Assembly: GCA_016214895.1 (NCBI GenBank) | Contig: JACRMR010000008.1 | Coordinates: 1-64,000, forward strand | Direction of reading: 5' to 3' | Source: a candidate division KSB1 bacterium | GTDB lineage: Bacteria; Electryoneota; RPQS01 | Length of the DNA stretch: 64,000 nucleotides | Shown here: positions 1 to 64,000 of the stretch, piece after piece | How the letters are laid out: the number at the start of each line of letters is the position of its first letter | Position numbering within the stretch: position 1 is the stretch's first letter | Translations under genes and position numbers: made by a program | Notes under the pieces: generated by a model | What the model saw: the letters and a program-made list of their open reading frames with translations, nothing else | Told to the model about the DNA's origin: nothing | Database searches by the model: none

Positions 1-126
1 ATTATGTCAGCGGTGGAACAGCACAATGACAACCCAACCCCGTTTCGCTGGGCCGCAACCGCCGACGACATCATTACCAAGTTCCGTCACGCCCGCGCCG
101 CCCTCGATAAGTTGCAATCTGAGTGA
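1..126 (+). CDS. IS630-family transposase, C-terminal end (5' part outside the window)
   Basis: Frame 1 is open from the window edge to TGA at 124-126 and gives 41 residues. It contains the stretch NDNPTPFRWAATADDI followed by a basic, Ala-rich tail. This Asn-x-x-Pro-x-Pro-Phe-x-Trp-x-x-Thr-Ala-x-[DE]-I pattern is the typical C-terminus of IS630/Tc1-mariner type DDE transposases (family knowledge). The catalytic DDE residues lie upstream, outside the window, so intactness cannot be judged. The gene ends inside the 3' end of the convergent FG-GAP gene, which suggests that the element inserted into that gene. Confidence 0.7.
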   Translation: MMSAVEQHNDNPTPFRWAATADDIITKFRHARAALDKLQSE

Positions 127-140
127 GACACTACACTAGT
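1..140 (+). mobile_element. Right end of an IS630-like insertion sequence
   Basis: The element must end shortly after the transposase stop at 126, because from about 140 onward the opposite strand again reads as FG-GAP repeat protein. The sequence just after the stop is GACACTACACTAGTA. TA dinucleotides here (136-137 and 139-140) would fit the TA target of IS630 elements. The left end and the matching inverted repeat are outside the window, so the exact boundary is inferred. Confidence 0.45.
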
Positions 141-1022
141 ATTCAGGATGATGTCGGGAACGGGCGAAAGAACCGGCCGGCCAAAGTGAACCGGTGTCCC
201 ACGCACGAATTCATCCGCGCCGTCTCCATTCAAACTGTCAACTCCGGTGGTGGGCCGACTCATGTTGCTCCAGAAATAAGCCGGTATCGTGTCTGGATTC
301 GCGCCTCCTAAAAAGACCGCGAGATTGCCGTTGTTCATGTTGAAACACATGAAGTCCGAGGCCCCATCCCCGTTGAAATCGCCGATGGCGTAAGGAAAGC
401 TGCTGTTGATTCCCGGCGGAGGTTCATGAAGATACCAGTCCACAGTCGTGTCCATTGGGCTTCCGCCGTAATAAACTCTAATACTCGCATCATTGTGCGA
501 CCAGTATAGATCATCGTAGCCATCGCCGTTGAAGTCACCGACTTGATAAAAGCTGCTGCCAACTGGAACTGACAACACGATATCAGGAACATTGTCCGCA
601 TTCGGTCCCCCATAAAAAATAAAGATAGTGTAATTGGGAGGTTGGCTTTGTTGCCATTGACGGATGAGCCAATCCTGATACCCATCCCCGTTCACATCCC
701 CGCAAGGAAAAGCGAACCAATTGTGTCTGTAAAGCGTCGTATCTGCACGGTAGGCATCATAGGGCACAGTATCCGGAGTAATGTTTCCGTGAAAGAACTC
801 CAGGTAAGGCCGTTGCGTGCCGAGCCAGGTACCGTTTCCTTGCGCGAATACGGCCCAGTCTGCAAAGCCGTCATTGTTCTGATCGCCCAAGGGCAGAATC
901 TTGTATCCGTATGACGAGCTATCCGTTTCCCCGCTTCTGTCCCAAATAACATGGGGCTGATAAGGCTGCGCAAACGAGATGCAGGCAAAAAGAAAAACGA
1001 TGGGAATGATGATTTTTGTCAT
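87..1022 (-). CDS. FG-GAP/VCBS repeat secreted protein, probably 3'-truncated by the IS
   Basis: The product is 311 aa when started at the ATG at 1022-1020, which opens a clean signal peptide (MTKIIIPIVFLFACISFAQ) behind a GGAAA-like ribosome site. An in-frame ATG at 1154 lies upstream of the predicted transcription start and would bury the signal peptide, so I reject it. About five repeats follow, each with a D-x-[DN]-x-DG calcium-binding loop (GDQNNDGFADW, GDVNGDGYQDW, GDFNGDGYDDL, GDFNGDGASDF, DSLNGDGADEF) and an F-[YL]-GG strand. These are integrin-like FG-GAP propeller blades, typical of secreted surface proteins. The last repeat breaks off and the final residues are read from IS sequence, so no C-terminal sorting domain remains. 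Base composition is more AT-rich than in neighbouring genes. It is probably a disrupted gene. Confidence 0.65.
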   Translation of the reverse strand: MTKIIIPIVFLFACISFAQPYQPHVIWDRSGETDSSSYGYKILPLGDQNNDGFADWAVFAQGNGTWLGTQRPYLEFFHGNITPDTVPYDAYRADTTLYRHNWFAFPCGDVNGDGYQDWLIRQWQQSQPPNYTIFIFYGGPNADNVPDIVLSVPVGSSFYQVGDFNGDGYDDLYWSHNDASIRVYYGGSPMDTTVDWYLHEPPPGINSSFPYAIGDFNGDGASDFMCFNMNNGNLAVFLGGANPDTIPAYFWSNMSRPTTGVDSLNGDGADEFVRGTPVHFGRPVLSPVPDIILNTSVVSHSDCNLSRAARA

Positions 1023-1156
1023 GATGTTTCCAAAACTAAAGACGCGAATCCCTCGCTGCATGGTCAGAAGATCCGGGCAGGAAGAACTCGCGCTTCTTGG
1101 CTGTCTGAACCTCTGACGGCCGCCAGAGGCAGAGAAGTATGTCGAATGTTGCAATG

Positions 1157-1185
1157 AATTTATGTAAATGACTCGACAAAGTCAA
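1157..1185 (-). promoter_or_regulatory. Predicted sigma70-type promoter for the FG-GAP gene
   Basis: On the minus strand TTGACT (complement of 1180-1185) is followed after exactly 17 nt by TAAATT (complement of 1157-1162). Transcription would start near 1150, leaving a leader of about 128 nt before the ATG at 1022. Confidence 0.6.
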
Positions 1186-1186
1186 A

Positions 1187-1226
1187 TTGAGTCTGTCCGT
1201 CGAAATTAGTATCAAATAAGACTCAA
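1187..1226. repeat. 8-bp inverted repeat upstream of the FG-GAP promoter
   Basis: TTGAGTCT (1187-1194) is repeated in inverted orientation as AGACTCAA (1219-1226) with a 24-nt spacer. It could be an operator or a remnant of an element end. Apart from this repeat and the two promoters, the gene-free stretch 1023-1354 shows nothing I can name. Confidence 0.35.
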
Positions 1227-1319
1227 CTTGTCCGCTTTGTCTACTGCATCTCGCAGCCGCCTCTCAGAAACATCCACAAACTTTCGTGCGAACCTTGTAG
1301 AGGTTTGTTTATCAAGGGC

Positions 1320-1348
1320 TTGACGTAGAGCGGTGTGGGCTGTATGTT
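1320..1348 (+). promoter_or_regulatory. Predicted promoter abutting the phage-like fragment
   Basis: TTGACG (1320-1325), a 17-nt spacer, and TATGTT (1343-1348). The expected start site falls at or next to the A of the ATG at 1355, so the transcript would be leaderless or nearly so. Confidence 0.4.
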
Positions 1349-1354
1349 TTGGGC

Positions 1355-1633
1355 ATGCACCGCATCAGGTTCAGACGGATTTCGGAAGCCTGGATTCTGG
1401 CAGGCGATCAAACCGGGCGCAAGTGGGAGGTCATGGTCATCAAGGCCGGTCTCTCCCACAACCTGTGTCCGGAAGGCAACCGCTACTTCTACGATGCGGG
1501 CATGCTCCATGAGACCATGCCTCTGTTTGACGGCGTGCCCGCCTACGCGTTCGAGTTCAGCCCTGACTACTTCAACCACGTCCCCGACGGCGCGATTCCG
1601 ATCAAGCAACGAGCCGGTAGCACTTCTCCTTGA
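1355..1633 (+). CDS. Fragment resembling a phage prohead protease or scaffold N-terminus
   Basis: A 92-aa reading frame starts at ATG 1355 (an in-frame TTG lies at 1349). The stretch GRKWEVMVIKAGLSHN, then NRYFYDAGMLHETMPLF-DGVPAYAFEF, resembles the start of phage head-maturation protease-like proteins, where a strand 'WEV-I-x-G-S-NG', a 'tyrosine-Leu' helix and 'LFEGVPVYA' recur. That comparison is from memory of the family. The frame stops far short of a full protease and no other phage genes are near, so this is most likely a decayed fragment. There is no visible Shine-Dalgarno site. The function is uncertain. Confidence 0.4.
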   Translation: MHRIRFRRISEAWILAGDQTGRKWEVMVIKAGLSHNLCPEGNRYFYDAGMLHETMPLFDGVPAYAFEFSPDYFNHVPDGAIPIKQRAGSTSP

Positions 1634-1658
1634 CTTTCCCACGCGATCTTCTTATATT
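1630..1658 (+). promoter_or_regulatory. Predicted sigma70-type promoter for the small protein and rdgB
   Basis: TTGACT (1630-1635), a spacer of exactly 17 nt, and TATATT (1653-1658) form a near-consensus promoter. Its start site at about 1665 precedes the GAGGAA ribosome site and the ATG at 1693. Confidence 0.7.
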
Positions 1659-1692
1659 TGATGGCTTACGATAACCCCCGAGGAACCACTAA

Positions 1693-1878
1693 ATGGCAAA
1701 GAAACAAACATTTGCTGACAAGTCTAAGAAGGCGAAGGCGGCGGGTCATCACCACGAGGGTGAGGATGTGCTGCAAATCGTGAAGGTCCGGTCCTTCAAT
1801 CAGGTCAGTGGCGGCCTGCGGATCACGACCAAAACGGTCAAAATCACCGCCAAGAACCAGAGCGAGGTTTTTGGATAG
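1693..1878 (+). CDS. Small conserved basic protein (DUF4295-like)
   Basis: A 61-aa, Lys-rich cytosolic protein beginning MAKKQTFADKSKKAK, followed by a short beta-rich half (VLQIVKVRSFNQ...LRITTKTVKIT). Small proteins with a MAKK-x-TFxDK start and a basic, strand-rich body occur widely in FCB bacteria and are often grouped as DUF4295 or as ribosome-associated candidates (family knowledge, not verified here). It has a clear GAGGAA ribosome site and a near-consensus promoter. Its stop overlaps the start of rdgB, so the two are co-transcribed. I cannot assign a molecular role. Confidence 0.7.
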   Translation: MAKKQTFADKSKKAKAAGHHHEGEDVLQIVKVRSFNQVSGGLRITTKTVKITAKNQSEVFG

Positions 1879-2479
1879 TCCCTCTCGTTCCCTCGTCGTG
1901 GCGACGAGGAACCGCGACAAGCTCCGCGAGATTCAGGAAGCGCTTCAGGGATTGCCGCTGAACGTCTTGAGTCTGGCGGATTTTGCTTTTGTTTCGGAGG
2001 TAGTCGAAGATCGCCCTGATCTTTACGGCAACGCCATCAAAAAAGCGACCGAAGTCGCTGCGCAGGTGAACGCCTGGACGCTCGCCGACGATACCGGACT
2101 CGAGGTGGACGCATTGAACGGCGCACCGGGTGTATATGCCGCGCGCTATTCTGGCCCAGGAGCAACCTACGAGAGCAATTGCCGCAAGCTCATCGCCGAG
2201 CTGCGCGACGTTCCGGACGGTAAGCGGCAGGCGCGATTCCGCACGGTCATGTGCCTGCGAACCCACGACGGGCTACATTGCGTGGAAGGAGTAGTGGGCG
2301 GAACCATCCTGCGCGACTTCCGCGGCAGCGGCGGCTTCGGCTATGATCCGGTGTTCGAACTCGCCAACGGCGAGACACTCGCGGAACTCAGCGTGGGCGA
2401 GAAGAACGCGGTCTCCCATCGCGGCCATGCACTCATCCGCGTGGTTGAACTCCTGCTGTGGCTGACCGGCAAGCCTTAG
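1871..2479 (+). CDS. rdgB: XTP/dITP diphosphatase (non-canonical purine NTP pyrophosphatase)
   Basis: The 202-aa product hydrolyses dITP, XTP and ITP to monophosphates, which keeps deaminated purines out of DNA and RNA. The family signatures are all present: ATRNRDKLREI at the N-terminus (SHR-type substrate loop), ALADDTGLEVDAL-like 'LADDTGLEVDAL' with the catalytic/metal acidic residues, APGVYAARY, GGFGYDPVF and the C-terminal SHRGHAL. The start chosen is TTG 1871, a few nt after GAGG and overlapping the upstream stop codon. An in-frame ATG at 1808 would add 21 residues read through the upstream gene in another frame, which is implausible. The length is normal for the family. The 3' end converges on the minus-strand gene with a 4-nt overlap. 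Confidence 0.93.
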   Translation: MDSPSRSLVVATRNRDKLREIQEALQGLPLNVLSLADFAFVSEVVEDRPDLYGNAIKKATEVAAQVNAWTLADDTGLEVDALNGAPGVYAARYSGPGATYESNCRKLIAELRDVPDGKRQARFRTVMCLRTHDGLHCVEGVVGGTILRDFRGSGGFGYDPVFELANGETLAELSVGEKNAVSHRGHALIRVVELLLWLTGKP

Positions 2480-3900
2480 AACGTGACCATGGTTTCGAGG
2501 CGGATCGTGCGAAGCGCTTCGCCGTTCTCGTAGGTGAGGCGATGATCATAGACGAGGCTGACATTCTGCGCGATCGCAAAGTAGAGCTTCACCCCCATGA
2601 TCGTGCCGTCGGTTGTCCGTTTCAGGACTTCGCGCACGTTCGGCTGCATGTAGTAGCTGGCGATCTTCTGAAAGCGCGTCATCGGCGGCGGTGTGACTCC
2701 GGCCTCGCCGTAGAGCGTCTTGCCGTTCTCGTAATCCGTGCCGCGCATATCGACATACCACGAGTAAACGTAGCCGATCGATGAGATGTTGAGTAACGCG
2801 TCGGCATAATATCCGCTGGCCGGACTCAGATCGCGCAGCCCGTCGGACTTGGGGAGGTACAGCGAATCGCCGACCAGCCGCGCGCGCTCGAGTTCGTAAA
2901 CAAAATTGAAATAGTCGCCCACAAACTCCTTGTCATAGTGGCGATATTCGGCGCCCAGCTCGACCGGCCCCCAGACAAATCTCATGCCGGGAAATGCCCA
3001 GCCATAGCCGTAGTCGAGAATCGTGGCCGCTTGCGCGTAAAGCCAGAGTGAGAACGGCGACTTGGCGTAGATCGGCAGTCCCGCGTCAAGTCCGAATTCG
3101 AATACACTCTCGGTCTGGTCAGCATAGTTCACGGGCATGCGGCGCGGATCGGCCATCAGCCCCCACCGCACGAGCGAGTCGATCTGCGCGGGGGAGAGCA
3201 AGTTGAGAATATCCTGGCGGCGACGGAAATCATTCACGTCGGGATAGCGGTCAAGACGATTGGGCACGCCGTCGTCGTCTTCATCCAGCAACCCCGCGAA
3301 CTGATTGCCGTCGGCCGCAGCCGTCGCTCCCAGCGTCAGTCCCTTGAATCCCGTTTCGTAGGACCAACGGGTGGCGAGCAAACCCGGCTCATCGAGTTCA
3401 CGCAAGCTGTTGATCATACCCTGCCAGCCGAACCGACCGACGCCGCCCTCGGTGTAAACGCCGACGCGCTTGATCTCGGGATACTGAATCGTGTTGGCAT
3501 ACCGCCGCATCACAATGCCGTAGCCGAGCGTGACTTGATCCAGGGCGCCGATCCGGATGTGGAACGGGTCGCCGGGTTGACCGTACCGGACATAGTAGAT
3601 CTTTTCGATGGCATCGGCCGGCTCGTCCCACTCATCTTCCTTGATCTTGCCATCGGCGTCCATGCGAACCGTAAGGTCGAGGCCGACACCCCATTTGCCG
3701 AACGGGATGTCGGGTCGGAGGCCGAATTGCTGATAGACTTTGCCGTTGATGATGACGAGGCCGATGCTGCCGTTCCATCGCACCTTCCCGGCTTTGCCCT
3801 CGCCGGCGGGCGGCGGGTCGAAGGCGGGATCGCGGGTTGACTGAGCAAGGCAATTCCCCGTGAAAAGCAGCAGCAGGAATATGGCGAAGCGAGTGGTCAT
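2476..3900 (-). CDS. Predicted outer-membrane beta-barrel protein of unknown function
   Basis: A 474-aa protein with a good signal peptide (MTTRFAIFLLLLFTGNCLAQ). The body is rich in alternating hydrophobic and aromatic strands (VGLDLTVRMD, PFHIRIGALDQVTLGYGIVM, VELGAEYRHYDKEF, NVSLVYDHRLTYENGEALR) and ends in a strand closing with F (LETMVTF), as outer-membrane barrels do. An EDDDGVPNRLDRYPD-like acidic loop near residue 205 may bind calcium. I do not recognise a specific family; porin-like or transport functions are guesses. It has its own promoter and no Shine-Dalgarno site; the leader just before ATG reads CCCCTCC. Confidence 0.8.
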   Translation of the reverse strand: MTTRFAIFLLLLFTGNCLAQSTRDPAFDPPPAGEGKAGKVRWNGSIGLVIINGKVYQQFGLRPDIPFGKWGVGLDLTVRMDADGKIKEDEWDEPADAIEKIYYVRYGQPGDPFHIRIGALDQVTLGYGIVMRRYANTIQYPEIKRVGVYTEGGVGRFGWQGMINSLRELDEPGLLATRWSYETGFKGLTLGATAAADGNQFAGLLDEDDDGVPNRLDRYPDVNDFRRRQDILNLLSPAQIDSLVRWGLMADPRRMPVNYADQTESVFEFGLDAGLPIYAKSPFSLWLYAQAATILDYGYGWAFPGMRFVWGPVELGAEYRHYDKEFVGDYFNFVYELERARLVGDSLYLPKSDGLRDLSPASGYYADALLNISSIGYVYSWYVDMRGTDYENGKTLYGEAGVTPPPMTRFQKIASYYMQPNVREVLKRTTDGTIMGVKLYFAIAQNVSLVYDHRLTYENGEALRTIRLETMVTF

Positions 3901-3936
3901 GGAGGGGTTCCGCCGATTGAGAAGGTCGGATGGTCA

Positions 3937-3965
3937 AATCTAACTCATTCGACGGGAAAAGTCAA
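3937..3965 (-). promoter_or_regulatory. Predicted sigma70-type promoter for the outer-membrane protein
   Basis: On the minus strand TTGACT (complement of 3960-3965), 17 nt, TAGATT (complement of 3937-3942). The start site is near 3930, giving a leader of about 30 nt. The divergent nifS gene begins about 50 bp on the other side. Confidence 0.65.
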
Positions 3966-4011
3966 CCGGACTCGAAAGCGAATTGCGAGGTTTTGAGGGA
4001 CATTGAGCCGT

Positions 4012-5169
4012 ATGCCGATCTATCTTGACAATGCCGCGACGACGCAGCCGGATCCGGCGGTCGTGGAGGCCGTGCGGGAGTGTCTGAGTTCCGCGTGGGG
4101 GAATCCGTCCAGCGCGCACTCGCGGGGAGCCGATGCGCGGCGGGCACTGGATCAGGCCCGGGTGCAGGTCGCCAAACTCGCCGGATGTGAATTGGACGAG
4201 GTGCATTTCACGTCGGGCGGGACCGAAGCGGATAACTGGGCCCTGCTGGGAACGTTGGATGTCTGGCGGGAGCGGCGCAATCATCTGGTCACGGTGGCGA
4301 CGGAGCATCACGCGGTAGTGGACGTCGCGAAGTGGTGGCAGGAGCGCGGCGGAGCGGTGACGATTCTGGCGCCGGATCATGAGGGGATGGTCACGGCGGA
4401 GCAGGTGGCGGGGGCGATTACGGCGCGGACGGCGATGGTGTCCGTCATGCAGGTGAATAACGAGTTGGGAACGCTGTTGCCGGTGGCGGACATCGGCGCG
4501 GCTTGCCGGGAACGCGACGTAACGTTCCACACGGACGCGGTCCAGAGTTACGGAAAGATCCCATTGTCGTTTCGCGCATTGAATGCCGATCTTATGAGTA
4601 TATCGAGTCACAAGATCTACGGTCCCAAGGGCGTGGGTGCGCTGCTCGTCAAGCGGGGCACGAGAATTTCGCCGCGGCAGATTGGCGGCGGTCAGGAGCG
4701 CGCGTGGCGGCCGGGAACCGAGAATTTACCGGGGATTGTGGGGTTTGGCCGCGCGGCGGAGCTGAGCGGCGCAGCACTGGAGCAGGAAATGCGCGAGATT
4801 GCCGTGCTGCGGGATCGGCTCGAAGCACTCATTCTGGAGCAGATTCCTGAGGTACGGATTAATGGCTCGCGGACGTCGCGCGCGCCGGGCATCGTGAACA
4901 TCTCGTTTCTTGGCTGCGAAGGGGAAGCGCTGCTGATCGCGCTCGACCGCAAGGGGTTCTGTGTTTCGACGGGGAGCGCGTGCAGCGCCGGTGCACTAGG
5001 AGCATCGCATGTGTTGCTGGGGATCGGGTTGGACGTCCGTGTGGCTCAGGCGTCACTGCGGTTCTCGTTTGGCCGGTTCAATCGGTTGTCGGACGTGGAC
5101 GCGTTGATGGCGGTACTGCCGGACGTAGTGGACCGGCAGCGCCAAACCGCGCCGGCGGGGTTGCGATGA
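4012..5169 (+). CDS. Cysteine desulfurase (NifS/IscS type)
   Basis: A PLP enzyme of 385 aa that takes sulfur from L-cysteine as an enzyme persulfide, for Fe-S clusters or tRNA thiolation. The start MPIYLDNAATT is canonical. TEHHAVV carries the PLP-stacking His, SSHKIYGPKG the PLP lysine (about Lys201), and STGSACSAG the persulfide cysteine (about Cys324). ATG 4012 lies 11 nt behind GAGGGA; an in-frame TTG at 4003 is the alternative. A membrane protein and mnmA follow with 4-nt overlaps. MnmA needs an IscS-type sulfur donor, so delivery to tRNA 2-thiouridine synthesis is the likely main role (inference). No iscU, iscA or sufB lies nearby. Confidence 0.93.
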   Translation: MPIYLDNAATTQPDPAVVEAVRECLSSAWGNPSSAHSRGADARRALDQARVQVAKLAGCELDEVHFTSGGTEADNWALLGTLDVWRERRNHLVTVATEHHAVVDVAKWWQERGGAVTILAPDHEGMVTAEQVAGAITARTAMVSVMQVNNELGTLLPVADIGAACRERDVTFHTDAVQSYGKIPLSFRALNADLMSISSHKIYGPKGVGALLVKRGTRISPRQIGGGQERAWRPGTENLPGIVGFGRAAELSGAALEQEMREIAVLRDRLEALILEQIPEVRINGSRTSRAPGIVNISFLGCEGEALLIALDRKGFCVSTGSACSAGALGASHVLLGIGLDVRVAQASLRFSFGRFNRLSDVDALMAVLPDVVDRQRQTAPAGLR

Positions 5170-6047
5170 AACGTCGGATGATCTATCTCGCGATGGCAGC
5201 GCTCGTGCTGGTCGCCGGCTTGGTGATCTTGCTGACGACGATGCAATCGATGCAGCGGTTTGATCCGCAAGCAGTCACGCGCAAACGCGACCGCCTGGTG
5301 AAACACAATGCCCAGTTTCTCGGTCGGGACAAGGTGGCGGCGCGCTACAAGTTGGATTTGACGGGTGAGCGCGGCCTGACCTGTTTCGCCCACTACCGTG
5401 TGCCGGTATCCGACGGCAAGCTGCCGGCGCTGCTGCTCTTGTATTCCAATCCGGGCCCAGCGGACTTCCCGGCGGTACTTGGCCAGGTGGAGCGCGCGAA
5501 TGAACTGGCGATTCTCGCCCTCAACGTCGATAGCTGCTTCGGCGGTGCCACGCGGGACGAGCGGTCTGTGTACAATGCGGCGCAGCTTTGCCTGCAATAT
5601 CTCGACGAGCATTTTACGATTGACACCAACCGTGTCTTTCTCGGCGGCTGGGACCGGGGAAGTCTCTTTGCGTTGCCGGTCGCGAGTCTGGAAGCGGATG
5701 AGGTGGCGGGCGCGATCTTGCACTTGCCGTTGGAAATCACGGCGAGCCGCGGCCTGAGTGCGGCGGCCCGCTGGGGGACTCAGAGCGTTCGCGAGCGGCT
5801 GCTGGTGGTAACACCGGGTTCCGCGGCAGACGGAGCACTGGCCAATTGGGTGCAAACGGCGGGCAATCTGCCGGTCTGCGACAAGCGCCGCGCGACGTCA
5901 GCCATGCCCGTTGCGATGCTCACGGAATCGGTCGATTGGTTGCTGGGACCGCGCGCGGATTCCACGGTTGCGCCCGCCGCGGCACCTCCGGCGCCGCCAT
6001 CGCTTGAAGCCATCAAGGCGCAAACGCTGCGAATGAAACCGGAATGA
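5166..6047 (+). CDS. Membrane-anchored alpha/beta-hydrolase-like protein with Asp in place of the nucleophile Ser
   Basis: The 293-aa protein has one N-terminal transmembrane segment (residues about 5-27) and a presumably periplasmic domain. That domain has the order of an alpha/beta hydrolase: a strand LPALLLLYSN, a helix, ILALNVDS, a helix with QLCLQYL-DEHF, then RVFLGGWDRGSLFAL. The last element sits where the nucleophile elbow G-x-S-x-G is expected, but reads GWDRG with Asp163. The C-terminal 40 residues are Ala/Pro-rich. ATG 5166 overlaps the nifS stop, and the stop overlaps the mnmA start. Either Asp acts as nucleophile, as in haloalkane dehalogenases and epoxide hydrolases, or the fold is non-catalytic. 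Specific function unknown. Confidence 0.7.
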   Translation: MKRRMIYLAMAALVLVAGLVILLTTMQSMQRFDPQAVTRKRDRLVKHNAQFLGRDKVAARYKLDLTGERGLTCFAHYRVPVSDGKLPALLLLYSNPGPADFPAVLGQVERANELAILALNVDSCFGGATRDERSVYNAAQLCLQYLDEHFTIDTNRVFLGGWDRGSLFALPVASLEADEVAGAILHLPLEITASRGLSAAARWGTQSVRERLLVVTPGSAADGALANWVQTAGNLPVCDKRRATSAMPVAMLTESVDWLLGPRADSTVAPAAAPPAPPSLEAIKAQTLRMKPE

Positions 6048-7237
6048 GCAACGACGGCACCATTCACGATTGGGCAGACGCGATTCCGCGCGGATCGGTG
6101 GTTGGCGTTGCCATGTCCGGAGGCGTGGATAGTTCGGTCGCGGCGTCGCTACTCGTTGAGCGCGGCTTTGAGGTCGTGGGTCTGACGATGCATCTCTGGA
6201 CGGACGCGAAGGGCGGGGAGCTGTCGCTGAATCGCGCGTCGGGGTGCTGCTCGATCACCATGGCGCGGGACGCGGCGCAAGTCGCGGAGCGGTTGGGATT
6301 CCGGCACTATGTGTTGAATCTGTCGGACGAGTTTCATGGGTCGGTCGTGCAGAACTTCGCGCGCGAGTATCTCTCCGGGCGCACGCCGAATCCCTGCGTG
6401 CGTTGCAATACGTTCGTGAAGTGGCAGACGCTCCTGGAGCGCTCGAGGAAGTTGGGCTGTGACTATCTGGCCACGGGCCACTATGCGCGAGTCGTGCGGG
6501 GCGGCGAGCGGAGCCGGTTGTTCCGGGCGCGGCATCTGGAAAAGGATCAGTCCTACGCGCTGTGGGGGCTGTCGCAGGAGAGTCTTGCGCGCACCCTGTT
6601 TCCGCTGGGGGACTTACCGAAGCGGGAGGTGCGGCGGATCGCGAGTGAGCACGGGCTGGCAACGGCGGACAAGCCGGAGAGCCAGGATATCTGCTTTGTT
6701 CCTGACAACGATTACCGCCGGTTTCTCGGAGACAATTTCGCGCAAGCGCTGGCGGTGATTGCGCCTGGCGAAATCGTGGGACCGGATGGGATCGTGCTTG
6801 GGCGCCACGGCGGCGTCTCGAATTTCACCGTCGGTCAGCGCAAGGGCCTGGGAATTGCACACGGGCGGCCGTTGTATGTGACCCGCATTGACGTGGACGA
6901 GAATCGCGTGTATGTGGATGACGAGGAGCACTGCTTCAGCGATTCCGCGATCGTGGAGGACGTGAATTGGATTTCGATCGGTGAGCCGAATCAGGCCCTC
7001 GAGTGCGAGGCGAAGGTCCGCTATCGCGACGGCGGTCACGCGGCGCGGGTGATGCCGCTCGCCGGGGGCCGGGCGCGGATCGAATTTGCGCGTCCGGTTC
7101 GGGCGGTCACACCCGGTCAGTCGGCGGTGTTTTATCGCGGCGACGAGCTGCTGGGTGGGGGAGTACTGCTGGAAGTCAGTCGGGGTGCAACCCGCGGAGA
7201 CGCGGTCTCCGCCGAGGGAGGATTAGCCCATGAGTAA
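6044..7237 (+). CDS. mnmA: tRNA-specific 2-thiouridylase MnmA
   Basis: The 397-aa enzyme adenylates and thiolates U34 of Lys, Glu and Gln tRNAs. The N-terminal PP-loop is GVAMSGGVDSSVAASLL, followed by SGCCS and the first catalytic cysteine in RTPNPCVRCN. The second is in ESQDICFVPDNDYRRFL. GQRKGLGIAHGRPLYVTRID marks the central domain, and the C-terminal barrel ends near residue 375. The length is slightly above the family's 360-380 because of an acidic tail. It overlaps the upstream gene by 4 nt and panB by 8 nt, and is two genes downstream of its likely sulfur donor, cysteine desulfurase. Confidence 0.95.
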   Translation: MSNDGTIHDWADAIPRGSVVGVAMSGGVDSSVAASLLVERGFEVVGLTMHLWTDAKGGELSLNRASGCCSITMARDAAQVAERLGFRHYVLNLSDEFHGSVVQNFAREYLSGRTPNPCVRCNTFVKWQTLLERSRKLGCDYLATGHYARVVRGGERSRLFRARHLEKDQSYALWGLSQESLARTLFPLGDLPKREVRRIASEHGLATADKPESQDICFVPDNDYRRFLGDNFAQALAVIAPGEIVGPDGIVLGRHGGVSNFTVGQRKGLGIAHGRPLYVTRIDVDENRVYVDDEEHCFSDSAIVEDVNWISIGEPNQALECEAKVRYRDGGHAARVMPLAGGRARIEFARPVRAVTPGQSAVFYRGDELLGGGVLLEVSRGATRGDAVSAEGGLAHE

Positions 7238-8069
7238 GACCGGATCATTCCCGCGCGTAACGGCACCGCAATTGGTTCGCTGCAAGGAAGAAGGCCGTAA
7301 GATCGTCGGGTTGACGGCTTACGATGCGGTGTTCGCCGCGATCGAAGAGGAGTCGGGCGTGGACTTTCTGCTCGTGGGCGATAGCGCGGGCAATGTAATC
7401 GCCGGACATTCGACGACGATACCGATGACGCTTGACGCGATGCTGTTTCTGACGCGCTGCGTTTCGCGCGGGACTTCGCGCGTGATGATCGTCGCGGACA
7501 TGCCGTTCGGGAGTTTTCAGGTATCGACGGACGAGACCGTGAAGAACGCGGTGCGCTTTCTGAAGGAGGGCGGCGCGCAGGCGGTGAAACTGGAGGGCGC
7601 GGGCTACCTGTTGCCGACGATCCGCCGCCTCGTGGACTGCGGCATTCCGATCATGGGGCACCTCGGGTTGACGCCGCAGATGATTAATGTGTTTGGCGGT
7701 TACGGGCTGCGCGCGCAGACCAGTGAGGAGGCCGACAAGCTGTTGGCGGATGCGCGCGATTTGGAAGCCGCCGGCTGCTTCTCGATTGTGCTGGAGAAGA
7801 TACCGGGGTCGTTAGCGGGACGGGTGAGCAAAGCACTCAAGATCCCGACGATTGGAATCGGTTCAGGTCCCGATTGTGACGGGCAGGTGTTGGTGAACTA
7901 TGATCTGTTGGGAATGCTCGAGCAGTTCAAGCCGAAGTTCGTGCGGCAGTATATGCAGGGCGCGAGACTCGTGCGGGAGGCGGTGTCGGGCTGGGTGAAC
8001 GACGTGCGTGACGGTTCGTTCCCCTCGGCGGCGGAAAGCTACGAAGCGCAGGTTCCGCGGAAACAATGA
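7230..8069 (+). CDS. panB: 3-methyl-2-oxobutanoate hydroxymethyltransferase
   Basis: A 279-aa cytosolic enzyme that makes ketopantoate from 2-oxoisovalerate and methylene-THF, the first step of pantothenate/CoA synthesis. Signatures are KIVGLTAYDAVFA, LVGDSAGNVIAGHSTTIPMT (metal-binding Asp), VMIVADMPFGSFQ, AVKLEGAG, PIMGHLGLTPQ and PTIGIGSGPDCDGQVLVNYDLLG. The length is normal. ATG 7230 overlaps mnmA, and the stop overlaps panC by 4 nt, so panB and panC are translationally coupled. No panD or panE is in the window. Confidence 0.96.
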   Translation: MSKTGSFPRVTAPQLVRCKEEGRKIVGLTAYDAVFAAIEEESGVDFLLVGDSAGNVIAGHSTTIPMTLDAMLFLTRCVSRGTSRVMIVADMPFGSFQVSTDETVKNAVRFLKEGGAQAVKLEGAGYLLPTIRRLVDCGIPIMGHLGLTPQMINVFGGYGLRAQTSEEADKLLADARDLEAAGCFSIVLEKIPGSLAGRVSKALKIPTIGIGSGPDCDGQVLVNYDLLGMLEQFKPKFVRQYMQGARLVREAVSGWVNDVRDGSFPSAAESYEAQVPRKQ

Positions 8070-8917
8070 TCGTTTGCCGCACGCTCGCCGAGTTGAGTCC
8101 GCGCATCACGGAGTACAAGCGTTTGCGTGAATCGACCGGTTTGGTCCCGACGATGGGTGCACTGCATGAAGGGCACCTGGCGCTGGTACAGGCGGCGCGA
8201 GCAAGGGCTGACCGGGTCATCGTTTCTATCTTTGTCAATCCGACGCAGTTTGGGCCGGGGGAGGATTACGAGCGATATCCGCGCACGCCGGAGCGCGACC
8301 TGGAATTGCTCGAGCGTGAAGGCGTGGACCTCGTATGGCTGCCGGAGCCGGGCGAGATGTACGGGCGCGCTGAAACGACCACGGTCGATCCGGGCGTTCT
8401 GTCCACTCAGTTTGAGGGGGCGATTCGTCCACATCATTTTCGCGGCGTGCTGACGGTCGTAGCGAAGCTGTTCCACCAAACACAGCCTGACGTCGCGCTG
8501 TTCGGGCAAAAGGACGCACAACAGCTATTTCTTGTGCGGCGCATGGTGGCCGAACTCCGATTTCCATTGGAGGTCGTGGAGGTCGAGACCGTGCGCGAAG
8601 CCGATGGATTGGCGAAGTCTTCGCGCAATGTCTATCTCAAGCAGGCGGAGCGGGAGCGAGCGGGCGTGCTTTGGCGTGCGCTCGCGGCGGGTAAACGCGC
8701 GATAGCGGGCGGCGAGCGTTCCTTGCCCGGAATCGAACACGTGATGCAGCAAGAACTCGCGACCGTCGGCGGGCTGGAGACGCAGTATGCGACGGTTGTG
8801 AGCGAAGCGGCGTTTGCCTCGGCTAACCCTATCCAAGAAACCGGGCGGTTGATCATCGCGGTCAAATTGGGCCCGGTGCGACTGATTGACAATGATAAAT
8901 ATGGATTTGGCAACTAA
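8066..8917 (+). CDS. panC: Pantoate--beta-alanine ligase
   Basis: A 283-aa ligase that joins pantoate and beta-alanine at the cost of ATP. VPTMGALHEGHLALV carries the nucleotidyltransferase HxGH, SIFVNPTQFGPGEDYERYPR the pantoate site, and GVLTVVAKLFHQTQPDVALFGQKDAQQLFLVRRM the ATP/active-site region. KSSRNVYL is the KMSKS equivalent. The final step of the pathway thus follows panB directly. The coding region ends about 55-70 bp before the next gene. Confidence 0.96.
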   Translation: MIVCRTLAELSPRITEYKRLRESTGLVPTMGALHEGHLALVQAARARADRVIVSIFVNPTQFGPGEDYERYPRTPERDLELLEREGVDLVWLPEPGEMYGRAETTTVDPGVLSTQFEGAIRPHHFRGVLTVVAKLFHQTQPDVALFGQKDAQQLFLVRRMVAELRFPLEVVEVETVREADGLAKSSRNVYLKQAERERAGVLWRALAAGKRAIAGGERSLPGIEHVMQQELATVGGLETQYATVVSEAAFASANPIQETGRLIIAVKLGPVRLIDNDKYGFGN

Positions 8918-8971
8918 TTCCGGAACTGCGGGAGTCAGCCGGAAGTACATAGCGCAGGGGGGTGGCGACTG

Positions 8972-9706
8972 CTGGCGATAATCATCATGGCAGCCGGCAA
9001 GGGCACGCGCATGGAGAGCGACTTGCCGAAGGTGCTGCATCGAGTGGGCGGAAAGGCGCTGATTGAGCGTGTGATCGAGACGGCACGGCAGCTGGGGCCG
9101 GACCGGGTAATCTTGATTGTTGGTCACGGTCGAGACCAAGTAGTTAAAACTTTAATAGATAAAAGCTTAGAATACGTGGTCCAGGATCCGCCTTTGGGCA
9201 CGGGGCATGCGGTACTTCAGGCTAAGGACACGATGAAGGGTTTTGGCGGAGAGGTCGTTATCCTCTCCGGTGACGTGCCGTTGCTGCGAGCCGAGACCTT
9301 GAGGCGGCTGGTAAAGGCGCATCGCGAGCAGGGTGCGGCAGTAACCGTGCTAACCACGGTGGCTGAAGACCCCACCGGCTACGGTCGGATTCTGCGGAAC
9401 GAGCGAGGCGAGTTCGTCGGGATCATCGAGCATCGCGAGGCGACAGATGAGCAGAGACGGGTATCAGAGATTAATTCCGGGATTTATTGTTGCGATTCAG
9501 AGCAGTTGTTTCTGGCCCTTTCGCGGGTCCGGGCCAGCAATTCGAAGGGCGAATACTACCTCACGGACATCATTTCGATTCTGCGGAGCGCAGGGCGGCT
9601 GGTCCGCGCCGAGCAGCTTGCGACGTTCAAGGAGATCTGCGGCATCAACACTCCGGCGGAATTGGCGGCGGCGGAGGAGTACCACCGAGGTCGTAGTGAC
9701 GGGTGA
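8972..9706 (+). CDS. GlmU-type UDP-GlcNAc pyrophosphorylase, uridylyltransferase domain only, probable CTG start
   Basis: The product (about 244 aa) is a nucleotidyltransferase. AAGKGTRMESDLPKVLHRVGGK is the NTP signature, QDPPLGTGHAVLQA binds the uracil, LSGDVPLL holds the metal Asp, followed by GYGRILRNERGE, IIEHREATDEQ, EINSGIYC and SKGEYYLTDIISIL, as in GlmU. It stops after this domain; the left-handed-helix acetyltransferase half (about 200 aa) is missing, so a separate GlcN-1-P acetyltransferase is needed elsewhere. The first beta strand (LAIII) lies upstream of the first ATG (8987), which would cut it off. The in-frame codons back to the stop at 8915 include no ATG, GTG or TTG, but CTG at 8969 and 8972 follow a GGGGGTGG ribosome-site-like run at 8957-8964. 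Confidence 0.85.
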   Translation: MAIIIMAAGKGTRMESDLPKVLHRVGGKALIERVIETARQLGPDRVILIVGHGRDQVVKTLIDKSLEYVVQDPPLGTGHAVLQAKDTMKGFGGEVVILSGDVPLLRAETLRRLVKAHREQGAAVTVLTTVAEDPTGYGRILRNERGEFVGIIEHREATDEQRRVSEINSGIYCCDSEQLFLALSRVRASNSKGEYYLTDIISILRSAGRLVRAEQLATFKEICGINTPAELAAAEEYHRGRSDG

Positions 9707-9713
9707 GTCCAGC

Positions 9714-9742
9714 TTGACATTCTCGGTCTAAAAGGTTAATTT
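9714..9742 (+). promoter_or_regulatory. Predicted sigma70-type promoter
   Basis: TTGACA (9714-9719), 17 nt, TAATTT (9737-9742), located just after the glmU-like stop. It reads into the small secreted-protein gene at 9778. Confidence 0.65.
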
Positions 9743-9777
9743 TCATTTCTGATACGGACAGGGACTGGAGGAGAGCG

Positions 9778-10293
9778 ATGCGAATACTGCTGACGGCGAT
9801 TCTGGGACTTGGGCTGCTGGTTTCAAGTGGCTTGGGCCAGTGGCGAGGGACGACTCCGGGCGGGGATACGGGGGAGTATTTGCGGACGGCGACGCCTTCC
9901 AAGGCATTGCGCGGCCTGTTGGACCCGTCGCGGATGCACATGTCGCAGTCACTGTCCATGGGCTACTACAATGGCGGCGGGCTTTCCGGATCTCGCGGAT
10001 TGTACATGAACCGGATTGACTATCAGCTATCGCGGCCGCTGTCCTTGACGACGCACCTCGGGTACCAGTTCCAGCCTTCCGGCCCGTCGGAATGGAATCC
10101 GGCGACGAACGGGACTTCATTTGTCGGCGGAGCGGATCTGAATTGGCGGCCGGGGAAGAACTACTTGATCTCGCTTTCGGCCTATCAGAACATGTCGCCG
10201 TATGGCAGTTTCAGCCGTTACGGCGGCTATAGTCCATCCGGCAACTACGGTTGGGATCCCTACGGCAGGTACTTTGATCCGTGGCGCCCCTGA
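9778..10293 (+). CDS. Small secreted or outer-membrane-associated protein of unknown function
   Basis: A 171-aa protein with a signal peptide (residues about 1-20, ending SSGLGQ), then a Gly/Tyr/Ser-rich, beta-prone body (GYYNGGGLSGSRGLYMNRIDYQLSRPLSLTTHLGYQF, NWRPGKNYLISLSAY) and a C-terminus rich in Tyr, Gly and Pro. Two or three short alternating strands resemble part of a barrel, but it is too small for a usual porin. A strong ribosome site (GGAGGAG) precedes ATG 9778. It is a single transcription unit, with its own promoter and a clear terminator, which is unusual in this tightly overlapped region and suggests high or independent expression. No family recognised. Confidence 0.75.
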   Translation: MRILLTAILGLGLLVSSGLGQWRGTTPGGDTGEYLRTATPSKALRGLLDPSRMHMSQSLSMGYYNGGGLSGSRGLYMNRIDYQLSRPLSLTTHLGYQFQPSGPSEWNPATNGTSFVGGADLNWRPGKNYLISLSAYQNMSPYGSFSRYGGYSPSGNYGWDPYGRYFDPWRP

Positions 10294-10343
10294 TGACAGG
10301 GGCGAATGTCACAGTTGAGTAATTGTTGCTCTGAGTGCGCCGG

Positions 10344-10372
10344 ACCGAGAGCCAATCTCGGTCTTTTGTTTC
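10344..10372 (+). terminator. Rho-independent terminator
   Basis: A perfect 7-bp stem ACCGAGA/TCTCGGT (10344-10350 and 10356-10362) with loop GCCAA is followed by CTTTTGTTT. It closes the unit of the small secreted protein. Confidence 0.8.
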
Positions 10373-10382
10373 CTAACGGCAA

Positions 10383-11030
10383 GTGACGCGTCGCTACTTT
10401 CTTCCCCCCACTCCGCAATCCCGTCGGACCAGAATTTCCGCGAAGTTGACCGCCGGCGGGTGGCGGCTTCCGAGTGTGGTAGTGCTTTCAGCGATTGCCG
10501 TGCTGCTGGCGTATTTCTGGTTTGATTGGTCGTCTCCGGACACCACGCGCGCGACGCGGAACGTGTCCAATGAGATCGCCGGGGACTCGATTCGGACGAT
10601 GAGCGCGGCGGATTCGGGAGACGTCGAAGTTTCCGCCGCCGTGATCGATTCGAGTGCGGAGCCGCGGACTGACACGACCGCTACGCGAGCGGCGATTCAG
10701 CCCGAGCGCCGGCCGCTGGTCACGCGACCGGTGCGGATTCAGTTGTTGAACGGCACGACCGAGAAGGGTCTGGCGCGGCGGGTATCGCCCCGCTTGCGGG
10801 CGATGGGGTTTGATATTCGCGAAGTCGGGAATTCCGGGCAGCGGGACACGCGGGAGTGCGAGCTGATCGATCGCAGCGGTGCGGATTCGTTGGGCTTGAT
10901 TCTGGCGGACTCGGTCAGGCTGCCCCGGTCGTTGGTCAAACATGAACTAAACTCCGCGATGGTGGACATCGACGTGACGCTGATTCTGGGGCGGGATTAC
11001 CGCAACTACGAATTGGCCGCCGGCCGATGA
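10383..11030 (+). CDS. LytR_C-domain membrane protein
   Basis: A 215-aa protein starting at GTG 10383. A basic N-terminus is followed by one transmembrane helix (about residues 30-48, PSVVVLSAIAVLLAYFWF), a low-complexity Ser/Thr/Ala linker, and a C-terminal domain from about residue 115. That domain (VRIQLLNGTTEKGLARRVSPRLRAMGFD ... VDIDVTLILGRDY) matches the LytR_C pattern: beta strand, LNGT/S, 'GLA' helix, 'G(F/Y)-V--(G)N' and a final VTVILG-D strand. LytR_C domains occur at the ends of cell-wall LytR-CpsA-Psr proteins and in stand-alone membrane proteins; the ligand is unknown. No strong ribosome site is visible, so a later start is possible. rsfS follows directly. Confidence 0.75.
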   Translation: MTRRYFLPPTPQSRRTRISAKLTAGGWRLPSVVVLSAIAVLLAYFWFDWSSPDTTRATRNVSNEIAGDSIRTMSAADSGDVEVSAAVIDSSAEPRTDTTATRAAIQPERRPLVTRPVRIQLLNGTTEKGLARRVSPRLRAMGFDIREVGNSGQRDTRECELIDRSGADSLGLILADSVRLPRSLVKHELNSAMVDIDVTLILGRDYRNYELAAGR

Positions 11031-11044
11031 GGGAGGGCTGATCA

Positions 11045-11611
11045 CTGGGCGCTAAGAATTCGAAGGTATTGGCAGACTTCATCGCCGCCGCCGCTCTGGA
11101 GAAGAAGGCGATCGATGTTGCGATTCTGGATTTGCGGAAGCTGGATGCGCTGACGGATTTCTTCGTGATCTGCACGGGCGAAGTCGATCAGCACGTGCGG
11201 GCGATAGCGGATCACATTCAGGACGAAGTCAAGCAGCGGACGGGGGACAAGTTGTTGCACCGCGAGGGTCGGCAGTCCCTGAATTGGGTGCTGCTGGATT
11301 ACGTGGATGTGGTCGTGCATGTGTTCAGGCCGGCCTTTCGGGAGTACTACCGGCTGGAAGACTTGTGGAGCGACGCCGACCTGCGCGTGGTGAAGGACAA
11401 GGATGGCAAGGCGCCACCAAAGGCAAAGCCGCGGGCGAAAGCGGCTCCGGCCAAATCGGGGAGCACGACTAAACGGGCGGCGAGCGCGACCAAACGGGCG
11501 GCGAAGCCTGCCGTGAAGAACGCACCGAAGCCGAAGCCAAAGTCGAAGTCCGCGCCCGTGCGCAAGCCGGCGGCGAAGTCCACGAAGCCCGCGAAGAAGA
11601 AGTCTTCGTGA
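11045..11611 (+). CDS. rsfS: Ribosomal silencing factor RsfS with a Lys/Ala/Pro-rich tail
   Basis: RsfS binds ribosomal protein L14 and blocks subunit joining when nutrients are scarce. The conserved core is ALEKKAIDVAILDLRKL-DALTDFFVICTGEVDQHVRAIADHI, then EGRQSLNWVLLDYVDVVVHVFRPAFREYYRLEDLWSDA. The typical family member ends there. Here about 70 more residues follow, almost only Lys, Ala, Pro, Ser and Arg, like a histone-H1 or AlgP tail. A TTG at 11069 begins within the first helix; CTG 11045 sits 7 nt behind GGAGGG (11032-11037) and gives a normal N-terminus. The frame has no ATG or GTG upstream. The stop overlaps argS by 4 nt. Confidence 0.88.
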   Translation: MGAKNSKVLADFIAAAALEKKAIDVAILDLRKLDALTDFFVICTGEVDQHVRAIADHIQDEVKQRTGDKLLHREGRQSLNWVLLDYVDVVVHVFRPAFREYYRLEDLWSDADLRVVKDKDGKAPPKAKPRAKAAPAKSGSTTKRAASATKRAAKPAVKNAPKPKPKSKSAPVRKPAAKSTKPAKKKSS

Positions 11612-13248
11612 AACGTCCCGAGCAGCATCTTGAGGCGGCTTTGCAGGCCGCGCTGATTGAACTCGGGGTGGCGGATCCGCAGGTAGTCCTGGAGAAACCG
11701 CGCGACGCGGCTCACGGCGATCTCGCGACCAGCGCGGCGCTGGTGAGCGCGAAAGTGTTGGGGAAAGCGCCACGGGTGATCGCGGAAGCCCTGACCGCGA
11801 AACTTGACGTTGACGCCGCACTCATCTCGCGTGTGGAAATTGCCGGGCCGGGATTTATCAATTTCACACTGGCGCCGGAGTATCTGCACACGATCGCGCG
11901 TGACGCGCTGTCGAATCCGGAGCAGTTCGGCGTTACGGACGACCTGGCGGGGCAGCGCGTCCTGATCGAATTCGTGAGCGCGAATCCATCGGGGCCCTTG
12001 AATGTGGTGAGCGCGCGCGCGGCGGCAGTCGGGGACACGCTGTGCCGGATGTTTCGTGCGCGGCAGGCCGGCTGCGATGCCGAGTTCTACGTGAACGACG
12101 GGGGGAATCAAGTCAGGCTGCTGGGCGAGTCGGTTCGCGCGCGCTACGAATCGAAGTTCGGCAATCCGCTGGAGATTCCTGAAGGCGGCTATCACGGGGA
12201 GTATGTGACCGAGTTGGCGGAGGAGATTGCGGCGACTCAGGGCGAGCAGTTTCGCGCGCTCCCGGCCGAGGAAGCGTCGCTACAACTGGGCCGGCGGGCG
12301 GTCGAGCATTTCGTCGAGTCGCATCAGGCAACCATGGCGAAGTTCCGCGTCCGCTTTGATCGCTGGTTTCATGAGAACGCCCTGCGCGAAGCGCGGCTGG
12401 AATGGGCGGCGCTTGGGCAATTAAAGACGCGCGGAGCGGTTTTCGAGCGGGACGGTGCGACGTATGTGCGCACCTCGGAGTACGGCGACGGCCAGGACTG
12501 GGTGGTCGTGACGTCGGATGGCCGGCCGACGTATTTCCTGCCGGACCTCGCCTATCATCTGGACAAGTATGACCGCGGCTACGACGTTATCATTGATATT
12601 CTCGGACCGGATCATCACTCCTACCTGACAAAAATGAAGGCGGGAATGGCGGCGCTGGGCCGGGACCCGCGGCGGCTGGAAGTGCACTTGCTGCAATACG
12701 TGACGTTGCTGCGGGACGGCGAGCCGGTCAAGATGTCCAAGCGCGCGGGCCGGCTGATTGAGATGTCGGAGCTGCTGGATGAAGTGGGCGTGGACTCCGC
12801 GCGCTATTTCTTCTTATTGCGCCGGACCACGACGCCGCTGGATTTTGATATTGAACTGGCCAAGAAACAATCGGATGAGAATCCGGTCTATTACGTTCAA
12901 TATGCGCATGCGCGGATCGAGTCGATCTTTCGGAAGGGGAATGTTGACGCGCCGGGCGCGGACGTCGAACTCTCGATCTTGACGTTGCCGGAGGAGCTGG
13001 ATCTGCTGCGCCGGCTGCGCGAGCTGCCGCAGGCGGTCCGGGATTGCACGAACGCGCGTGATCCGCATGCCATGACCGTTTGGCTGCGGGAGGTGGCGAC
13101 GCAGTTTCACAAGTTTTACCACAATTGCCGCGTGCTGACGACGCCCGCGGAACTTCAAACCGCGCGACTCGCTCTCTGTCGCGCGACGCAAATCGCGCTG
13201 GCCCGCGGTCTGTCGCTGTGCGGAGTGAGCGCCCCGAAGGAAATGTAG
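11608..13248 (+). CDS. argS: Arginyl-tRNA synthetase lacking the HIGH signature
   Basis: The 546-aa protein has the ArgRS domain order. An N-terminal Add-1-like domain (residues 1-115; EKPRDAAHGDLATSAAL) is followed by the Rossmann catalytic core, by GPDHHSYL, by a KMSKR loop at residues 375-379 (GEPVKMSKRAG), by DFDIELAKKQSDENPVYYVQYAHARI and by the DALR anticodon domain. The class I HIGH site normally reads PLHVGHxR after SANP. Here it reads PLNVVSAR: Asn132-Val-Val-Ser135 replace His-Val-Gly-His, so both catalytic histidines are absent. The bases are unambiguous and the frame is intact. GTG 11608 overlaps the rsfS stop. It is either a divergent but active ArgRS or a paralogue. Confidence 0.9.
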   Translation: MKRPEQHLEAALQAALIELGVADPQVVLEKPRDAAHGDLATSAALVSAKVLGKAPRVIAEALTAKLDVDAALISRVEIAGPGFINFTLAPEYLHTIARDALSNPEQFGVTDDLAGQRVLIEFVSANPSGPLNVVSARAAAVGDTLCRMFRARQAGCDAEFYVNDGGNQVRLLGESVRARYESKFGNPLEIPEGGYHGEYVTELAEEIAATQGEQFRALPAEEASLQLGRRAVEHFVESHQATMAKFRVRFDRWFHENALREARLEWAALGQLKTRGAVFERDGATYVRTSEYGDGQDWVVVTSDGRPTYFLPDLAYHLDKYDRGYDVIIDILGPDHHSYLTKMKAGMAALGRDPRRLEVHLLQYVTLLRDGEPVKMSKRAGRLIEMSELLDEVGVDSARYFFLLRRTTTPLDFDIELAKKQSDENPVYYVQYAHARIESIFRKGNVDAPGADVELSILTLPEELDLLRRLRELPQAVRDCTNARDPHAMTVWLREVATQFHKFYHNCRVLTTPAELQTARLALCRATQIALARGLSLCGVSAPKEM

Positions 13249-13249
13249 T

Positions 13250-14218
13250 TTGAGCACAACGAACCCGAAGAGGTCGCCGGCCGCGGCGCGGCCCGTCGCG
13301 CCGAGCGCGGTCACGCCGGACCTGGTGGTGGTCGGCAGCGTGGCGCAGGATATCATTCACACGCCGTATGCGTCAACGGACAGGGTGCTGGGCGGCGCGG
13401 CCACGCATTTTGCGAACGCGGCTTCGTTTTTTGCGCGGGTCGGAATTGTGGGAGTTGTGGGGGAGGATTTTCCGCACGCGGCGCTGGACTTCTTGCGCAA
13501 GCGCAGGGCTGATTTGAGCGGGATTCACGTCGCGGCGGGCGAGAGTTTTCTATGGGAAGGGCGATATCTCGAACATTTTCTGAAACGCGAGACGATTCGC
13601 ACGGAGCTGGGCGTGTTCGCGGATTTTCGGCCGGAGTTGCCGGAGCATTTTTTGCGGCCGAAGATCCTGTTTCTCGCGGCGATCAATCCGGACTTGCAGC
13701 TGGCGGTGTTGCGGCAGGTGGAGCGGCCCAAGTTGGTGGCGATTGACACGTTTCAGTTATGGATCGATGTGGCGCGCAAGGATCTGCTCAAAGTGCTCAA
13801 GCAGTCGGACCTGTTTATTGCCAATGACGACGAAGTGCGCTGGTTGACCGGTGAGCACAATTTGTTCAAAGGCGCGGAGGCCTTGCGCAAGCTGGGGCCG
13901 AAGTGGGTGATCGTCAAGAAGGGCGAGCACGGCAGTTTCTTTGTGGGCGAGCACACGCTGTTCTTGTCGAATACGTATCCGGTGCGGGAGATTGTCGATC
14001 CGACGGGCGCGGGCGACGCCTATGCCGGGGGCGTGCTCGGTTATTTGGCGCAACAGGGTGCGTTGAACGAAAAGCAGATTGCGCGGTCGATGGGCTGGGG
14101 GAGCGTCGTGGGGTCGTTCTACGTCGAGGGCTTCGGTCCGGATGGGTTGCGGACGAAGACGATGCGCGAACTAAATGCCCGGTACAAGGCCTTCGTCAAA
14201 CTCTGCGCGATCCCATGA
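13250..14218 (+). CDS. PfkB/ribokinase-family sugar kinase
   Basis: A 322-aa kinase. DLVVVGSVAQDIIHTP opens the fold, GGAATHFANAASFFARVGIVGVVGEDF is the first PfkB signature, and DPTGAGDAYAGGVLGYLA carries the anion hole and catalytic Asp. The lid region around residues 80-120 (FLWEGRYLEHF) is aromatic. Start TTG 13250 follows GAAGGAA by 8 nt. The stop overlaps the start of mtnA by 4 nt. MtnA needs methylthioribose-1-phosphate, so this kinase may act on a (deoxy/thio)pentose in the same salvage route (inference). The usual MTR kinase is not a PfkB protein. Substrate not determinable from sequence. Confidence 0.85.
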   Translation: MSTTNPKRSPAAARPVAPSAVTPDLVVVGSVAQDIIHTPYASTDRVLGGAATHFANAASFFARVGIVGVVGEDFPHAALDFLRKRRADLSGIHVAAGESFLWEGRYLEHFLKRETIRTELGVFADFRPELPEHFLRPKILFLAAINPDLQLAVLRQVERPKLVAIDTFQLWIDVARKDLLKVLKQSDLFIANDDEVRWLTGEHNLFKGAEALRKLGPKWVIVKKGEHGSFFVGEHTLFLSNTYPVREIVDPTGAGDAYAGGVLGYLAQQGALNEKQIARSMGWGSVVGSFYVEGFGPDGLRTKTMRELNARYKAFVKLCAIP

Positions 14219-15246
14219 GAGATCCGCTTAGGCATTTGCAGTGGAGTCGCGACTCGCTCTGGATCTTGGATCAGCGCGCGTTGCCGGGAGCGATCAAGTG
14301 GATTCGCGCGCGCGATGCGGAGACAGTGGCCCGTGCGATCGAGACGTTGGCCGTGCGCGGGGCGCCGGCGATCGGCGTCGCGGCGGCCTACGGCGTGGCG
14401 CTCGCGTCGCGCGAACGCGGGGCGACGCGCCGCAGCGTGAATGGCGCGATCAAGCGCCTGGCGCGGACGCGACCCACCGGGTTCAACCTGTTTTCCGCTC
14501 TCGCGCAGATGCGGGCCGCGGTTGAGCAGGCGCATGACTTGCCGACGTCGACGCTGGACGCCGCGCTGTTGATTCATGCCAACGACGAACTGGATTGCGA
14601 GCTCATGGCGGCCGCCGGACTGACGTTGTTCAAGCGGCGCGAGCGCGTGCTGACGTACTGCAATACGGGTGCGCTCGCGACCGGGGGCATCGGAACGGCG
14701 TTGGGCGTCATCAAGACGGCCTACGCGGCGAAGCGAGTGAGCGAGGTCGTGGCGTGCGAAACGCGACCGGTAGGACAAGGGGCTCGCCTGACCGTCTGGG
14801 AATGTGCGCGCGCCGGAATTCCGGTGACCTTGATTTGTGACAACATGGCGGCCGCCCTGATGAGTCAGGGACAGGTGGATCGCGTGCTCGTGGGCGCGGA
14901 TCGCATCGCGCGCAACGGCGACACGTCGAACAAGATCGGCACGCTCTCAATCGCCCTGCTGGCCCACGCCCACCAGATTCCGTTTCACGTCGTCGCGCCG
15001 CACAGCACGTTTGACTTTTCGCTCCGGAGTGGTACGGCCATCACGATCGAGGAGCGGGACTCCGGGGAAGTGACGGGCATCACGCCCGGGCTGGATCGGG
15101 TCCGCGGATACCGGGTTTGGAATCCGGCCTTTGATGTGACGCCGGGGCGGTTGGTAACGAGTTTTGTGACGGCAGAGGGGATATGGAGTCCGCCGTTTAC
15201 GCGGCGGTCGAGGTTCAACGCAACTGAGGGAGCCGATCGAGGTTGA
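14215..15246 (+). CDS. mtnA: S-methyl-5-thioribose-1-phosphate isomerase
   Basis: A 343-aa aldose-ketose isomerase of the methionine salvage pathway that converts MTR-1-P to methylthioribulose-1-P. Marks: RGAPAIGVAAAYGVALA, VLTYCNTGALATGGIGTALG with the catalytic cysteine, ETRPVGQGARLT, CDNMAAALM, and VGADRIARNGDTSNKIGT with the catalytic Asp. The C-terminal PFYVAAPxST-equivalent is PFHVVAPHSTFD. ATG 14215 overlaps the PfkB stop. Other salvage genes (mtnB, C, D) are not in the window, so the pathway may be partial, as in bacteria that use a DHAP shunt (inference). Confidence 0.93.
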   Translation: MRDPLRHLQWSRDSLWILDQRALPGAIKWIRARDAETVARAIETLAVRGAPAIGVAAAYGVALASRERGATRRSVNGAIKRLARTRPTGFNLFSALAQMRAAVEQAHDLPTSTLDAALLIHANDELDCELMAAAGLTLFKRRERVLTYCNTGALATGGIGTALGVIKTAYAAKRVSEVVACETRPVGQGARLTVWECARAGIPVTLICDNMAAALMSQGQVDRVLVGADRIARNGDTSNKIGTLSIALLAHAHQIPFHVVAPHSTFDFSLRSGTAITIEERDSGEVTGITPGLDRVRGYRVWNPAFDVTPGRLVTSFVTAEGIWSPPFTRRSRFNATEGADRG

Positions 15247-15248
15247 CC

Positions 15249-16469
15249 ATGAGGACGATTACACTGCTATTCGCGCTGACGGCGCTGAGTGTCGCGGGTT
15301 ACGCGGGCGTCGATTTGACGAGCGCGCGGTTGTACAAAAAGCAGGGCGAATTGCTGAAGGCGGCGGAGTTCTACAACAAGGCCGCCGCCGCGGAGCCGGA
15401 TAACTTGGAAGTCTATTTTGAGCGCGGCGCGTTCATGGGCGAGCTGGCGGGCGACTCCACGCGCGCGGATATCGCGCAGCAGGTTGCGGGCGACGTTCCG
15501 GACGTGCCGAAGGAGCTCTATGCCCGCATGATCGCGGATTTCAAGCGCGCGCAGGAAGTCAAGACTCCCGCGGACGAGAAGACGCTCAAGAAATTCAAGA
15601 AGAAGCTCGATGAGTTTGTCAATCAGCGGTGGAACGATTTTTACTTTTCGGCGGTGACGATCGACTCGCCGTATGTGGGCAAGGCGCCGTCGGAGATCGA
15701 TGCGGCGGGGCAGCAGGCGCTGGGCGTGGCCCTCGACAAGCTCGACATGGCGATCATGCTGTTACCCGCGAAGTGGAATGCTCACGGGCAGAAAGCGCAG
15801 GTGCTGGAGAAGCAGGACAAGATCGGACCGGCGAATGATTCGTGGCGTGATGCCTTGCGCCTGATTCAGGAATCGGACATGCAGAAGAAGGATGCCGAGA
15901 ACTATCAGCAGGCGCTGAAAGTAATTCGTCAACATCTGCTGCAGAACAATTATGATTTGCAGAATTATGTGGAAACGGTGAAGATCGCCGACGAGATTCG
16001 GGCGAGGGATCCGGAAAGTCTGGACGCCGTTCAGTACAAGGCTTTTGCGTTGGCGCGGCTTTCCGTCGATACCACGAAGTCCGAGGCCGAGCGCACGGAG
16101 TACAAGAAGCAGGCGGTCGCCGCGTTGGACGACGCCCGTAAGAAGACCGATGATCCGGTCATTCTCTACTACATGGGGCAGTTCCATCTGCAACTCGGGG
16201 ATACGGCCGCGGCGATGAATTCGTTCGCGGAGTACTTGCAGAAGGAACCCAAGGACAAGGACGTGTTGTTCGCCAGGGGCGTGATCTACCTCGAAGGGGG
16301 CAGCTTTGCGAACATGGAGCAGGCGCGGGACACGTTCAAAGCCGTGACCGAAGTCGCTCCGGAGTTTGGGCCGGGCTGGGTCAACTATGGCATCGCGCTG
16401 ATCCGCCTGGGTCAGAACGCGGAGGGGCGCAAGATGGTGGAGAAGGGTCGATCGTTTCCGCAGCCGTAG
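15249..16469 (+). CDS. Secreted tetratricopeptide-repeat protein
   Basis: A 406-aa protein with a signal peptide (MRTITLLFALTALSVAGYAG) and TPR motifs. One lies at the N-terminus (ARLYKKQGELLKAAEFYNKAAAAEPDN) and several at the C-terminus (PVILYYMGQFHLQLGDTAAAMNSFAEYLQKEPKD; VNYGIALIRLGQNAEGRKMVE). The middle is Lys-rich and helical. ATG 15249 is preceded by GAGG with 6-nt spacing; an in-frame TTG at 15243 is less likely. It probably acts in the periplasm as a scaffold. The position between mtnA and uppS gives no clear clue. Confidence 0.8.
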   Translation: MRTITLLFALTALSVAGYAGVDLTSARLYKKQGELLKAAEFYNKAAAAEPDNLEVYFERGAFMGELAGDSTRADIAQQVAGDVPDVPKELYARMIADFKRAQEVKTPADEKTLKKFKKKLDEFVNQRWNDFYFSAVTIDSPYVGKAPSEIDAAGQQALGVALDKLDMAIMLLPAKWNAHGQKAQVLEKQDKIGPANDSWRDALRLIQESDMQKKDAENYQQALKVIRQHLLQNNYDLQNYVETVKIADEIRARDPESLDAVQYKAFALARLSVDTTKSEAERTEYKKQAVAALDDARKKTDDPVILYYMGQFHLQLGDTAAAMNSFAEYLQKEPKDKDVLFARGVIYLEGGSFANMEQARDTFKAVTEVAPEFGPGWVNYGIALIRLGQNAEGRKMVEKGRSFPQP

Positions 16470-16500
16470 GGCATCGCCGGAACTGGAAGCCGAACCGCTG

Positions 16501-17235
16501 ATGAGTGCGCAGCCACTGTCGGAATTGCGGGCTTGCCTGAAAGTGCCGCGGCACATTGCTATCATCATGGACGGCAATGGCCGTTGGGCGAAGGCGCGCG
16601 GTCTCAAGCGGGCGGACGGTCATCGCGAGGGTGTGCGGTCGGTGCGGGACATCGTGGAGGCCTGCGGCGAGCTTGGGGTCGAGGTGCTCACGCTATACAC
16701 GTTTTCGAATGAGAACTGGCGGCGACCCAAGTTTGAGATCGACGCCTTGATGGATCTGTTACTCAATACAGTTCGCCAGGAAGTCGAGAGCCTCGACAAG
16801 AGCAATGTGCGACTGCGGATCATCGGGCGGGTCAACGAGCTGGCGTATCCAACGCGGCAGGCATTGGAGTCTGCCGTGGCGCGGCTCTCCAAGAATAGTG
16901 GGTTGATTCTCAATCTCGCGCTTTCCTACGGATCGCGGCAGGAGATTATCGATGCCGTGCGTGCGGTGCTGCGCAGCGGGCGGAAAGAGATTACCGAGCA
17001 GGAATTCGAGCAGTACCTGTACACCGCGGGGCTCCCGGAACCGGATCTATTGATCAGGACGTCGGGCGAGCTGCGGTTGTCGAACTTCCTGCTCTGGCAA
17101 TGCGCATACGCTGAAATCGTGGTGACGGACGAGCTCTGGCCGGAGTTTCGGCGGGCGAATTTGGTCGCCGCCATCGAAGAATTCGGTCGGCGCAAGCGCA
17201 GATTCGGCGATGTTGATGAGGCCATAAACCGATGA
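16501..17235 (+). CDS. uppS: Isoprenyl transferase (undecaprenyl diphosphate synthase)
   Basis: A 244-aa cis-prenyltransferase that builds the C55 carrier lipid for peptidoglycan and O-antigen. HIAIIMDGNGRWAKARGLKR contains the catalytic Asp24, GHREGVRSVRDI and TLYTFSNENWRRP the FPP site, LNLALSYGSRQEI the central strand, and PEPDLLIRTSGELRLSNFLLWQCAYAEI the C-terminal pyrophosphate site. The length is normal. It heads the run that leads to the envelope biogenesis cluster. Confidence 0.95.
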   Translation: MSAQPLSELRACLKVPRHIAIIMDGNGRWAKARGLKRADGHREGVRSVRDIVEACGELGVEVLTLYTFSNENWRRPKFEIDALMDLLLNTVRQEVESLDKSNVRLRIIGRVNELAYPTRQALESAVARLSKNSGLILNLALSYGSRQEIIDAVRAVLRSGRKEITEQEFEQYLYTAGLPEPDLLIRTSGELRLSNFLLWQCAYAEIVVTDELWPEFRRANLVAAIEEFGRRKRRFGDVDEAINR

Positions 17236-17915
17236 GTACGCTGGTTGAGCACACATTGCGGCTGGCCGAGCTGGCCGGTGCCGCGTTGCGGCAGACCGAG
17301 CCGTGGCCGGTCGTGGCTCCGCGGACCGTGGAGTTACTGAGCGACATCGTGAGGTATGCGCGTGACGAGCGGCTGCGAATCCTCGTGTTGGGGACGGGGA
17401 GTTCGTTCGAGAGCACATTTGCGCTCGAGCGCGAGAACGTGCTGGCTGTGATGATGTACGGATTCGCGGCGACGGAGCTGTTGTCGGCCCACGAGCTGCG
17501 CGTAGGCGCGGGAGTGTCGGCGGATCTATTAGGCTCTGACGGCGGGGTCGCTCCCCGGCGGACCATGGGTGGTTTGCTTTCGGATTCCGCATCGCCCGCG
17601 AGTTTCGCGGTGCGCGAAGCCCTGGGCGGTAGATTGCGGGCAATCGAGTTGATGAATTCGCGGGGCGAGTTGGTCGTGTTGCGGGGGATCGGTCAGGGCA
17701 ACGGCTCGCAGCCGGCGCTCGCGCCGCTGGTGATGGGAGCGGGCGGGCGGCTGGGAATCGTGGTGGCGGTGCGGCTTGCGACGGGGACGATGGACGTCGC
17801 CGCGTCCCCCGCGGAACAGCGTCACTCCCGGACGATGGCTCCGAATCGCGATGCGGCGGTGCTGCGCGCGGACCTTTGTCCGCTGTTCGATCCCGACGGC
17901 GTTTTCGCCTGGTAG
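17232..17915 (+). CDS. Stand-alone FAD-binding (PCMH/FAD_binding_4) domain protein
   Basis: A 227-aa protein that resembles only the FAD-binding half of GlcD/GlcE-type FAD-linked oxidases. APRTVELLSDIVRYARDERLRILVLGTGSSF equals the strand-helix-strand and flavin diphosphate loop, ELRVGAGVSADLL follows, and RRTMGGLLSDSASPA plus GAGGRLGIVVAVRLAT match the TxGG and GxGxLGIIxxVxL segments. The C-terminal substrate/cap domain is missing; about 45 unrelated residues follow. ATG 17232 overlaps the uppS stop by 4 nt. No partner oxidase or Fe-S subunit lies nearby. It may be an electron-transfer subunit or a degenerate copy. Confidence 0.65.
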   Translation: MSTLVEHTLRLAELAGAALRQTEPWPVVAPRTVELLSDIVRYARDERLRILVLGTGSSFESTFALERENVLAVMMYGFAATELLSAHELRVGAGVSADLLGSDGGVAPRRTMGGLLSDSASPASFAVREALGGRLRAIELMNSRGELVVLRGIGQGNGSQPALAPLVMGAGGRLGIVVAVRLATGTMDVAASPAEQRHSRTMAPNRDAAVLRADLCPLFDPDGVFAW

Positions 17916-17921
17916 CATTCG

Positions 17922-20900
17922 ATGCGGCGGCGCCGAGCGCTTCGATTCGCGATCATCGCCGCGGGGGTGATGGTGGCGGGCAGCGGTCTCCTGATCTGGG
18001 GGCTGTGGTTGTTTCCTCTGCACGTTCCGCTCGTTAGCATCGAGGCGGGTCTAACTCGCAAGGCGAACGAGTTACTGGCGACGCAATGGGGAACCGGCGC
18101 GTGCGTCGCCGCGGTCTCCGTGAATTGGCGGGAGATTTCGGTCAGGGATGCGCGCATCCCATTGGACTCGCTCGGTTCCGAACTGCGGATCGCGGAGGCC
18201 CGGCTTTCGGTCAGTCTGCTGCGGGCACTTTTGAATCCGCGCGCCTACGAACTCGCCGCGACCCGCTTGTGGATCGAGCGACCCGAGCTATCGATATCGG
18301 CGACCGGGAGCCGTTCGGCGGACAGTACGGGTCGCTGGTTCGGTGACATTCGGGTTCCGTCGGCGGTCTATGAGTTTTTCGGAAGATTGGACAGTTTGAG
18401 CGGCGTCGAGTTTCATGACGGTGCGGTGCGATTGCTCTTTGACAGGGATACCGTGGACGCGGTCACGGCCATTGACGGTTCGGTTCAGCGGACGATGGAA
18501 GGCATGCAGCGGCTGTCAGCGGTCGGCAACTATGCGCCGAGGGCCGGCTGCCGGTTTTCGGTGATGGGCGAATTGGATGCTTCGAAGCCTGAATGCGTGA
18601 TCGACGCGCGCATTGCCGTGCCGAATGGCGAACTTCCGCTGATTGCCGGCAATCGAATCGACCTGACGTCAGGCGGCGGTTTTGTGGCGATTCATGCGGA
18701 GGGCGAGGACTCCACCTTGCGGATTTCAGGTGAGATTCACATCGACAGCCTGCGCGGAGTGGTATTTGATAGAACGCTTTCGGCGGGTCCGTTGGTGGCC
18801 CGGTTCGCCCGTGACACACTGACGGTGGAGCCGCTGACGGTAGGGGCGGGACCCGCGAGCATTGAATTGGCGGCGCGCCTGGCCTGCCTTGGCGCGGGAG
18901 CGTTTACCATCCGAGCGGAGCTCAGTGCGGATAGCGGATCGGTCACGTCCCGGGCGATTGAACTTGAAGCGGCCGGGCGGTTGCGCGATGCCTCGGCGCA
19001 ATTCGAGTTCCGTGCCGACAGTGTGCTGATTTCCGATTACCGGTTGGAACAGCTGCGGGGGCGTGGCCGAATCCGTCGTGACGACCTGGCGATCGAGGAC
19101 TTACACGCCATGAGCCCGCTCGGAACCGTCCGGGCGGACGGCAGGCTGGGTCTGGAAAACGGCAATCCGATCGCGTTCGTTGTTGAGCAATCGCTGAGGG
19201 ATACGACGAAAGTTCTTGGGACGGAGGTGGCCGTCCGTTCGGTGGAATGCGCAGGCTCGGGAACGCTGAAGTCACCCAATCTGATGCTCTTTGCAAAGGA
19301 CGCGAGCGGCAACGTGTTGTTGCGCGCGAGTTCGAGCTATCATGAGGGTGCATTTGCGGCGGTTCTGCAAGACGAATCCGGTTCCGCCTTGGGTACCGTC
19401 AACCTGATCCCTTCGAACTCGGTTTACGCGGCCTCACTTATTGACACAAGACCGGTGATGGCGGCGCTGTTTCAGAAGCCGCCGGTCTGGCTGATGAATC
19501 TGCACTCTGCGGAGGCGAGGTTTCAGGGCGATGCCAGCGGTGGCTCGGTGCAGCTCACGGCGACTCTCGACAGCGTGAGTCGCGGGCTGCTATCGATGTT
19601 GGCGCGGGACATCGATTTCAACGGCGGCTACCGGAGCACGATGCCGGATCACTATCGGTTCAGCGGCGCGTGGTCCGGGCATTCCGGGGACGGCAGTCCC
19701 TTCGCGGGCAGAGCGGAAGTGGAGTATAACGATCCCGAACTGCGGATCGTGCAGTGCTTCATTGATGAAGTCGGTTCGCTGGCCGGAGGTGCGAACTTTC
19801 GCGATCGAACGATCGGGATGCAGGCCGATATCCAGTTCTTGCCGTACGAAAAGTTTCCGCTGCGGACGACGTTCATGGACCGTGTCGGTCTGAACGGCAC
19901 GTTGACCGGCGTAGTCCGCGTAACGGGAGCGCTGGACAATCCGGAATGGGCGGCGAGTTTGTCGCTGATTGACGGCGAAATTCTCAAGGTCCCGGGGTAC
20001 TGGTTCAATGCGGACGGTCACGGGGACCTGCATCGGATAACGATCGACCGTTTTGAGTTGGGTCGCGACATCCGCGGGATCATTCAGGCCTCCGGGTACC
20101 TGGATTTTGCGCAAGATACCGTCGCGATTGTGGCGGGCGCAAGCGCGGCGCGCGCGGAAGATTTCGTGCTGGCGTTGTCCGGCCGCAGAAATCTGATTTC
20201 CGGGGAGCTTGACGCGCAAGTAACGGTCTCCGGGCGCTCGCGCAGTCCCACGGTGACGGCCGACGTATCGGTAGCAGCGGGCGAGCTATTGGGCGAGTTG
20301 TGGGTTGACCGATTTGGCGGCCGGATCTGGTCCGGCGCAGCATCCGACGGTAGCCGCGTGCTGCGCATCTCGCAGCTAGCTTTTTCGAAGCGGGATGTCT
20401 ATACATTCAGCGGCGCAGCGGAGGCGGAACTTGTCGGTGCGCGCACGCTGAGCGCTCATCTCGAAGGGAGCGGCGACTTTCTCGATCTGGTGGATCAGGT
20501 TGATCGCACGTTTCACACGGAGGGCAGCGACTCGCGGCTGCGGCTCGACATTGGCGGCACGCTTGAGCATCCCGAGTTTCAGGGGGCTGAACTGACCGTG
20601 GAGAATGGTCGTTTCAGCTATGTTGACGCCACACCGGATCCGGTGAATATCGCCGTCGAACTCGTGGTGGATTCGTTGCAGACGGTCGAAGGACAGATCC
20701 AGTTGGCCACCGGTGATTCGTGGTTGACGGTGGATCTGTCGGAACCGCGAGTGGTGAGTGGCGGACGTCCGCTCGGCTCACTGATCATTCCGCGGCCCCA
20801 TCTGAATCTCGGAATCATCGAGTTTCACACGGGGGAGACCGGCATCCCCGTGACGCTTCCCGGGTTCATGAAGCCTGACTGGGTGGGAACGTTGACGACC

Positions 20901-22064
20901 GGTGCCGGGATCGGCCAGCCGCTGACAATTTCGGCGCAGTCGCCGACACATTTGCTGATCACGGGCGATGCGGACCTGCGGAACGGCCGCTTGACCTTTC
21001 CGTTTTTGCCGTCAGGCTCGGGCGCGAGACGACCGGTGGCGCGCTGGCTGTTCGATCGCCTGCGGGAAGCGACCTGGGACTTGACCCTGAACGTCGGCGA
21101 GGGGAACCACTACGACGTCGAGCTCACGAATCTGAAGGATTCGGACATTTTCGCTCCGCTGCGGGGATCGGCGTTGTTGAGCAGTCTGGCGGATTATTTC
21201 GATCATCTCACGATTGATGCGATCGTGGAACCGACGGCCTCGCCATTGATCGTACGGCAGAGCATTGATTCATCGACCTTTTATGTCGAAGGTCAGTTAC
21301 AGACGCGGCGTGGTCGAGTGGATTATCTCGATCAGACTTTTCAGATCGATTACGCGAGCGCGGACTTCGATGCGACGGACATCATGCCGGTTCTGGAAGG
21401 GCGCGCCTTCACCGATGGCGTGGACAGCGTGTCGCGGCGCGTGCCCGTGTACCTGACCATGTATCAGATCGACACGGAGTCGCAATCCCGGTCTCCGCGA
21501 GGGCGACTGGACAAGATCACCTTTGTGCTGGAGGGGGGCGCGGGAGAGACTCCGGAGCAGGCGCTGAGCTACCTGGGTTACACCGCCACGGGCGCGCAGG
21601 GCAAGGCGGAGCAGTTGGTGGCGACGACGATCACCCGCGCGTTGGGTCGGCAATGGCTGGATCCGATTGAGCGCAAGCTGGAAAAGTGGACCTGGCTCGA
21701 CGAGGTTGCCTTGAGTCCGGGCGGCGGGCAACGGACGTCGATCACGCGTCAGTTGGTGCCGACCAACGAACGAGTAGATTCATTGAGCCAGGCGGGCGCG
21801 GTCAGGTTTTTCACGGGGTCGCAGGTTTCGGTGGGGAAGTACCTGACGAGCGACGTGTTGTTTACCTATACCGGTGAGCTGGCGGAGGCTCAACGCGGAT
21901 TCGAGGCGGGGCGGCTCGGGCTGGTGCACTTCTGGAATATCGAGTATCGCATCAAGCCGTTGTCGCGTGATCTGGTGCTGGACCTGGCCGTGGAGTACGA
22001 TGAGGCGGAGCGCAAACGAGACGAGTCGGTCTCACTGAAGTATTCATTCGTTCTGGAGCCATAG
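17922..22064 (+). CDS. TamB/AsmA-like translocation and assembly module protein (DUF490)
   Basis: A very large protein (1380 aa) with an N-terminal transmembrane anchor (residues about 7-28) and then hundreds of residues of repeated short beta strands, as in bridge-like lipid-transfer proteins. The C-terminal 350 residues carry the DUF490/TamB pattern (LTISAQSPTHLLITGDADLRNGRLTF; EGQLQTRRGRVDYLDQTFQIDYASADFDATD; GGAGETPEQALSYLGY; RQWLDPIERKLEKW-TWLDEVALSPG). TamB spans the periplasm and links to a BamA-type barrel for insertion of proteins or phospholipids into the outer membrane. Here bamA is the next gene, 6 nt away, and no separate tamA is visible, so this BamA may be its partner (inference). 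Confidence 0.88.
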   Translation: MRRRRALRFAIIAAGVMVAGSGLLIWGLWLFPLHVPLVSIEAGLTRKANELLATQWGTGACVAAVSVNWREISVRDARIPLDSLGSELRIAEARLSVSLLRALLNPRAYELAATRLWIERPELSISATGSRSADSTGRWFGDIRVPSAVYEFFGRLDSLSGVEFHDGAVRLLFDRDTVDAVTAIDGSVQRTMEGMQRLSAVGNYAPRAGCRFSVMGELDASKPECVIDARIAVPNGELPLIAGNRIDLTSGGGFVAIHAEGEDSTLRISGEIHIDSLRGVVFDRTLSAGPLVARFARDTLTVEPLTVGAGPASIELAARLACLGAGAFTIRAELSADSGSVTSRAIELEAAGRLRDASAQFEFRADSVLISDYRLEQLRGRGRIRRDDLAIEDLHAMSPLGTVRADGRLGLENGNPIAFVVEQSLRDTTKVLGTEVAVRSVECAGSGTLKSPNLMLFAKDASGNVLLRASSSYHEGAFAAVLQDESGSALGTVNLIPSNSVYAASLIDTRPVMAALFQKPPVWLMNLHSAEARFQGDASGGSVQLTATLDSVSRGLLSMLARDIDFNGGYRSTMPDHYRFSGAWSGHSGDGSPFAGRAEVEYNDPELRIVQCFIDEVGSLAGGANFRDRTIGMQADIQFLPYEKFPLRTTFMDRVGLNGTLTGVVRVTGALDNPEWAASLSLIDGEILKVPGYWFNADGHGDLHRITIDRFELGRDIRGIIQASGYLDFAQDTVAIVAGASAARAEDFVLALSGRRNLISGELDAQVTVSGRSRSPTVTADVSVAAGELLGELWVDRFGGRIWSGAASDGSRVLRISQLAFSKRDVYTFSGAAEAELVGARTLSAHLEGSGDFLDLVDQVDRTFHTEGSDSRLRLDIGGTLEHPEFQGAELTVENGRFSYVDATPDPVNIAVELVVDSLQTVEGQIQLATGDSWLTVDLSEPRVVSGGRPLGSLIIPRPHLNLGIIEFHTGETGIPVTLPGFMKPDWVGTLTTGAGIGQPLTISAQSPTHLLITGDADLRNGRLTFPFLPSGSGARRPVARWLFDRLREATWDLTLNVGEGNHYDVELTNLKDSDIFAPLRGSALLSSLADYFDHLTIDAIVEPTASPLIVRQSIDSSTFYVEGQLQTRRGRVDYLDQTFQIDYASADFDATDIMPVLEGRAFTDGVDSVSRRVPVYLTMYQIDTESQSRSPRGRLDKITFVLEGGAGETPEQALSYLGYTATGAQGKAEQLVATTITRALGRQWLDPIERKLEKWTWLDEVALSPGGGQRTSITRQLVPTNERVDSLSQAGAVRFFTGSQVSVGKYLTSDVLFTYTGELAEAQRGFEAGRLGLVHFWNIEYRIKPLSRDLVLDLAVEYDEAERKRDESVSLKYSFVLEP

Positions 22065-22070
22065 TAGTAC

Positions 22071-24398
22071 ATGACGATCGTGCGTGCACGGAATTCGTTG
22101 GCGTTGATTACGGTCATCGCGCTGATGGGACTGAGCCTGATGGCCGCGGCGGCCTTCGGTCAGGATCGAGTAAAGGTGCTGGGTATATCGGTGGAGGGCA
22201 ATAGCACCACGGACGCGGGTTTGATTCGCGCGCATTCGGGCCTGTCGATTGGTCAGGAAGTTACCGGCGACGATATACAGGCGGCCATTCATCAGCTCTG
22301 GAAACTGAATTTGTTCAGTGATGTGCAGATTCTGGAGGAGCGTGAGATTGAAGCCGGCGTCTATTTCGTCGTCCGGGTGAAGGAATACCCGCGGCTGGAA
22401 AAGACCGACATCAAGGGCAACAAGAAGCTGAAAGGCGAGGATTTTAACAGCCTCATCCAGTTGTCGCCTGGTCAAGTCGTGCAGCCGAAAGATTTGGTGC
22501 GGTTGAAGAATCGGTTGCTCGCCAAGTATGCCGACAAAGGCTACCTGATGGCGAGTGTCGAGGTCAACAGCTATACGTCCGAGGCCACGGGCCGGCAGAT
22601 CGTCAGCCTCAACATCGCGGAAGGTGCCAAGGTCAAGATTCAGAAAGTCAGTTTCGTCGGCAACGCGGCCGTGAGCAGCAAGACGTTGCGGGGCAAGCTG
22701 AAGGGCATCAAGCGCAAGACGCTGCTTCGCTCCGGTGAATTCAAGCCGGAAAAGGTTGATGAAGACAAGCGCTTGATCGAAGAGTTCTACCGGAGCCGGG
22801 GATTCCGTGACGCGGAGGTCGTCGGCGACTCGGTGATTTACAGCGAGAACCGACGCTGGCTGACCGTGGTCTTTCAGGTGAGCGAAGGGCAGCTCTACAA
22901 GTACGGGTTGTTTACCTGGGCGGGCAACAAGCTGTTCACCACGGAGGATTTGGGGTCCCGGCTGCGCGTGGCGAGCGGGGATCTGTACAACGGCACGAAG
23001 TTTCAGCAGAGTCTGGCGGACGTGGGCAACAAGTACTACGAGAAGGGCTATATCTACGCGAGCGTCACGCCGGCGGAGAAGGTGCGCGAGGGGAACCTCG
23101 TGGATGTCGGTCTGGAGGTTGTCGAAGGCGCGGAGTTCAAGGTGAACCGCGTGCACATCGAGGGCAACACGAAGACCAAGGAGAAGGTAATCCGGCGGGA
23201 GCTGGTATTGTTTCCCGGCGAGACGTTTGACGTGACGAAGTTGCAGCGGTCGATCCGGGAAGTGACGATTCTGAATTACTTCGCCAATGCGACTCCGGAT
23301 GTTCAGCCCATCAGCGATAATCAGGTTGACTTGTATCTGAAGGTCGAGGAGAAATCGACGGATCAGGCGAACGCGTCGGCGGGCTACAGCCAGCGGGATG
23401 GGTTCATCGGTTCGGTCGGGTTTCAGATGAACAATCTGTTCGGCAGCGGGCAGCAGTTCGCGCTGGACTGGAATTTCGGCAAGATCTATCGTTCATTCTC
23501 GATCAGTTTCACGGAGCCGTGGTTCCGCAACACGAAGACGCTGGTGGGAGTCTCGTTTTTTGACACGCATCGCGGGGGCAGCTATTACGGTTTTGACGAG
23601 GATATCGTCGGCGGGACGATGCGCGTGGGGCGGCGTTTGCGCTGGCCGGACGACTATTTCCGGTTGGATTACATCTACCGTCTGGACCGCACGAAGTACT
23701 CGAATTTCACGGATGCCTTCCAGATCAGCAATCCGCGAGATCTGCAGGAAGACGTACCGCGGATCAGTTCGAGCTTGACGCAGATTGTTACGCGGGACAG
23801 CCGAAACGATCCGGAATTTCCGTCGTCCGGGTCCGTGAATACTTTGGAAACGGAGCTGACGGGCGGGCCGCTGCAAGGTGACGATCAGTATGCGAAGGCG
23901 CAGGTGACGAACACCTGGTATCTGCCGGTGGCGGGGTCCCTGACGTTGGCCTCGACGAATGAACTGGGTGCGCTGGACGGCTTGACGCGGGATCTTCACG
24001 ACATCCCGTACTTCGATTATTTCTTCATGGGCGGCGCGGGCCTGTCACTGGGAACCGGATTGCGCGGCTACGACGAACGCGAAGTAGGTCCGCAATCGGG
24101 CGGCTACGCGGTTGGCGGGAAGACGATGTTCAAGCAATCGTTTGAGTTGCGATATCCGATTGTGCGGAATCCGACGATTTTCGTACTCTCGTTTGCGGAA
24201 GCCGGGAACGTCTGGCGCAGCTTCGAGGAGACGAATCCGACGGACTTGAAACGCTCGGTCGGGTTGGGGGTTCGGTTGTTCATGCCGTTCATCGGGATGA
24301 TCGGATTGGACTACGGACTGGGGCTCGATTACACGGACGCGCGCGGGTTGCGATACACGGACTGGGTTCCGCATTTTCAATTTGGCCGCGGATTCTGA
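22071..24398 (+). CDS. bamA: Outer membrane protein assembly factor BamA
   Basis: A 775-aa Omp85 protein with a signal peptide ending near residue 32 (AAAFGQ). Five POTRA repeats run to about residue 430; each ends in a 'V-G-GN' strand (ISVEGNSTT, TDIKGNKKL, VSFVGNAAVSS, FTWAGNKLF, VHIEGNTKTKEKVIRREL). The barrel spans about 435-775 (SAGYSQRDGFIGSVGFQMNNLFGSG; GGAGLSLGTGLRGYDEREVGP containing the RGY/lid-lock region) and ends in F (QFGRGF), the usual C-terminal barrel signal. It folds outer-membrane proteins. tamB lies directly upstream and the chaperone skp downstream. Confidence 0.96.
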   Translation: MTIVRARNSLALITVIALMGLSLMAAAAFGQDRVKVLGISVEGNSTTDAGLIRAHSGLSIGQEVTGDDIQAAIHQLWKLNLFSDVQILEEREIEAGVYFVVRVKEYPRLEKTDIKGNKKLKGEDFNSLIQLSPGQVVQPKDLVRLKNRLLAKYADKGYLMASVEVNSYTSEATGRQIVSLNIAEGAKVKIQKVSFVGNAAVSSKTLRGKLKGIKRKTLLRSGEFKPEKVDEDKRLIEEFYRSRGFRDAEVVGDSVIYSENRRWLTVVFQVSEGQLYKYGLFTWAGNKLFTTEDLGSRLRVASGDLYNGTKFQQSLADVGNKYYEKGYIYASVTPAEKVREGNLVDVGLEVVEGAEFKVNRVHIEGNTKTKEKVIRRELVLFPGETFDVTKLQRSIREVTILNYFANATPDVQPISDNQVDLYLKVEEKSTDQANASAGYSQRDGFIGSVGFQMNNLFGSGQQFALDWNFGKIYRSFSISFTEPWFRNTKTLVGVSFFDTHRGGSYYGFDEDIVGGTMRVGRRLRWPDDYFRLDYIYRLDRTKYSNFTDAFQISNPRDLQEDVPRISSSLTQIVTRDSRNDPEFPSSGSVNTLETELTGGPLQGDDQYAKAQVTNTWYLPVAGSLTLASTNELGALDGLTRDLHDIPYFDYFFMGGAGLSLGTGLRGYDEREVGPQSGGYAVGGKTMFKQSFELRYPIVRNPTIFVLSFAEAGNVWRSFEETNPTDLKRSVGLGVRLFMPFIGMIGLDYGLGLDYTDARGLRYTDWVPHFQFGRGF

Positions 24399-24428
24399 TT
24401 CACCCAACATGGAGATACAGGCAGGAAT

Positions 24429-24959
24429 ATGAACGTTAAGCTCCGAACGATCGGCCTGGCGCTGGCGGTGGTATGCGCGATCGCGCAGGGTCCGGTGCAG
24501 GCGAAGGAACAGAAGATCGGCTATGTGGACTCGGATCGGATCCTCGAGGCCAGCGAAGATTTTCGCGCGGCCAAGCAGAAGTTGCAGGAGGAAGAGCGGC
24601 AGTATATCACGCAGGCGCAGGCGCTGGAGAAGATTGTCACGGACATGATGGAAGATCTGAAGAGTCAGAGCCTGTTGTTGTCCGACGAAGCGCGTCGCGA
24701 CCGGGAAGGCCGGTTGCGGGGGAAGCAAGAAGAGCTGGATGCCTTCCGCAAGGAAACGTGGGGCGAGGGCGGGAAGCTCTACACGCGCAATCTTGAGCTG
24801 TCGAAGCCGGTGCTGGACCGGATCAACACGGCGATCGAAAAAGTCAGCCAGGCGGAGAACTACGACTTCGTGTTCGATGCCGTCAATGCGAATATCGTGT
24901 ACGCTCAGCCCGAGTACGACCTGACCGACAAAGTGCTCGACGAGCTGAAGAAAGAGTAG
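24429..24959 (+). CDS. OmpH/Skp-family periplasmic chaperone
   Basis: A 176-aa protein with a signal peptide (to QGPVQAK, about residue 26), then KIGYVDSDRILEASEDF, the standard Skp/OmpH opening strand-helix. A long charged coiled coil follows (residues about 45-130, KLQEEERQYITQAQALEKI to LRGKQEELDAFRK), and a short C-terminal part closes the trimeric base (YDFVFDAVNANIVYAQPEYDLTDKVLDELKK). It holds unfolded outer-membrane proteins on the way to BamA. A bamA-skp-lpxD order is common in diderm bacteria. ATG 24429 follows an AGGCAGGAAT ribosome site. Confidence 0.92.
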   Translation: MNVKLRTIGLALAVVCAIAQGPVQAKEQKIGYVDSDRILEASEDFRAAKQKLQEEERQYITQAQALEKIVTDMMEDLKSQSLLLSDEARRDREGRLRGKQEELDAFRKETWGEGGKLYTRNLELSKPVLDRINTAIEKVSQAENYDFVFDAVNANIVYAQPEYDLTDKVLDELKKE

Positions 24960-24962
24960 TCC

Positions 24963-26009
24963 GTGACTCCGTCCTATACAACGGCGCAGATCGCCGCGCT
25001 GGTCGGCGGGACGGTGCGCGGGTCGGAAGCGACGGTGATCTCCGGGCTGGCGAAGATCGAGGACGCCGGTCCGCATGATCTGACGTTTCTCAACAACACG
25101 AAGTACCTGCGCTACCTGGAGGCGACGGAAGCCGGCGCCGTGCTGATTGCGCCGGGGATGGCGGACTGCGCCTGCACGCGCATCGAGGTCGCCGATCCCT
25201 ATCACGCGTTTCAGCGGTTGCTGGAGCTGTTCTATCCCCAGCGGCAATGGGTGGCTGCGGGTGTTCATCCGAGCGCGGTGATTGACCCCACGGCGCGGCT
25301 GGAGGCGGATGTGCGCGTGGGCGCGCTCTGCTACGTCGGTCCGGGCACGGTGGTGGGCCGGGGCACCGTGCTCTATCCGCATGTGGTGATCGCCGCCGAC
25401 GTGAACCTCGGGGTGGATTGCCGGATTCACTCGCGGGTGACCATTCGCGAAGGGGTTCAACTGGGCGACCGCGTGGTCGTGCAGGACGGCGCAGTGATTG
25501 GCAGTGACGGCTTTGGCTTCGCGCCCGGCGACAGCGGCTATCAGAAGATTCCGCAGTTGGGCCGCGTGGTGATCGGCGACGATGTCGAGATCGGCGCGAA
25601 CACGACGATTGACCGCGCGACGCTGGGCGAGACCACGATTGGGAGCGGAACGAAGCTGGACAATTTGATTCAGGTTGCTCACAATGTTCGCATCGGCTCG
25701 CACACGGTGATCGCCGCGCAGACCGGTGTGTCCGGTTCGACGCGCATCGGCGACAATTGCCGAATCGGGGGGCAGGTTGGGCTGGTCGGCCACTTGCGCA
25801 TCGGCGACGGCGTGGGCATTGCAGCGCAGTCCGGGGTTGCTTCGGATGTGGCCGATGGCGAGATCGTCGCCGGCAGTCCGTCGCGACCTCACGCATTATG
25901 GAAGCGGATTGAAGCCGCGGTCACGCGGATGCCCGAGTTGATCAGGCGCGTGCGCCGGCTGGAATCTACCTTGACCGACGAACAAACCAACGACCGTACT
26001 AAATCGTGA
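24963..26009 (+). CDS. lpxD: UDP-3-O-acylglucosamine N-acyltransferase
   Basis: A 348-aa enzyme for the third lipid A step, N-acylating UDP-3-O-acyl-GlcN. The N-terminal uridine-binding domain has [26 protein letters not shown]. The left-handed beta-helix follows from about residue 100 with isoleucine-rich hexapeptides ([25 protein letters not shown]). [11 protein letters not shown] holds the conserved region, and [26 protein letters not shown] the catalytic His. The start is GTG 24963, 3 nt after the skp stop. The stop overlaps the start of lpxC-fabZ by 4 nt. Confidence 0.95.
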
Positions 26010-27394
26010 GCGAGCAACAGAGAACTATTTCGCGGGAGCGGTCGCTCACGGGGATTGGCCTGCACACAGGACACCCGGTGACACTTACGCTGAAGCCGGC
26101 GGGCATCGGTGAGGGGATTCGGTTTCGGCGGATTGATCTCGGACCCGACGCCGAGATTCCGGCGCTGGTCGATCATGTAGTGGAGATTGCACGAGCCACC
26201 GTGCTCGGGCGCGGCGACGCGCGCGTGCACACGGTTGAGCACGTGCTGGCGGCCGCCCTGGCCAGCGGGGTGGATAATCTCACCGTCGAGTTGACCGCGG
26301 ACGAACCGCCGGCGATGGACGGCAGCGCACAGCCGTTCATGGAGCTGCTGCGCGACGCGGGCATTGTCGAGCAAGAGGCGCCGCGCGAGTACGTTGAGCT
26401 CGAGCAGACCCTGACCTATCACAGCGACCGCGACGGAATCGACATCGTGGTGGTGCCGTCCGCCGAGTTTCGCGCGACGTACATGATCGACTATGTCCAC
26501 GCGTCGATCGGCAACCAGTACACCTCGATGTACACGCTGGAGGAGTTCGGCCGCGAATTTGCGTCGGCGCGGACCTTCTGCCTGCTGTCGGAAACGGAGG
26601 CCCTCAAGGCGCAGGGGCTGATTCTCGGCGGTTCACTGGAGAATGCCGTCGTGTTCGTGGACCGGGAGTATTCACAAGGAGATCTGGACCAGCTCAAGCG
26701 GATGTTTAGGCTGCCGGAAGGGACGAAGCTCGGGACGCGCACGCTGGATGACCGTCCACTGCGTTTTCCGAATGAGCCCGTGCGACACAAGGTCTTGGAT
26801 CTCGTGGGCGATCTGGCCCTGGTCGGCGCGCCGATCAAGGGTCACGTACTGGCGGCCAAGGGCGGACATGCGTCGCATGTGGAAGTCGCGAAGCTGTTGC
26901 GGAAGATCCTGGAGTCCCAGCGCATCGCTCGCAAGTTCGGCGGCAAGACGGGCGCGGGCTACGTCTTCGACTCGGTTGCGATTCAGGCCTTGCTTCCGCA
27001 TAAGTACCCGATGCTGCTGGTCGATCGCATTCTGGAGCTGACTCCGCTTGAGCGCGTGGTTGGGCTTAAGAATGTGACGCGCAATGAGCCGTTCTTCGAC
27101 GGGCACTTTCCCGGGCATCCGGTGATGCCGGGGGTGTTGATTGTGGAGGCGATGGGGCAGACGGGCGGTGTGTTGCTGCTGAACTCGGTGGAGCACCCGG
27201 AGACCAAAGTGGTGTATTTTACGGGCCTGGACAACGTGAAGTTTCGCAAGACCGTGGTGCCGGGAGACCAGATCAAGTTCACGGTGACGATGTCGATGTT
27301 CAGGCGGAATCTCTGCAAGATGCGCGGTGAAGCGCATGTGGACGGAGTGCTGGCCGCGGAAGCGGATATGACGGCGCTCATTGTGGAAAAATAG
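26006..27394 (+). CDS. LpxC-FabZ fusion: UDP-3-O-acyl-GlcNAc deacetylase / 3-hydroxyacyl-ACP dehydratase
   Basis: A 462-aa bifunctional protein. Residues 1 to about 300 are LpxC, the committed zinc-dependent step of lipid [41 protein letters not shown] (zinc His), [10 protein letters not shown], and [17 protein letters not shown] (His near 261 and Asp near 265). From about residue 322 it is FabZ of fatty-acid elongation: [17 protein letters not shown], then [26 protein letters not shown] with the catalytic His and Glu. Both active sites look complete. The fusion is known from Bacteroidota, Chlorobi and relatives, and supports an FCB-type host. GTG 26006 overlaps lpxD. Confidence 0.95.
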
Positions 27395-27406
27395 ACAGGC
27401 ATATCC

Positions 27407-28210
27407 ATGGCCAAAGTACATCCGACCGCAGTGGTATCGCCCCGGGCTGAATTGGCGGACGACGTGATTGTTGAGGCCTTCGCGGTGATTGATGACGACG
27501 TGAAGGTCGGCGCGGCGTGCCGGATTTCAAGTTCGGTGAGATTGCATTCCGGAGTCAGATTAGGTGAGCGCGTCCGGGTCTTTCACGGCGCGGCCTTAGG
27601 TGGGGAGCCGCAGGATCTGAAATACGCGGGGGAACGAACCGAGCTGTTTGTCGGCAACGACACAACCATCCGCGAGTTCTGTACCTTGAATCGCGGAACC
27701 ACGGCGACCGGTCGTACGACGATCGGGAACCACTGCTTGCTGATGGCGTACACTCACGTGGCGCATGACTGCCTGATCGGGAACAACGTGGTCATGGCGA
27801 ACGCGGTGAACCTCGCGGGTCATGTGGAGATCGAGGATTGGGCGATTCTGGGCGGCATGGTGCCTGTTCATCAGTTCGTGCGGATTGGCCGTCATTGCAT
27901 GGTGGGCGGCGGATTGCGCGTGCCGAAAGATGTTCCGCCCTATATTTTGGCCGGGGGGCAGCCCTTGCGCTATTTTGGGTTGAACTCGGTGGGCCTGCGC
28001 CGCCGCGGCTTTTCACAGGAGACCCGCGGCGCGCTGAAGCATGCCTACCGCTTGCTCTTTCAATCCAAAATGAACACGAAGCAGGCGATCGAGAAGATGC
28101 GGGCGGAATGCGGCGACCGCGAGGAAGTGCGGATCGTGCTGGAATTTATCGAAAAATCAAAGCGCGGTCTGCTTCCGGGGAATCGTATTGCACTGGATGA
28201 TGAGGTATGA
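27407..28210 (+). CDS. lpxA: UDP-N-acetylglucosamine acyltransferase
   Basis: A 267-aa enzyme for the first lipid A step, adding an R-3-hydroxyacyl chain to UDP-GlcNAc. It opens with hexapeptide repeats (VHPTAVVSPRAELADDVIVEAF), then GGEPQDLKYAGE, TIREFCTLNRGT, MAYTHVAHDCLIGNNVVMANAVNLAGHVEIED with the catalytic His, and a helical C-terminus with GLRRRGFSQETRGALKHAYRLLF. Together with the upstream genes it gives LpxA, LpxC and LpxD; LpxB and later enzymes are not in the window. Confidence 0.95.
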   Translation: MAKVHPTAVVSPRAELADDVIVEAFAVIDDDVKVGAACRISSSVRLHSGVRLGERVRVFHGAALGGEPQDLKYAGERTELFVGNDTTIREFCTLNRGTTATGRTTIGNHCLLMAYTHVAHDCLIGNNVVMANAVNLAGHVEIEDWAILGGMVPVHQFVRIGRHCMVGGGLRVPKDVPPYILAGGQPLRYFGLNSVGLRRRGFSQETRGALKHAYRLLFQSKMNTKQAIEKMRAECGDREEVRIVLEFIEKSKRGLLPGNRIALDDEV

Positions 28211-28341
28211 TGAACCGATCTTGAAATAGGATCGGAGTATCGACTTCTGCAAGGCAAGGTGGCTTTAGCGCCTTGACAAGCAACACAGACCACGGGCGGA
28301 AGCCCCGTTGCCTGATTCAACGGCTATTCCAAGATAGGTTC

Positions 28342-29082
28342 ATGGAACTCGAAATACGACAGGATCCGGCGGAGTCGGGCTTGCGGTTGATGGAAATCGA
28401 CCGGGAACTGATGGAGCAGTGCTCGCGCGGTGCGATCGGACCGTTGGTGCGATTCTACGAATGGGACTGCCCAACGCTTTCATTGGGCTATCATCAATCG
28501 TCGGATTCGATCGATGAGGAGCGCCGTGCGCGATGGCAAGTGCCGTGTGTGCGTCGTCCGACCGGCGGCGCGGCGGTATTGCACAGCGAGGAACTCACGT
28601 ACGCGATTGTCGTGCGCGGAGACTCCCCCGGCTTCGGCGGACTCGTTCAGCAATATGTGAGTCAGGCCATTGCGGACGGCCTGCGGGCGCTCGGCGTGGA
28701 TGCGCAGGTCGATGAGCGTGGCGAGCCAATGGCGGCGCTGCCGAATCGAACTTCATGCTTTGTCCGGACTTCCCGGTGGGAAGTGACCGCGCGGGGGCGG
28801 AAGATCGTGGGGAGCGCACAGCGCAAGTGGGAAGGCGCGATCTTGCAGCACGGGTCGATTCTTCTGGGCGACGATCACTTGCGGATTGTTGACTTACTGA
28901 GGGTTTCTGATGAGCGGATGCGCGCGGCGCTACGCGAGCGGCTGGCCGCGAAATCGACGTCGGCGGAGGCCGAATTGGGGCGTCCGATCAATCGGGACGA
29001 CGTGCGGCTGGCCCTGACGGAGTCATTCCGTGTGACGTTCCGGAGCTTCTGTGTACCGCAGTTAAGTGGCGCTGAATCGTGA
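28342..29082 (+). CDS. Lipoate-protein ligase A / octanoyltransferase-family protein (BPL_LplA_LipB fold)
   Basis: A 246-aa protein. Marks are VRFYEWDCPTLSLGYHQ, VPCVRRPTGGAAVLHSEELTYAIV (the RRxTGGxAVxH lipoate-binding loop) and ARGRKIVGSAQRKWEGAILQHGSILLG (the K-IxGSAQR lysine loop). These define the LplA/LipM/LipL group that transfers lipoyl or octanoyl groups to E2 and GcvH proteins. LipM-type octanoyltransferases have a catalytic Cys in a different loop; a Cys (SCFVRTSRWEV) near residue 136 precedes the lysine loop, so either activity is possible. ATG 28342 is chosen because it begins the family's first strand; an in-frame TTG at 28273 would add 23 residues. It follows lpxA after about 130 bp in which I see only a weak inverted repeat (28217-28234). 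Confidence 0.85.
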   Translation: MELEIRQDPAESGLRLMEIDRELMEQCSRGAIGPLVRFYEWDCPTLSLGYHQSSDSIDEERRARWQVPCVRRPTGGAAVLHSEELTYAIVVRGDSPGFGGLVQQYVSQAIADGLRALGVDAQVDERGEPMAALPNRTSCFVRTSRWEVTARGRKIVGSAQRKWEGAILQHGSILLGDDHLRIVDLLRVSDERMRAALRERLAAKSTSAEAELGRPINRDDVRLALTESFRVTFRSFCVPQLSGAES

Positions 29083-29095
29083 GTATCATTCAGCC

Positions 29096-30280
29096 GTGAA
29101 GTCGCTGTTGTTACAAGGCGCGACCGGTTCGATTGGTCGGAGCACCCTCGCGGTAGTGCGGGAGAAGAGCAAGCGATTTCGCATTGCCGGGATCGCGGCC
29201 GGCTCGGACTTACGGGGCTTGCTTGAGATTGCGGCGGAATTCCACGTCTCGTCAGTCGCGCTGCACGACGACGCACAGGCGGGTGAGCTGACCGCGGCGG
29301 CGAAACAACTGGGGATCGACCGGGTGTATGTCGGTCCGCGGGCGTTGCAAGAGCAAGTGGCCGCGGAATACTATGACCTGCTCGTGAACGCGGTCATGGG
29401 GGGAGCCGGGTTGCGTACGACCATGTCGGCGTTGGAGCGCGGCAAGTCGGTTGCACTGGCCAATAAAGAAGCTCTGGTCGCCGCCGGGCCGCTGCTGATG
29501 AAGACGGCTCGGGCGCACGGCGCAGCCATCCTGCCCGTGGATTCCGAGCACAGCGCGCTTTATCAATGTTTGCTTGGCGAGCGTGCCGATTCAGTGCGGC
29601 GGCTCTGGCTGACCTCGTCCGGCGGGCCGTTTTGGGGCATGCCGTGGGACTCGCTGGACGACGTTTCCGTCGAACGGGCGTTGGCTCATCCGACCTGGAA
29701 GATGGGACCGAAGATTACGATTGACTCGGCCACGCTGTTCAACAAGGGACTCGAAGTGATCGAGGCGGAACGGCTCTTCGGCGTGGACGCCTCGCGGATT
29801 CGCGTGCTCGTGCACCGGCAGTCGGTCGTGCATTCCATGGTCGAATTCGTGGACGGCAGCTTCAAGGCTCAGCTCAGCGTTCCGGATATGCGGTTACCGA
29901 TCCTATTCGCGCTCACCTACCCGGAGCGGGCAACAAGCGATCTGGTGCGGACCGAGTTCGACCGGTCGTTTTCGCTGACGTTTGAACCGCTGACTAACGA
30001 GCTGTTTCCCTGCTTAGCGCTGGCCTATGCGGCGCTCGCGCAGGGTGGCACCGCGCCGGCGGCGTTATCGGCGGCCGATGAGATCGCCGTGCCGGCATTT
30101 CTGCGGGGCGAGATATCCTTCACAGCCATCGCGCGGGTTATCGAGCGCGTGTTGGCGCGCTGGACCCCGCGGCCGCTTGTTGATTTGGAGACGGTGGAGG
30201 ATGCGGACAGAATGGCGCGTGAAATGGCGACAGAAGAGGTGCAACGAGTGCGGTCAAGAGCGAGTATGAAATGCTGCTGA
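29096..30280 (+). CDS. dxr: 1-deoxy-D-xylulose-5-phosphate reductoisomerase
   Basis: A 394-aa NADPH enzyme of the MEP isoprenoid pathway. LLLQGATGSIGRSTLAVV is the nucleotide loop (usually GSTGSIG, here GATGSIG). LVNAVMGGAGLRTTMSALERGKSVALANKEALV follows, then PVDSEHSALYQCL (metal Asp/Glu), LTSSGGPF, HPTWKMGPKITIDSATLFNKGLEVIEAERLFG and HRQSVVHSMVEFVDGS. GTG 29096 gives the standard start KSLLLQG; an in-frame GTG at 29066 is possible but overlaps lplA. It supplies precursors for UppS in the same region and overlaps rseP by 10 nt, a common dxr-rseP order. Confidence 0.95.
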   Translation: MKSLLLQGATGSIGRSTLAVVREKSKRFRIAGIAAGSDLRGLLEIAAEFHVSSVALHDDAQAGELTAAAKQLGIDRVYVGPRALQEQVAAEYYDLLVNAVMGGAGLRTTMSALERGKSVALANKEALVAAGPLLMKTARAHGAAILPVDSEHSALYQCLLGERADSVRRLWLTSSGGPFWGMPWDSLDDVSVERALAHPTWKMGPKITIDSATLFNKGLEVIEAERLFGVDASRIRVLVHRQSVVHSMVEFVDGSFKAQLSVPDMRLPILFALTYPERATSDLVRTEFDRSFSLTFEPLTNELFPCLALAYAALAQGGTAPAALSAADEIAVPAFLRGEISFTAIARVIERVLARWTPRPLVDLETVEDADRMAREMATEEVQRVRSRASMKCC

Positions 30281-31323
30281 CGGTAGTATCCTTCCTGGTG
30301 GTGATCGGCGTGATTGTGACCTTGCATGAGTTCGGTCACTTTCTGGCCGCACGCCTGAGCGGCATGCGAGTGACGAAGTTCTCAATTGGGTTTCCGCCGA
30401 AGATTTGGTCCCGGAATTTCGGGCAGACCGAGTTCCAGGTTTGCTGGATTCCGTTGGGCGGCTTCGTGCATATCGCGGGCATGGTGGACGAGTCGCTGGA
30501 CGATACGGTCACCGGTGCGCCGGATGAGTTCATGTCGAAAAACCCGCTGCAGAAGATCTTCACGCTCTCCGCGGGTGTGATGATGAACTACCTGACCGCC
30601 TTTGTGCTGATCGCGATTCTGACCGTGTCGGTCGGGGTTCCGGACCCGCAGGGGACGGCGGTCGGCGAAGTGATGGCGGGCATGCCGGCGCTGAAAGCCG
30701 GCGTCGTGAAGGACGACGTGATCGAAACCGTGGAGGGGCGCGCGGTCGGGAGTTGGGAAGACGTCGTGCAGGCGATCACCGCGGCCCGGGACACGGTCAA
30801 CATCGGAATCCGGCGCGCGTCCGGCGAGCACGTCGAGTTCGCGATACCGACGCAGATCATCCCCGGCTCCGATCCGCCGCGCCACGTGGTCGGGATCGCG
30901 CCGAAGGTCGTATTCAGACCGGCCAGTCCCGGCGAAGCGATCTCGCAGGGTGGGCTGTTCTGTTGGCGGACCTCAGTCGGAATCGTGCGGTTTGTGGGCG
31001 ATCTCTTCGGTGGCGCGTCAAGCGTGAAAGACCTGGCCGGGCCGCTGGGGGTCGCGAAGCTGTCGGGCGAGAGCGCGCGGGAGGGCGGCGATGCGTTTCT
31101 GTTCTTTATCGCGTACGTGAGTGTCTCGATCGGCTTCCTGAATATCCTGCCCTTTCCGGTGCTCGACGGAGGACATATCGTCTATGTCATCATTGAATCG
31201 ATTATCCGGCGACCGATTCCGTCCAAGCTAAAGCTCTACATTCAGCAGGCGGGCATGGCCATGCTGCTCATGCTCGTGTTGTTTGTTTCGTATCAGGACT
31301 TATTGCGGATCTTTGCCAACTGA
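30271..31323 (+). CDS. rseP: RseP-type site-2 intramembrane metalloprotease
   Basis: A 350-aa inner-membrane protease. The first transmembrane helix carries the zinc motif H19-EFGH23. LSGMRVTKFSIGFPPKIW follows, a second helix around residues 100-120, then one PDZ domain (about 125-205; GMPALKAGVVKDDVIETVEGRAV). The last helices contain NILPFPVLDGGH, whose Asp is the third zinc ligand. E. coli RseP has two PDZ domains; this protein and many others have one. It cleaves anti-sigma factors in envelope stress signalling. The place next to the bamA-lpx cluster fits that role. No rseA or rpoE is in the window. Confidence 0.94.
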   Translation: MLLTVVSFLVVIGVIVTLHEFGHFLAARLSGMRVTKFSIGFPPKIWSRNFGQTEFQVCWIPLGGFVHIAGMVDESLDDTVTGAPDEFMSKNPLQKIFTLSAGVMMNYLTAFVLIAILTVSVGVPDPQGTAVGEVMAGMPALKAGVVKDDVIETVEGRAVGSWEDVVQAITAARDTVNIGIRRASGEHVEFAIPTQIIPGSDPPRHVVGIAPKVVFRPASPGEAISQGGLFCWRTSVGIVRFVGDLFGGASSVKDLAGPLGVAKLSGESAREGGDAFLFFIAYVSVSIGFLNILPFPVLDGGHIVYVIIESIIRRPIPSKLKLYIQQAGMAMLLMLVLFVSYQDLLRIFAN

Positions 31324-31324
31324 C

Positions 31325-32671
31325 ATGCGAGTTCGGATTATTGCAGCGCTGATTGCCGTGATGGTCGCGATGCTTGGCGCGCGCGCGGCGACGCCGGAGG
31401 AGACGCGCTCTAAGGCGATGGACTTCTACATTCGCGGCACGACGGCGGCGACGAATGAGGACTATTACCGGGCGATCTTCGACTTTCAAGAGGCCCTGCG
31501 GTTTGACTCGCTATCCGCGTTCATCCACGTGGCATTGGCGGAGTCGTATTTGGCGGTGGGAAGCATTGCGCAGGCGGAGGGCGCGCTGGACCGGGCCTTG
31601 GCCCTGGATCCGCGGAATGCTTCCGCGCTGGAAGTGCTCTCCGCGATCTATCGTGGCAGCGATCGCATGGCGCAGGCGCGCGAAGCGCTGGAAACGCTGG
31701 TCGAGCTCGATCCCGCGAGCCGGAACTATTTGCGGCAATTGCTGTCGGTGGAATTAACGCTCAAGCGGTACGACGACGCGGACCGGACGGCCGCGCGGAT
31801 CGTTGGCATCGAAGGGCCGAGCGATCTCTTGCTGCGGCAGGTGACGGCAGTGTATCTGAACGAGCGGGAATACGCGCGCGCGGTACCGTACCTCCGGCAG
31901 CTTCAGGCGCTGGACACAACGGACGCCGGAATCGTTTACACGCTGGGCACGACGCTCCTGCAGCAGGGCGACACCGCTCAAGCGACGGCGCTGATCGATC
32001 GGTCGATTCGCCTGGCGCCTGATAATCCGCGGTTCTGGACGGGCCGTGCCGTAATGATGTTCGATCGCGGCGAGTACGAGCGCGCGCTGGCCCTGGTGGA
32101 CAGCGGGCTGCCCATTACCGGGCCGGACGCGGGGCTTTACAACCTGCGCGGCACGGCGCTGAACCGGCTGGGGCGCAAGCTTGACGCGATCGTCGCGCTG
32201 AAGTTGGCCGTGGCGACGGACACGACCATGTCGGCTCCCTATGGTACGCTCGGGTTGATCTACGACACACTGGACAGCCTGTCGGAGGCGGAGTTTGCCT
32301 ACCGTCGCGCGATCGAGCTATCGGACAGCGCCGCCGTGTATTTGAACAATCTGGCCTACACGTTCGCCGCGCGATTTATGCGGCTTGACGAGGCTCGTGT
32401 GCTCGCGGCGGAGGCATTACGTCGCGATCCGGACAACGCTTCCTACATGGATACGATGGGTTGGATCGAATTCGGGCAGGGTCATCACGACGAGGCGCTG
32501 CGGTGGCTAAAGGATGCGGCCAAGCGGACGCCGGGATCGGCTGAAGTGCTGGAGCACCTCGGCGATGTGTACGCGAAGCGCGGGCAGGAGTCGAAGGCGC
32601 GCGACTACTATGGTCGCGCCCTGCGTCTGGATCCACGAAACGAGCGCTTGCGTGCCAAAGCTACTCCGTAG
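31325..32671 (+). CDS. Secreted tetratricopeptide-repeat protein
   Basis: A 448-aa protein with a signal peptide (residues about 1-24, MLGARAAT) and roughly ten TPR units through its whole length. Examples are DYYRAIFDFQEALRFDSLS, GSIAQAEGALDRALALDPRN, GDTAQATALIDRSIRLAPDN and SKARDYYGRALRLDPRNERL. ATG 31325 is 1 nt after the rseP stop; an in-frame ATG at 31283 would lie within rseP. It overlaps the following lipoprotein gene by 20 nt. TPR proteins paired with lipoproteins often serve outer-membrane assembly or export, but no direct evidence identifies the partner. Confidence 0.85.
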   Translation: MRVRIIAALIAVMVAMLGARAATPEETRSKAMDFYIRGTTAATNEDYYRAIFDFQEALRFDSLSAFIHVALAESYLAVGSIAQAEGALDRALALDPRNASALEVLSAIYRGSDRMAQAREALETLVELDPASRNYLRQLLSVELTLKRYDDADRTAARIVGIEGPSDLLLRQVTAVYLNEREYARAVPYLRQLQALDTTDAGIVYTLGTTLLQQGDTAQATALIDRSIRLAPDNPRFWTGRAVMMFDRGEYERALALVDSGLPITGPDAGLYNLRGTALNRLGRKLDAIVALKLAVATDTTMSAPYGTLGLIYDTLDSLSEAEFAYRRAIELSDSAAVYLNNLAYTFAARFMRLDEARVLAAEALRRDPDNASYMDTMGWIEFGQGHHDEALRWLKDAAKRTPGSAEVLEHLGDVYAKRGQESKARDYYGRALRLDPRNERLRAKATP

Positions 32672-33437
32672 CGCCGCATTGCTGGTGGGCGTGATGCTGC
32701 TGGCGAGTGGCTGCGCCGCGGGATACTATCAGCGGGTGTCCGGTGTGAATGACTGGACCCCGGCGCAGGTGCTGCACCGCACGCTGGACCGCTGGGTCGG
32801 CTGGCGCTCGATGTCGGCGCAGTTCAAGCTCAGAGTGCAAATGGGCGAGACCAAACTCGCGGCGCGGGGTCATCTGATCTACCTCATCGGTGAGCGCATT
32901 GAGTTTGGGTTTCGCAAGCCGTGGGACGAATTTATCGGGACGTTTTACGTGATTCCTGATCGCGCGGTGTACTGGGGGACGAGTCCGATTCCACGGGTTT
33001 ACGGGTTATCCGAGCGGATCGACCTGTCCGAACTGCTGGGCTATCCGTTTCCGGATTGGGATCCGCGCGACTTTCTTCCGTTGGCGGTTAGCGGTCGCAC
33101 GGGCGGCTTGCAGCCGGATAGTGTGTGGGAAACCGGCAGCGGTTACTTTGTGCGGGCTACGTCGGACAGCGTGGTGCATGAGCTGACGATGTCGCTCAAG
33201 CGGGGCATGGTGACGGCGGAAGTCGTGCGGCGCGCGGGGCGGGACCCGCTGTACAAGCGATACGACCGGCAGCGGACGTTGCAGGGGTGGCCGCTGCCGA
33301 CACAGGTGGTTTGCACGGACAGTTTGCGCACATTCACATTAACCTGGGCGTTGACGGGAATCGACCTTGACGCGCAGGAGTACATGCTGGAGGATACGAT
33401 TCAGACGTTTGGCGCACCGACGGGAGGGCGGCGATGA
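32652..33437 (+). CDS. DUF4292-like outer-membrane lipoprotein
   Basis: A 261-aa protein starting at GTG 32652. Residues 1-20 form a lipoprotein signal with lipobox LASG|C21. The mature part has the LolA/LolB-like concave beta pattern: SMSAQFKLRVQMGETKLAARGHLIYLIGERIEFGFRKPW, 'GTFYVIPDRAVYWGTS', VHELTMSLKRGMVTAEVVRR, and a final segment FTLTWALTGIDLDAQEYMLEDT. DUF4292 proteins of FCB bacteria look like this and may carry lipids or lipoproteins (inference from fold resemblance). It overlaps the TPR gene upstream and the glycosyltransferase downstream. Confidence 0.7.
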   Translation: MPKLLRSAALLVGVMLLASGCAAGYYQRVSGVNDWTPAQVLHRTLDRWVGWRSMSAQFKLRVQMGETKLAARGHLIYLIGERIEFGFRKPWDEFIGTFYVIPDRAVYWGTSPIPRVYGLSERIDLSELLGYPFPDWDPRDFLPLAVSGRTGGLQPDSVWETGSGYFVRATSDSVVHELTMSLKRGMVTAEVVRRAGRDPLYKRYDRQRTLQGWPLPTQVVCTDSLRTFTLTWALTGIDLDAQEYMLEDTIQTFGAPTGGRR

Positions 33438-34408
33438 GTGAGGCAGAGCGCCTGGAGCTCAGCGTCGTCGTTCCGCTGTACAACGAGGACGAATCGCTGC
33501 GGGAGTTGCACGCGCAGCTTACGGCCGTGTGTTCCCGGCGGACGGGCGGTTATGAGATCATCTTCGTGGATGATGGGAGTCGGGATCACTCCCTGGACGT
33601 GCTGCGCGAACTCCGCGCCGGGGATCCTCATCTTCGGATCATCTCTTTCCGCCGCAATTTCGGGAAGTCGGCGGCACTGGCCACGGGCTTTCAAGCGGCA
33701 ACGGGCAGGTACGTGATCACGATGGATTCGGACCTGCAGGATGACCCGGCCGAGATACCGGGATTAATCGCGAAGTTGGAGGAAGGCTGGGACCTGGTCT
33801 CCGGCTGGAAGAAAAAGCGCTATGACCCGCTCAGCAAGACAGTGCCGTCGAAGTTTTTCAACTATGTGACGAGCAAGCTGTCCGGGATTCGACTGCACGA
33901 TTTCAACTGCGGACTGAAAGCGTATCGCAAGCCGGTCACGGAAGACATTCCGGTGTACGGGGAGTTGCACCGATTCTTGCCGGTGCTGGCACACAAGATG
34001 GGTTATCGCTGCACGGAGCAGCCGGTGCAGCATCGCGCGCGGAAATACGGGGTGACGAAGTTCGGGATGAGCCGCTTCGTCAACGGCTTCTTTGATCTAT
34101 TGACCGTGCTGTTCATCTCCGGGTTCAACCGCGCACCGCTGCACCTGTTCGGGTCGCTGGGGATGATTTGCGCGCTGACGGGATTTGCGATCAACCTGTA
34201 CCTGACCATCGGCTGGCTGGCGGGGCAGTGGATCGGCAACCGGCCGCTGTTGTTTCTCGGCGTGTTATTGATGGTGATCGGCGTGCAGTTCTTTTCCTTT
34301 GGCTTGATCGCGGAGATGATGGTGAACACCTCCGAGCGGGATCGTACGTACGCGATCAAGTACGATTCGGCGGCCGCCGACGCGCCCGGACCAGCGTCGG
34401 CGCGATAG
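33434..34408 (+). CDS. Family 2 glycosyltransferase with C-terminal membrane helices (polyprenyl-phosphate sugar transferase type)
   Basis: A 324-aa protein. ELSVVVPLYNEDESL opens the GT-A fold, FVDDGSRDHS binds the nucleotide, MDSDLQDDPAEIP holds the DxD-type metal site, and FRRNFGKSAALATGFQ and NCGLKAYRK are typical for dolichyl/undecaprenyl-phosphate sugar synthases (DPM1, ArnC, GtrB). Two transmembrane helices follow (about residues 236-262 and 275-298). It probably loads a sugar onto undecaprenyl phosphate at the inner membrane. The donor sugar cannot be read from the sequence. Confidence 0.88.
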   Translation: MSEAERLELSVVVPLYNEDESLRELHAQLTAVCSRRTGGYEIIFVDDGSRDHSLDVLRELRAGDPHLRIISFRRNFGKSAALATGFQAATGRYVITMDSDLQDDPAEIPGLIAKLEEGWDLVSGWKKKRYDPLSKTVPSKFFNYVTSKLSGIRLHDFNCGLKAYRKPVTEDIPVYGELHRFLPVLAHKMGYRCTEQPVQHRARKYGVTKFGMSRFVNGFFDLLTVLFISGFNRAPLHLFGSLGMICALTGFAINLYLTIGWLAGQWIGNRPLLFLGVLLMVIGVQFFSFGLIAEMMVNTSERDRTYAIKYDSAAADAPGPASAR

Positions 34409-34420
34409 GCGATCTCGGCC

Positions 34421-35617
34421 ATGATGCGGCTGCCGCGGCTTGCCTATCAGCATGTGGGAACTTTCAAAGGGTTCCTCTTTCTCGCGGCGGTGATTCTGAT
34501 TATTTCGGTACTGGCCTACACGCAGGTGCTGGTGTCGAAGCTGAAGGACTCGACGCGGCACGGACTGGAGCAGAAGATTCGGATGTACTCGGTGCTGGTG
34601 AACAGCGAGAGTCCGGATCTGATCGCGCTCGCGCTCGAGCAGATTCAGGCGGTCGATTTTCCGATCATTGTCACGGATTCGCGCGGCAGTCCGAAGCACT
34701 GGAAGAATATCGAGATTGACCCCAATGACACGACGGCGGAGGCGCGGTCACAGGCGCGTGACTTGGCGCGGACGATGGACGAGCAGGGGAATCCCGCGTT
34801 ACCGATTCTGGTGTCGGGCAATCAAGTCGATTGGTTTCACTACGGCGATTCGGTCGTCATCCGGCAATTACGCTGGCTGCCGTGGGTCGAGATTCTCGTG
34901 GCGCTGCTCTTTGTGATCATCGGCTATGTCGGGTTCAGCAGTATTCGCCGGAGCGAAGAGCGCATGGTCTGGGTGGGTCTGGCCAAGGAGACCGCGCATC
35001 AACTGGGAACACCGTTAACGTCATTGATGGGCTGGACCGAGTTGTTGAAGGGCGGCGGTGACGTACAGCACGCGGTGGTCGAGATGGAACGGGACATGGT
35101 TCGGCTCGAGCGGGTCACCGCGCGGTTTTCGCAGATCGGCTCGGAGCCCGTCATGACGGCGACGCGTCTGCGCGACGTTGTGCAGGAGACGGTGAACTAT
35201 TTCCAGTCGCGCCTGCCGCGCACGGATAAGCCGATCAGCCTTCAAATCGACTTTCCCTGCGATCCGGTGGTAAATTTGAACCGCGGGCTGTTCGGGTGGG
35301 TGCTCGAAAACTTGATCAAGAACAGTATCGATGCCTTGCGGCAGTCGGGTGGCGAGATTCAGGTGTCCTGCGAGCTGCACGGCGACACGGTGAATATCGA
35401 TGTCGCGGACAACGGACCCGGGATTCAGGCGAAGCATCGCCGCTTGGTCTTTCGTCCGGGCTTTACGACGAAGACCCGCGGTTGGGGGCTGGGCCTCTCG
35501 TTGGCGCGCCGGATCGTCGAGGAGTATCACGGTGGCCGATTATTCATTAAGGAGACCTCGCACGGCCGGGGCACGGTAATGCGCATCTGTTTACGAGTAG
35601 GCCACGGTGACTCCTAA
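34421..35617 (+). CDS. Membrane sensor histidine kinase
   Basis: A 398-aa kinase with transmembrane helices at about 15-38 and 155-173, a periplasmic sensor domain of about 115 residues, and no obvious HAMP domain. The H-box is LAKETAHQLGTPLTSLMGW with His193. The ATPase has the N-box NLIKNSIDALR, G1 DNGPGI and G2 TKTRGWGLGLSLARRIV. HQLGTPL instead of HELRTPL is frequent in Bacteroidota-related kinases. No response regulator is adjacent; a lone receiver-domain protein lies about 4 kb downstream (39740). Confidence 0.92.
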   Translation: MMRLPRLAYQHVGTFKGFLFLAAVILIISVLAYTQVLVSKLKDSTRHGLEQKIRMYSVLVNSESPDLIALALEQIQAVDFPIIVTDSRGSPKHWKNIEIDPNDTTAEARSQARDLARTMDEQGNPALPILVSGNQVDWFHYGDSVVIRQLRWLPWVEILVALLFVIIGYVGFSSIRRSEERMVWVGLAKETAHQLGTPLTSLMGWTELLKGGGDVQHAVVEMERDMVRLERVTARFSQIGSEPVMTATRLRDVVQETVNYFQSRLPRTDKPISLQIDFPCDPVVNLNRGLFGWVLENLIKNSIDALRQSGGEIQVSCELHGDTVNIDVADNGPGIQAKHRRLVFRPGFTTKTRGWGLGLSLARRIVEEYHGGRLFIKETSHGRGTVMRICLRVGHGDS

Positions 35618-36683
35618 CGCATCGCATTCAGGCCGCGTCGCACGCGGCTTTGTCGTATTGGGACTGGCCCTGGTGCTGTTGTTGGCTCTGGAAGTATTCT
35701 CGCGCGTGTTGTTGGAGGGATCGATTTCCGATGGCCCGCGGCAGTTGATTGAGGTGAGCATCCCGGAGGGCGCGACGGTCGAGCAGCTCTCCAAGGTCCT
35801 TCAGGCCCGCGGGCTCATCGATCATCCGCTCTTGTTTCGCTATGCGGTGCGGCTGATGGGCGCCGACACGAAGATCCAGGCGGGCAACATTGTGCTGGCA
35901 TCGGGGCAATCGCTGGTCGAACTGATTCAGAACCTTTCGCGCGCGAAGTCGGTGGGAGTACCGGTGCTGATCCGCGAGGGCTTGACCAGCATGGAGATTG
36001 CCGGGATCATTCACGCGCGATTGGGAATTGACTCGACGGCGTTTCTGGCGGTGATTCGCGATACCGTGTTCGCTCGTGAAGTCGGCGTGGACGGTCCCTC
36101 GTTGGAAGGCTACCTCTATCCGGATACCTATCTGTTTGCCGCGAACGGTGATGTACGGCGCATGGTCCGTCGCATGGTGGCAAATTTTCGCTCGCACCTG
36201 CCGGTAGATGCGGATGCGCGGGCGGCCGCGCTGGGTCTGACTCTGCACGGGGCCTTGACACTCGCCAGTATCGTGGAGTGGGAGACGATGGTGCGGAGCG
36301 AGGCGCGGACCATCGCCTCGGTGTATCTGAATCGGCTGCGAAAAGGGATGCTCCTGCAGGCCGATCCCACGGTGTCTTATGCGTTGGGGAAGGGACCCTC
36401 GCGGCTCTTCTTCAGTGATTTGAAGGTGGACAGCCGATACAATACTTACAAGTACACGGGTCTGCCGCCGGGACCGATCAACAACCCGGGCCGGCTGGCG
36501 ATCGAGGCGGCGCTCAGCCCGGAGTCCACATCGTACCTGTTTTTTGTCTCGCAGGGCGACGGCACCCACGCGTTTACGACGAATTTGACGGATCACCTGG
36601 CGGCGAAAGCTCAACTCGATCGGATTCGCCGTGACTATGACCGCGAGCAGCTCGCGAAGCCGGATAGCGTAGTCAAGGGATGA
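35607..36683 (+). CDS. mltG: Endolytic peptidoglycan transglycosylase MltG
   Basis: A 358-aa protein with one transmembrane helix (about 13-33). IEVSIPEGATVEQLSKVLQARGLI is the LysM-like part, and PSLEGYLYPDTYLF is the YceG signature. TLASIVEWETMVRSEARTIASVYLNRLRKGMLLQADPTVSYAL carries the catalytic Glu near residue 222, and YNTYKYTGLPPGPINNPG follows. MltG cuts nascent glycan strands and sets their length. GTG 35607 overlaps the kinase by 11 nt, and the stop overlaps pcrA by 4 nt. Confidence 0.94.
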   Translation: MTPNASHSGRVARGFVVLGLALVLLLALEVFSRVLLEGSISDGPRQLIEVSIPEGATVEQLSKVLQARGLIDHPLLFRYAVRLMGADTKIQAGNIVLASGQSLVELIQNLSRAKSVGVPVLIREGLTSMEIAGIIHARLGIDSTAFLAVIRDTVFAREVGVDGPSLEGYLYPDTYLFAANGDVRRMVRRMVANFRSHLPVDADARAAALGLTLHGALTLASIVEWETMVRSEARTIASVYLNRLRKGMLLQADPTVSYALGKGPSRLFFSDLKVDSRYNTYKYTGLPPGPINNPGRLAIEAALSPESTSYLFFVSQGDGTHAFTTNLTDHLAAKAQLDRIRRDYDREQLAKPDSVVKG

Positions 36684-38890
36684 ACTCCAGATTTCGGGAA
36701 TTTCTCAAGACATTGAACGCGGAGCAGCGCGATGCGGTGGTGGCTCCGTCGGGACCGATTCTGGTGCTTGCCGGGGCGGGGTCGGGTAAGACGCGCGTGT
36801 TGACGGGACGGGTATTTTACCTGGTAGCCGAGCAGCGCGAGCATCCCGACTCCCTGCTGGTGATGACTTTCACGAACAAAGCGGCGCGCGAGCTTCAGGA
36901 GCGACTGCGCGGTTACTGGGGCGAATCCTCACGGCTGCCGTGGGCGGGGACCTTTCACTCGTTTTGCGCGCGGCTGTTGCGGCAGTACGGCGGTGAGATC
37001 GGCCTGGCGCCGGGTTTTACGATCTATGACACGGACGATAATGAAGCGATACTAACCGGATTGCTGAGCGAACGGCAGCTCGCGCGCGATGAGCTGAGCG
37101 CCGGTACGCTGCGGGGCTGGATTTCGCTCATCAAGAATGGCGGCAGGCTGTCGGGGAAGCACCCGGCGCACCGCTACGTGGATGACTTGCTCACGGCCTA
37201 CAACGACCGGTTGCGGACGGCGCAGGCCGTGGACTTTGATGATTTGTTGCGGCTGCCGTTGGACTTGTTCGCCGCCTGTCCGCAGGTCTTGCAGCGGTTG
37301 CGCGATCGTTATCGGCACGTTCTGATCGACGAGTTCCAGGACACGAACTCGCATCAATTCGAGTTTTCGCGGATCCTGGCCGAGCCGCGGAATGATCTGT
37401 TCGTCGTGGGCGACGACGATCAGGCGATTTACGGCTGGCGCGGCGCGGATTCGAAACACATTCTCGAGTTTCAGGAGCGGTTTGCGGGCACGCAGGTTCA
37501 CCGGCTCGAGCAGAACTATCGCTCGACGCAGGCGATCCTCGACATCGCGAACGACGTGATTGGCGGGAACCGAAAGCGGACGGACAAACGGCTGTGGACG
37601 GCGCAGAAGGGCGGGGAAAAGGTCGTGTTGCGGACGCTGTCCCGCGCCGTCGATGAGGCCAACGAAGTTGTCGGCGAGATCGTGCACCAGCGGCGGATGA
37701 ACGGCTACACGTGGCGGGATTTCGCGATTCTCTTTCGGACCAATTCGTTATCGCGGCTGTTCGAGGAGGTGTTGGTCGCGCAGGCCGTGCCGTATGCCCT
37801 AGTGGGCGGCGTGCGGTTCTACGAGCGCAAGGAAATCAAGGACCTGTTGGCCTATCTGCGTGTGCTGGTCAATCCGGACGATGAACAGGCGTGGCGCCGC
37901 GTGCTGAAGACGCCGCCGCGCGGGATCGGCGAGGTCACAGTCGCCGCGGTTGAGGAGACGGCGAAGCAACTGCGCACGGGATTCGGCGCGGTTCTGCACG
38001 ACGAGCAGCTTCTGAAACTGCTCGGCAAGACCGCGTTCGCGAAACTGAGTCCGGTGGCCGGGCGCATGCTCAAGCTGCGCGAGGAGATACGGGAACTGGT
38101 GATTGCGGATCAGGTTCGGACGGTGTTGGACAGCAGCGGACTGGTGGATCACTACAACGATCCGCGGGATCCTGCGAGCGAAGAGCGTATCGCCAACCTG
38201 CATCAATTGGTGGAGGCGGCGCGGGAGCGGCAGCGCGCAGTTTCGGAGATCACGCTGACCGATTTTCTGGCGGAAGCCGCGCTGGTGGCGGACGTGGACG
38301 CGTACGAGGAGCAGGCGGATCGTGTCACGCTGATGACGTTGCACTCGGCGAAGGGGCTGGAGTTTCCGGTGGTCTTCATCACGGGCGTCGAAGAGGGACT
38401 GCTGCCGCATCGCCGGAGCATGGATAGCCAGGCGGGGCTTGAAGAGGAACGGCGGTTGTTTTACGTTGGCGTGACGCGGGCGCGGGAGCGGTTGTATCTG
38501 ACGTACTCACAGTCTCGTACGCTTTATGGCGGTCGCGATTTTCAGGAACCCTCGCGGTTCCTGCGCGACATTGAACCAACGCGCTTGCGCGGTTGGACGT
38601 TGCCGCCGCGCCGGCAATTCGAGGACTCGCTTGACTTGGGGGACGGCCACGCGCCGGCCAGCTCGCGGCACCGCGACGTTTTTCAGATGTCGCGCCCGGC
38701 ATCGCCGTCCGTCAGCGCATCGCTGGTGCCGTACCGGATCGGCGATCTCGTCGAGCACGCGGATTTCGGTCTGGGAGTGGTGACGGCAAAGAGCGGCGAC
38801 GCCGAGAATCTGAAAGTGCGAGTGGCGTTCGAGGGTATCGGCTCGAAGCTGCTGGCGGTGAAATACGCGCAACTGAAGAAGGTGGATTAG
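36680..38890 (+). CDS. pcrA: UvrD/PcrA-type superfamily 1 DNA helicase
   Basis: A 736-aa 3'-5' helicase for repair and replication-fork clearing. In order: Q motif and Walker A (AEQRDAVVAP, LVLAGAGSGKTRVL), LVMTFTNKAARELQERL (Ia), HVLIDEFQDTN (II), VGDDDQAIYGWRGAD (III), EQNYRST (IV), VTLMTLHSAKGLEFPVVF (V) and RRLFYVGVTRARERLYL (VI). The C-terminus has the PcrA-type RNA-polymerase-binding Tudor-like piece (YRIGDLVEHADFGLGVV). The length is usual. Confidence 0.95.
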   Translation: MNSRFREFLKTLNAEQRDAVVAPSGPILVLAGAGSGKTRVLTGRVFYLVAEQREHPDSLLVMTFTNKAARELQERLRGYWGESSRLPWAGTFHSFCARLLRQYGGEIGLAPGFTIYDTDDNEAILTGLLSERQLARDELSAGTLRGWISLIKNGGRLSGKHPAHRYVDDLLTAYNDRLRTAQAVDFDDLLRLPLDLFAACPQVLQRLRDRYRHVLIDEFQDTNSHQFEFSRILAEPRNDLFVVGDDDQAIYGWRGADSKHILEFQERFAGTQVHRLEQNYRSTQAILDIANDVIGGNRKRTDKRLWTAQKGGEKVVLRTLSRAVDEANEVVGEIVHQRRMNGYTWRDFAILFRTNSLSRLFEEVLVAQAVPYALVGGVRFYERKEIKDLLAYLRVLVNPDDEQAWRRVLKTPPRGIGEVTVAAVEETAKQLRTGFGAVLHDEQLLKLLGKTAFAKLSPVAGRMLKLREEIRELVIADQVRTVLDSSGLVDHYNDPRDPASEERIANLHQLVEAARERQRAVSEITLTDFLAEAALVADVDAYEEQADRVTLMTLHSAKGLEFPVVFITGVEEGLLPHRRSMDSQAGLEEERRLFYVGVTRARERLYLTYSQSRTLYGGRDFQEPSRFLRDIEPTRLRGWTLPPRRQFEDSLDLGDGHAPASSRHRDVFQMSRPASPSVSASLVPYRIGDLVEHADFGLGVVTAKSGDAENLKVRVAFEGIGSKLLAVKYAQLKKVD

Positions 38891-38891
38891 A

Positions 38892-39755
38892 GTGATTACG
38901 CTCGCCGAGATAGTCAGCATCGCGTTGGCCGAGGACCTGCCGACGGGGCATGACGTCACGTCGGAGTGGCTGGTATCCGCCGGCTTAATCGGCGAGGGGT
39001 ACATCGTACCCAAGGCGGATGGGATCATCAGCGGCTGCGGAGCGGTCGCTGAAGTCTTCAAGCAGGTCGATTCGGAGCTCGCATTGCACTGGCTCCGGCG
39101 AGACGGGGAGCGGGCTGAAGCCGGGCAACGAATCGTCGATCTCAGGGGAAATGCGCGGTCCATTCTCAAGGCCGAGCGCACGGCGCTGAACTTCCTCTGC
39201 CATTTGAGCGGTGTGGCCACGGTAACGCGCAGCTTTGCAACTGCCGCGGCCGAGTTTGGCTCGCAGGTCTTGGCGACTCGCAAGACGACGCCCGGACTGC
39301 GCGAGCTTGAGTTGCAGGCGGTCAGACACGGCGGCGGCGACGTCTATCGGACGAATCTCTCGGATGCGGTACTGGCCAAGGACAATCATCTGGTTTGCGT
39401 CGGTGGGTTACGGGGCATCGGCGCGGAGCTTGAGCAGTTGCGGGCGGCTCGCGCGGCGGAGGCGGAGTTGACGTTGCGCGATGGCAAGTTGGAAGTAACG
39501 AGTCTCGAAGATCTTGACGTGGCCGTGGCCCTGGGTTGGAAGCAGATTTTACTGGACAATTTCACGCCGGATGAAGTCGCACAAGCCGTGCGCGCCCATG
39601 GCGACTCGGTGTCGCTCGAAGCCTCCGGCGGGATTCATTCCGGCAATCTGCGGGAGTATGCGAAGACGGGAGTACATTATCTGTCCATTGGCGCGCTGAC
39701 GCATTCGGTGCCGGCCCTGGACTTTTCCTTGGAGGTTGAATGGAAAGCGGCGTAA
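38892..39755 (+). CDS. nadC: Nicotinate-nucleotide pyrophosphorylase (carboxylating)
   Basis: A 287-aa enzyme that turns quinolinate and PRPP into nicotinate mononucleotide in de novo NAD synthesis. Marks: ALAEDLPTGHDVTSEWL, ERTALNFLCHLSGVATVTRSF, ATRKTTPGLRELELQAVRHGGGDVYRTNLSDAVLAKDNHL, and LEASGGIHSGNLREYAKTGVHYLSIGALTHS. The start is GTG 38892, 1 nt after the pcrA stop. nadA and nadB are not in the window. It overlaps the receiver-domain gene by 16 nt. Confidence 0.95.
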   Translation: MITLAEIVSIALAEDLPTGHDVTSEWLVSAGLIGEGYIVPKADGIISGCGAVAEVFKQVDSELALHWLRRDGERAEAGQRIVDLRGNARSILKAERTALNFLCHLSGVATVTRSFATAAAEFGSQVLATRKTTPGLRELELQAVRHGGGDVYRTNLSDAVLAKDNHLVCVGGLRGIGAELEQLRAARAAEAELTLRDGKLEVTSLEDLDVAVALGWKQILLDNFTPDEVAQAVRAHGDSVSLEASGGIHSGNLREYAKTGVHYLSIGALTHSVPALDFSLEVEWKAA

Positions 39756-40114
39756 AGGCGAAGTTGCTGGTCGCGGACGACGAGAAGAACTTGCGCGAAC
39801 TGTACCGGATGGAGCTGGAGGAGGAAGGCTACGAAGTCGAGACGGCGGCGAATGGGATGGAGGTGCTGAGCCGGATCGAGGAGCGCGAGTTTGACATTAT
39901 CATCCTCGACATTCAGATGCCGGGGTTGTCGGGAATCGACTTATTGCAGAAGATTATGGCGCACGACAAGCGACAGGCGGTCATTCTCAACACGGCGTTT
40001 CCGTCTTATCGGGACAATTTCATGACCTGGCCGGCCGAGGCGTATGTGGTGAAGAGTTCGGATACCGCCGAATTGAAGCAGGCGGTGAAGAAAGTGCTGG
40101 ACAAGAAGTCGTGA
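39740..40114 (+). CDS. Single-domain response regulator (CheY-like receiver)
   Basis: A 124-aa receiver without output domain. The acidic pocket is LLVADDEKNL, the phosphorylated residue is Asp57 in IIILDIQMPGLSGIDLL, the switch Thr is in LNTAF, and the Lys in AYVVKSSD. It may serve the histidine kinase at 34421 or act in a relay (inference). It overlaps nadC by 16 nt and glgC by 4 nt, so it is co-expressed with glucan metabolism genes; allosteric or transcriptional control of these is speculative. Confidence 0.9.
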   Translation: MESGVKAKLLVADDEKNLRELYRMELEEEGYEVETAANGMEVLSRIEEREFDIIILDIQMPGLSGIDLLQKIMAHDKRQAVILNTAFPSYRDNFMTWPAEAYVVKSSDTAELKQAVKKVLDKKS

Positions 40115-41343
40115 GTAAGCCCTTCAGACGCGTGTTGACGCTGATCATGGCCGGCGGGCGTGGCGAGCGCCTGTTTCCGTTGACGCGGGAAGTGGCCAAG
40201 CCGGCGGTGACGTTCGGGGGGATCTACAAGATCATCGATTTCACGCTCTCGAATTGTTTCAACACGGGGATTCGGCAGATCTATCTGTTGACGCAATATT
40301 CAAACGTGACGATGAACCGGCACGTGCGGTTGGGCTGGAATCCGGTCTTCCGGTTGGAACTTGATGAGTTCATCGAAGCGCTTCCGCCGCAGCACATCGG
40401 GACGGAAAACTGGTATCACGGGACGGCGGATTCGATTTATCAGAACATCAATCTGCTGGAGCGTCACAAGCCGGACTATGTTCTGATTCTCTCGGGCGAT
40501 CACGTTTACAAGATGGATTACGGGAAGATGCTGGACTACCACATCGACAAGCAGGCCGAGATGACGGTCGCGGTGGTGCCGCTGGATCGGCTGAGCGCGC
40601 GCGAGATGGGAGTGATTGGGGTGGACGACGAGTTTCGCGTTCGCGAGTTTGTGGAGAAGCCGGCGGATCCGCCGGCGATGCCCGGGCATCCGGATCAATC
40701 GTTGGCCTCGATGGGCGTGTACGTATTTACGACGACCAAGTTAGTGCGCGAGCTCATCCGGGATTCGAAGGACAGCAATTCGCGGCATGATTTCGGCCGC
40801 AACATCATTCCCAATCTGGTGGCGAACCATGAGCCGATATTCGCGTATCCGTTCCGCGACGGGGACAGCGGCAGCCCGGCCTACTGGCGCGACATCGGAA
40901 CGTTGGATTCGTTCTACACGACGAACCTTGATTTGGTCACGGCGAACCCGGCGATCGATCTCTACGATCGCCGGTGGCCGATTCGCACCTACACACCGCA
41001 GACCCCGCCGGCGCGCATCGTCGATTCGACCATTGATCGGGGTCGGGAAGGGGTCGTCGTCGATTCACTGGTCAGTTCGGGGAGCGTAATATCGGGCGCG
41101 CGCGTGGTGCGTTCGGTGCTATCGCCGGAGGTGAAAGTGCACACGGGGGCGGAGGTCAGCGATTCGATCTTGATGGAAGGCGTGGACATCGGGCGGCACG
41201 CGGTGGTCCGCCGCGCGATCATTTGTACGGGCGTGCGCGTTCCGGAGCACGCGCGGATCGGCGTGGACGAGAACGAGGATCGAGCGCGATTCATCGTCAC
41301 GGAGGGGCGGGTGACGGTGGTTCCGGAGGGCTACGTGTGGTGA
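40111..41343 (+). CDS. glgC: Glucose-1-phosphate adenylyltransferase
   Basis: A 410-aa enzyme that makes ADP-glucose for glycogen. LIMAGGRGERLFPLTREVAKPAVTFGGIYKIIDFTLSNCFNTGIRQIYLLTQY is the N-terminal nucleotidyltransferase, with GTADSIYQN, LSGDHVYKMDY, VEKP and YWRDIGTLDSFY further on. The C-terminal beta-helix (VDSLVSSGSVISGARVVRSVLSPEV) is usual for allosteric control. The start is GTG 40111. No glgA or glgB is adjacent, but a GH57 enzyme follows. Confidence 0.95.
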   Translation: MSKPFRRVLTLIMAGGRGERLFPLTREVAKPAVTFGGIYKIIDFTLSNCFNTGIRQIYLLTQYSNVTMNRHVRLGWNPVFRLELDEFIEALPPQHIGTENWYHGTADSIYQNINLLERHKPDYVLILSGDHVYKMDYGKMLDYHIDKQAEMTVAVVPLDRLSAREMGVIGVDDEFRVREFVEKPADPPAMPGHPDQSLASMGVYVFTTTKLVRELIRDSKDSNSRHDFGRNIIPNLVANHEPIFAYPFRDGDSGSPAYWRDIGTLDSFYTTNLDLVTANPAIDLYDRRWPIRTYTPQTPPARIVDSTIDRGREGVVVDSLVSSGSVISGARVVRSVLSPEVKVHTGAEVSDSILMEGVDIGRHAVVRRAIICTGVRVPEHARIGVDENEDRARFIVTEGRVTVVPEGYVW

Positions 41344-43454
41344 GGGCGGCGGGTCGGCTGCCGATTCTGTTTCTCTGGCATCACCATCAGCCGTACTACC
41401 GGATGCCGGATGCGGAGCTGCCGCGCTTACCGTGGGTGAGGCTGCACTCGGTACGCGGGTATGCGGACATGTTGGCGGCGGTCCGCGCGTCGAGCGCACG
41501 GATGACGTTCAATTTCACGCCGATACTTTTGGAGCAGCTGGAGTTCGCCGCGCAGCACCGACCCGCCGATGAGTTCGAGCGGGTTTCGTGTCTCTCGCCG
41601 GCGGACATGTCAGAGGCGGAGCGGCGGTTTGTGCTGCGGCATTTCTTTTCGATCCACTGGCCGCATCGGATCCGAAACCACGGGCGGTACGCGGAATTGC
41701 TCGCGCGGCGCGGCGAGCACGGCACGGAGGATCAGCTGCGGAGCGCCATGGAGGAGTATGCGACGCACGACTATCTCGATCTGATGGCGCTATTCAACTT
41801 GAATTGGATCGGATTCAGCGGCGACAATGATGGGCAAATCCGCGAGTTGCGATCGAAGCAACGGGGCTACGACGCACAGGATATTGCCGCGATTCTATCG
41901 TATCATCATCGTGTTTTGGACCTGGTTATCGCGGGTTATCGCGAGCAGATGGCGGGGGGGCAAATCGAGATTTCGACATCGCCGTACGCACATCCGATCC
42001 TTCCGCTCCTGTGCGACAGTGATATTGCCGGGATTGACATTCCGCGCCACCGCTTGCCGAAGCCGGGGTTTGGGTATCCGGAGGATGCGAAGCGGCAGTT
42101 GCGGCGCGGCGCGGAGACGTATCGCCGCGTCTGGGGAGCGGATCCGCGCGGGTTGTGGCCTTCGGAAGGCTCGGTCAGCGATGCGGCATTGGAATTGGCG
42201 CGGTCATACGGCTTTGCGTGGGCGGCCACGGACGATGGAATTCTGAGTCGGAGCGAAGTCACGCGGCAGGCGGGGCGAGCCGCGCATACATCCTACGAGT
42301 GGCAAGGCGAACACGGGACGCTCCGGCTGTATTTTCGCGATCACGGCTTGTCGGATGCCATCGGGTTTCGTTATGCGCCGATGCCCGCTGCGCAGGCGGT
42401 GGGGGAGTTCATCGGCAGCCTGCTGAACATTGAACGGGACACGCGGCACGATCCGCATCGGTGTGTGTGTGTTGCCCTCGACGGCGAGAATCCGTGGGAG
42501 AGCTTTGCGGACGGCGGACGGGAGTTCATGACGACGCTTTTCAATCAGATTCAGGATCATGAACGCCTGACCACGATGTTGATCGGGGCTCACGCGGAGC
42601 AGGCCGCAGGCGGGCAGGTGCGAACGGTGCATCCCGGTTCCTGGATCGACTCGAATTTTCGGATCTGGATCGGTGATTCTCAGAAAAACGCAGCCTGGAG
42701 CGAACTGCTGCGTGTGCGGCGCATGTTGGACGAGCTGACGCTTGATGAGCGGGTCGGCGCGGAATGCCAGGACTGGCTGTTACGCGCGGAGGGTTCGGAC
42801 TGGCTGTGGTGGTTCGGTGAGCCGTTTTCGTCACTGTATGACGCGGATTTCGATGAGCTATTTCGCGCATTCTTGAAGCAGATCTATGTGCTGGCGGGAG
42901 TAAAGGCGCCGTCGAGTCTCGACGCCGCCATCAAGCGTCCGGCGCGAGTGGAACGCCGGTTCCAGCCGGTTTTTGAGATTGAGCCGACGATTGACGGAAA
43001 GGTGACGTCGTTCTATGAATGGGTGGGGGCCTGCCACATCCCCGCAGCGCAGTACGGCTCGGTGATGGGTCGATCTGAAGGCGCGATTCGCGACATCTAC
43101 TATGGGTTTGACGGCCGGCGGGTATTCATCCGGATCGATCCGCATCCGGGCGTCGTCCGAAACCTGTCCGGCGAGTTGATCGTGCGGGTCGTTGCCGACC
43201 GGGAGGCGGAGCTTGTCGTTCCGTTTTCGGAGCCGGCCTGCGAGCGACGGGAAGACGGCATTGAGATTTGCGCCGGCGAAGTGTATGAGCTGGCGTTGGA
43301 CTATGCATGCGTGGCGTTGGAGCGGGGCGGGGACTGCCAGATTATGATTGAAGTGTTGGACGGCGGTACGGTCATCGAGCGGCATCCGCCGGCAGGCGGT
43401 TTTCGGTTCGTGCTGCCAACGATCGAGGCGGTGGCATCGAACTGGTTGATATGA
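41340..43454 (+). CDS. Glycoside hydrolase family 57 (alpha-amylase/glucanotransferase type)
   Basis: A 704-aa protein starting at GTG 41340 or 41337, overlapping the glgC stop. The five GH57 regions are visible: LWHHHQPYY (residues about 13-20), a GQIEISTSPYAHPILPLL region, GLWPSEGSVSD with the catalytic nucleophile Glu near 276, and VALDGENPWE with the acid Asp near 381. A helical domain and a C-terminal beta domain (about 545-704) follow. No signal peptide is present, so it acts in the cytosol, probably on storage glucan made with GlgC. Whether it hydrolyses, branches or transfers cannot be told. Confidence 0.9.
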   Translation: MRAAGRLPILFLWHHHQPYYRMPDAELPRLPWVRLHSVRGYADMLAAVRASSARMTFNFTPILLEQLEFAAQHRPADEFERVSCLSPADMSEAERRFVLRHFFSIHWPHRIRNHGRYAELLARRGEHGTEDQLRSAMEEYATHDYLDLMALFNLNWIGFSGDNDGQIRELRSKQRGYDAQDIAAILSYHHRVLDLVIAGYREQMAGGQIEISTSPYAHPILPLLCDSDIAGIDIPRHRLPKPGFGYPEDAKRQLRRGAETYRRVWGADPRGLWPSEGSVSDAALELARSYGFAWAATDDGILSRSEVTRQAGRAAHTSYEWQGEHGTLRLYFRDHGLSDAIGFRYAPMPAAQAVGEFIGSLLNIERDTRHDPHRCVCVALDGENPWESFADGGREFMTTLFNQIQDHERLTTMLIGAHAEQAAGGQVRTVHPGSWIDSNFRIWIGDSQKNAAWSELLRVRRMLDELTLDERVGAECQDWLLRAEGSDWLWWFGEPFSSLYDADFDELFRAFLKQIYVLAGVKAPSSLDAAIKRPARVERRFQPVFEIEPTIDGKVTSFYEWVGACHIPAAQYGSVMGRSEGAIRDIYYGFDGRRVFIRIDPHPGVVRNLSGELIVRVVADREAELVVPFSEPACERREDGIEICAGEVYELALDYACVALERGGDCQIMIEVLDGGTVIERHPPAGGFRFVLPTIEAVASNWLI

Positions 43455-43502
43455 TGCGGTAGCGTCGATTCTTGATCCGCAAATTTGAGAAGGAGCGAGC
43501 AG

Positions 43503-44534
43503 ATGCCGGAGTTGAGGCTGGATCCGATACAACGAAGCTGGGTGATCATTTCGAGTGAACGCGCGCGGCGGCCTTCTGAGTTTCAGGTGGTGGTGACGGA
43601 GAGTGCCCCGGAATTCTGCCCGCTGTGCCCGGGGAATGAAGACAAGACGCCCGGGGAAGTCCTGGCGATTCGCGACGGTTATGGCGCTCCGAATTCGCCG
43701 GGCTGGTCGGTGCGGGTGGTCCCCAACAAATTTCCGGCGTTGCGGATTGAGGGCAATCTCGAACGTCACGCCCGCGGCATGTACGACGCGATGAACGGTG
43801 TGGGCGCGCACGAGATCGTGATCGAGACGCCGGACCACCGGCAGCAGACCGGCGACCAGCCGGTCAGTCATTTGGCGCGGGTGCTGCGCGCCTATCGCGA
43901 TCGCGTGCGGGATCTGATGCAGGATCATCGCTTCATGTATGTCGTGGTGTTTCGCAATTACGGCGAAAGCGCGGGAGCGACGTTAACGCATCCGCACTCA
44001 CAGATCATGGCGATGCCGATCCTTCCGCAGGTAATCGAGACTGAACTCAAATCGGCGCGAGAGCATTTTGTTCACAAGGAGCGCTGCCTGTTCTGCGACA
44101 TTCTCCGGCACGAGATCGAGTTGGATGTGCGGATCGTGCAGAAGAATGACGAGTTCGTCGCACTGTGTCCCTATGCGAGTCGCTCGCCGTTTGAGCTGTT
44201 TATCGCGCCGACCCGTCATGAACATGACTACTCGCAACTGGATGACATCAGGATTGACCGCTTGGCGGAACTGCTGCGGGACACGGTGAACCGGTTGCGA
44301 TCCGCGCTCAACAATCCGCCGTACAATTTTGTCTTACATACCAGTCCGAATCTGGCGGCGATTTCGCCGTCGCTGGGAGATGAGCGGATGATCAGGGCGT
44401 GTTATCACTGGCACCTCGAGCTCATTCCACGGCTGACGAAGCCGGCAGGGTTTGAGTGGGGGACGGGGTTTCATATTAATCCGACACCACCGGAGCAGGC
44501 GGCGGAATATTTGAGGAGGCTGGTGGTCGGGTGA
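43503..44534 (+). CDS. galT: Galactose-1-phosphate uridylyltransferase (GalT family)
   Basis: A 343-aa HIT-superfamily enzyme. SERARRPSEF opens it, CPLCPGNEDKTP and CLFCDI are the zinc cysteine sites, VVFRNYGESAGATLTHPHSQIMAMPILP carries the catalytic HxHxQ-type histidines, and the C-terminal part has FVLHTSP and CYHWHLELIPRLTKPAGFEWGTGFHINPTPPE. ATG 43503 follows a strong GAAGGAG site; a TTG at 43485 overlaps that site. The enzyme swaps UDP and ADP or hexose-1-phosphates. In glycogen contexts related proteins act as ADP-glucose phosphorylase-type enzymes (inference). Confidence 0.92.
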   Translation: MPELRLDPIQRSWVIISSERARRPSEFQVVVTESAPEFCPLCPGNEDKTPGEVLAIRDGYGAPNSPGWSVRVVPNKFPALRIEGNLERHARGMYDAMNGVGAHEIVIETPDHRQQTGDQPVSHLARVLRAYRDRVRDLMQDHRFMYVVVFRNYGESAGATLTHPHSQIMAMPILPQVIETELKSAREHFVHKERCLFCDILRHEIELDVRIVQKNDEFVALCPYASRSPFELFIAPTRHEHDYSQLDDIRIDRLAELLRDTVNRLRSALNNPPYNFVLHTSPNLAAISPSLGDERMIRACYHWHLELIPRLTKPAGFEWGTGFHINPTPPEQAAEYLRRLVVG

Positions 44535-44842
44535 TCGATGAACGCTGATAGATGATCTATGAGGCAGAAACCATGAACGGTGGAGACCGAGTGTAGCGCC
44601 GCACAGCGTGCGCGATCTCCATATCTCGCCGACCGGGGTTGAGGTTGCAAATGTGCGCGGGGTGGGGAGATGCACGATATTTGACGGAACGAACTTGGCT
44701 CTGAGATGATGAAGGCAGGGGCCTGACTTAGAGGATGGCGCGCAAGAACATTATCTGCCCGAAGGAACTGGTTTACTCTTTGAGAATCAGAAACTTGCAC
44801 GGTTTTTGTCGGGGTAGATTGCATCGCGTGGCATGGCCGATA
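44535..44842 (+). other. Gene-poor stretch with a decayed secreted-protein tail
   Basis: No intact gene. One frame (about 44600-44706) reads HSVRDLHISPTGVEV then CTIFDGTNLALR and stops. A shifted frame gives MMKAGA and a further one ARKNIICPK. In this order and spacing these resemble the end of a T9SS type A sorting domain (typically ...FDGTNLASGVYF-R-KAG...TRKIxLxK) broken by small indels. It is an inferred remnant of a gene that once lay here. Confidence 0.35.
44537..44568 (+). repeat. GATGAACG + TGATAGATGAT minisatellite-like motif (copy 1)
   Basis: GATGAACG followed by CTGATAGATGATCTATGAGG. The same start (GATGAACG-N-TGATAGATGAT) recurs at 44843 and 47670, where it heads the longer direct repeat. 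Confidence 0.5.
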
Positions 44843-44959
44843 GATGAACGGTGATAGATGATAGATGAGGAGTTGGGAGTTGATCCTGACCCACTTGGAC
44901 GCTCATAATATACGAAACTTTGGTCAAAAAGTCAATAGCCGTGGCTTAAAATGTACAAG
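44843..44959 (+). repeat. Direct repeat copy A (about 117 bp), pair with 47670-47793
   Basis: Begins GATGAACG, continues with TGATAGATGATAGATGAGG and the core CTCATAATATACGAAACT, and ends GGCTTAAAATGTACAAG. The last 85 bp differ from copy B at only about four positions. It ends in the first codons (ATG TAC AAG) of a decayed gene. Confidence 0.85.
44907..44935 (-). promoter_or_regulatory. Predicted minus-strand promoter inside direct repeat A
   Basis: On the minus strand TTGACT (complement of 44930-44935), exactly 17 nt, TATATT (complement of 44907-44912). It reads leftward into the gene-poor stretch before galT, so any transcript would be non-coding or antisense to galT. Confidence 0.5.
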
Positions 44960-45034
44960 TGCTTGTACGTCCTGATGTTGGGGCGGCGGTGGCTGCTGGC
45001 GCCAGAGATGGGGCACATGGAGACACCCACGTGA
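44951..45034 (+). pseudogene. Decayed 5' end of a secreted-protein gene
   Basis: From ATG 44951 the frame reads MYKCLYVLMLGRRWLLAP and soon stops at TGA 45032-45034. It aligns with the better kept copy at 47785 (MYKSLFVLILAGVTAAASQ), which is a signal peptide, but is frameshifted after about ten codons. Confidence 0.5.
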
Positions 45035-45053
45035 GTGGGATCGTGCCGCCAAG
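45012..45053. repeat. Hairpin repeat (variant copy) with GTGCCGCCAAG end
   Basis: GGCAC (45012-45016) pairs with GTGCC (45043-45047). Inside is a second stem CCCAC/GTGGG (45026-45030/45035-45039) with loop GTGA. The trailing GCCGCCAAG is shared with hairpins at 47847 and 53356. Confidence 0.4.
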
Positions 45054-45080
45054 CGCTGATCTTCCGCCGTCCATCTTCTC

Positions 45081-45191
45081 GTGGCCAACGAGGGGCAATG
45101 GGAGGAGCCGTTTGCGTTTGAGGTGAATGCAGGAGGCACGACCTACTTCGTCACGGAGGCGGGGCTGACGATTGACATTCGAGAAAAATGA
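45081..45191 (+). pseudogene. Fragment of a secreted 'NxGQW' surface protein
   Basis: Thirty-six codons read VANEGQWEEPFAFEV, then NAGGTTYFVTEAGLTIDI, and stop at TGA 45189. The pattern N-x-GQW-xx-P-x-x-[FY]-x-x-[DN]-x-GG-x-x-x-[FW] is typical of the first repeat in large SBBP/gliding-type secreted proteins of FCB bacteria. The rest of such a protein (often over 700 aa) is missing. It is an N-terminal remnant probably derived from the gene whose signal peptide begins at 44951. Confidence 0.5.
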
Positions 45192-45192
45192 A

Positions 45193-45221
45193 AATCGAAA
45201 TGCCGGCTTCCGAGTTCGATT
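45193..45221 (+). terminator. Inverted repeat after the gene fragment, terminator-like
   Basis: AATCGAA (45193-45199) pairs with TTCGATT (45215-45221) over a 15-nt loop. It resembles the hairpin at 50991-51015 (AAATCGGAA/TTCCGATTT), also placed right after a stop codon. No long T-run follows. Between here and 45397 I see nothing else in the stretch. Confidence 0.4.
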
Positions 45222-45396
45222 AGATGTTTGTTAAGTGCGTATGTCATTGTTCATGGAGACGATTGCAGTGCTTCCTGGTTAGAGGACGACTTTTGGTCTT
45301 GTCGGGTGGCTATAGTCGTTGTTCTGAGCGGGGCATGTAAATTCCTCTTGCACGATGCCGCATGGCCGTCCCGCCGCTCGGCGGAACCGCATGGCC

Positions 45397-45425
45397 TTGA
45401 CTTTCGCAGTGCGCGGCGGTATAAT
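45397..45425 (+). promoter_or_regulatory. Near-consensus sigma70 promoter of the LVIVD gene
   Basis: TTGACT (45397-45402), exactly 17 nt, TATAAT (45420-45425). The start site is about 45432, which sets the start codon at ATG 45456 and excludes the in-frame ATG at 45228. Confidence 0.8.
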
Positions 45426-45455
45426 AGGAAAAAAGCAATTTGTTCGGAGTCCATC

Positions 45456-47564
45456 ATGCGAGTGTTCGTGGTCATCTGCTTATTGGGGTCAGTGATGTTA
45501 ATGAGCAGCGAGCTGAAGGCGCAGGACAGCTTGCATGTACGACGGCTGGGAACGATCGCCGATTATTGGGACTATGCGTCTGACGCAGTGGTTCGCGACA
45601 CGATTGCCTTTGTCGCGACACACATGTCTGGGTTGCGGATTGTGAATATCGTGGATCCCGCGAACCCCGTGGAAATCGGCTACGTTGAAACGCGCAGCGC
45701 CACTGGTGTTGCCGTTCAAGGGAACTATTCCTACATAGCGGATGGCGAGAGCGGTTTGCGAATCGTGGATATCAGCGAACCGGCGCAGCCCGTGCCGATG
45801 GGCTTTATTGACACGCCAGGCAGTGCGCTGGGTGTTGCGGTACAGGGGGATTTCGCCTACGTAGCGGATTACCTAAGTGGCCTCAGGGTGATCGACGTTT
45901 CGAACCCCGCCGCGCCGGTGCAGGCAGGTTTTCTTGACACACCGGGAAACGCCACTGGTGTGGCGGTGGTAGGAAATTACGCGTACGTGGCGGATCAAGC
46001 AACTGGTCTGCGAGTCATCGATATTAGTGATCCGTCCGCGCCGATTCAGGCCGGCTTCTTTGATACACCAGGCTTCGCAATGGGCGTTGCCGTGGATGGG
46101 AACTATGCCTACGTTGCGGACTATTTGAATGGCCTGCGCGTGATTGACGTAACCGACGCTGCCGCGCCGTTTGAGACCGGCATGCTCGAAACACCCAATC
46201 TGTGTTTGGACGTCACGGTTGGCGGTCAGTTCGCGTACGTGGCGGATTACTATGCTGGACTGTTGGTCATCGACGTCACCAGCCCGGCCGCCCCGATCCA
46301 AGCCGGCTTCTACGACCCACCGGGTCGCTGTCGGAGCGTGGTCGTTCAAGAAGATTTCGCGTATCTTGCGGAAGAGGACGGCGCACTGCGAATGATTGAC
46401 GTTGCGAATCCAGCCGCCCCCGAGCAGACCGGTTATTACAACCCGCTGGGCAACGCTTGGGGTGTGGCGGTTGAGAGCGGCATCGCCTACATTGCTTGCG
46501 GAGACGGCGGGCTGCGAGTAATCGATGTGGCCGACCCTACGGCGCTTGTACAGACCGGGGTTTTCGACTCGGCAGATCAGGCCGTAGGGATTACGATCCG
46601 GGAGACTCTTGCCTTCGTTGCCGATGGGACCAGTGGGTTGAGAGTTCTTGATGTCTCCGATCCGGCGGTCCCGGTTCAGGTTGGCCATTACGACACGCCG
46701 GGTGAGGCCCGAGACTTGGTGCTCGACGGAAATTACGCCTACATAGCGGACGATTCGCGCGGCCTGCGGATAGTCGACATCAGCGTTCCTTCAGCCCCCC
46801 TGGGTGCCGGATCGTACGACACACCGGGAACTGCACGCGGCGTGGCCGTGCAAGGGAATTATGCTTACCTCGCGGATGGGGCGAGTGGCTTGCGATTGAT
46901 CAATATCACCAATCCGGCCGCCCCGAGCCAAACCGGCTTCTATGACACTCCGGGCCACGCCTATGATGTTGCAGTCAGGGGGAGCTACGCGTACGTTGCG
47001 GATGGTACAAGCGGCCTGCAGGTCATTGATGTTTCCAATGTCGCCGCACCCGTACGCAGCGGCGTCTTCAATACACCGGATCTTTGTGTGAGTGTTGTGG
47101 TTGACGGAGACTACGCGTATGTGACGGACTACGAGACCGGTCTCAGAGTAATCGACATCTCCGATCCAGCCGCGCCGATTTCGGTTGGATATTATGATAC
47201 CCCCGGACTTGCCTGGGGTGTGGCAATTGCGGGGTGTGTGGCATTTGTAGCGGACTATACGAATTTCAGTGCGTACGATGTGTCGCATTTTGCGTGTTTG
47301 CCTCCGCCGATGGCTCCGGCAGGATTGACCCTCGGCCATCCGCTTCAATCCAACGTAATGCGGCTCGAGTGGTTTCCTGTGCAATTCGATACGACGGGTT
47401 CACCGATCGAGATCGATCGCTATGTGATCTTCGGTGCGGGCAGTTTGGCGAATCCGCTTTGGGACTCGCTGGGCGTACCGGTGCCGCCGGACACGACGGT
47501 GTTTTTTGACTCGACCGCAACGGAAGGCGGCTACTTTTATCACGTCCGCGCGGTGAGAAATTAG
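45456..47564 (+). CDS. Secreted LVIVD-repeat (beta-propeller) protein
   Basis: A 702-aa protein with a signal peptide (residues about 1-23, ending ELKAQ) and about 13-14 tandem repeats of roughly 41-42 residues. Each repeat has the core YAYVADGxSGLRVIDVSNPAAP, then 'xxGxYDTPGxAxGVAVxGN'. The LVIVD family forms beta-propellers on cell surfaces; with this number, two propellers are likely (inference). From about residue 610 a fibronectin-III-like segment follows (LEWFPVQFDTTGSPIEIDRYVIF to FFDSTATEGGYFYHVRAV). No T9SS tail is seen at the end. It has its own consensus promoter. Repeat-to-repeat similarity is high, suggesting recent expansion. The role may be adhesion or binding. Confidence 0.88.
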   Translation: MRVFVVICLLGSVMLMSSELKAQDSLHVRRLGTIADYWDYASDAVVRDTIAFVATHMSGLRIVNIVDPANPVEIGYVETRSATGVAVQGNYSYIADGESGLRIVDISEPAQPVPMGFIDTPGSALGVAVQGDFAYVADYLSGLRVIDVSNPAAPVQAGFLDTPGNATGVAVVGNYAYVADQATGLRVIDISDPSAPIQAGFFDTPGFAMGVAVDGNYAYVADYLNGLRVIDVTDAAAPFETGMLETPNLCLDVTVGGQFAYVADYYAGLLVIDVTSPAAPIQAGFYDPPGRCRSVVVQEDFAYLAEEDGALRMIDVANPAAPEQTGYYNPLGNAWGVAVESGIAYIACGDGGLRVIDVADPTALVQTGVFDSADQAVGITIRETLAFVADGTSGLRVLDVSDPAVPVQVGHYDTPGEARDLVLDGNYAYIADDSRGLRIVDISVPSAPLGAGSYDTPGTARGVAVQGNYAYLADGASGLRLINITNPAAPSQTGFYDTPGHAYDVAVRGSYAYVADGTSGLQVIDVSNVAAPVRSGVFNTPDLCVSVVVDGDYAYVTDYETGLRVIDISDPAAPISVGYYDTPGLAWGVAIAGCVAFVADYTNFSAYDVSHFACLPPPMAPAGLTLGHPLQSNVMRLEWFPVQFDTTGSPIEIDRYVIFGAGSLANPLWDSLGVPVPPDTTVFFDSTATEGGYFYHVRAVRN

Positions 47565-47631
47565 CCAGCGGAACCGAAGAGCGCGAAAAGCCTAAATCCC
47601 CCCCTTAGTTCTCCCGTGAGCGGGGGATGTG

Positions 47632-47652
47632 CCGCCTCACTTAAGGAGGCGG
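47632..47652 (+). terminator. Hairpin after the LVIVD gene
   Basis: CCGCCTC (47632-47638) pairs with GAGGCGG (47646-47652) over a 7-nt loop. A smaller stem (CTCCC/GGGGG-type) lies just upstream. No T-run follows, so it could be a weak or Rho-type end or a dispersed repeat. Confidence 0.4.
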
Positions 47653-47669
47653 GGGCAGGAAATGTTATT

Positions 47670-47793
47670 GATGAACGATGATAGATGATAGATGATAGAT
47701 GAGGAATTGGCAGTTAATCCTGACCCACTCGGACGCTCATAATATACGAAACTTTGGTCAAAAAGTCAATAGCTGTGGCTTAAAATGTACAAG
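47670..47793 (+). repeat. Direct repeat copy B (about 124 bp), pair with 44843-44959
   Basis: Begins GATGAACG, has three TGATAGA-type units (one more than copy A) and the same core CTCATAATATACGAAACT, and ends GGCTTAAAATGTACAAG. The two copies flank the LVIVD gene in the same orientation about 2.8 kb apart. Confidence 0.85.
47741..47769 (-). promoter_or_regulatory. Predicted minus-strand promoter inside direct repeat B
   Basis: On the minus strand TTGACT (complement of 47764-47769), exactly 17 nt, TATATT (complement of 47741-47746). It reads toward the LVIVD gene end, so it could make an antisense transcript. Confidence 0.5.
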
Positions 47794-47922
47794 TCGCTAT
47801 TCGTGCTGATCTTGGCGGGGGTGACGGCTGCTGCTTCGCAGAATGGGGCGCATGGAGACATGCGCCGCCAAGGAAACCACTGGCATTACCTCCGGAGCTG
47901 TCCGCCAGCTCTTCCCTACTGA
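47785..47922 (+). pseudogene. 5' remnant of a secreted-protein gene (signal peptide only)
   Basis: ATG 47785 opens a 45-codon frame. The first 19 residues, MYKSLFVLILAGVTAAASQ, form a good signal peptide. The rest (NGAHGD-MRRQGN...) runs through a hairpin repeat and resembles no domain. The frame stops at TGA 47920. It is the paralogue of the more decayed copy at 44951. A tiny secreted peptide cannot be ruled out. Confidence 0.5.
47847..47871. repeat. Perfect 8-bp hairpin with GAGA tetraloop and GCCGCCAAG end
   Basis: GGCGCATG (47847-47854), loop GAGA, CATGCGCC (47859-47866), followed by GCCAAGG. It shares its layout with the hairpin at 53356-53381. The rest of 47923-48089 shows no gene or promoter that I can support. 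Confidence 0.55.
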
Positions 47923-48089
47923 CCGGTATTGGCACCGAGGATCGCCTTAGAGCACCCTCGCAGTTAGTCGCAGCTGAGGAATCTGCCTTCAAGATCCGAG
48001 TTGTAAGTGACAACCGGAGCCGAATGCTCGCCGCACGCGCAGGTGTGACCACAATTGCGCTACGAGTCTCCATCCCCAGGAGTCTAGTC

Positions 48090-50975
48090 ATGCGATATTC
48101 CTGCCTTCTCAACCTTCTGCTGCCTGCCGCACTGTTCGCGCAGATGTCTATTCACGACATTCAGTTCACCACGGACCCTTCCGGAGCCTCACCCTGGGCG
48201 GGACAACTGGTCTCGGTCGGTGGAATTGTCACAGCGACGGAGTACACCGGACAGCCGATTCGCTACTTCCTTTCGGATCGGGGCGGTGGTCCGTGGAGCG
48301 GTATTCTCGTGAACGACAACCAGCTGCGCCAGATCATCCGCGGCGATTCTGTTCGGTTCCAAGCCGAGGTTCAGGAATCGAACACGCAAACCCGCCTTCG
48401 AAACATCGTTGCAGGGACCTTCACCGTGGTTTCCGTCGGCGCCCAAGTAGCCCCCACACCTACCACGACCGGGTCCGTCACCGAACCGATGGAAGGTGTG
48501 CTCGTTGAGATTGCGAACGCGGTCGTTGTCGACGATCAGCCACAAATCACCATTGACGACGGTTCGGGTCCGGTCGGTGTCGGAACCGGATGGGACTACG
48601 CCGTGGAATTGCTACTGGGTGACTCACTCCTGTTCTTGCGGGGGATCGTGTCCTCAGCGGCCAATGTGTTTCTCGTCAATCCACGCGCGACGTCGGACAT
48701 CGGGCTGCTTCACAATCATGGACCGGTCATATCACAAGTCGCGAACTTTCCGGCGGAACCGACCAACCATGATTCCGTCACGGTTACGGCGTCCGTCTTT
48801 GATGCCGACGGTGTTGCCGGCGTGGAAGTGCATTATCGCTTTGGCCCGCTCGGCGACTTCATTCCACAGTCCATGTTCGACGATGGCGCGCATGGAGACG
48901 GCGGATCCGGGGACGGTAATTGGGGTGGGATCGTACCCGCCGGAGCGGCACATGTCTTTGCGTACTACTACGTACGAGCGATCGACGGCCTCGGCACCAT
49001 CTCCACTAATCCCGCTGCCGCGCCGGAAGAGAGCTATCACTATCGCATTCGAGGAGACCCTCCCGCCATCTTCGATTTGCAGTACACGGGCGATCCCACC
49101 GGTGGCGTCTCACCCTATGATGGCCAATTCGTCACCGTAATCGGCATTGTCACAGGAACTGGATTCAATAATGACTTCAGCTTCTTTATGTGTGATCCTG
49201 TTGGCATCTGGCCCGATTCAGGACGCTGGTCGGGGATTGAAGTGTACGCGCCGGATCGGATGCCTTCGCTTTGGGACAGCATCCGCGTCACCGGCCAGGT
49301 GATCGACTACGCGGGATCCCTCACCGAATTCGCGTCGGGCAGTCAGGTTGCGGTGCTGGGCACAAGTCAACCGATTCCTTCGCTTCGCGTGCGCGCGGCC
49401 GAGTTGTCGCCGCCCAATGGCAGTTTACCCGACTCGGGCGAGGCTTACGAGGGAGTCCTGATCGAGATCGGACCGTCCATGGTCACGAATACCTCGGACT
49501 TCAACTCATATGGCCAGTTCGACGTTTCCGGTCTGGAAGGCTCATGCACGATCGTCAACGATGCCGGTTTTGAGTTCGTGCCGGTGGTCGGCGACAGCTT
49601 CCTGTTCATTCGCGGAAACTGCACGTATCTCCCTTTCGCAGGGTACATCGGCCATGTCACAGCGCCGCGCTTCGACGCCGATCTTGGCTTCATTGACCGT
49701 CGTCCTCCCGAAATTCTCAGCGCCACGGCAGTCTCCGACCTGAGCGTTAACATCTTGTTCAACGAGCGTCTGTCCGACGTTGGCGCGAACGACCCGGGCA
49801 ACTACACGATCACCGATCAGTCGGTCCCAGAGCATCCCCGCCTTGACGTCGCCTCGGCAGCCGTCTTATCCGCGGGCCATACCGTGCATCTTGAGCTTCT
49901 CGCGGCTCTCGATTCGGAGCACGGTTATCGACTGGAGATTCAGGCCATCGAGGATCTGGCCGGTAACGAGCTGGCCGGCGCGGTTGTCTTCTTCGGCGGC
50001 TATTCACCCACCGCGTTCGTCCCGATTGCCAGCCTCTACGACAGCTTCGGCGTTTACAGCGGACAAATCGTCACGCTCCGCGGCGTGGTCAACTACGTGC
50101 GCGAGATCACGACGGATAGCGGTTCCCGTCGCGTCGCGGCTTACCTTCAAGATCAAAGCGGGCGTGGGCTCTATCTGACTCAGTCTGGCCGCATGAACGC
50201 GTACCCCGCGCTACGGCGCCGCAATCTGATCACGATCACCGGGCTCGTTGGCTCGTTCAACAATGAGATTCAGCTGGGCGGCTTTACGAGTTTCGGCATG
50301 ACGCTCATCAACGAAGGCGTCTCCCTTCCACCGCCGATCGTAATGACGACGGGCGATCGTGAACTGCAGGACAGCATTGGTCGCACATCATTCCAGAATC
50401 TGCACGGGTCGGGGACGTGGTGCGCGACGACGGGCGCGATCAATCGCGTGGATGAGAACATCGACGGCGCAACGACTCTGTACTTGAATGACGGCAGCGG
50501 CGACCTGCGGGTCCGGGTCTGGGATGAATCGGATCTTGACAGCGTGAACATCGATGGCCGCTACTATCGGCTTGGAAACGAGCTGGTCGGAGTGGAATGC
50601 CGAGTTTCGGGTGTCGCCGCAAGGGACGGCGACGACTTCGTGCTGTATGCTGGCCATATGGAAGACATCGTCGGGTTGTCCGTCGTGGAGCGGCGTCCCA
50701 AGTTGCCTCCGGCGGGTTTCACACTTTCGCAGAACTACCCGAATCCGTTTAACTTATCGACCACCATCTCCTACACCGTCCCGCGGGTATCTCCGGTGAC
50801 GCTGAGCGTATATGATGTGACGGGGCGACTCGTGGAAGGTCGCTTCCTCGGCGTGCAGACGGCGGGGGCGCATGACTATCATTTCGACGCGGGTGCGCTC
50901 GCGAGCGGGATGTACTTCGTACAGATTGGGCAGCGGGCGGGGGGGGCGCGGACGAAGATTGTGGTGTTGAGGTAG
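48090..50975 (+). CDS. Large secreted protein with a T9SS type A sorting tail
   Basis: A 961-aa protein; the start is ATG 48090, 8 nt after AGGAG. A signal peptide (MRYSCLLNLLLPAALFAQ) is followed by OB-fold-like domains resembling DUF5689/YhcR-type modules (VSVGGIVTATEYTGQPIRYFL; FVTVIGIVTGTGF; VTLRGVVNYVREITT), an Ig-like segment with FDDGAHGDGGSGDGNW (about 265-280), and an Ig/CNA-like piece at about 550-630 (DLSVNILFNERLSDVGANDPGNYTI). The C-terminus, FTLSQNYPNPFNLSTTISY then LSVYDVTGRLV and GMYFVQIGQRAGG, is the type IX sorting domain. OB-folds of this kind often precede nuclease domains, but none is seen. Codon choice is richer in C-ending codons than in neighbours, suggesting separate ancestry. 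Confidence 0.85.
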   Translation: MRYSCLLNLLLPAALFAQMSIHDIQFTTDPSGASPWAGQLVSVGGIVTATEYTGQPIRYFLSDRGGGPWSGILVNDNQLRQIIRGDSVRFQAEVQESNTQTRLRNIVAGTFTVVSVGAQVAPTPTTTGSVTEPMEGVLVEIANAVVVDDQPQITIDDGSGPVGVGTGWDYAVELLLGDSLLFLRGIVSSAANVFLVNPRATSDIGLLHNHGPVISQVANFPAEPTNHDSVTVTASVFDADGVAGVEVHYRFGPLGDFIPQSMFDDGAHGDGGSGDGNWGGIVPAGAAHVFAYYYVRAIDGLGTISTNPAAAPEESYHYRIRGDPPAIFDLQYTGDPTGGVSPYDGQFVTVIGIVTGTGFNNDFSFFMCDPVGIWPDSGRWSGIEVYAPDRMPSLWDSIRVTGQVIDYAGSLTEFASGSQVAVLGTSQPIPSLRVRAAELSPPNGSLPDSGEAYEGVLIEIGPSMVTNTSDFNSYGQFDVSGLEGSCTIVNDAGFEFVPVVGDSFLFIRGNCTYLPFAGYIGHVTAPRFDADLGFIDRRPPEILSATAVSDLSVNILFNERLSDVGANDPGNYTITDQSVPEHPRLDVASAAVLSAGHTVHLELLAALDSEHGYRLEIQAIEDLAGNELAGAVVFFGGYSPTAFVPIASLYDSFGVYSGQIVTLRGVVNYVREITTDSGSRRVAAYLQDQSGRGLYLTQSGRMNAYPALRRRNLITITGLVGSFNNEIQLGGFTSFGMTLINEGVSLPPPIVMTTGDRELQDSIGRTSFQNLHGSGTWCATTGAINRVDENIDGATTLYLNDGSGDLRVRVWDESDLDSVNIDGRYYRLGNELVGVECRVSGVAARDGDDFVLYAGHMEDIVGLSVVERRPKLPPAGFTLSQNYPNPFNLSTTISYTVPRVSPVTLSVYDVTGRLVEGRFLGVQTAGAHDYHFDAGALASGMYFVQIGQRAGGARTKIVVLR

Positions 50976-50990
50976 GAAACTGAGAATTTA

Positions 50991-51015
50991 AAATCGGAAG
51001 GCAGAGTTCCGATTT
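50991..51015 (+). terminator. Perfect 9-bp hairpin after the T9SS-tailed gene
   Basis: AAATCGGAA (50991-50999), 7-nt loop, TTCCGATTT (51007-51015). It begins 15 nt after the stop codon. The AT-rich base could act as a terminator in both directions; there is no further T-run. Confidence 0.5.
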
Positions 51016-51025
51016 GCCCCCCCGG

Positions 51026-51103
51026 CCCCCCACGGGATGTGGGGGGAGAGTTGACTCTCCGATTCCGGCCGGGCGAGGACGCCCGGCTCGGCGAAGCGCC
51101 GAG
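51026..51103. repeat. Cluster of three perfect hairpins upstream of rplM
   Basis: CCCCCCAC/GTGGGGGG (51026-51046, loop GGGAT), GCCGGGCG/CGCCCGGC (51068-51087, loop AGGA) and CTCGGCG/CGCCGAG (51087-51103, loop AAG). They lie between the accessory segment and the ribosomal-protein operon. REP-like elements or a transcription barrier are possible. The stretch 51104-51236 shows nothing else. Confidence 0.6.
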
Positions 51104-51236
51104 GGCCGATCCGGCGGTCGGGAGAGACTTTGAAGAGGGCTGGGAGGTTGGACGCCGATCTGACTGATTGCGGTAAAGTGTTAATTAACAAAGTAGTACG
51201 ATTCAGGTCTGTGGGCTGTGCCGACTCACGTTGTGC

Positions 51237-51265
51237 TTGACAATGTGGAGCTGGTTATCTATATT
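51237..51265 (+). promoter_or_regulatory. Near-consensus promoter of the rplM-rpsI operon
   Basis: TTGACA (51237-51242), exactly 17 nt, TATATT (51260-51265), about 30 nt before the rplM ATG. Confidence 0.8.
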
Positions 51266-51295
51266 TAAAAGCTTTGCAAACATAGGGTAGGTTTC

Positions 51296-51724
51296 ATGTC
51301 AACATTTCACGCCAAACCGGGTCAGGTGGAACGGGGCTGGATAATCGTCGATGCGACGGACCAGATCCTGGGCCGCTTGTCCACTCAGATCGCCGCAATT
51401 CTTCGCGGCAAGACCAAGCCGCAATACACGCCGCATGTGGATGTGGGCGATTTCGTCGTGGTGATTAATGCCGACAAGGTGCGGGTTACGGGCGGCAAGT
51501 CTCGTACGAAAGCCTACTTCCATCACACGGGCCACCCGCAGGGTGCGCGTTGGACACCGTATGAGACGCTCAAGAAGGCGCATCCGGAGCGGATCATCGA
51601 ACGTGCGGTAAAGGGCATGATTCCGCGTACGCGTCTGGGCCGCAAGCAGCTCGGCAAGCTATTTGTGTATGCGGGCGCGGAACATCCGCACGTTGCGCAG
51701 CAGCCGAAGCCGCTCTCCTTCTAA
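51296..51724 (+). CDS. rplM: 50S ribosomal protein L13
   Basis: A 142-aa protein of normal length. GWIIVDATDQILGRLSTQIAAILRGKTKPQYTPHVDVGDFVVVINADKVRVTGGK, then HHTGHPQGAR and AVKGMIPRTRLGRKQLGKLFVYAGAEHPHVAQQP are the L13 signatures. It is the first gene after a strong promoter and forms the usual pair with rpsI 22 bp downstream. Confidence 0.97.
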   Translation: MSTFHAKPGQVERGWIIVDATDQILGRLSTQIAAILRGKTKPQYTPHVDVGDFVVVINADKVRVTGGKSRTKAYFHHTGHPQGARWTPYETLKKAHPERIIERAVKGMIPRTRLGRKQLGKLFVYAGAEHPHVAQQPKPLSF

Positions 51725-51746
51725 TTCGACTCCCTTAAGGTATTAC

Positions 51747-52139
51747 ATGAAGCAGACCAAGTATTACGCCACAGGACGGCGCAAGACGGCCATTGCCCGC
51801 GTCTGGCTGGTGCCGGGCACCGGCAAAGTCAATGTCAACGGCAAGGACCTGATTGGCTATTTCCGCCGCGACGTGTTGCGGATGGAGATCGAACAGCCGC
51901 TGGTCGTGACGGAGAATCTCGGCAAGGTTGACATTCACGCGACGATGAAGGGCGGAGGGCTGAGCGGCCAGGCCGGAGCGCTGCTGCTCGGCATTTCGCG
52001 CGCACTGGTCGTGATGAACGAGGCGCACCGACCGGTTTTGCGTCAACATGACCTGATGACTCGTGACCCGCGTGAGCGCGAGCGCAAGAAGTATGGTCAG
52101 CCGGGCGCGCGCAAGCGGTTCCAGTACTCGAAGCGCTAA
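51747..52139 (+). CDS. rpsI: 30S ribosomal protein S9
   Basis: A 130-aa protein. YYATGRRKTAIARVWLVPGTGKVNVNGKDLIGYF and GGGLSGQAGALLLGISRALV are S9 signatures, and the tail GARKRFQYSKR reaches the P-site tRNA. ATG 51747 gives the family's normal length. In-frame ATGs upstream lie within rplM. Confidence 0.97.
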   Translation: MKQTKYYATGRRKTAIARVWLVPGTGKVNVNGKDLIGYFRRDVLRMEIEQPLVVTENLGKVDIHATMKGGGLSGQAGALLLGISRALVVMNEAHRPVLRQHDLMTRDPRERERKKYGQPGARKRFQYSKR

Positions 52140-52370
52140 GCCAATGGTCTAATCGGGTACGCCAAGCGGGCAAAGACTTGGCGCGCCGTTCCGGTTTCCG
52201 GCCGGGTTGCGCAAACTTAACCCGGTTCGGCGGGAGACGTATCGCCGCGCACACATAGCAGGCAAGTCAGGTTTACTAATCGATCGACGGTTCGGATCGC
52301 GGGATGGGTGCTCAGTGACTGAGTTGTCCGGCGAGAGGAAGGGCCGTTAGAGCACCAACCCGGAGCACCG
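52140..52370 (+). other. Structured leader of the rpsB operon
   Basis: No gene. Two stems are visible: CGCCAAG/CTTGGCG (52160-52166/52177-52183) and CCGGGTT/AACCCGG (52202-52208/52219-52225). The ribosome site GGAG (52362-52365) lies 5 nt before the rpsB ATG. I see no consensus promoter. Known rpsB leaders bind S2 for autoregulation, so this may be such a leader (inference); the stems do not match a motif I can name. Confidence 0.4.
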
Positions 52371-53333
52371 ATGTCCAAAGTTACGCTTCAGCAATTGCTG
52401 TTGGCCGGAAGTCATTTCGGCCATTTGACTCGTCGCTGGCACCCGAAGATGAAGCCGTTCATATTGATGGAACGGAACAAGATTCATCTGCTGGACCTGC
52501 GCAAGACCCAGGAATGTACGGACAAAGCTACTGCCGCGGCGATGCAGATTGCGTCTCGCGGCGGTACAATTTTGTACGTGGGCACTAAGCCGCAGGCGCG
52601 CGATGTGATCACGGCGGAGGCGAAGCGGGCGGGGGTTCCGTACGTAACGGAGCGTTGGCTGGGCGGCACGCTGACCAACTTTCAGACGATTCGTCAGGGG
52701 ATCAAGACGCTGAACGGGATCGAGAAGAAGATGGTGGATGGGACGTTCGAGAAGATCTCGAAGAAGGAGCGGTTGATGTTGGACCGCCGTCGGGAGAAGC
52801 TGCTCGAGTCCATCGGCGGCATTCGCGAACTGAACTATTTGCCGCACGCGATCTACATCGTGGACGTCCGTCGCGAGAAGATCGCGGTCGCCGAGGCCCG
52901 TCGGTTGGGCATTCCGATTTTCGCGATCGTGGATACGAACGTTGATCCTGATCTGGTGGATTATCCGATTCCGGCCAACGATGACGCGTTCAAGTCGATT
53001 GCGTTGATAACTCGCGCCCTGACGGACGGGGTCGTCGAAGGGATGGCGACGTATCGGGCGACGGCGGTGCAGGTGCAGGAGACGACGCAAGATACACAGG
53101 CTCGCGACCGTGAGCATGTGGATCCGCGGGGTCGCGACCGGGATCGGCGGGAAGGTCGTGATCAGCGCGGCGGTGGACCGGGTGGTCCCGGCGGCGGTGG
53201 TGATCGGCCGCGACGTGTGCGTCGGCCGGGCGGTCCCGGACCGGGTAGCGGACCTGCACCTCAGGCGGATCAACCCCACGGCGGCGAAGAGAAGCCGGTA
53301 CCGCCCAGCGGAGACGCACCGGCGGGCGCGTAG
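52371..53333 (+). CDS. rpsB: 30S ribosomal protein S2 with an 80-residue disordered tail
   Basis: A 320-aa protein. [23 protein letters not shown], then [93 protein letters not shown] are S2 signatures. The core ends near residue 235. The last 80 residues are low-complexity: Arg/Asp-rich, then Gly/Pro-rich with [11 protein letters not shown], so the protein is longer than the usual 230-260. Such tails occur in some FCB and alphaproteobacterial S2 proteins. It heads rpsB-tsf-pyrH-frr. Confidence 0.96.
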
Positions 53334-53355
53334 TTCGCGGACCGCGGGGCGAGGC

Positions 53356-53381
53356 GCGGCACCGGGGACGGTGCCGCCAAG
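53356..53381. repeat. Perfect 9-bp hairpin between rpsB and tsf
   Basis: GCGGCACCG (53356-53364), loop GGGA, CGGTGCCGC (53369-53377), then CAAG. The layout equals the hairpin at 47847 (stem, GNGA loop, GCCGCCAAG end). It could reduce read-through from rpsB to tsf or be a REP-like repeat. Confidence 0.6.
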
Positions 53382-53423
53382 CAGCGAGTATAGAATGACA
53401 CAACGAGATAGAGGATAGATACC

Positions 53424-54299
53424 GTGGCAGACGTAGCAATTAGCGCCGCGCTGGTGTCTCAGCTTCGAGCGGAGACGGGGGCGGGGATGATGGACTGCAA
53501 GCAGGCGCTGGTCGAATCAGGCGGCGACAAGGACAAGGCCGTGGAATATCTGCGCAAGAAGGGTAAGGCGGCCGCGGAGAAGCGTGCCGACCGCGCGGCG
53601 AATGAAGGCGTGGTGGCGATTGTGCGCAGTGAAGACGGCCAGACCGCCGCGATGGTGGAGGTGAACAGCGAGACGGATTTTGTGGCCAAGAATGACGACT
53701 TTCGCAAGTTCGCCGACGAGCTCGCCAAATTGGTGCTGGGCTGGGGCGACGCGGCGGGCAAATCCGTTGATGATTTGAAGCAGCGAACCCTGGGGGCGCG
53801 CACGGTTGGCGATTCGTTGACCGACCTGATCGGCAAGATTGGCGAGAAGCTGGAGATTCGCCGTTTTGCGCGGATGCAGTCGGCGGGTGGTTTCGTGGGC
53901 TACTATGTGCACGGCGACAACAAGCTGGGCACGCTGGTCGGTCTGCAGGGCATCACGTCGCAGCACGCCGAAGCGGGCCCGTTGGGCAAAGACCTGGCGA
54001 TGCAAGTCGCGGCGTCGTCACCGTTGGTGGTGCGGCGCGAGCAGGTTGATGCGGCGAAACTTGACGCGGAGCGGGCGATTGAAATCGCGCGCGCGCGCGA
54101 GGAAGGCAAACCGGAAGCGGCGGTGGCCAAGATCGCCGAGGGGCGGATCAACAAGTGGCTGGCCGAGGTTGCGTTATTGGAGCAGCCGTTCGTGAAGGAC
54201 CCGAAGGTGGCCGTGAAGAGCTTGCTGGAAGGGGCGTCGAAGGCGGTGGGCGGAGCGGTGGATGTACAGTCGTTCGAGCGGTTTCGGGTTGGATCATAG
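53424..54299 (+). CDS. tsf: Elongation factor Ts
   Basis: A 291-aa nucleotide-exchange factor for EF-Tu. ISAALVSQLRAETGAGMMDCKQALVESGGDKDKAVEYLRKKG is the UBA-type N-terminus, VEVNSETDFVAKNDDF the core signature, followed by two dimerisation-like subdomains and VALLEQPFVKDPKVAVKSLL. The start is GTG 53424 behind an AGAGGAT site. The length is normal. Confidence 0.97.
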   Translation: MADVAISAALVSQLRAETGAGMMDCKQALVESGGDKDKAVEYLRKKGKAAAEKRADRAANEGVVAIVRSEDGQTAAMVEVNSETDFVAKNDDFRKFADELAKLVLGWGDAAGKSVDDLKQRTLGARTVGDSLTDLIGKIGEKLEIRRFARMQSAGGFVGYYVHGDNKLGTLVGLQGITSQHAEAGPLGKDLAMQVAASSPLVVRREQVDAAKLDAERAIEIARAREEGKPEAAVAKIAEGRINKWLAEVALLEQPFVKDPKVAVKSLLEGASKAVGGAVDVQSFERFRVGS

Positions 54300-54311
54300 G
54301 ATGATAGCGCT

Positions 54312-55025
54312 CTGAGCACACTGGACGGCAAACGGGTTCTGCTGAAACTTTCCGGCGAGGCATTATGCGGCGCGGGGGAGTACGGTATTGATCCGGCGAC
54401 GCTGCATGCGATGGCCGAGGAGATTGCCGAGGTTCAGTCGCTGGGTGTCGAAGTCGGCATCGTGATTGGCGGCGGGAACATCTTTCGCGGCCTGCGGGGT
54501 GCCGCGCAGGGGATGGACCGGGTGACGGGCGATCAGATGGGCATGCTGGCGACGGTAATTAACGCGCTGGCGTTGCAGGACGCGCTGGAGGCTCGCGGGG
54601 CGATCACGCGGGTGCAGACGGCGATTCCGTTGCAGACGGTGGCGGAGTCGTTTATTCGGCGCCGGGCGCTGCGGCATCTGGAGAAGGGCCGGATCGTGAT
54701 CTTTGCCGGTGGCACTGGTAGTCCGTTTTTCACGACGGATACGGCGGCGGCATTGCGGGCGAAGGAGATCAAGGCCGAGGTGTTGATGAAGGGCACGAAG
54801 GTCGATGGGATCTATACCGCGGACCCGACGCTCGACAAGACGGCGACGATGTTCGACCGGATCAGTTATCTTGAGTTCGTGGAGCGTCAGTTGCGGGTAA
54901 TCGACACGACGGCGGTGACGTTTTGCATGGAGAATTCGATCCCGATCCATGTTTTCAATTTGAAGCAACGCGGCAATTTTCGCCGCATACTCGAAGGGCA
55001 GAAGATCGGAACGCTGATTTCTTAG
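54312..55025 (+). CDS. pyrH: UMP kinase, probable CTG start
   Basis: A 237-aa amino-acid-kinase-fold enzyme that makes UDP. The N-terminus GKRVLLKLSGEALCG carries the phosphate-binding Lys and is indispensable. GIVIGGGNIFRG, MGMLATVINALALQDALE, FAGGTGSPFFTTDTAAALRA and KGTKVDGIYTADP follow. The first ATG in frame is 54411, which would delete the active-site start. Upstream of the KRVLLK segment, back to the in-frame stop at 54297-54299, the only codons are GAT GAT AGC GCT CTG AGC ACA CTG. CTG 54312, 10 nt after AGGA, is the best start; ATT/ATC-type codons are absent. Confidence 0.95.
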   Translation: MSTLDGKRVLLKLSGEALCGAGEYGIDPATLHAMAEEIAEVQSLGVEVGIVIGGGNIFRGLRGAAQGMDRVTGDQMGMLATVINALALQDALEARGAITRVQTAIPLQTVAESFIRRRALRHLEKGRIVIFAGGTGSPFFTTDTAAALRAKEIKAEVLMKGTKVDGIYTADPTLDKTATMFDRISYLEFVERQLRVIDTTAVTFCMENSIPIHVFNLKQRGNFRRILEGQKIGTLIS

Positions 55026-55037
55026 GTGGACCCAACA

Positions 55038-55595
55038 ATGGTGAAAGAAATCATCGCTGACTGCGACTTGCGGATGAAGAAATCGGTGGAAATGCTGCGG
55101 CATGAGCTGTCGCACATTCGCACCGGCAAGGCGTCGGTGGGCTTGGTGGAGCCGCTGCGGGTGGACGTGTACGGGACGGAAATGCCGCTCTCGCAGGTGG
55201 CATCGGTCTCGACACCGGACGCGAAGACGATCATGATCCAGCCCTGGGACAAGGGCGCGGTGCACGCGATCGAGAAGGCGATCCAGAAGTCCGAGCTGGG
55301 GTTGACGCCGAACATTGACGGCACGACGATTCGGCTGACGCTTCCGCCGCTGACGGAGGAGCGTCGCAAGGATCTGGTGAAAGTCGTGAAGAAGTATGTG
55401 GAGGAGGCGAAGGTGGCGATCCGCAATGTTCGTCGCGACGCCAACGAGCACATTAAGCGGCTTGAAAAGGAGCACAAGGTCAGCGAGGATGAGTCGCGCA
55501 AGTCGCAGGACAAGACGCAGGAGATGACGGACAAGCACATCAAGGAGATGGATCATCTCTTTGAGTTGAAAGAGAAAGAGGTATTGGAAGTTTGA
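55038..55595 (+). CDS. frr: Ribosome recycling factor
   Basis: A 185-aa protein, exactly the family's usual length when started at ATG 55038, which lies 8 nt after AGGTGG; a GTG at 55026 adds four residues. MKKSVEMLRHELSHIRTGKASVGLVEPLRVDVYG, then ASVSTPDAKTIMIQPWDK, AIQKSELGLTPNIDGTTIRLTLPPLTEERRKDL and AIRNVRRDAN are diagnostic. It splits post-termination ribosomes with EF-G. The order rpsB-tsf-pyrH-frr is conserved across bacteria. Confidence 0.97.
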   Translation: MVKEIIADCDLRMKKSVEMLRHELSHIRTGKASVGLVEPLRVDVYGTEMPLSQVASVSTPDAKTIMIQPWDKGAVHAIEKAIQKSELGLTPNIDGTTIRLTLPPLTEERRKDLVKVVKKYVEEAKVAIRNVRRDANEHIKRLEKEHKVSEDESRKSQDKTQEMTDKHIKEMDHLFELKEKEVLEV

Positions 55596-56572
55596 CGGTT
55601 TCCGCCGATCGGGCGCGTCGGGTTCTGGACGCGGCGCATGGCAAGCGGATCGCGGTGGTGGGCGACTTCATGCTGGACCGGCACTTGACCGGGACGGTTC
55701 GCCGCATCAGTCCGGAGGCTCCGGTTCCGGTCGTGGAGGTGGAGAGCGAGCGGGCGGCGCTGGGCGGGGCGGGCAACGTGGTGCAGAACATCTCGGCGCT
55801 GGGCGCGACGCCGGTTGCGTTCGGGGTGATCGGGGACGATCAGGCGGGGCTGGACCTGCTGCGGCATTTGGATTTGGCGGGTTGCGGCGCGCTGGGGATG
55901 ATCAAGTGCCCGAGCCGGCGGACGACGGAGAAGACGCGGATCATCGCGCACGATCAGCATGTGGTGCGGGCGGATCGTGAGACGATCAGGCCGCTGGAGC
56001 GCAGCGACGAGGATCGGTTGATTGAGGCGTTGCGGACGGTCATCAATTCGCTCGACGCGCTGATCTGTCAGGACTACAACAAGGGCGTATTATCGACGCG
56101 CGTGATCGAGGCGTTGCTCTCGATCTGTCGCACGCACGAGGTGCGGGTAGCGGTGGATCCGAAGTTTGATCATTTTTTTGAATACGCGGGGTGCGGGTTG
56201 TTCAAGCCGAACGTGCGGGAGCTGGAATCGGCGCTGGGGAAGCGCATCGGGAGCGACGACGAGCTCTTCGGAGCGGCGGCGGAGGTGTTCAAGCGGGTGA
56301 AGCCGTCGCGGCTGTTGGTGACGCGCGGTGAGCGGGGGATGGAATTATTTACGAGTGCGGCGGAGAGCGCGCACATTCCGACGCGGGCGAAAAAGGTCCA
56401 CGACGTATCCGGGGCGGGCGATACGGTGATTTCGACCTATGTGGTGGCGGAATGCGGCGGGGCGACGCCGCTCGAATCGGCGGTGCTGGCGAATCAGGCG
56501 GCGGGAATCGTGTGCGGCGAGGTCGGGGTCGTGCCGATTCATCGAGATCAATTGCTGGCGGATGTATTCTGA
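55592..56572 (+). CDS. D-glycero-beta-D-manno-heptose 7-phosphate kinase (HldE N-terminal type)
   Basis: A 326-aa PfkB kinase (RfaE1). KRIAVVGDFMLDRHLTGTVRRISPEAPVPVVEVESERAALGGAGNVVQNISALG is the RfaE hallmark, followed by KTRIIAHDQHVVRADRE, ICQDYNKGVLS, DPKFDHFFEYAG-LFKPN, VTRGERGMELF and VSGAGDTVISTYV with the catalytic Asp. It phosphorylates heptose-7-P at C1 for ADP-heptose, an LPS core precursor. TTG 55592 overlaps the frr stop. The nucleotidyltransferase half of HldE is encoded separately, after a tRNA gene. Confidence 0.92.
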   Translation: MTVSADRARRVLDAAHGKRIAVVGDFMLDRHLTGTVRRISPEAPVPVVEVESERAALGGAGNVVQNISALGATPVAFGVIGDDQAGLDLLRHLDLAGCGALGMIKCPSRRTTEKTRIIAHDQHVVRADRETIRPLERSDEDRLIEALRTVINSLDALICQDYNKGVLSTRVIEALLSICRTHEVRVAVDPKFDHFFEYAGCGLFKPNVRELESALGKRIGSDDELFGAAAEVFKRVKPSRLLVTRGERGMELFTSAAESAHIPTRAKKVHDVSGAGDTVISTYVVAECGGATPLESAVLANQAAGIVCGEVGVVPIHRDQLLADVF

Positions 56573-56576
56573 ATTC

Positions 56577-56653
56577 GGGCGACTAGCTCAGCTGGTTAGA
56601 GCGCTGGTCTCACATACCAGAGGTCATAGGTTCAAGTCCTATGTCGCCCACCA
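56577..56653 (+). tRNA. tRNA-Val (anticodon CAC), CCA encoded
   Basis: A complete cloverleaf: acceptor GGGCGAC/GTCGCCC (56577-56583/56643-56649), D stem GCTC/GAGC, anticodon stem CTGGT/ACCAG with loop CTCACAT (anticodon CAC at 56611-56613), T stem ATAGG/CCTAT with loop TTCAAGT, discriminator A and encoded CCA (56651-56653). It lies in the same orientation between the two heptose genes, and its last base is the A of the next ATG. Confidence 0.96.
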
Positions 56654-57153
56654 TGATTGACGGCGCACAGTCGGGGTACGCGGGCATTTTGTCGCGCGAA
56701 GAGGCTGCCAAGCGCTGCACGGTCGAGCGATTGCGCGGCGGCACCATCGTGTTCACGAACGGCGTGTTTGACCTTCTGCACGCGGGACACGTTCAATATC
56801 TCGAAGCGGCGCGGGCCCTCGGCACTACGCTGCTGGTCGGGCTGAACAGTGATGAGTCGGCGCGGCGGATCAAGGGTCCGCGGCGGCCGCTGGTGGGGGA
56901 GCTGGATCGGGCGGTGACGTTGTGCGCGTTGCGGGCGGTGGACCACGTCATCTTGTTCGACGAAGACACACCGGAAGCGCTGATTCGATTGCTGTCGCCG
57001 CACGTGCTGGTCAAGGGCGGCGATTACCGCATTGAGGACATCGTCGGATACGATCAGGTGACCGCCGCGGGCGGCCGGGTGGTGACGATCCCGCTGCGTG
57101 AGGGATGTTCAACGAGTTCGATCATTGAGCTGATCAGGAAACGCTACCGCTGA
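56653..57153 (+). CDS. D-glycero-beta-D-manno-heptose 1-phosphate adenylyltransferase (HldE C-terminal type)
   Basis: A 166-aa nucleotidyltransferase (RfaE2). GGTIVFTNGVFDLLHAGHVQYLEAARALGTTLLVGLNSDESARRIKGPRRPLVGELDRA carries the HxGH motif, and KGGDYRIEDIVGYD and VVTIPLREGCSTSSIIELIR complete the family. It forms ADP-heptose. The start ATG 56653 shares its A with the tRNA CCA end; an in-frame ATG at 56641 lies wholly inside the tRNA, and TTG 56689 is a later choice. There is no ribosome site before ATG 56653, so translation may be leaderless after tRNA processing. Confidence 0.92.
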   Translation: MIDGAQSGYAGILSREEAAKRCTVERLRGGTIVFTNGVFDLLHAGHVQYLEAARALGTTLLVGLNSDESARRIKGPRRPLVGELDRAVTLCALRAVDHVILFDEDTPEALIRLLSPHVLVKGGDYRIEDIVGYDQVTAAGGRVVTIPLREGCSTSSIIELIRKRYR

Positions 57154-57157
57154 GCGC

Positions 57158-58480
57158 ATGTTTGAGGATTTGACAACCCGGCTGGATCAGGTGTTCCGGA
57201 ACCTCATGGGGACCGGCAAGCTCACGGAATCGAATATCCGTGAGAGCCTGAAGGACATTCGACGCGTCCTGCTCGAAGCGGACGTGAACTTGAGTGTCGC
57301 GCGCGATTTCCTGGCAAAGGTCGAGGAACGGGCGCTGGGCCAGCAGGTGCTGAAAGCGGTTTCGCCTGCGCAACTCGTGATCAAGATTGTTCACGATGAG
57401 CTGGTGGTGCTGCTGGGGGAAAAGGAGAGTCGGCTAACGACGGGGAGCCTGCCGCCGACTGTCTATATGGTCGTCGGTCTGCAAGGATCCGGGAAGACGA
57501 CATTTTGCGCGAAGCTGGCGCGATTGTTGAAGTCGAAAGGCAAGCGGCCGTTGTTGGTCGCGGCCGACTTGCAGCGTCCGGCAGCTCAGGATCAGTTGCA
57601 GGTGTTGGGCGATTCGATCGGGATTCCGGTGTATCGCGGCGAGAGCCGGAGCGCCATCGACGTCTGCGAGGCCGCGTTGCGACATGCGAAGAAGATCAGC
57701 CTGGATCCGGTGATCCTCGACACGGCGGGGCGCTTGCATGTCGATGACGACTTGATGCGGGAGCTGGAATCGATTCAGAAGCTGACGAAGCCGACCGAGA
57801 TCCTGTTCGTGGCCGACGGGATGACGGGTCAGGACGCGGTGAATTCAGCGAAGGCGTTTCACGATCGCCTGCAGTTTACCGGATCGGTGTTAACCAAGCT
57901 GGACGGCGATACGCGGGGTGGCGCGGCGATTTCGATTCGCGCGGTGACGAGCAAGCCGTTGAAGTTTGTTTCGATGGGGGAGAAGCTCGACGCGCTGGAG
58001 CCCTTCCATCCGGATCGCATGGCGGGCCGGATTCTGGGCAAGGGCGACATCGTGAGTTTCGTCGAGAAGGCGCAGTCGGTCATCGACGAGGACAAGGCGG
58101 CCAAGCTCGAAGCGAAGCTGCGCAAGGCGGATTTTACGTTGGCGGATTTTCTGGATCAGTTGCAGCAGTTGAAGAAGATGGGTTCGATGCAGAGTCTTCT
58201 GGGCATGATTCCGGGCGTGGGGGCGAAGCTCAAGGACGTGCAGGTGGATGAGAAGGCGCTGAAGCACATGGAAGCGCTGATCTACTCGATGACGCCGTTT
58301 GAGCGGGATCATCCGAACGTTTTGAATGCGCGGCGGCGGCGGCGCATTGCGTCAGGGGCGGGCTTGACGGTTCAGCACGTAAATCGGCTGGTGCAGCAGT
58401 ACGATCAGATGGTCGCGATGATGAAGCGATTGCGGAAGGCCGGACCGGGCCAGATGCGGCGCGTTTTCGGCGGGATGTAG
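57158..58480 (+). CDS. ffh: Signal recognition particle GTPase Ffh
   Basis: A 440-aa SRP54 protein. The N-domain helical bundle (MFEDLTTRLDQVFRNLMGTGKLTESNIRESLKDIRRVLLEADVN) is followed by the G domain with GLQGSGKTTFCAKLA, DLQRPAAQDQL, LDTAGRLHVDDDLM, and TKLDGDTRGGAAIS, then the Met-rich M domain from about residue 300 (KMGSMQSLLGMIPG; RRRRRIASGAG; MVAMMKRLRK). It targets membrane proteins to FtsY. Four nt separate it from the upstream gene. It starts the ffh-rpsP-rimM-trmD-rplS unit. Confidence 0.97.
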   Translation: MFEDLTTRLDQVFRNLMGTGKLTESNIRESLKDIRRVLLEADVNLSVARDFLAKVEERALGQQVLKAVSPAQLVIKIVHDELVVLLGEKESRLTTGSLPPTVYMVVGLQGSGKTTFCAKLARLLKSKGKRPLLVAADLQRPAAQDQLQVLGDSIGIPVYRGESRSAIDVCEAALRHAKKISLDPVILDTAGRLHVDDDLMRELESIQKLTKPTEILFVADGMTGQDAVNSAKAFHDRLQFTGSVLTKLDGDTRGGAAISIRAVTSKPLKFVSMGEKLDALEPFHPDRMAGRILGKGDIVSFVEKAQSVIDEDKAAKLEAKLRKADFTLADFLDQLQQLKKMGSMQSLLGMIPGVGAKLKDVQVDEKALKHMEALIYSMTPFERDHPNVLNARRRRRIASGAGLTVQHVNRLVQQYDQMVAMMKRLRKAGPGQMRRVFGGM

Positions 58481-58511
58481 CTTTCAATCAACGTTCAGAT
58501 AGGAACACACC

Positions 58512-58916
58512 GTGTCAGTAAAGATTCGACTCGCGCGGGGCGGCCGCAAGAAGCAACCGCACTACCGCATCGTGGTGATGGATTCGCGCAATCGTCGCGA
58601 CGGGGCATTTGTTGACCAGATCGGCATTTATCATCCGAAGCGTCAACCCGCCCAGTTTCAGATTGACGAGGCTCGCGCGATGCATTGGTTAGCGGTCGGC
58701 GCGACGCCGTCGGAAACCGTTCGCAGCTTGTTGTCACAGCACGGCTTGATGCTGAAGCTTGACTTGCTGAAGCGCGACACGTCGGCGGACCAGATCGACG
58801 CGGCGATGGCGAAGTGGCGAGCGGATGCACAGGCGCGTGCTACCCAAGCGGCGGCCCGCCGGACGGCGCGTCGCGAAAAGAAGGCCAAGGCTGCCGCCGA
58901 ACCTCCGAAGTCATAA
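58512..58916 (+). CDS. rpsP: 30S ribosomal protein S16 with C-terminal extension
   Basis: A 134-aa protein. VKIRLARGGRKKQPHYRIVVMDSRNRRDGAFVDQIGIYHPKRQPAQFQIDEARAMHWLAVGATPSETVRSLLSQHGLM is the usual 80-residue core. About 45 extra residues, rich in Ala, Arg and Lys (ARATQAAARRTARREKKAKAAAEPPKS), follow. The start is GTG 58512. Confidence 0.96.
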   Translation: MSVKIRLARGGRKKQPHYRIVVMDSRNRRDGAFVDQIGIYHPKRQPAQFQIDEARAMHWLAVGATPSETVRSLLSQHGLMLKLDLLKRDTSADQIDAAMAKWRADAQARATQAAARRTARREKKAKAAAEPPKS

Positions 58917-58988
58917 TTCTCGCGCTACGGATTCGATGGCAGCGACGCCGTCGCGCTTCGGTGAATTCCGGGCCGTGTGGAAATGCTA

Positions 58989-59576
58989 ATGGACATGGCT
59001 GACGATGCTGAGCCGGGCGCAACCGGCGACACGAACGACTACCGTGCCATTGGGCATGTGGTCGGCGTTCACGGGTTGCAGGGCACCCTCAAAGTGGTTC
59101 AGCTTTCGGATTTTGACGAGCGATTCGATGCGTTGACCACCGTGTTCTTTCTCAGGGACGCGGAGGTCGTAGCGCAGCACACGGTCAAGAAGGTGCGCTG
59201 GGGTGCGCGAAACCTACTGATCAGCTTTCGTGATCTGGTCACGCGGGAGGCCGCCGAGCAGTTGACGGGAACGGACATGTGCGTTCCGGAGCGCGAGTCG
59301 TGGGGGTTGCCCGCGGACACGTATTATAGTTCGGACTTGATCGGTTATCGTGCCACCGGGGCGGGCGCGGACGACTTGGGGCAGCTGGTGGCGATTCGCG
59401 CGGGTGCGCAGGCGATTCTCGAATTCAGCGGGAGTCGCGGCGAACTGCTCGTTCCGTTCGTGAAGCAATGGGTAGGCGAAATCGACACGGCGGCGCACAC
59501 GATTGAGATTCTGAATTGGCGCGAGCTAAGCGGAGGCGAAGAGCTGCCGCCGGAGCCGGGCGACCATGATCATTGA
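58989..59576 (+). CDS. rimM: Ribosome maturation factor RimM
   Basis: About 195 aa. AIGHVVGVHGLQGTLKVVQLSDFDERFD is the N-terminal RimM barrel signature, and ESWGLPADTYYSSDLIGYRAT to LLVPFVKQWVGEIDTAAHTIEI is the PRC-like C-terminal barrel. It helps 30S head assembly through S19. Start choices are GTG 58977, ATG 58983, 58989 and 58995; no ribosome site decides between them. It overlaps trmD by 11 nt. Confidence 0.92.
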   Translation: MDMADDAEPGATGDTNDYRAIGHVVGVHGLQGTLKVVQLSDFDERFDALTTVFFLRDAEVVAQHTVKKVRWGARNLLISFRDLVTREAAEQLTGTDMCVPERESWGLPADTYYSSDLIGYRATGAGADDLGQLVAIRAGAQAILEFSGSRGELLVPFVKQWVGEIDTAAHTIEILNWRELSGGEELPPEPGDHDH

Positions 59577-60282
59577 TATACTGACGGGCTTTCCCGAGAT
59601 GTTCGCGGGGCTGGTGAACAGCTCGATTGCGCGCAACGCGTTGTTGGCCGATTCGCTTCGCTTGTGGGTGCACGACTTGCGGCACTACACGACGGACCGG
59701 CATGGCAAGATCGACGATTCTCCCTATGGCGGGGGCGCGGGAATGGTGCTGATGGCACAGCCGATCTTTGCCTGTCTGGACGCGCTGCGTGCCCAGCGGG
59801 ATATGACACCGCGGTTGTTGTGCATGAGCGCGCAGGGGGAGCGATTGGGGCAGTCGCGGGTTCGTGAATTGGCCGGGGTGGAGTGGCTGATCATCCTCTG
59901 CGGACATTACAAGGAGATCGATGCGCGGGTCTTCGCGCGCGACGTTTGGGAAGAGATCTCGATCGGTGACTTTGTGCTGAGCGGCGGCGAGTTACCGGCC
60001 GCGGTGCTGGTTGATGGGGTGTCGCGATTGCTGCCGGGGGTGTTGGGAAATCAGGATTCCGCGGCCAGCGACAGTTTTGAGAACGGACTGCTGGACGCGC
60101 CGTACTACACGAAGCCGGAAGAAATTGAAGGCTTGCGCGTTCCGCCGGATCTGCTCAGCGGACACCACGCCCGAATCGAAGCCTGGCGCGCGGCGCAGCG
60201 CCAGCAGCGAACGCGAGCGCGGCGGCCGGATCTGTTGGAGCAGCCGCCGGGATCGCCTGACGAGTCAAGAGAGAACCATTAA
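59566..60282 (+). CDS. trmD: tRNA (guanine-N1)-methyltransferase
   Basis: A 238-aa SPOUT enzyme that methylates G37. IDILTGFPEMFAGLVNSSIARNA, DDSPYGGGAGMVLMAQP, LCGHYKEIDARV, ISIGDFVLSGGELPAAVLVDGVSRLLPGVLG and the C-terminal trefoil-knot DAPYYTKPEEIEGLRVPPDLLSGHHARIEAWR are diagnostic. The length is normal. Confidence 0.96.
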   Translation: MIIDILTGFPEMFAGLVNSSIARNALLADSLRLWVHDLRHYTTDRHGKIDDSPYGGGAGMVLMAQPIFACLDALRAQRDMTPRLLCMSAQGERLGQSRVRELAGVEWLIILCGHYKEIDARVFARDVWEEISIGDFVLSGGELPAAVLVDGVSRLLPGVLGNQDSAASDSFENGLLDAPYYTKPEEIEGLRVPPDLLSGHHARIEAWRAAQRQQRTRARRPDLLEQPPGSPDESRENH

Positions 60283-60296
60283 CATAGAATCCGACC

Positions 60297-60689
60297 ATGG
60301 ATCGCATTTCGAATTGGACGCAGGATGACCTGCGCAAAGACATCCCGACCTTCAATCCCGGCGACACGGTAAGTGTCTGGGTTCGAGTGATCGAGGGCGA
60401 CAAAGAGCGTTTGCAGGCGTTTCAGGGAACGGTCATCGGCCGCAAGTCGTCGGGGCTGAACGAGTCGTTCACGGTGCGGAAGATTTCGATGGGAGTCGGC
60501 GTGGAGCGTGTGTTTCCGTTGCACTCGCCGGTGATCGCGAAGATCGAAGTTCTGCGGCAGGGGCACGTCCGTCGCGCCAAGCTGACGTATCTACGGGGTC
60601 GCCGCGGGAAGAGCGCTCGGATTCGCGACAAGGCTCAGCAGAATGTCGGCGGCGAGCCGAAGGCGAAAGCCGGGGTCGCGGCTGCCTAA
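60297..60689 (+). CDS. rplS: 50S ribosomal protein L19
   Basis: A 130-aa protein. [93 protein letters not shown] is unmistakable. The last 20 residues are Ala/Lys/Gly-rich. It ends the trmD operon, 10 nt before a GC-rich hairpin. Confidence 0.97.
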
Positions 60690-60698
60690 GGGGTAGCA

Positions 60699-60720
60699 CG
60701 CGCGGTCAGCAGGCCGCGCG
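60699..60720 (+). terminator. GC-rich hairpin after rplS
   Basis: CGCGCGG (60699-60705) pairs with CCGCGCG (60714-60720) over 8 nt. No T-run follows, so it may only weaken read-through from rplS toward the riboswitch. Confidence 0.4.
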
Positions 60721-60737
60721 GATTGATCGTCCACAAC

Positions 60738-60858
60738 AGCCGGTGTCCGCCTTGGGCGGAAGAATAGGGAAGACGGTGTGAATCCGTCGCTGACCCGCAA
60801 CTGTGAAGCTCGTTTGAGGGAACGGGCGAAGCCAGGAGACCTGCCGGGTGTGAGATTG
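60738..60858 (+). promoter_or_regulatory. Cobalamin (B12) riboswitch aptamer
   Basis: The conserved elements are all in order: CCGGTGTCC near the start, AGGGAA (60767-60772), GGTGTGAATCCGTCGCTGACCCGCAACTGT-type core (split here: GGTGTGAATCC at 60775-60785, CTGACCCGCAACTGT at 60790-60804) and the B12 box GCCAGGAGACCTGCC at 60830-60844. It senses adenosyl- or methylcobalamin. Bounds are approximate. Confidence 0.92.
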
Positions 60859-60887
60859 TTCCTTCGGAGTTGAGGCGATAGTGGAGG

Positions 60888-60907
60888 CTCTCCGCGGATG
60901 CGGGGAG
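60888..60907 (+). promoter_or_regulatory. SD-sequestering hairpin of the riboswitch expression platform
   Basis: CTCTCCGC (60888-60895) pairs over loop GGAT with GCGGGGAG (60900-60907), which contains the ribosome site GGGGAG 4 nt before ATG 60912. This arrangement would block translation when B12 is bound (inference from the common Gram-negative design). Confidence 0.7.
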
Positions 60908-60911
60908 TTCA

Positions 60912-61466
60912 ATGATGCAGGTGGTTTCCGGGCCGGGGCGTACGCCGCTGATGCTCGCGCGGGTTGCCGCTTTTGTGGCGGTTGGCGTTGTCGGCGGATT
61001 GGCGCTATCAACAATTCCGAATGTTGAGCTGGTGACGGCGATCTGCTTTGCGGCAGGCTACTTGCTTGGCGCATGGGCGGGATTACTTACGGGTGCGTTG
61101 GTGGAACTCATATTTGCCGGATTTCATCCCATGGGCAGCTCCATGGGTTTTTTGTTGTTGTCGCAGATGTTGGGGATGGCGGGCGCCGGTCTGACGGGCG
61201 CGCTCTCCCGGCGCATTTGCGGGCCAGCTACGGGCCGTTGCTATCTTCTGGTCCTCGTGTCGTCTGCCCTGATCTCGACCGTGTGGTTTGATGTCTTGAC
61301 GAACCTGGCCTATCCCGCGTCGGTGGGATTTGTGGGGATGGACCCGCGCGTGTACGCGGCGGCGGCTTTGCCGTTTGCGGCGATTCACATCGTTTCCAAT
61401 CTCGCGGTATTTCTGGTGATTGTGGCTCCGCTGATGCCGCGACTGAGAAAGGCGCTCAACTGGTGA
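60912..61466 (+). CDS. ECF transporter S component, probably for cobalamin
   Basis: A 184-aa inner-membrane protein with about five to six transmembrane helices. The pattern PNVELVTAICFAAGYLLGAWAGLLTGALVELIFAGFHPMGSSMGFLLLSQMLGMAGAGLTGALSRR matches ECF S components, which bind vitamins and dock to a shared EcfAAT module. The cobalamin riboswitch directly upstream indicates a B12 or precursor substrate. No EcfA or EcfT gene is in the window, so it may use a shared module elsewhere. It overlaps the next gene by 4 nt. Confidence 0.85.
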   Translation: MMQVVSGPGRTPLMLARVAAFVAVGVVGGLALSTIPNVELVTAICFAAGYLLGAWAGLLTGALVELIFAGFHPMGSSMGFLLLSQMLGMAGAGLTGALSRRICGPATGRCYLLVLVSSALISTVWFDVLTNLAYPASVGFVGMDPRVYAAAALPFAAIHIVSNLAVFLVIVAPLMPRLRKALNW

Positions 61467-63247
61467 AATTCAGAGTCTTGGTGCTGATCGCATTGTTGGC
61501 GAGCCCGCAGGCGATGCGGGCGCAGGGGCCAGTCCTGACCGCTCGCACGGGACTGACGTGGTCCTACGAGGACTTGAGCGACTGGCTGCGGCGCTATCCG
61601 GGGATGTATGTGCAGGATTACGGCGTGCTGGGTGCGCCGACGGTAATTCAACCGTGGGGCATGGCCCCGTGGTTAACGGGTGCGCGGAAGGATGGGATTT
61701 CGCAAAGCCGGGTTGGCGATGGACTGTACGATTCAAATCTTCAGCCACCGGCGGAATTGGACAGCCTCGACTTCCAGTTCGGAACGGACGGCGTGGGGCG
61801 GTTCTCGGAGTGGACGCGGACGATTCCTTCCGATTCACCGTACACGGAGCTGCAGATTCGCGAGGGCTATTACAACTTCGGGTCCGTTGATCTCGCTCAC
61901 GGCCAACAGATCTACGGTCGGTCGGCGATTGAGCTTACCGGCCGCCTGGTGTGGTACGACGGCTTACGGCAGGGCGTCAGTGATTCTCGATTCAATCGGC
62001 TGCGCGGGCGATACCGGTTTCACCTTGGACGGCGGATCGCGAGTACGATTTCCTATGGCGGATCGAGCGTACAGGCGAACTCGCAGATCGAGGCTCGCGG
62101 CGCGCGTAATGAGCGTGAAGAAGGTGCGCTGACTCTGATGCAGGCGGACAGTTTTCGGACGGCGCTCAATCCGCGTTTGAGTTGTTATATACGTCGTGAT
62201 CGGGAGCGCTGGAATTCGGCTTTTAACGCGCGAGAATTGGTGCGCGGCTGGCAGGTCTCGGCGGATGCAGACTATCGCGCGAACCGGCTCACGTTGATGC
62301 ATGAGGGCAGCTATGCGGACCTGCGTTATCCGGGGATCGGCGACTATACCGAGACGACGCTCGACCTGCGCCTCGATGATCGCCTGGTCCTGGGTCGTGT
62401 GAACTTGCAGGCGACCGCCGAAGCGCGGCGGGCCGATGTGTCATTTGTGGCGTCGGAAGCAGAGTTCGGTTGGCTGTCGAATGCCCGTGTGGAGGGCGAT
62501 GTCGCGCTGTTGCAGGGCGTAAGTTTGACAGCGGCGACGGGTTACCATGAGCACGGCGCGCCGTCCGCATGGCGGGGTACCCGTTATCGCATTGCAGATC
62601 GCCCGCTGCTGATCTCGCGAGAGTTTTCGGATCTGGATCGGTATTATGTTGCGCGGATCGACGGTCACGCGCCCGGCGGCATTGATCGCTTGTTGAATAG
62701 CAGCGTCGGCGCTAAATGGATGCGGGGGACGGCAGAATTCGCGGTCCGGTTGCTCACGGTGGATCGGCGCGGCGCCTTCTCGAACCAGTTTGTACTGCGC
62801 GGCGACACGGTCACGCTTGCGTATGCGCGCGGCGGCGATGCGGATCACCTGGGCGCGGCGAGCGATTTCGACATGCCGGTGAAATTCGGTGTTCGCGTGC
62901 AGGGGTCGTGCTTTACCGAGCTCGATTCGCGGGAACCGGCGCGCGCACGGGAACTCCGGGGTATCGGCCGGGTGTATTTTGAGCGTGACTTCCTGACGGC
63001 TCCGTTGACGCTCCGCAGTCATCTTAGCTATGAGCATATCGGCAGGCGGCGGGCGGTTTCGGATATTGCGGATCAGCTGCTTGGGCCGACTCATCTGGTG
63101 GGTTTCCGGCTGTCGGCGACGATTCACGGCGTAACCTTGGTCTGGGGAGCGGACAATCTGTTGGCGCAGCACTATTATGTGATTCCGGGATACTTGATGA
63201 TCCGCAAGGAAGAATATCTTGGTGTGCAATGGAGACTGTGGCTGTGA
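61463..63247 (+). CDS. B12-regulated outer-membrane receptor-like barrel with a degenerate TonB plug
   Basis: A 594-aa protein, start GTG 61463, with a signal peptide (residues about 1-20, ending AMRAQ). Residues about 28-110 look like a worn TonB-receptor plug: DLSDWLRRYPGMYVQDYG matches 'DLLRRVPGVxVRDxG', ARKDGISQSRVGDGLYD sits where 'VLLDGxPLN' is expected, and LDSLDFQFGTDGVGRFSEW where 'IERIEVxxGPxSxLYG' belongs. A barrel of some 18-20 strands follows, ending in YLGVQWRLWL. A second, normal TonB receptor gene follows with a 4-nt overlap. It may be a partner or an alternative B12 receptor. Confidence 0.75.
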   Translation: MKFRVLVLIALLASPQAMRAQGPVLTARTGLTWSYEDLSDWLRRYPGMYVQDYGVLGAPTVIQPWGMAPWLTGARKDGISQSRVGDGLYDSNLQPPAELDSLDFQFGTDGVGRFSEWTRTIPSDSPYTELQIREGYYNFGSVDLAHGQQIYGRSAIELTGRLVWYDGLRQGVSDSRFNRLRGRYRFHLGRRIASTISYGGSSVQANSQIEARGARNEREEGALTLMQADSFRTALNPRLSCYIRRDRERWNSAFNARELVRGWQVSADADYRANRLTLMHEGSYADLRYPGIGDYTETTLDLRLDDRLVLGRVNLQATAEARRADVSFVASEAEFGWLSNARVEGDVALLQGVSLTAATGYHEHGAPSAWRGTRYRIADRPLLISREFSDLDRYYVARIDGHAPGGIDRLLNSSVGAKWMRGTAEFAVRLLTVDRRGAFSNQFVLRGDTVTLAYARGGDADHLGAASDFDMPVKFGVRVQGSCFTELDSREPARARELRGIGRVYFERDFLTAPLTLRSHLSYEHIGRRRAVSDIADQLLGPTHLVGFRLSATIHGVTLVWGADNLLAQHYYVIPGYLMIRKEEYLGVQWRLWL

Positions 63248-64000
63248 GGCTGTTGTGGTACATGGCGGCGCTGCTCGCGCTATGGCAGGATGCGGTGCCG
63301 CAGACCGGATCGCGGTTGGTCATCAGCGTGTCCAATGAGCAGGGGGTCGCGGTGAGTTCGGCGACGGTAAGTCTGTTTTCGCATGGCGAGGCGATCAGTT
63401 CAGGGAGCGGACGCGCGGTATTTGACGAGCTGGCGGCCGGAGTGTATCCGGTTGAAGTGAGGTGTGCGGGCTACGCGGCGGGGGACACCGTGATCGAGGT
63501 CCGTGCCGGGGAGCAGGCGGAATGCGTGGTGCGTCTGCGAGCATTGTTCATTCTGCCCGTTGTTGAGGTGACCTCGGAGCGACCGGCGGGTGTAACGCGC
63601 AGATTTGGACGGCAAGCGATCGTACAGAGCGGAGCGCGGGATCTGGCCGGGTTTCTGCGAGCGGACGCCGGACTGGAAACTCGCGATGACGGCAGCGGGT
63701 CGGTGGGGGCGCGGATTGGCGGGTCGAATTCGAATCAGGTCCTGGTTGTCGTTGATGGGCAGCCGATCAACCGTGCGGGCGGCGGAGAATCAGATCTTAG
63801 CGCGGTGCCGCTTGCGGACATCGCGCAGATCGAGATAACGCGGGGCAGTCGGATCGAAAGCGGGAGTGACGGGATCGGCGGAGTGATCAACATTCAGACG
63901 CTGAGCGCGGCTGAGGGAGCCCGTACGTCGGCGACGCTGGCCACGGGTGAGACGGCCACGGAGCTGCGGGTTCAGCGCGGTGGAGCCTGGCGCGGACTGC
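63244..64000 (+). CDS. TonB-dependent receptor (BtuB-like), 5' part, cut by the window end
   Basis: The frame is open from GTG 63244 to the window edge (252 codons). A signal peptide is followed by a carboxypeptidase-regulatory-like domain (RLVISVSNEQGVAVSSATVSLF to VYPVEVRCAGYAAGD). The plug follows: LAGFLRADAGLETRDDGSGSVGARIGGSNSNQVLVVVDGQPINRAGGG, then DLSAVPLADIAQIEITRGSRIESGSDGIGGVINIQT. This plug is intact and typical of BtuB/FecA-like receptors. With the riboswitch it points to cobalamin or cobinamide uptake across the outer membrane. The barrel lies beyond the window. Confidence 0.88.
   Translation, partial: MRLLWYMAALLALWQDAVPQTGSRLVISVSNEQGVAVSSATVSLFSHGEAISSGSGRAVFDELAAGVYPVEVRCAGYAAGDTVIEVRAGEQAECVVRLRALFILPVVEVTSERPAGVTRRFGRQAIVQSGARDLAGFLRADAGLETRDDGSGSVGARIGGSNSNQVLVVVDGQPINRAGGGESDLSAVPLADIAQIEITRGSRIESGSDGIGGVINIQTLSAAEGARTSATLATGETATELRVQRGGAWRGL

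Follow-up and report, generated by a model that had tools for sequence, protein, structure and literature searches.

The stretch of DNA analysed here (the window, 64,000 nucleotides from a candidate division KSB1 bacterium) carries argS, the gene for arginyl-tRNA synthetase (ArgRS), whose GTG start overlaps by four bases (GTGA) the stop of the upstream gene for RsfS (Table 1). The neighbourhood is of the housekeeping type, comprising genes for an NTP transferase, a LytR_C protein, RsfS, ArgRS, PfkB, IF-2B, and TPR proteins. The RsfS homologue displays a C-terminal tail of about 70 residues, rich in Lys, Ala, and Pro.

The argS product passes, over its whole length, the curated equivalog cut-off of TIGR00456 (398.4 vs 261.65 bits) and comprises three domains scoring above their respective cut-offs, including (i) the N-terminal tRNA-binding domain (PF03485), (ii) the class I core (PF00750), and (iii) the DALR anticodon domain (PF05746). 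The same protein misses the cut-off for NrtL, the ArgS-related anticodon-binding protein (NF045898; 124.7 vs 340 bits). An AlphaFold2 model (50 sequences) reaches a mean pLDDT of 94.8 and a pTM of 0.92, and its closest solved structure is that of ArgRS from Campylobacter jejuni (PDB code, 3FNR; Z 42.5, rmsd 1.9 over 447 residues, 36% identity). The window enzyme shares with this canonical NPTGPL-type ArgRS the domain order, the fold, the SANP(T/S)GPL strand, the DHH element, and KMSKR; nevertheless, 3FNR displays PLHIGHAR and a basic residue at position 302, whereas the window enzyme displays N-V-V-S and Thr302.

The HIGH motif and its replacement

Class I synthetases are defined by the HIGH motif as their catalytic signature, and the structural alignment places both of its histidines in the ArgRS structures from C. 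jejuni, P. horikoshii, yeast, and E. coli. At the site aligned to PLHIGHAR of 3FNR, the window enzyme comprises N132-V133-V134-S135, within VSANPSGPLNVVSARAAAVGD, located where the predicted helix 133-151 of the AlphaFold2 model begins; the HxGH motif is not matched, with no His in any of the four positions. A preliminary description of this DNA had read the site as Asn132-Val-Val-Ser135 and had considered the KMSKR loop, together with all other ArgRS regions, to be intact. Direct reading and the alignment to 3FNR confirm the motif, and the KMSKR loop and the domains are indeed preserved; on the other hand, changes are seen at residue 302, at the third position of HIGH, and at the residue flanking the strand inferred to bind adenine.

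Table 1. Location of argS, its upstream neighbour, and the residues discussed in the text
Feature	Position	Strand	Remarks
RsfS (ribosome silencing factor)	11069..11611	+	upstream neighbour of argS
argS, arginyl-tRNA synthetase (ArgRS)	11608..13248	+	546 aa, GTG start
HIGH-equivalent N132-V133-V134-S135	12001..12012	+	codons AAT GTG GTG AGC; N-terminus of helix 133-151
A136 R137 A138	12013..12021	+	A136 in 89/89, A138 in 88/89 distinct clade sequences
T302	12511..12513	+	K/R in 252/253 other ArgRS; aligns with yeast Lys and C. jejuni Arg
P334 of GPDHH	12607..12609	+	GADH/GSDH in most others; P also in 32/253 others
H337	12616..12618	+	His in 89/89 clade sequences; H/Q/N/I/S elsewhere
Y364	12697..12699	+	Tyr in the window; other 64 clade members Q (55) or H (9)
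KMSKR loop, intact	12730..12744	+	KMSKS-type; M376, S377, K378, R379 invariant in 65/65 clade members

The core of the PROSITE pattern PS00178, which we take to be [HT]-[LIVMYAC]-G-[HNTG], permits Thr at position 1 and Asn, Thr, or Gly at position 4, so that losses of a single histidine are not new. This core matches 71 of the 79 HxGH sequences in the sample described below and 120 of the 154 that lack the first His only, but none of the 65 members of the clade to which the window enzyme belongs. The full N-x-V-S replacement falls outside this pattern; natural alteration of HIGH is already known in IleRS2.

Copy number and distribution

The source genome (3.2 Mb, 97.9% complete) contains one match to the ArgRS core (PF00750), in a search that was positive in 14 of 14 control genomes. 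An ArgRS match is present in 37 of the 39 genomes searched from the window's phylum, the two match-less genomes being 56% and 80% complete, and all 37 display N-x-V-[S/N], the first residue being Asn and the third Val. Such uniformity is more than chance would give, and a sequencing or assembly error behind N-V-V-S is rejected because the motif is common to all 37. No second ArgRS match appears in the remaining 36 of these genomes, except that in two (G004 and G008) the one gene is matched in pieces. A second, canonical argS is thus rejected for the source genome and across the matching genomes of the phylum; the preliminary description had raised the option that a canonical argS elsewhere accompanies an inactive copy, which the single match of the ArgRS-core search contradicts.

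A second phylum, labelled KSB1, has no genome in common with the window's phylum, and the window's own family includes a KSB1-titled member (L110). Its 78 genomes with an ArgRS match, out of 82, comprise (i) 55 with N-[VI]-V-[SN], (ii) 15 with PL[TS]IGHGR, (iii) five with an archaeal/eukaryal-like ArgRS carrying KMKSR, in three of which HLGH is read, and (iv) three in which the motif is unreadable. The five archaeal/eukaryal-like enzymes (L183, L184, L185, L191, and L408, in G074, G076, G107, G075, and G108, respectively) occur without an N-x-V-S match, a pattern that would fit displacement of the gene. In addition, one genome of this phylum (G125) contains, besides an N-x-V-N ArgRS, a fragment of an HVGH/SMSTR ArgRS on a short contig (L394, L410), which may be contamination or a second copy. 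The argS at L405 (G095:C1:322167-323793) is split by one in-frame TGA, reflecting a frameshift, a sequencing error, or decay.

The other class I synthetases of the lineage were compared at the same motif. IleRS of the window's phylum preserves HxGH in all 30 sequences read, from 39 matching genomes, and LeuRS of the source genome displays a canonical HIGH. A general loss of HIGH across the phylum is accordingly rejected; of the synthetases checked, only ArgRS has lost the motif in full. In the source genome (G000 C2 and C13; L232 and L236), ValRS reads LTIGH, having lost the first His, and MetRS reads PHIGT, having lost the second.

Phylogeny of the variant and associated substitutions

The comparison comprises 345 distinct aligned ArgRS sequences from the window's phylum, the KSB1-labelled phylum, Chloroflexota, Gemmatimonadota, Bacteroidota, UBP2, Omnitrophota, and Calditrichota, together with the hits of one search; the sample was picked by closeness to the query and is non-random, and phylum names are those in the record title of the locus at the centre of each search. 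Duplicates and four broken or truncated frames (L055, L211, L337, and L367) were left out before the counts of 318 and 345 sequences given here, and a further set of 371 sequences, including 89 distinct members of the clade, is restricted to loci covering residues 121-345 in one piece. Within this query-centred sample of 345, the motif classes comprise (i) 79 sequences with HxGH, (ii) 154 without the first His only, (iii) 24 without the second His only, and (iv) 88 that have lost both, of which 65 read N-x-V-[S/N] and 23 otherwise; HIGH is therefore non-canonical in 266 of 345.

Trees were built without the HIGH and KMSK columns, from 121 representatives and, earlier, from 114; they are quick trees, with SH-aLRT as the sole support and no bootstrap. 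The N-x-V-[S/N] enzymes form one clade in both (SH-aLRT 99 with 121 tips, 98 with 114), and on the tree of 121 representatives the state requires one change, with no reversal seen. The loss of HIGH in the clade is best read as a single ancient event. The suggestion in the preliminary description that the protein represents a variant ArgRS subfamily is supported by this deep clade, which spans two phyla, and by the single ArgRS of the genome. Its other two options, an altered mechanism and compensation, may also apply, since substitutions specific to the clade in other parts of the protein hint at them.

The remaining losses of both histidines are spread over several branches, the both-lost state needing at least 11 changes in all. 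HIGH is widely labile in ArgRS, with further losses of both histidines in Chloroflexota and some Bacteroidota. The enzymes with Thr at position 1 and KMSTR, found in Bacteroidota, Calditrichota, and Omnitrophota, resemble the window enzyme in lacking the first His; nevertheless, they preserve K/R302 and, except in Bacteroidota PLT[IV]GRGR, the fourth-position His, and they lack the second Lys of KMSK. Likewise, Chloroflexota enzymes with PLPVASGR, PLTAASGR, PLTVGNAR, or similar motifs have lost both histidines and include the sole ArgRS match of two genomes (G044 and G045), but they lie on separate branches, nearly always retain K/R at position 302, and, with one exception, carry Gly or Ala as the third residue of the motif.

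Individual lineages add detail to this picture. Four Bacteroidota sequences (L301, L302, L303, and L305) combine PLT[IV]GRGR with KMSTR, an independent case, from a well-studied phylum, in which both histidines are lost and the second is replaced by Arg. The Chloroflexota enzymes (L080, L093, L142-L171, and L192-L230) display a radiation of HIGH motifs, several without any His, including PLPVASGR, PLTAASGR, YLTAVAGR, PLTAGAGR, PLTVGNAR, PLHVGAAR, and others. One of nine UBP2 sequences reads PLNVGHGR with KMSTR, with Asn at position 1 and GH retained, and is possibly a picture of an intermediate step. Among 318 ArgRS, His at HIGH position 1 occurs with the second KMSK lysine in 89 and Thr or Ser with Thr in 126; this association did not reach significance once phylogeny was taken into account (8 starred pairs in the pair test, median p 0.375), and no claim of coupling is made.

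Within the clade, Asn132 is encoded by AAT in 32 members and AAC in 33, and Ser135 (n = 62) by AGY in 56 and TCN in 6, a switch that requires two base changes while retaining Ser. N132 and S135 are under strong purifying selection. N132, V134, A136, P334, and H337 are invariant in all 89 distinct clade sequences. Outside the clade, position 136 is mostly Gly, position 138 mostly Gly, Asn, or Gln, and position 364 Phe, Leu, or Met in most ArgRS. Residue 302 is Thr in 80 of the 89 clade sequences and Lys in the other nine, so that loss of Lys302 is not required for the motif. The pairs at positions 135 and 302 comprise S-T (79), S-K (4), N-K (5), and N-T (1); in a phylogeny-aware test, two of two independent pairs agree with coupling, whereas the N-T sequence (L386) contradicts it. 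On the other hand, N126, Y309, and D313, aligned to yeast Asn153, Tyr347, and Asp351, presumably the arginine-recognition residues, are invariant across all 318 ArgRS and, together with E121, in the 65 clade members.

From the alignment, we infer that residues 302, 334, 337, and 364 lie near ATP and that residue 364 adjoins a backbone residue bracketing the adenylate, by the yeast numbering given in passages of PMC5919687. The altered positions appear to be grouped around the nucleotide, since residue 364 would occupy that site and, as stated in passages of PMC10485003, the third position of HIGH is conserved as Gly to seat adenine. The Gly-to-Val replacement at this position, together with the frequent loss of the basic residue 302, suggests a rebuilt ATP site.

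Activity, alternatives, and proposed mechanism

The reading that we consider likely is that the window protein is the sole, functional ArgRS of the cell and that its clade lost HxGH once, replacing it with N-[VI]-V-[SN], and has kept that loss, with catalysis predicted from the conserved remainder of the enzyme and its copy number. That the protein is a working housekeeping variant and the only ArgRS appears very probable, whereas the detailed division of catalytic labour among the replacement residues is decidedly tentative.

The converse, a pseudo-enzyme or paralogue that no longer charges tRNA-Arg and leaves this task to another enzyme, would fit the disappearance of both catalytic histidines, the HIGH Gly, and the conserved basic residue. 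Nonetheless, it appears extremely improbable given the single core match in an almost complete genome, the lack of a second ArgRS in the other matching genomes of the phylum beyond pieces of the same gene, and the strong conservation of the rest of the protein, which scores as ArgS and far below the NrtL cut-off. Selection by an inhibitor, whereby the HIGH site was rebuilt to block a natural ArgRS inhibitor that mimics the adenylate, is also most unlikely. We know of no ArgRS inhibitor that binds at the HIGH site, and the tree indicates a single early change, fixed in two phyla and never seen to revert, whereas the altered motif of IleRS2 is patchy. Even so, the adenine-facing position 3 is altered here as in IleRS2, which, according to passages of PMC10485003, illustrates how resistance can drive a HIGH change that blocks mupirocin.

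A relocated histidine could replace those of HIGH, with H337 of GPDHH or another His entering the ATP site; the third-position His of the G/AXHH motif in IleRS2 provides a precedent (passages of PMC10485003), and H337 is invariant in the clade while variable elsewhere. However, His also occupies position 337 in 112 of 253 other ArgRS and, in an earlier set, in 14 of 31 with canonical HIGH; being common outside the clade, it is no clear replacement for the HIGH histidines, and this explanation is unlikely. Neutral drift, in which HIGH is inessential in NPTGPL-type ArgRS and has drifted in many lineages, the clade among them, draws on the lability of the motif described above, with its 266 non-canonical sequences, 88 sequences lacking both histidines, and 11 or more transitions to or from the both-lost state, including Bacteroidota PLT[IV]GRGR and Chloroflexota PLPVASGR, PLTAASGR, and PLTVGNAR. 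The phyla sampled are those nearest to the query and non-random, and the invariance of N132, V134, A136, and P334 within the clade is not what drift would give; we hold drift to be improbable, with perhaps one chance in several of being correct.

Two known systems bear on the preferred reading of a functional, sole ArgRS. IleRS2, as described in passages of PMC10485003, is a working synthetase in which HIGH is naturally altered to G/AXHH, including the adenine-facing third position, and HIGH swaps are tolerated. IleRS2 displays His at positions 3 and 4, a patchy distribution, and mupirocin hyper-resistance, whereas the clade ArgRS contains no His in the motif (Val at position 3, Ser or Asn at position 4) and is fixed in the window's phylum as sampled. 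In addition, LeuRS and the LeuRS urzyme with AVGA in place of HVGH lack the HIGH histidines and keep measurable activity (passages of PMC10450160), so that catalysis without them is chemically possible; those enzymes are laboratory mutants with measured catalysis, whereas the clade ArgRS are natural and their activity is predicted.

In the proposed mechanism, arginine would be activated via the ordinary class I route, in which the two HIGH imidazoles would contact the phosphates of ATP at the transition state. The Asn132 amide and the Ser135 hydroxyl may take over part of this work as hydrogen-bond donors near the phosphates, while the remaining share would fall to KMSKR, which is intact, and to the N-terminal end of the helix. 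Val134, in place of Gly, would be accommodated by a reshaped adenine/ribose pocket comprising residues 136, 138, 334, and 364. The tRNA end and domain closure may also shape the ArgRS transition state, lowering its dependence on HIGH. The activation step of ArgRS requires tRNA (passages of PMC7373986), and for this reason ArgRS may tolerate the loss of HIGH better than most class I enzymes. In solved complexes, the HIGH side chains engage in few contacts unless ATP is bound (passages of PMC5919687); on the other hand, replacing the first His reduces activation by a factor of about 1000 in several class I enzymes (passages of PMC10485003), so that full activity of the clade enzyme is not assured.

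The preliminary description had asked whether this could be a widespread, already described ArgRS variant. Widespread it is, across two phyla; full-text searches of an open-access library, which covers few subscription papers, yielded no published description of a HIGH variant of ArgRS, a result that does not prove absence. The nearest described case is the G/AXHH swap of IleRS2. The G/AXHH motif of IleRS2 had gone unrecognised before 2023, according to the authors of that study (passages of PMC10485003).

It is conceivable, though somewhat short of an even chance, that two phyla have dispensed with catalysis by the HIGH side chains in a class I synthetase that is essential, with KMSKR, backbone dipoles, and bound tRNA sufficing, and that both histidines and the adenine-facing Gly were exchanged jointly, in most cases along with a basic residue that is otherwise near-universal. 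Whether the HIGH histidines are needed is central to models of early protein catalysis, and natural essential enzymes without them would allow the share of these side chains in catalysis to be tested directly, going further than laboratory mutants. If the reading is true, calling a protein inactive or a pseudo-synthetase automatically from a broken HIGH motif would be unsafe for ArgRS, the HIGH signature would be dispensable in nature where activation depends on tRNA, and the ArgRS family, with loss of both histidines in at least three further branches, would constitute a natural laboratory.

Follow-up and report, generated by a model that had tools for sequence, protein, structure and literature searches.

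Many B12-requiring Gram-negative bacteria possess BtuB but no BtuCDF, and the inner-membrane route of B12 uptake is mostly unknown in these organisms (PMC6072759). Where BtuCDF is lacking, a Gram-negative bacterium may use BtuB together with a different B12 transporter of the inner membrane, for instance BtuM (PMC6072759). Structures are available for two further systems with components resembling those discussed here, namely ECF-CbrT (6FNP), the B12 transporter of Lactobacillus delbrueckii, which takes both cobalamin and cobinamide (PMC5997447), and the BtuB-BtuG complexes of Bacteroides (8BLW, 8P97 and 8P98) (PMC10404256). The window, that is the whole 64,000-nucleotide stretch of DNA analysed here, carries near its end an operon that combines elements of these systems. 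All evidence is drawn from sequence and prediction, and on this basis we consider it probable that the operon serves riboswitch-controlled uptake of B12 (corrinoids) by a CbrT-like ECF route, with a BtuB-fold barrel, referred to as BAR, as the partner of the S component. The PMC papers searched yielded no report in which an ECF S component is linked with a TonB receptor or a barrel, and none of the terms outer membrane, barrel or TonB appears in a survey of the S-component fold (PMC11109136). The sequence-only reading of this DNA had suggested a possibly undescribed B12 uptake arrangement; this applies to the pairing of S component and barrel, for which we found no description, but not to the use of BtuB together with a transporter other than BtuCDF, for which BtuM is a precedent (PMC6072759).

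The operon is preceded by a complete cobalamin riboswitch aptamer (RF00174, forward strand, 60724-60862), which matches the full model with 84.4 bits (gathering score 31.5) and is the only cobalamin riboswitch in this 3.2 Mb genome. The expression platform is a hairpin on the same strand (60888-60907) with the arms CTCTCCGC (60888-60895) and GCGGGGAG (60900-60907), the 3' arm of which overlaps the Shine-Dalgarno sequence GGGGAG of the S gene. All 11 sequences compared (the window and 10 others) retain the stem, in which both arms differ at three positions, with C-G replaced by T-A at positions 3 and 5 and by A-T at position 8, the least regular position, which is unpaired in two of the 11. Both the complete riboswitch and the hairpin sequestering the Shine-Dalgarno sequence had been recognised in the sequence-only reading and are confirmed here. 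When B12 is scarce, the Shine-Dalgarno sequence of the S gene would be released and the operon translated. A cobalamin riboswitch is present in 38 of the 39 genomes of the phylum. Among 29 newly fetched riboswitch loci, a count that excludes the window's own locus, which was recovered again, and 13 further table rows, a relative of S-BAR, of BtuB or of the propeller lies beside the riboswitch in 28, and the remaining locus ends at a contig edge. Five marinimicrobial pairs of S component and barrel are adjoined by a BtuB relative in opposite orientation, which has a B12 riboswitch of its own.

Four genes follow the riboswitch, encoding the S component, BAR, a BtuB-like receptor and a BtuG-like propeller. 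The first three had already been named as S component, 594-aa barrel and TonB-dependent receptor, and all are present; the claim that they are joined throughout by 4-nt overlaps holds for S and BAR, whereas BAR and the receptor overlap by 19 nt if translation of the latter starts at the ATG (63229) and by 4 nt only with GTG (63244) as the start codon. The receptor and propeller genes again overlap by 4 nt (ATGA, L002:5385-5388). The contig (G000:C8) continues past the window, and the sequence beyond 64000 was read for btuCDF; none follows. A canonical BtuCDF 3' of the operon is ruled out, the next genes being that for the BtuG-like propeller and trpS, scpA and scpB. At the other end of the operon, the S gene lies directly 3' of rplS (60297-61466 for the two genes in the window), an arrangement also seen in L053, L054 and L099, the last from a genome that has no barrel 3' of S. 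This distribution of gene orders suggests that the place beside rplS may be an old position of the S gene.

The BtuB-like TonB-dependent receptor (719 aa, forward strand) extends from 63229 or 63244 to G000:C8:65388, past the window end. Called intact in the sequence-only reading, it has an N-terminal carboxypeptidase-regulatory-like domain, a TonB-box-like stretch, a plug and a barrel, the Pfam matches to plug and barrel being above the cut-off. TIGR01779 (TonB-B12) is its best family (E = 2e-34, 119 bits), but the equivalog cut-off of 599.7 is missed, and the receptor is therefore called BtuB-like. The gene for the propeller (421 aa) lies entirely beyond the window end (G000:C8:65385-66650; L002:5385-6650), and the protein is classified by its family profile, which matches BtuG1 (8blw_B, E = 1.7e-17), 3dsm (BtuG2, 2.4e-8) and 8p97_B (5e-8). 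Other YncE-like propellers are possible relatives as well, since the best match of the profile is the surface-layer propeller 1l0q (4e-27). No lipobox is seen in the propeller encoded beside the window, and its tail resembles a T9SS sorting domain (Por_Secre_tail, 19.5 bits, below the cut-off of 27). The BtuG-like propellers of relatives at L059:2599-3651 and L115:11285-12316 lack a sorting tail, and their N termini are lipobox-like. Perhaps a single propeller family makes use of two ways of surface anchoring, by a lipobox-like N terminus or by a T9SS-like tail.

The S component (184 aa; 60912-61466, forward strand) is CbrT-like according to its family profile. Built from 17 relatives, this profile finds CbrT in the PDB (6fnp_A, E = 1.1e-7) over nearly the full length, followed by RibU with an E-value of 0.03. 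The relation to CbrT is remote, as a PDB search with the single sequence returns chance matches only; its match to PF12822 (E = 0.0023) is below the cut-off. With regard to the ECF module, the window's genome encodes one EcfT on the same contig (G000:C8, 96.9 kb; 73 bits, above the cut-off) and an EcfA-like pair, two adjacent ATPase genes on another contig (G000:C23), one of which is the genome's best match to TIGR04520 yet scores below the family cut-off. A different EcfA candidate at 91-93 kb of G000:C8 was rejected, since it has two ABC domains in one frame and looks like an ABC-F protein. EcfT was not found in G028, G029 and G035, fairly complete genomes of relatives in which the operon is kept. 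A FecCD-type (BtuC-type) permease has no match in the window's genome, with controls matching in 13 of 14. Elsewhere in the phylum, FecCD matches are weak, not exceeding 47 bits, and cover part of the profile, and we take them to be probable relatives of other permeases. The window's genome possesses B12-dependent enzymes, with two methylmalonyl-CoA mutase genes and MetH, and CbiC, the one gene standing for corrin synthesis, was not found in it. Because a FecCD permease and CbiC are not detected while EcfT, an EcfA-like pair and B12-dependent enzymes are, we regard the S component together with a shared ECF module as the best candidate for importing B12 across the inner membrane. The sequence-only reading had linked an ECF-type inner-membrane part to outer-membrane receptors, and this link holds and recurs in the phylum and beyond. 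An alternative, which we regard as unlikely, is that the substrate of S-BAR is not B12 but a relative of it, such as cobinamide or another tetrapyrrole, and that B12 uses an inner-membrane importer that was missed. It would fit the distant similarity of S to CbrT and the occurrence, in several families, of the riboswitch at BtuB with S-BAR having none; however, in the window's family the riboswitch lies 5' of S-BAR, the window's genome shows no FecCD permease, and CbrT itself takes cobalamin and cobinamide alike (PMC5997447).

BAR (594 aa; 61463-63247, forward strand) is an outer-membrane barrel of the BtuB fold with a plug and without a recognisable TonB box. A presumed signal peptide covers approximately residues 1-20, and no Pfam or NCBIfam family claims the window's protein. 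The BAR family profile has one significant match in the PDB, BtuB1 of B. thetaiotaomicron (8blw_A, E = 5e-9), in an alignment that spans the plug and the first strands. The AlphaFold model (pLDDT 88.7, pTM 0.87) has E. coli BtuB as its best structural match (Foldseek 2.5e-24; Z 35.6, 2.5 A over 513 residues), in an alignment that spans residues 13-592 of the model and takes in plug domain and barrel, which argues that the plug has not been lost. The earlier description of an unassigned barrel with a degenerate plug was right about the barrel, but the fold can be assigned by model and profile, and what is lacking is the TonB box and not the plug. When N termini in the window's family are compared by eye, no TonB box is recognised before the BAR plug: mature BAR starts approximately where the BtuB plug starts, with about 15-20 residues between the presumed end of the signal peptide and the first plug helix, so that there is no room for one, whereas in the BtuBs of these operons an LPEVVV-type stretch precedes the first plug helix by about 25 residues. 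The barrels of other families have longer N termini, and the absence of a TonB box is less certain there. Based on sequence comparison and the predicted structure, BAR is most likely a BtuB-derived plugged barrel that has no TonB box. Its missing TonB box and divergent plug are what would be expected of a decaying BtuB duplicate that is translated and functionless, but we consider such decay very unlikely, as the frames are intact with invariant residues across 19 relatives, the fold is confidently predicted and BAR stays beside S in several phyla.

BAR matches are present in 32 of the 39 genomes of the phylum, and S adjoins BAR in 17 of the 18 BAR loci fetched from it, as a fusion in one. The other locus, L050, contains a second BAR paralogue without S (L050:6001-7815, on G027:C19), flanked on one side by a phosphoesterase-like protein that bears a sorting tail and on the other by a YncE-like protein. 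A scan with the S profile, using one genome per species, gave 56 loci, of which one ends at a contig edge inside S and 55 could be scored. Most genomes are MAGs, labelled in the record titles as Calditrichaeota, KSB1, Marinimicrobia, Latescibacterota, LCP-89, Zixibacteria, WOR-3, Krumholzibacteria and others. A barrel-sized or barrel-like gene lies directly 3' of S, or in the same frame, in 50 of the 55 loci, which belong to several FCB phyla; these are counts of loci and not of independent events, some of the 56 share contigs with loci of the phylum genomes, and L103, L111 and L118 are among those scored by protein length, position and end only. The overlap is exactly 4 nt in 20 of the 43 barrel-bearing loci with a separate frame of at least 539 aa. 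Two groups of marinimicrobial barrels are remote BAR homologues by profile comparison (E = 9e-15 and 5e-14). S occurs with no barrel 3' of it in five loci, L093, L098 and L105 (from records named Latescibacterota), L099 and L116.

In four loci, S and the following barrel-like protein form one reading frame (L106:1495-3798, L104:6959-9766, L110:6983-9313 and L113:4287-6209). The model of the L106 fusion consists of a helical part, confident for residues 10-180, and a BtuB-like barrel; the results of a fold search with it are filled by barrels. In all four fusions the junction of S and barrel contains a hydrophobic stretch together with an A-x-A site, which suggests that signal peptidase would cut the chain, and fusion is therefore no proof of a physical tether. 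The barrel does not always follow a B12 riboswitch, an association that the sequence-only reading had put forward for checking, as S-BAR occurs in L053-L057 without a riboswitch at the threshold used and without BtuB. For the same reason S-BAR could serve another substrate in these families. The broken-up operons also bear on the possibility that BAR serves the BtuB-BtuG complex as an accessory barrel, either scaffold or partner, and is tied to S by the operon only. This is unlikely in our judgement: BAR has no TonB box and lies beside BtuB-BtuG in the window's family, but in L053-L057 it remains with S and not with BtuB, the fusions observed join S and a barrel, and the recurring 4-nt overlaps are found between S and the barrel.

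We therefore favour a function of BAR together with S, since the bond between BAR and S outlasts that between BAR and BtuB in L053-L057, and propose the following route, the outer steps of which we infer from the homologues. The BtuG-like propeller would capture B12 at the cell surface, and BtuB would carry it through the outer membrane with energy from TonB. The CbrT-like S component would bind B12 at the inner membrane and, together with the shared ECF module, deliver it to the cytoplasm, as suggested by homology and by there being no other candidate. BAR would most likely be a dedicated outer-membrane partner of S, acting either as a TonB-independent corrinoid channel or as a hand-over station that stands in for a periplasmic binding protein and brings the corrinoid close to S. 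Against this proposal, a barrel that has a plug but no TonB box would be expected to be closed. A bolder version, to which we attach very little probability, has S and BAR assembled into one envelope-spanning unit: S, and not TonB, would dock on the BAR plug or be tethered to it, and would open the plug or take B12 directly from it, so that the ATP-driven ECF transporter would also drive passage through the outer membrane.

With a CbrT-like ECF route, uncultured phyla offer a testable answer for the inner-membrane step, and the operon supplies genes that can serve as markers of B12 uptake where bacteria are uncultured. It is unexpected that an inner-membrane subunit and an outer-membrane BtuB relative without a recognisable TonB box have overlapping genes, fused in four loci, and this makes direct coupling of the inner and outer membranes for a vitamin a testable question. 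Among the systems described, Caldithrix abyssi, a B12 auxotroph from a related bacterial group, also has a B12 riboswitch 5' of BtuB, but a BtuCDF route is predicted there (PMC5317091). BtuM of Thiobacillus denitrificans is likewise S-component-like, found in a Gram-negative, co-located with btuB and present where BtuCDF is not (PMC6072759). A cysteine that ligates cobalt is a further hallmark of BtuM. In contrast to BtuM, which works in an organism without an ECF module, the S component described here is CbrT-like, pairs with BAR and occurs with genes for EcfT and EcfA-like proteins. ECF-CbrT of L. delbrueckii shares with this operon a CbrT-type S component, an ECF module encoded in the genome and the absence of BtuCDF (PMC5997447). 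Here, however, the S gene overlaps, or is fused to, the gene for a BtuB-like barrel. L. delbrueckii is a lactic acid bacterium without an outer membrane, which accounts for ECF-CbrT having no barrel partner. Through its BtuG-like propeller the operon is linked with the BtuB-BtuG systems of Bacteroides, in which BtuB is also under riboswitch control and accompanied by the propeller BtuG (PMC10404256). Whereas ABC transporters act at the inner membrane and BtuG is a surface lipoprotein in Bacteroides, the operon described here has an ECF S component, BAR as an extra barrel and a BtuG relative whose tail is T9SS-like.
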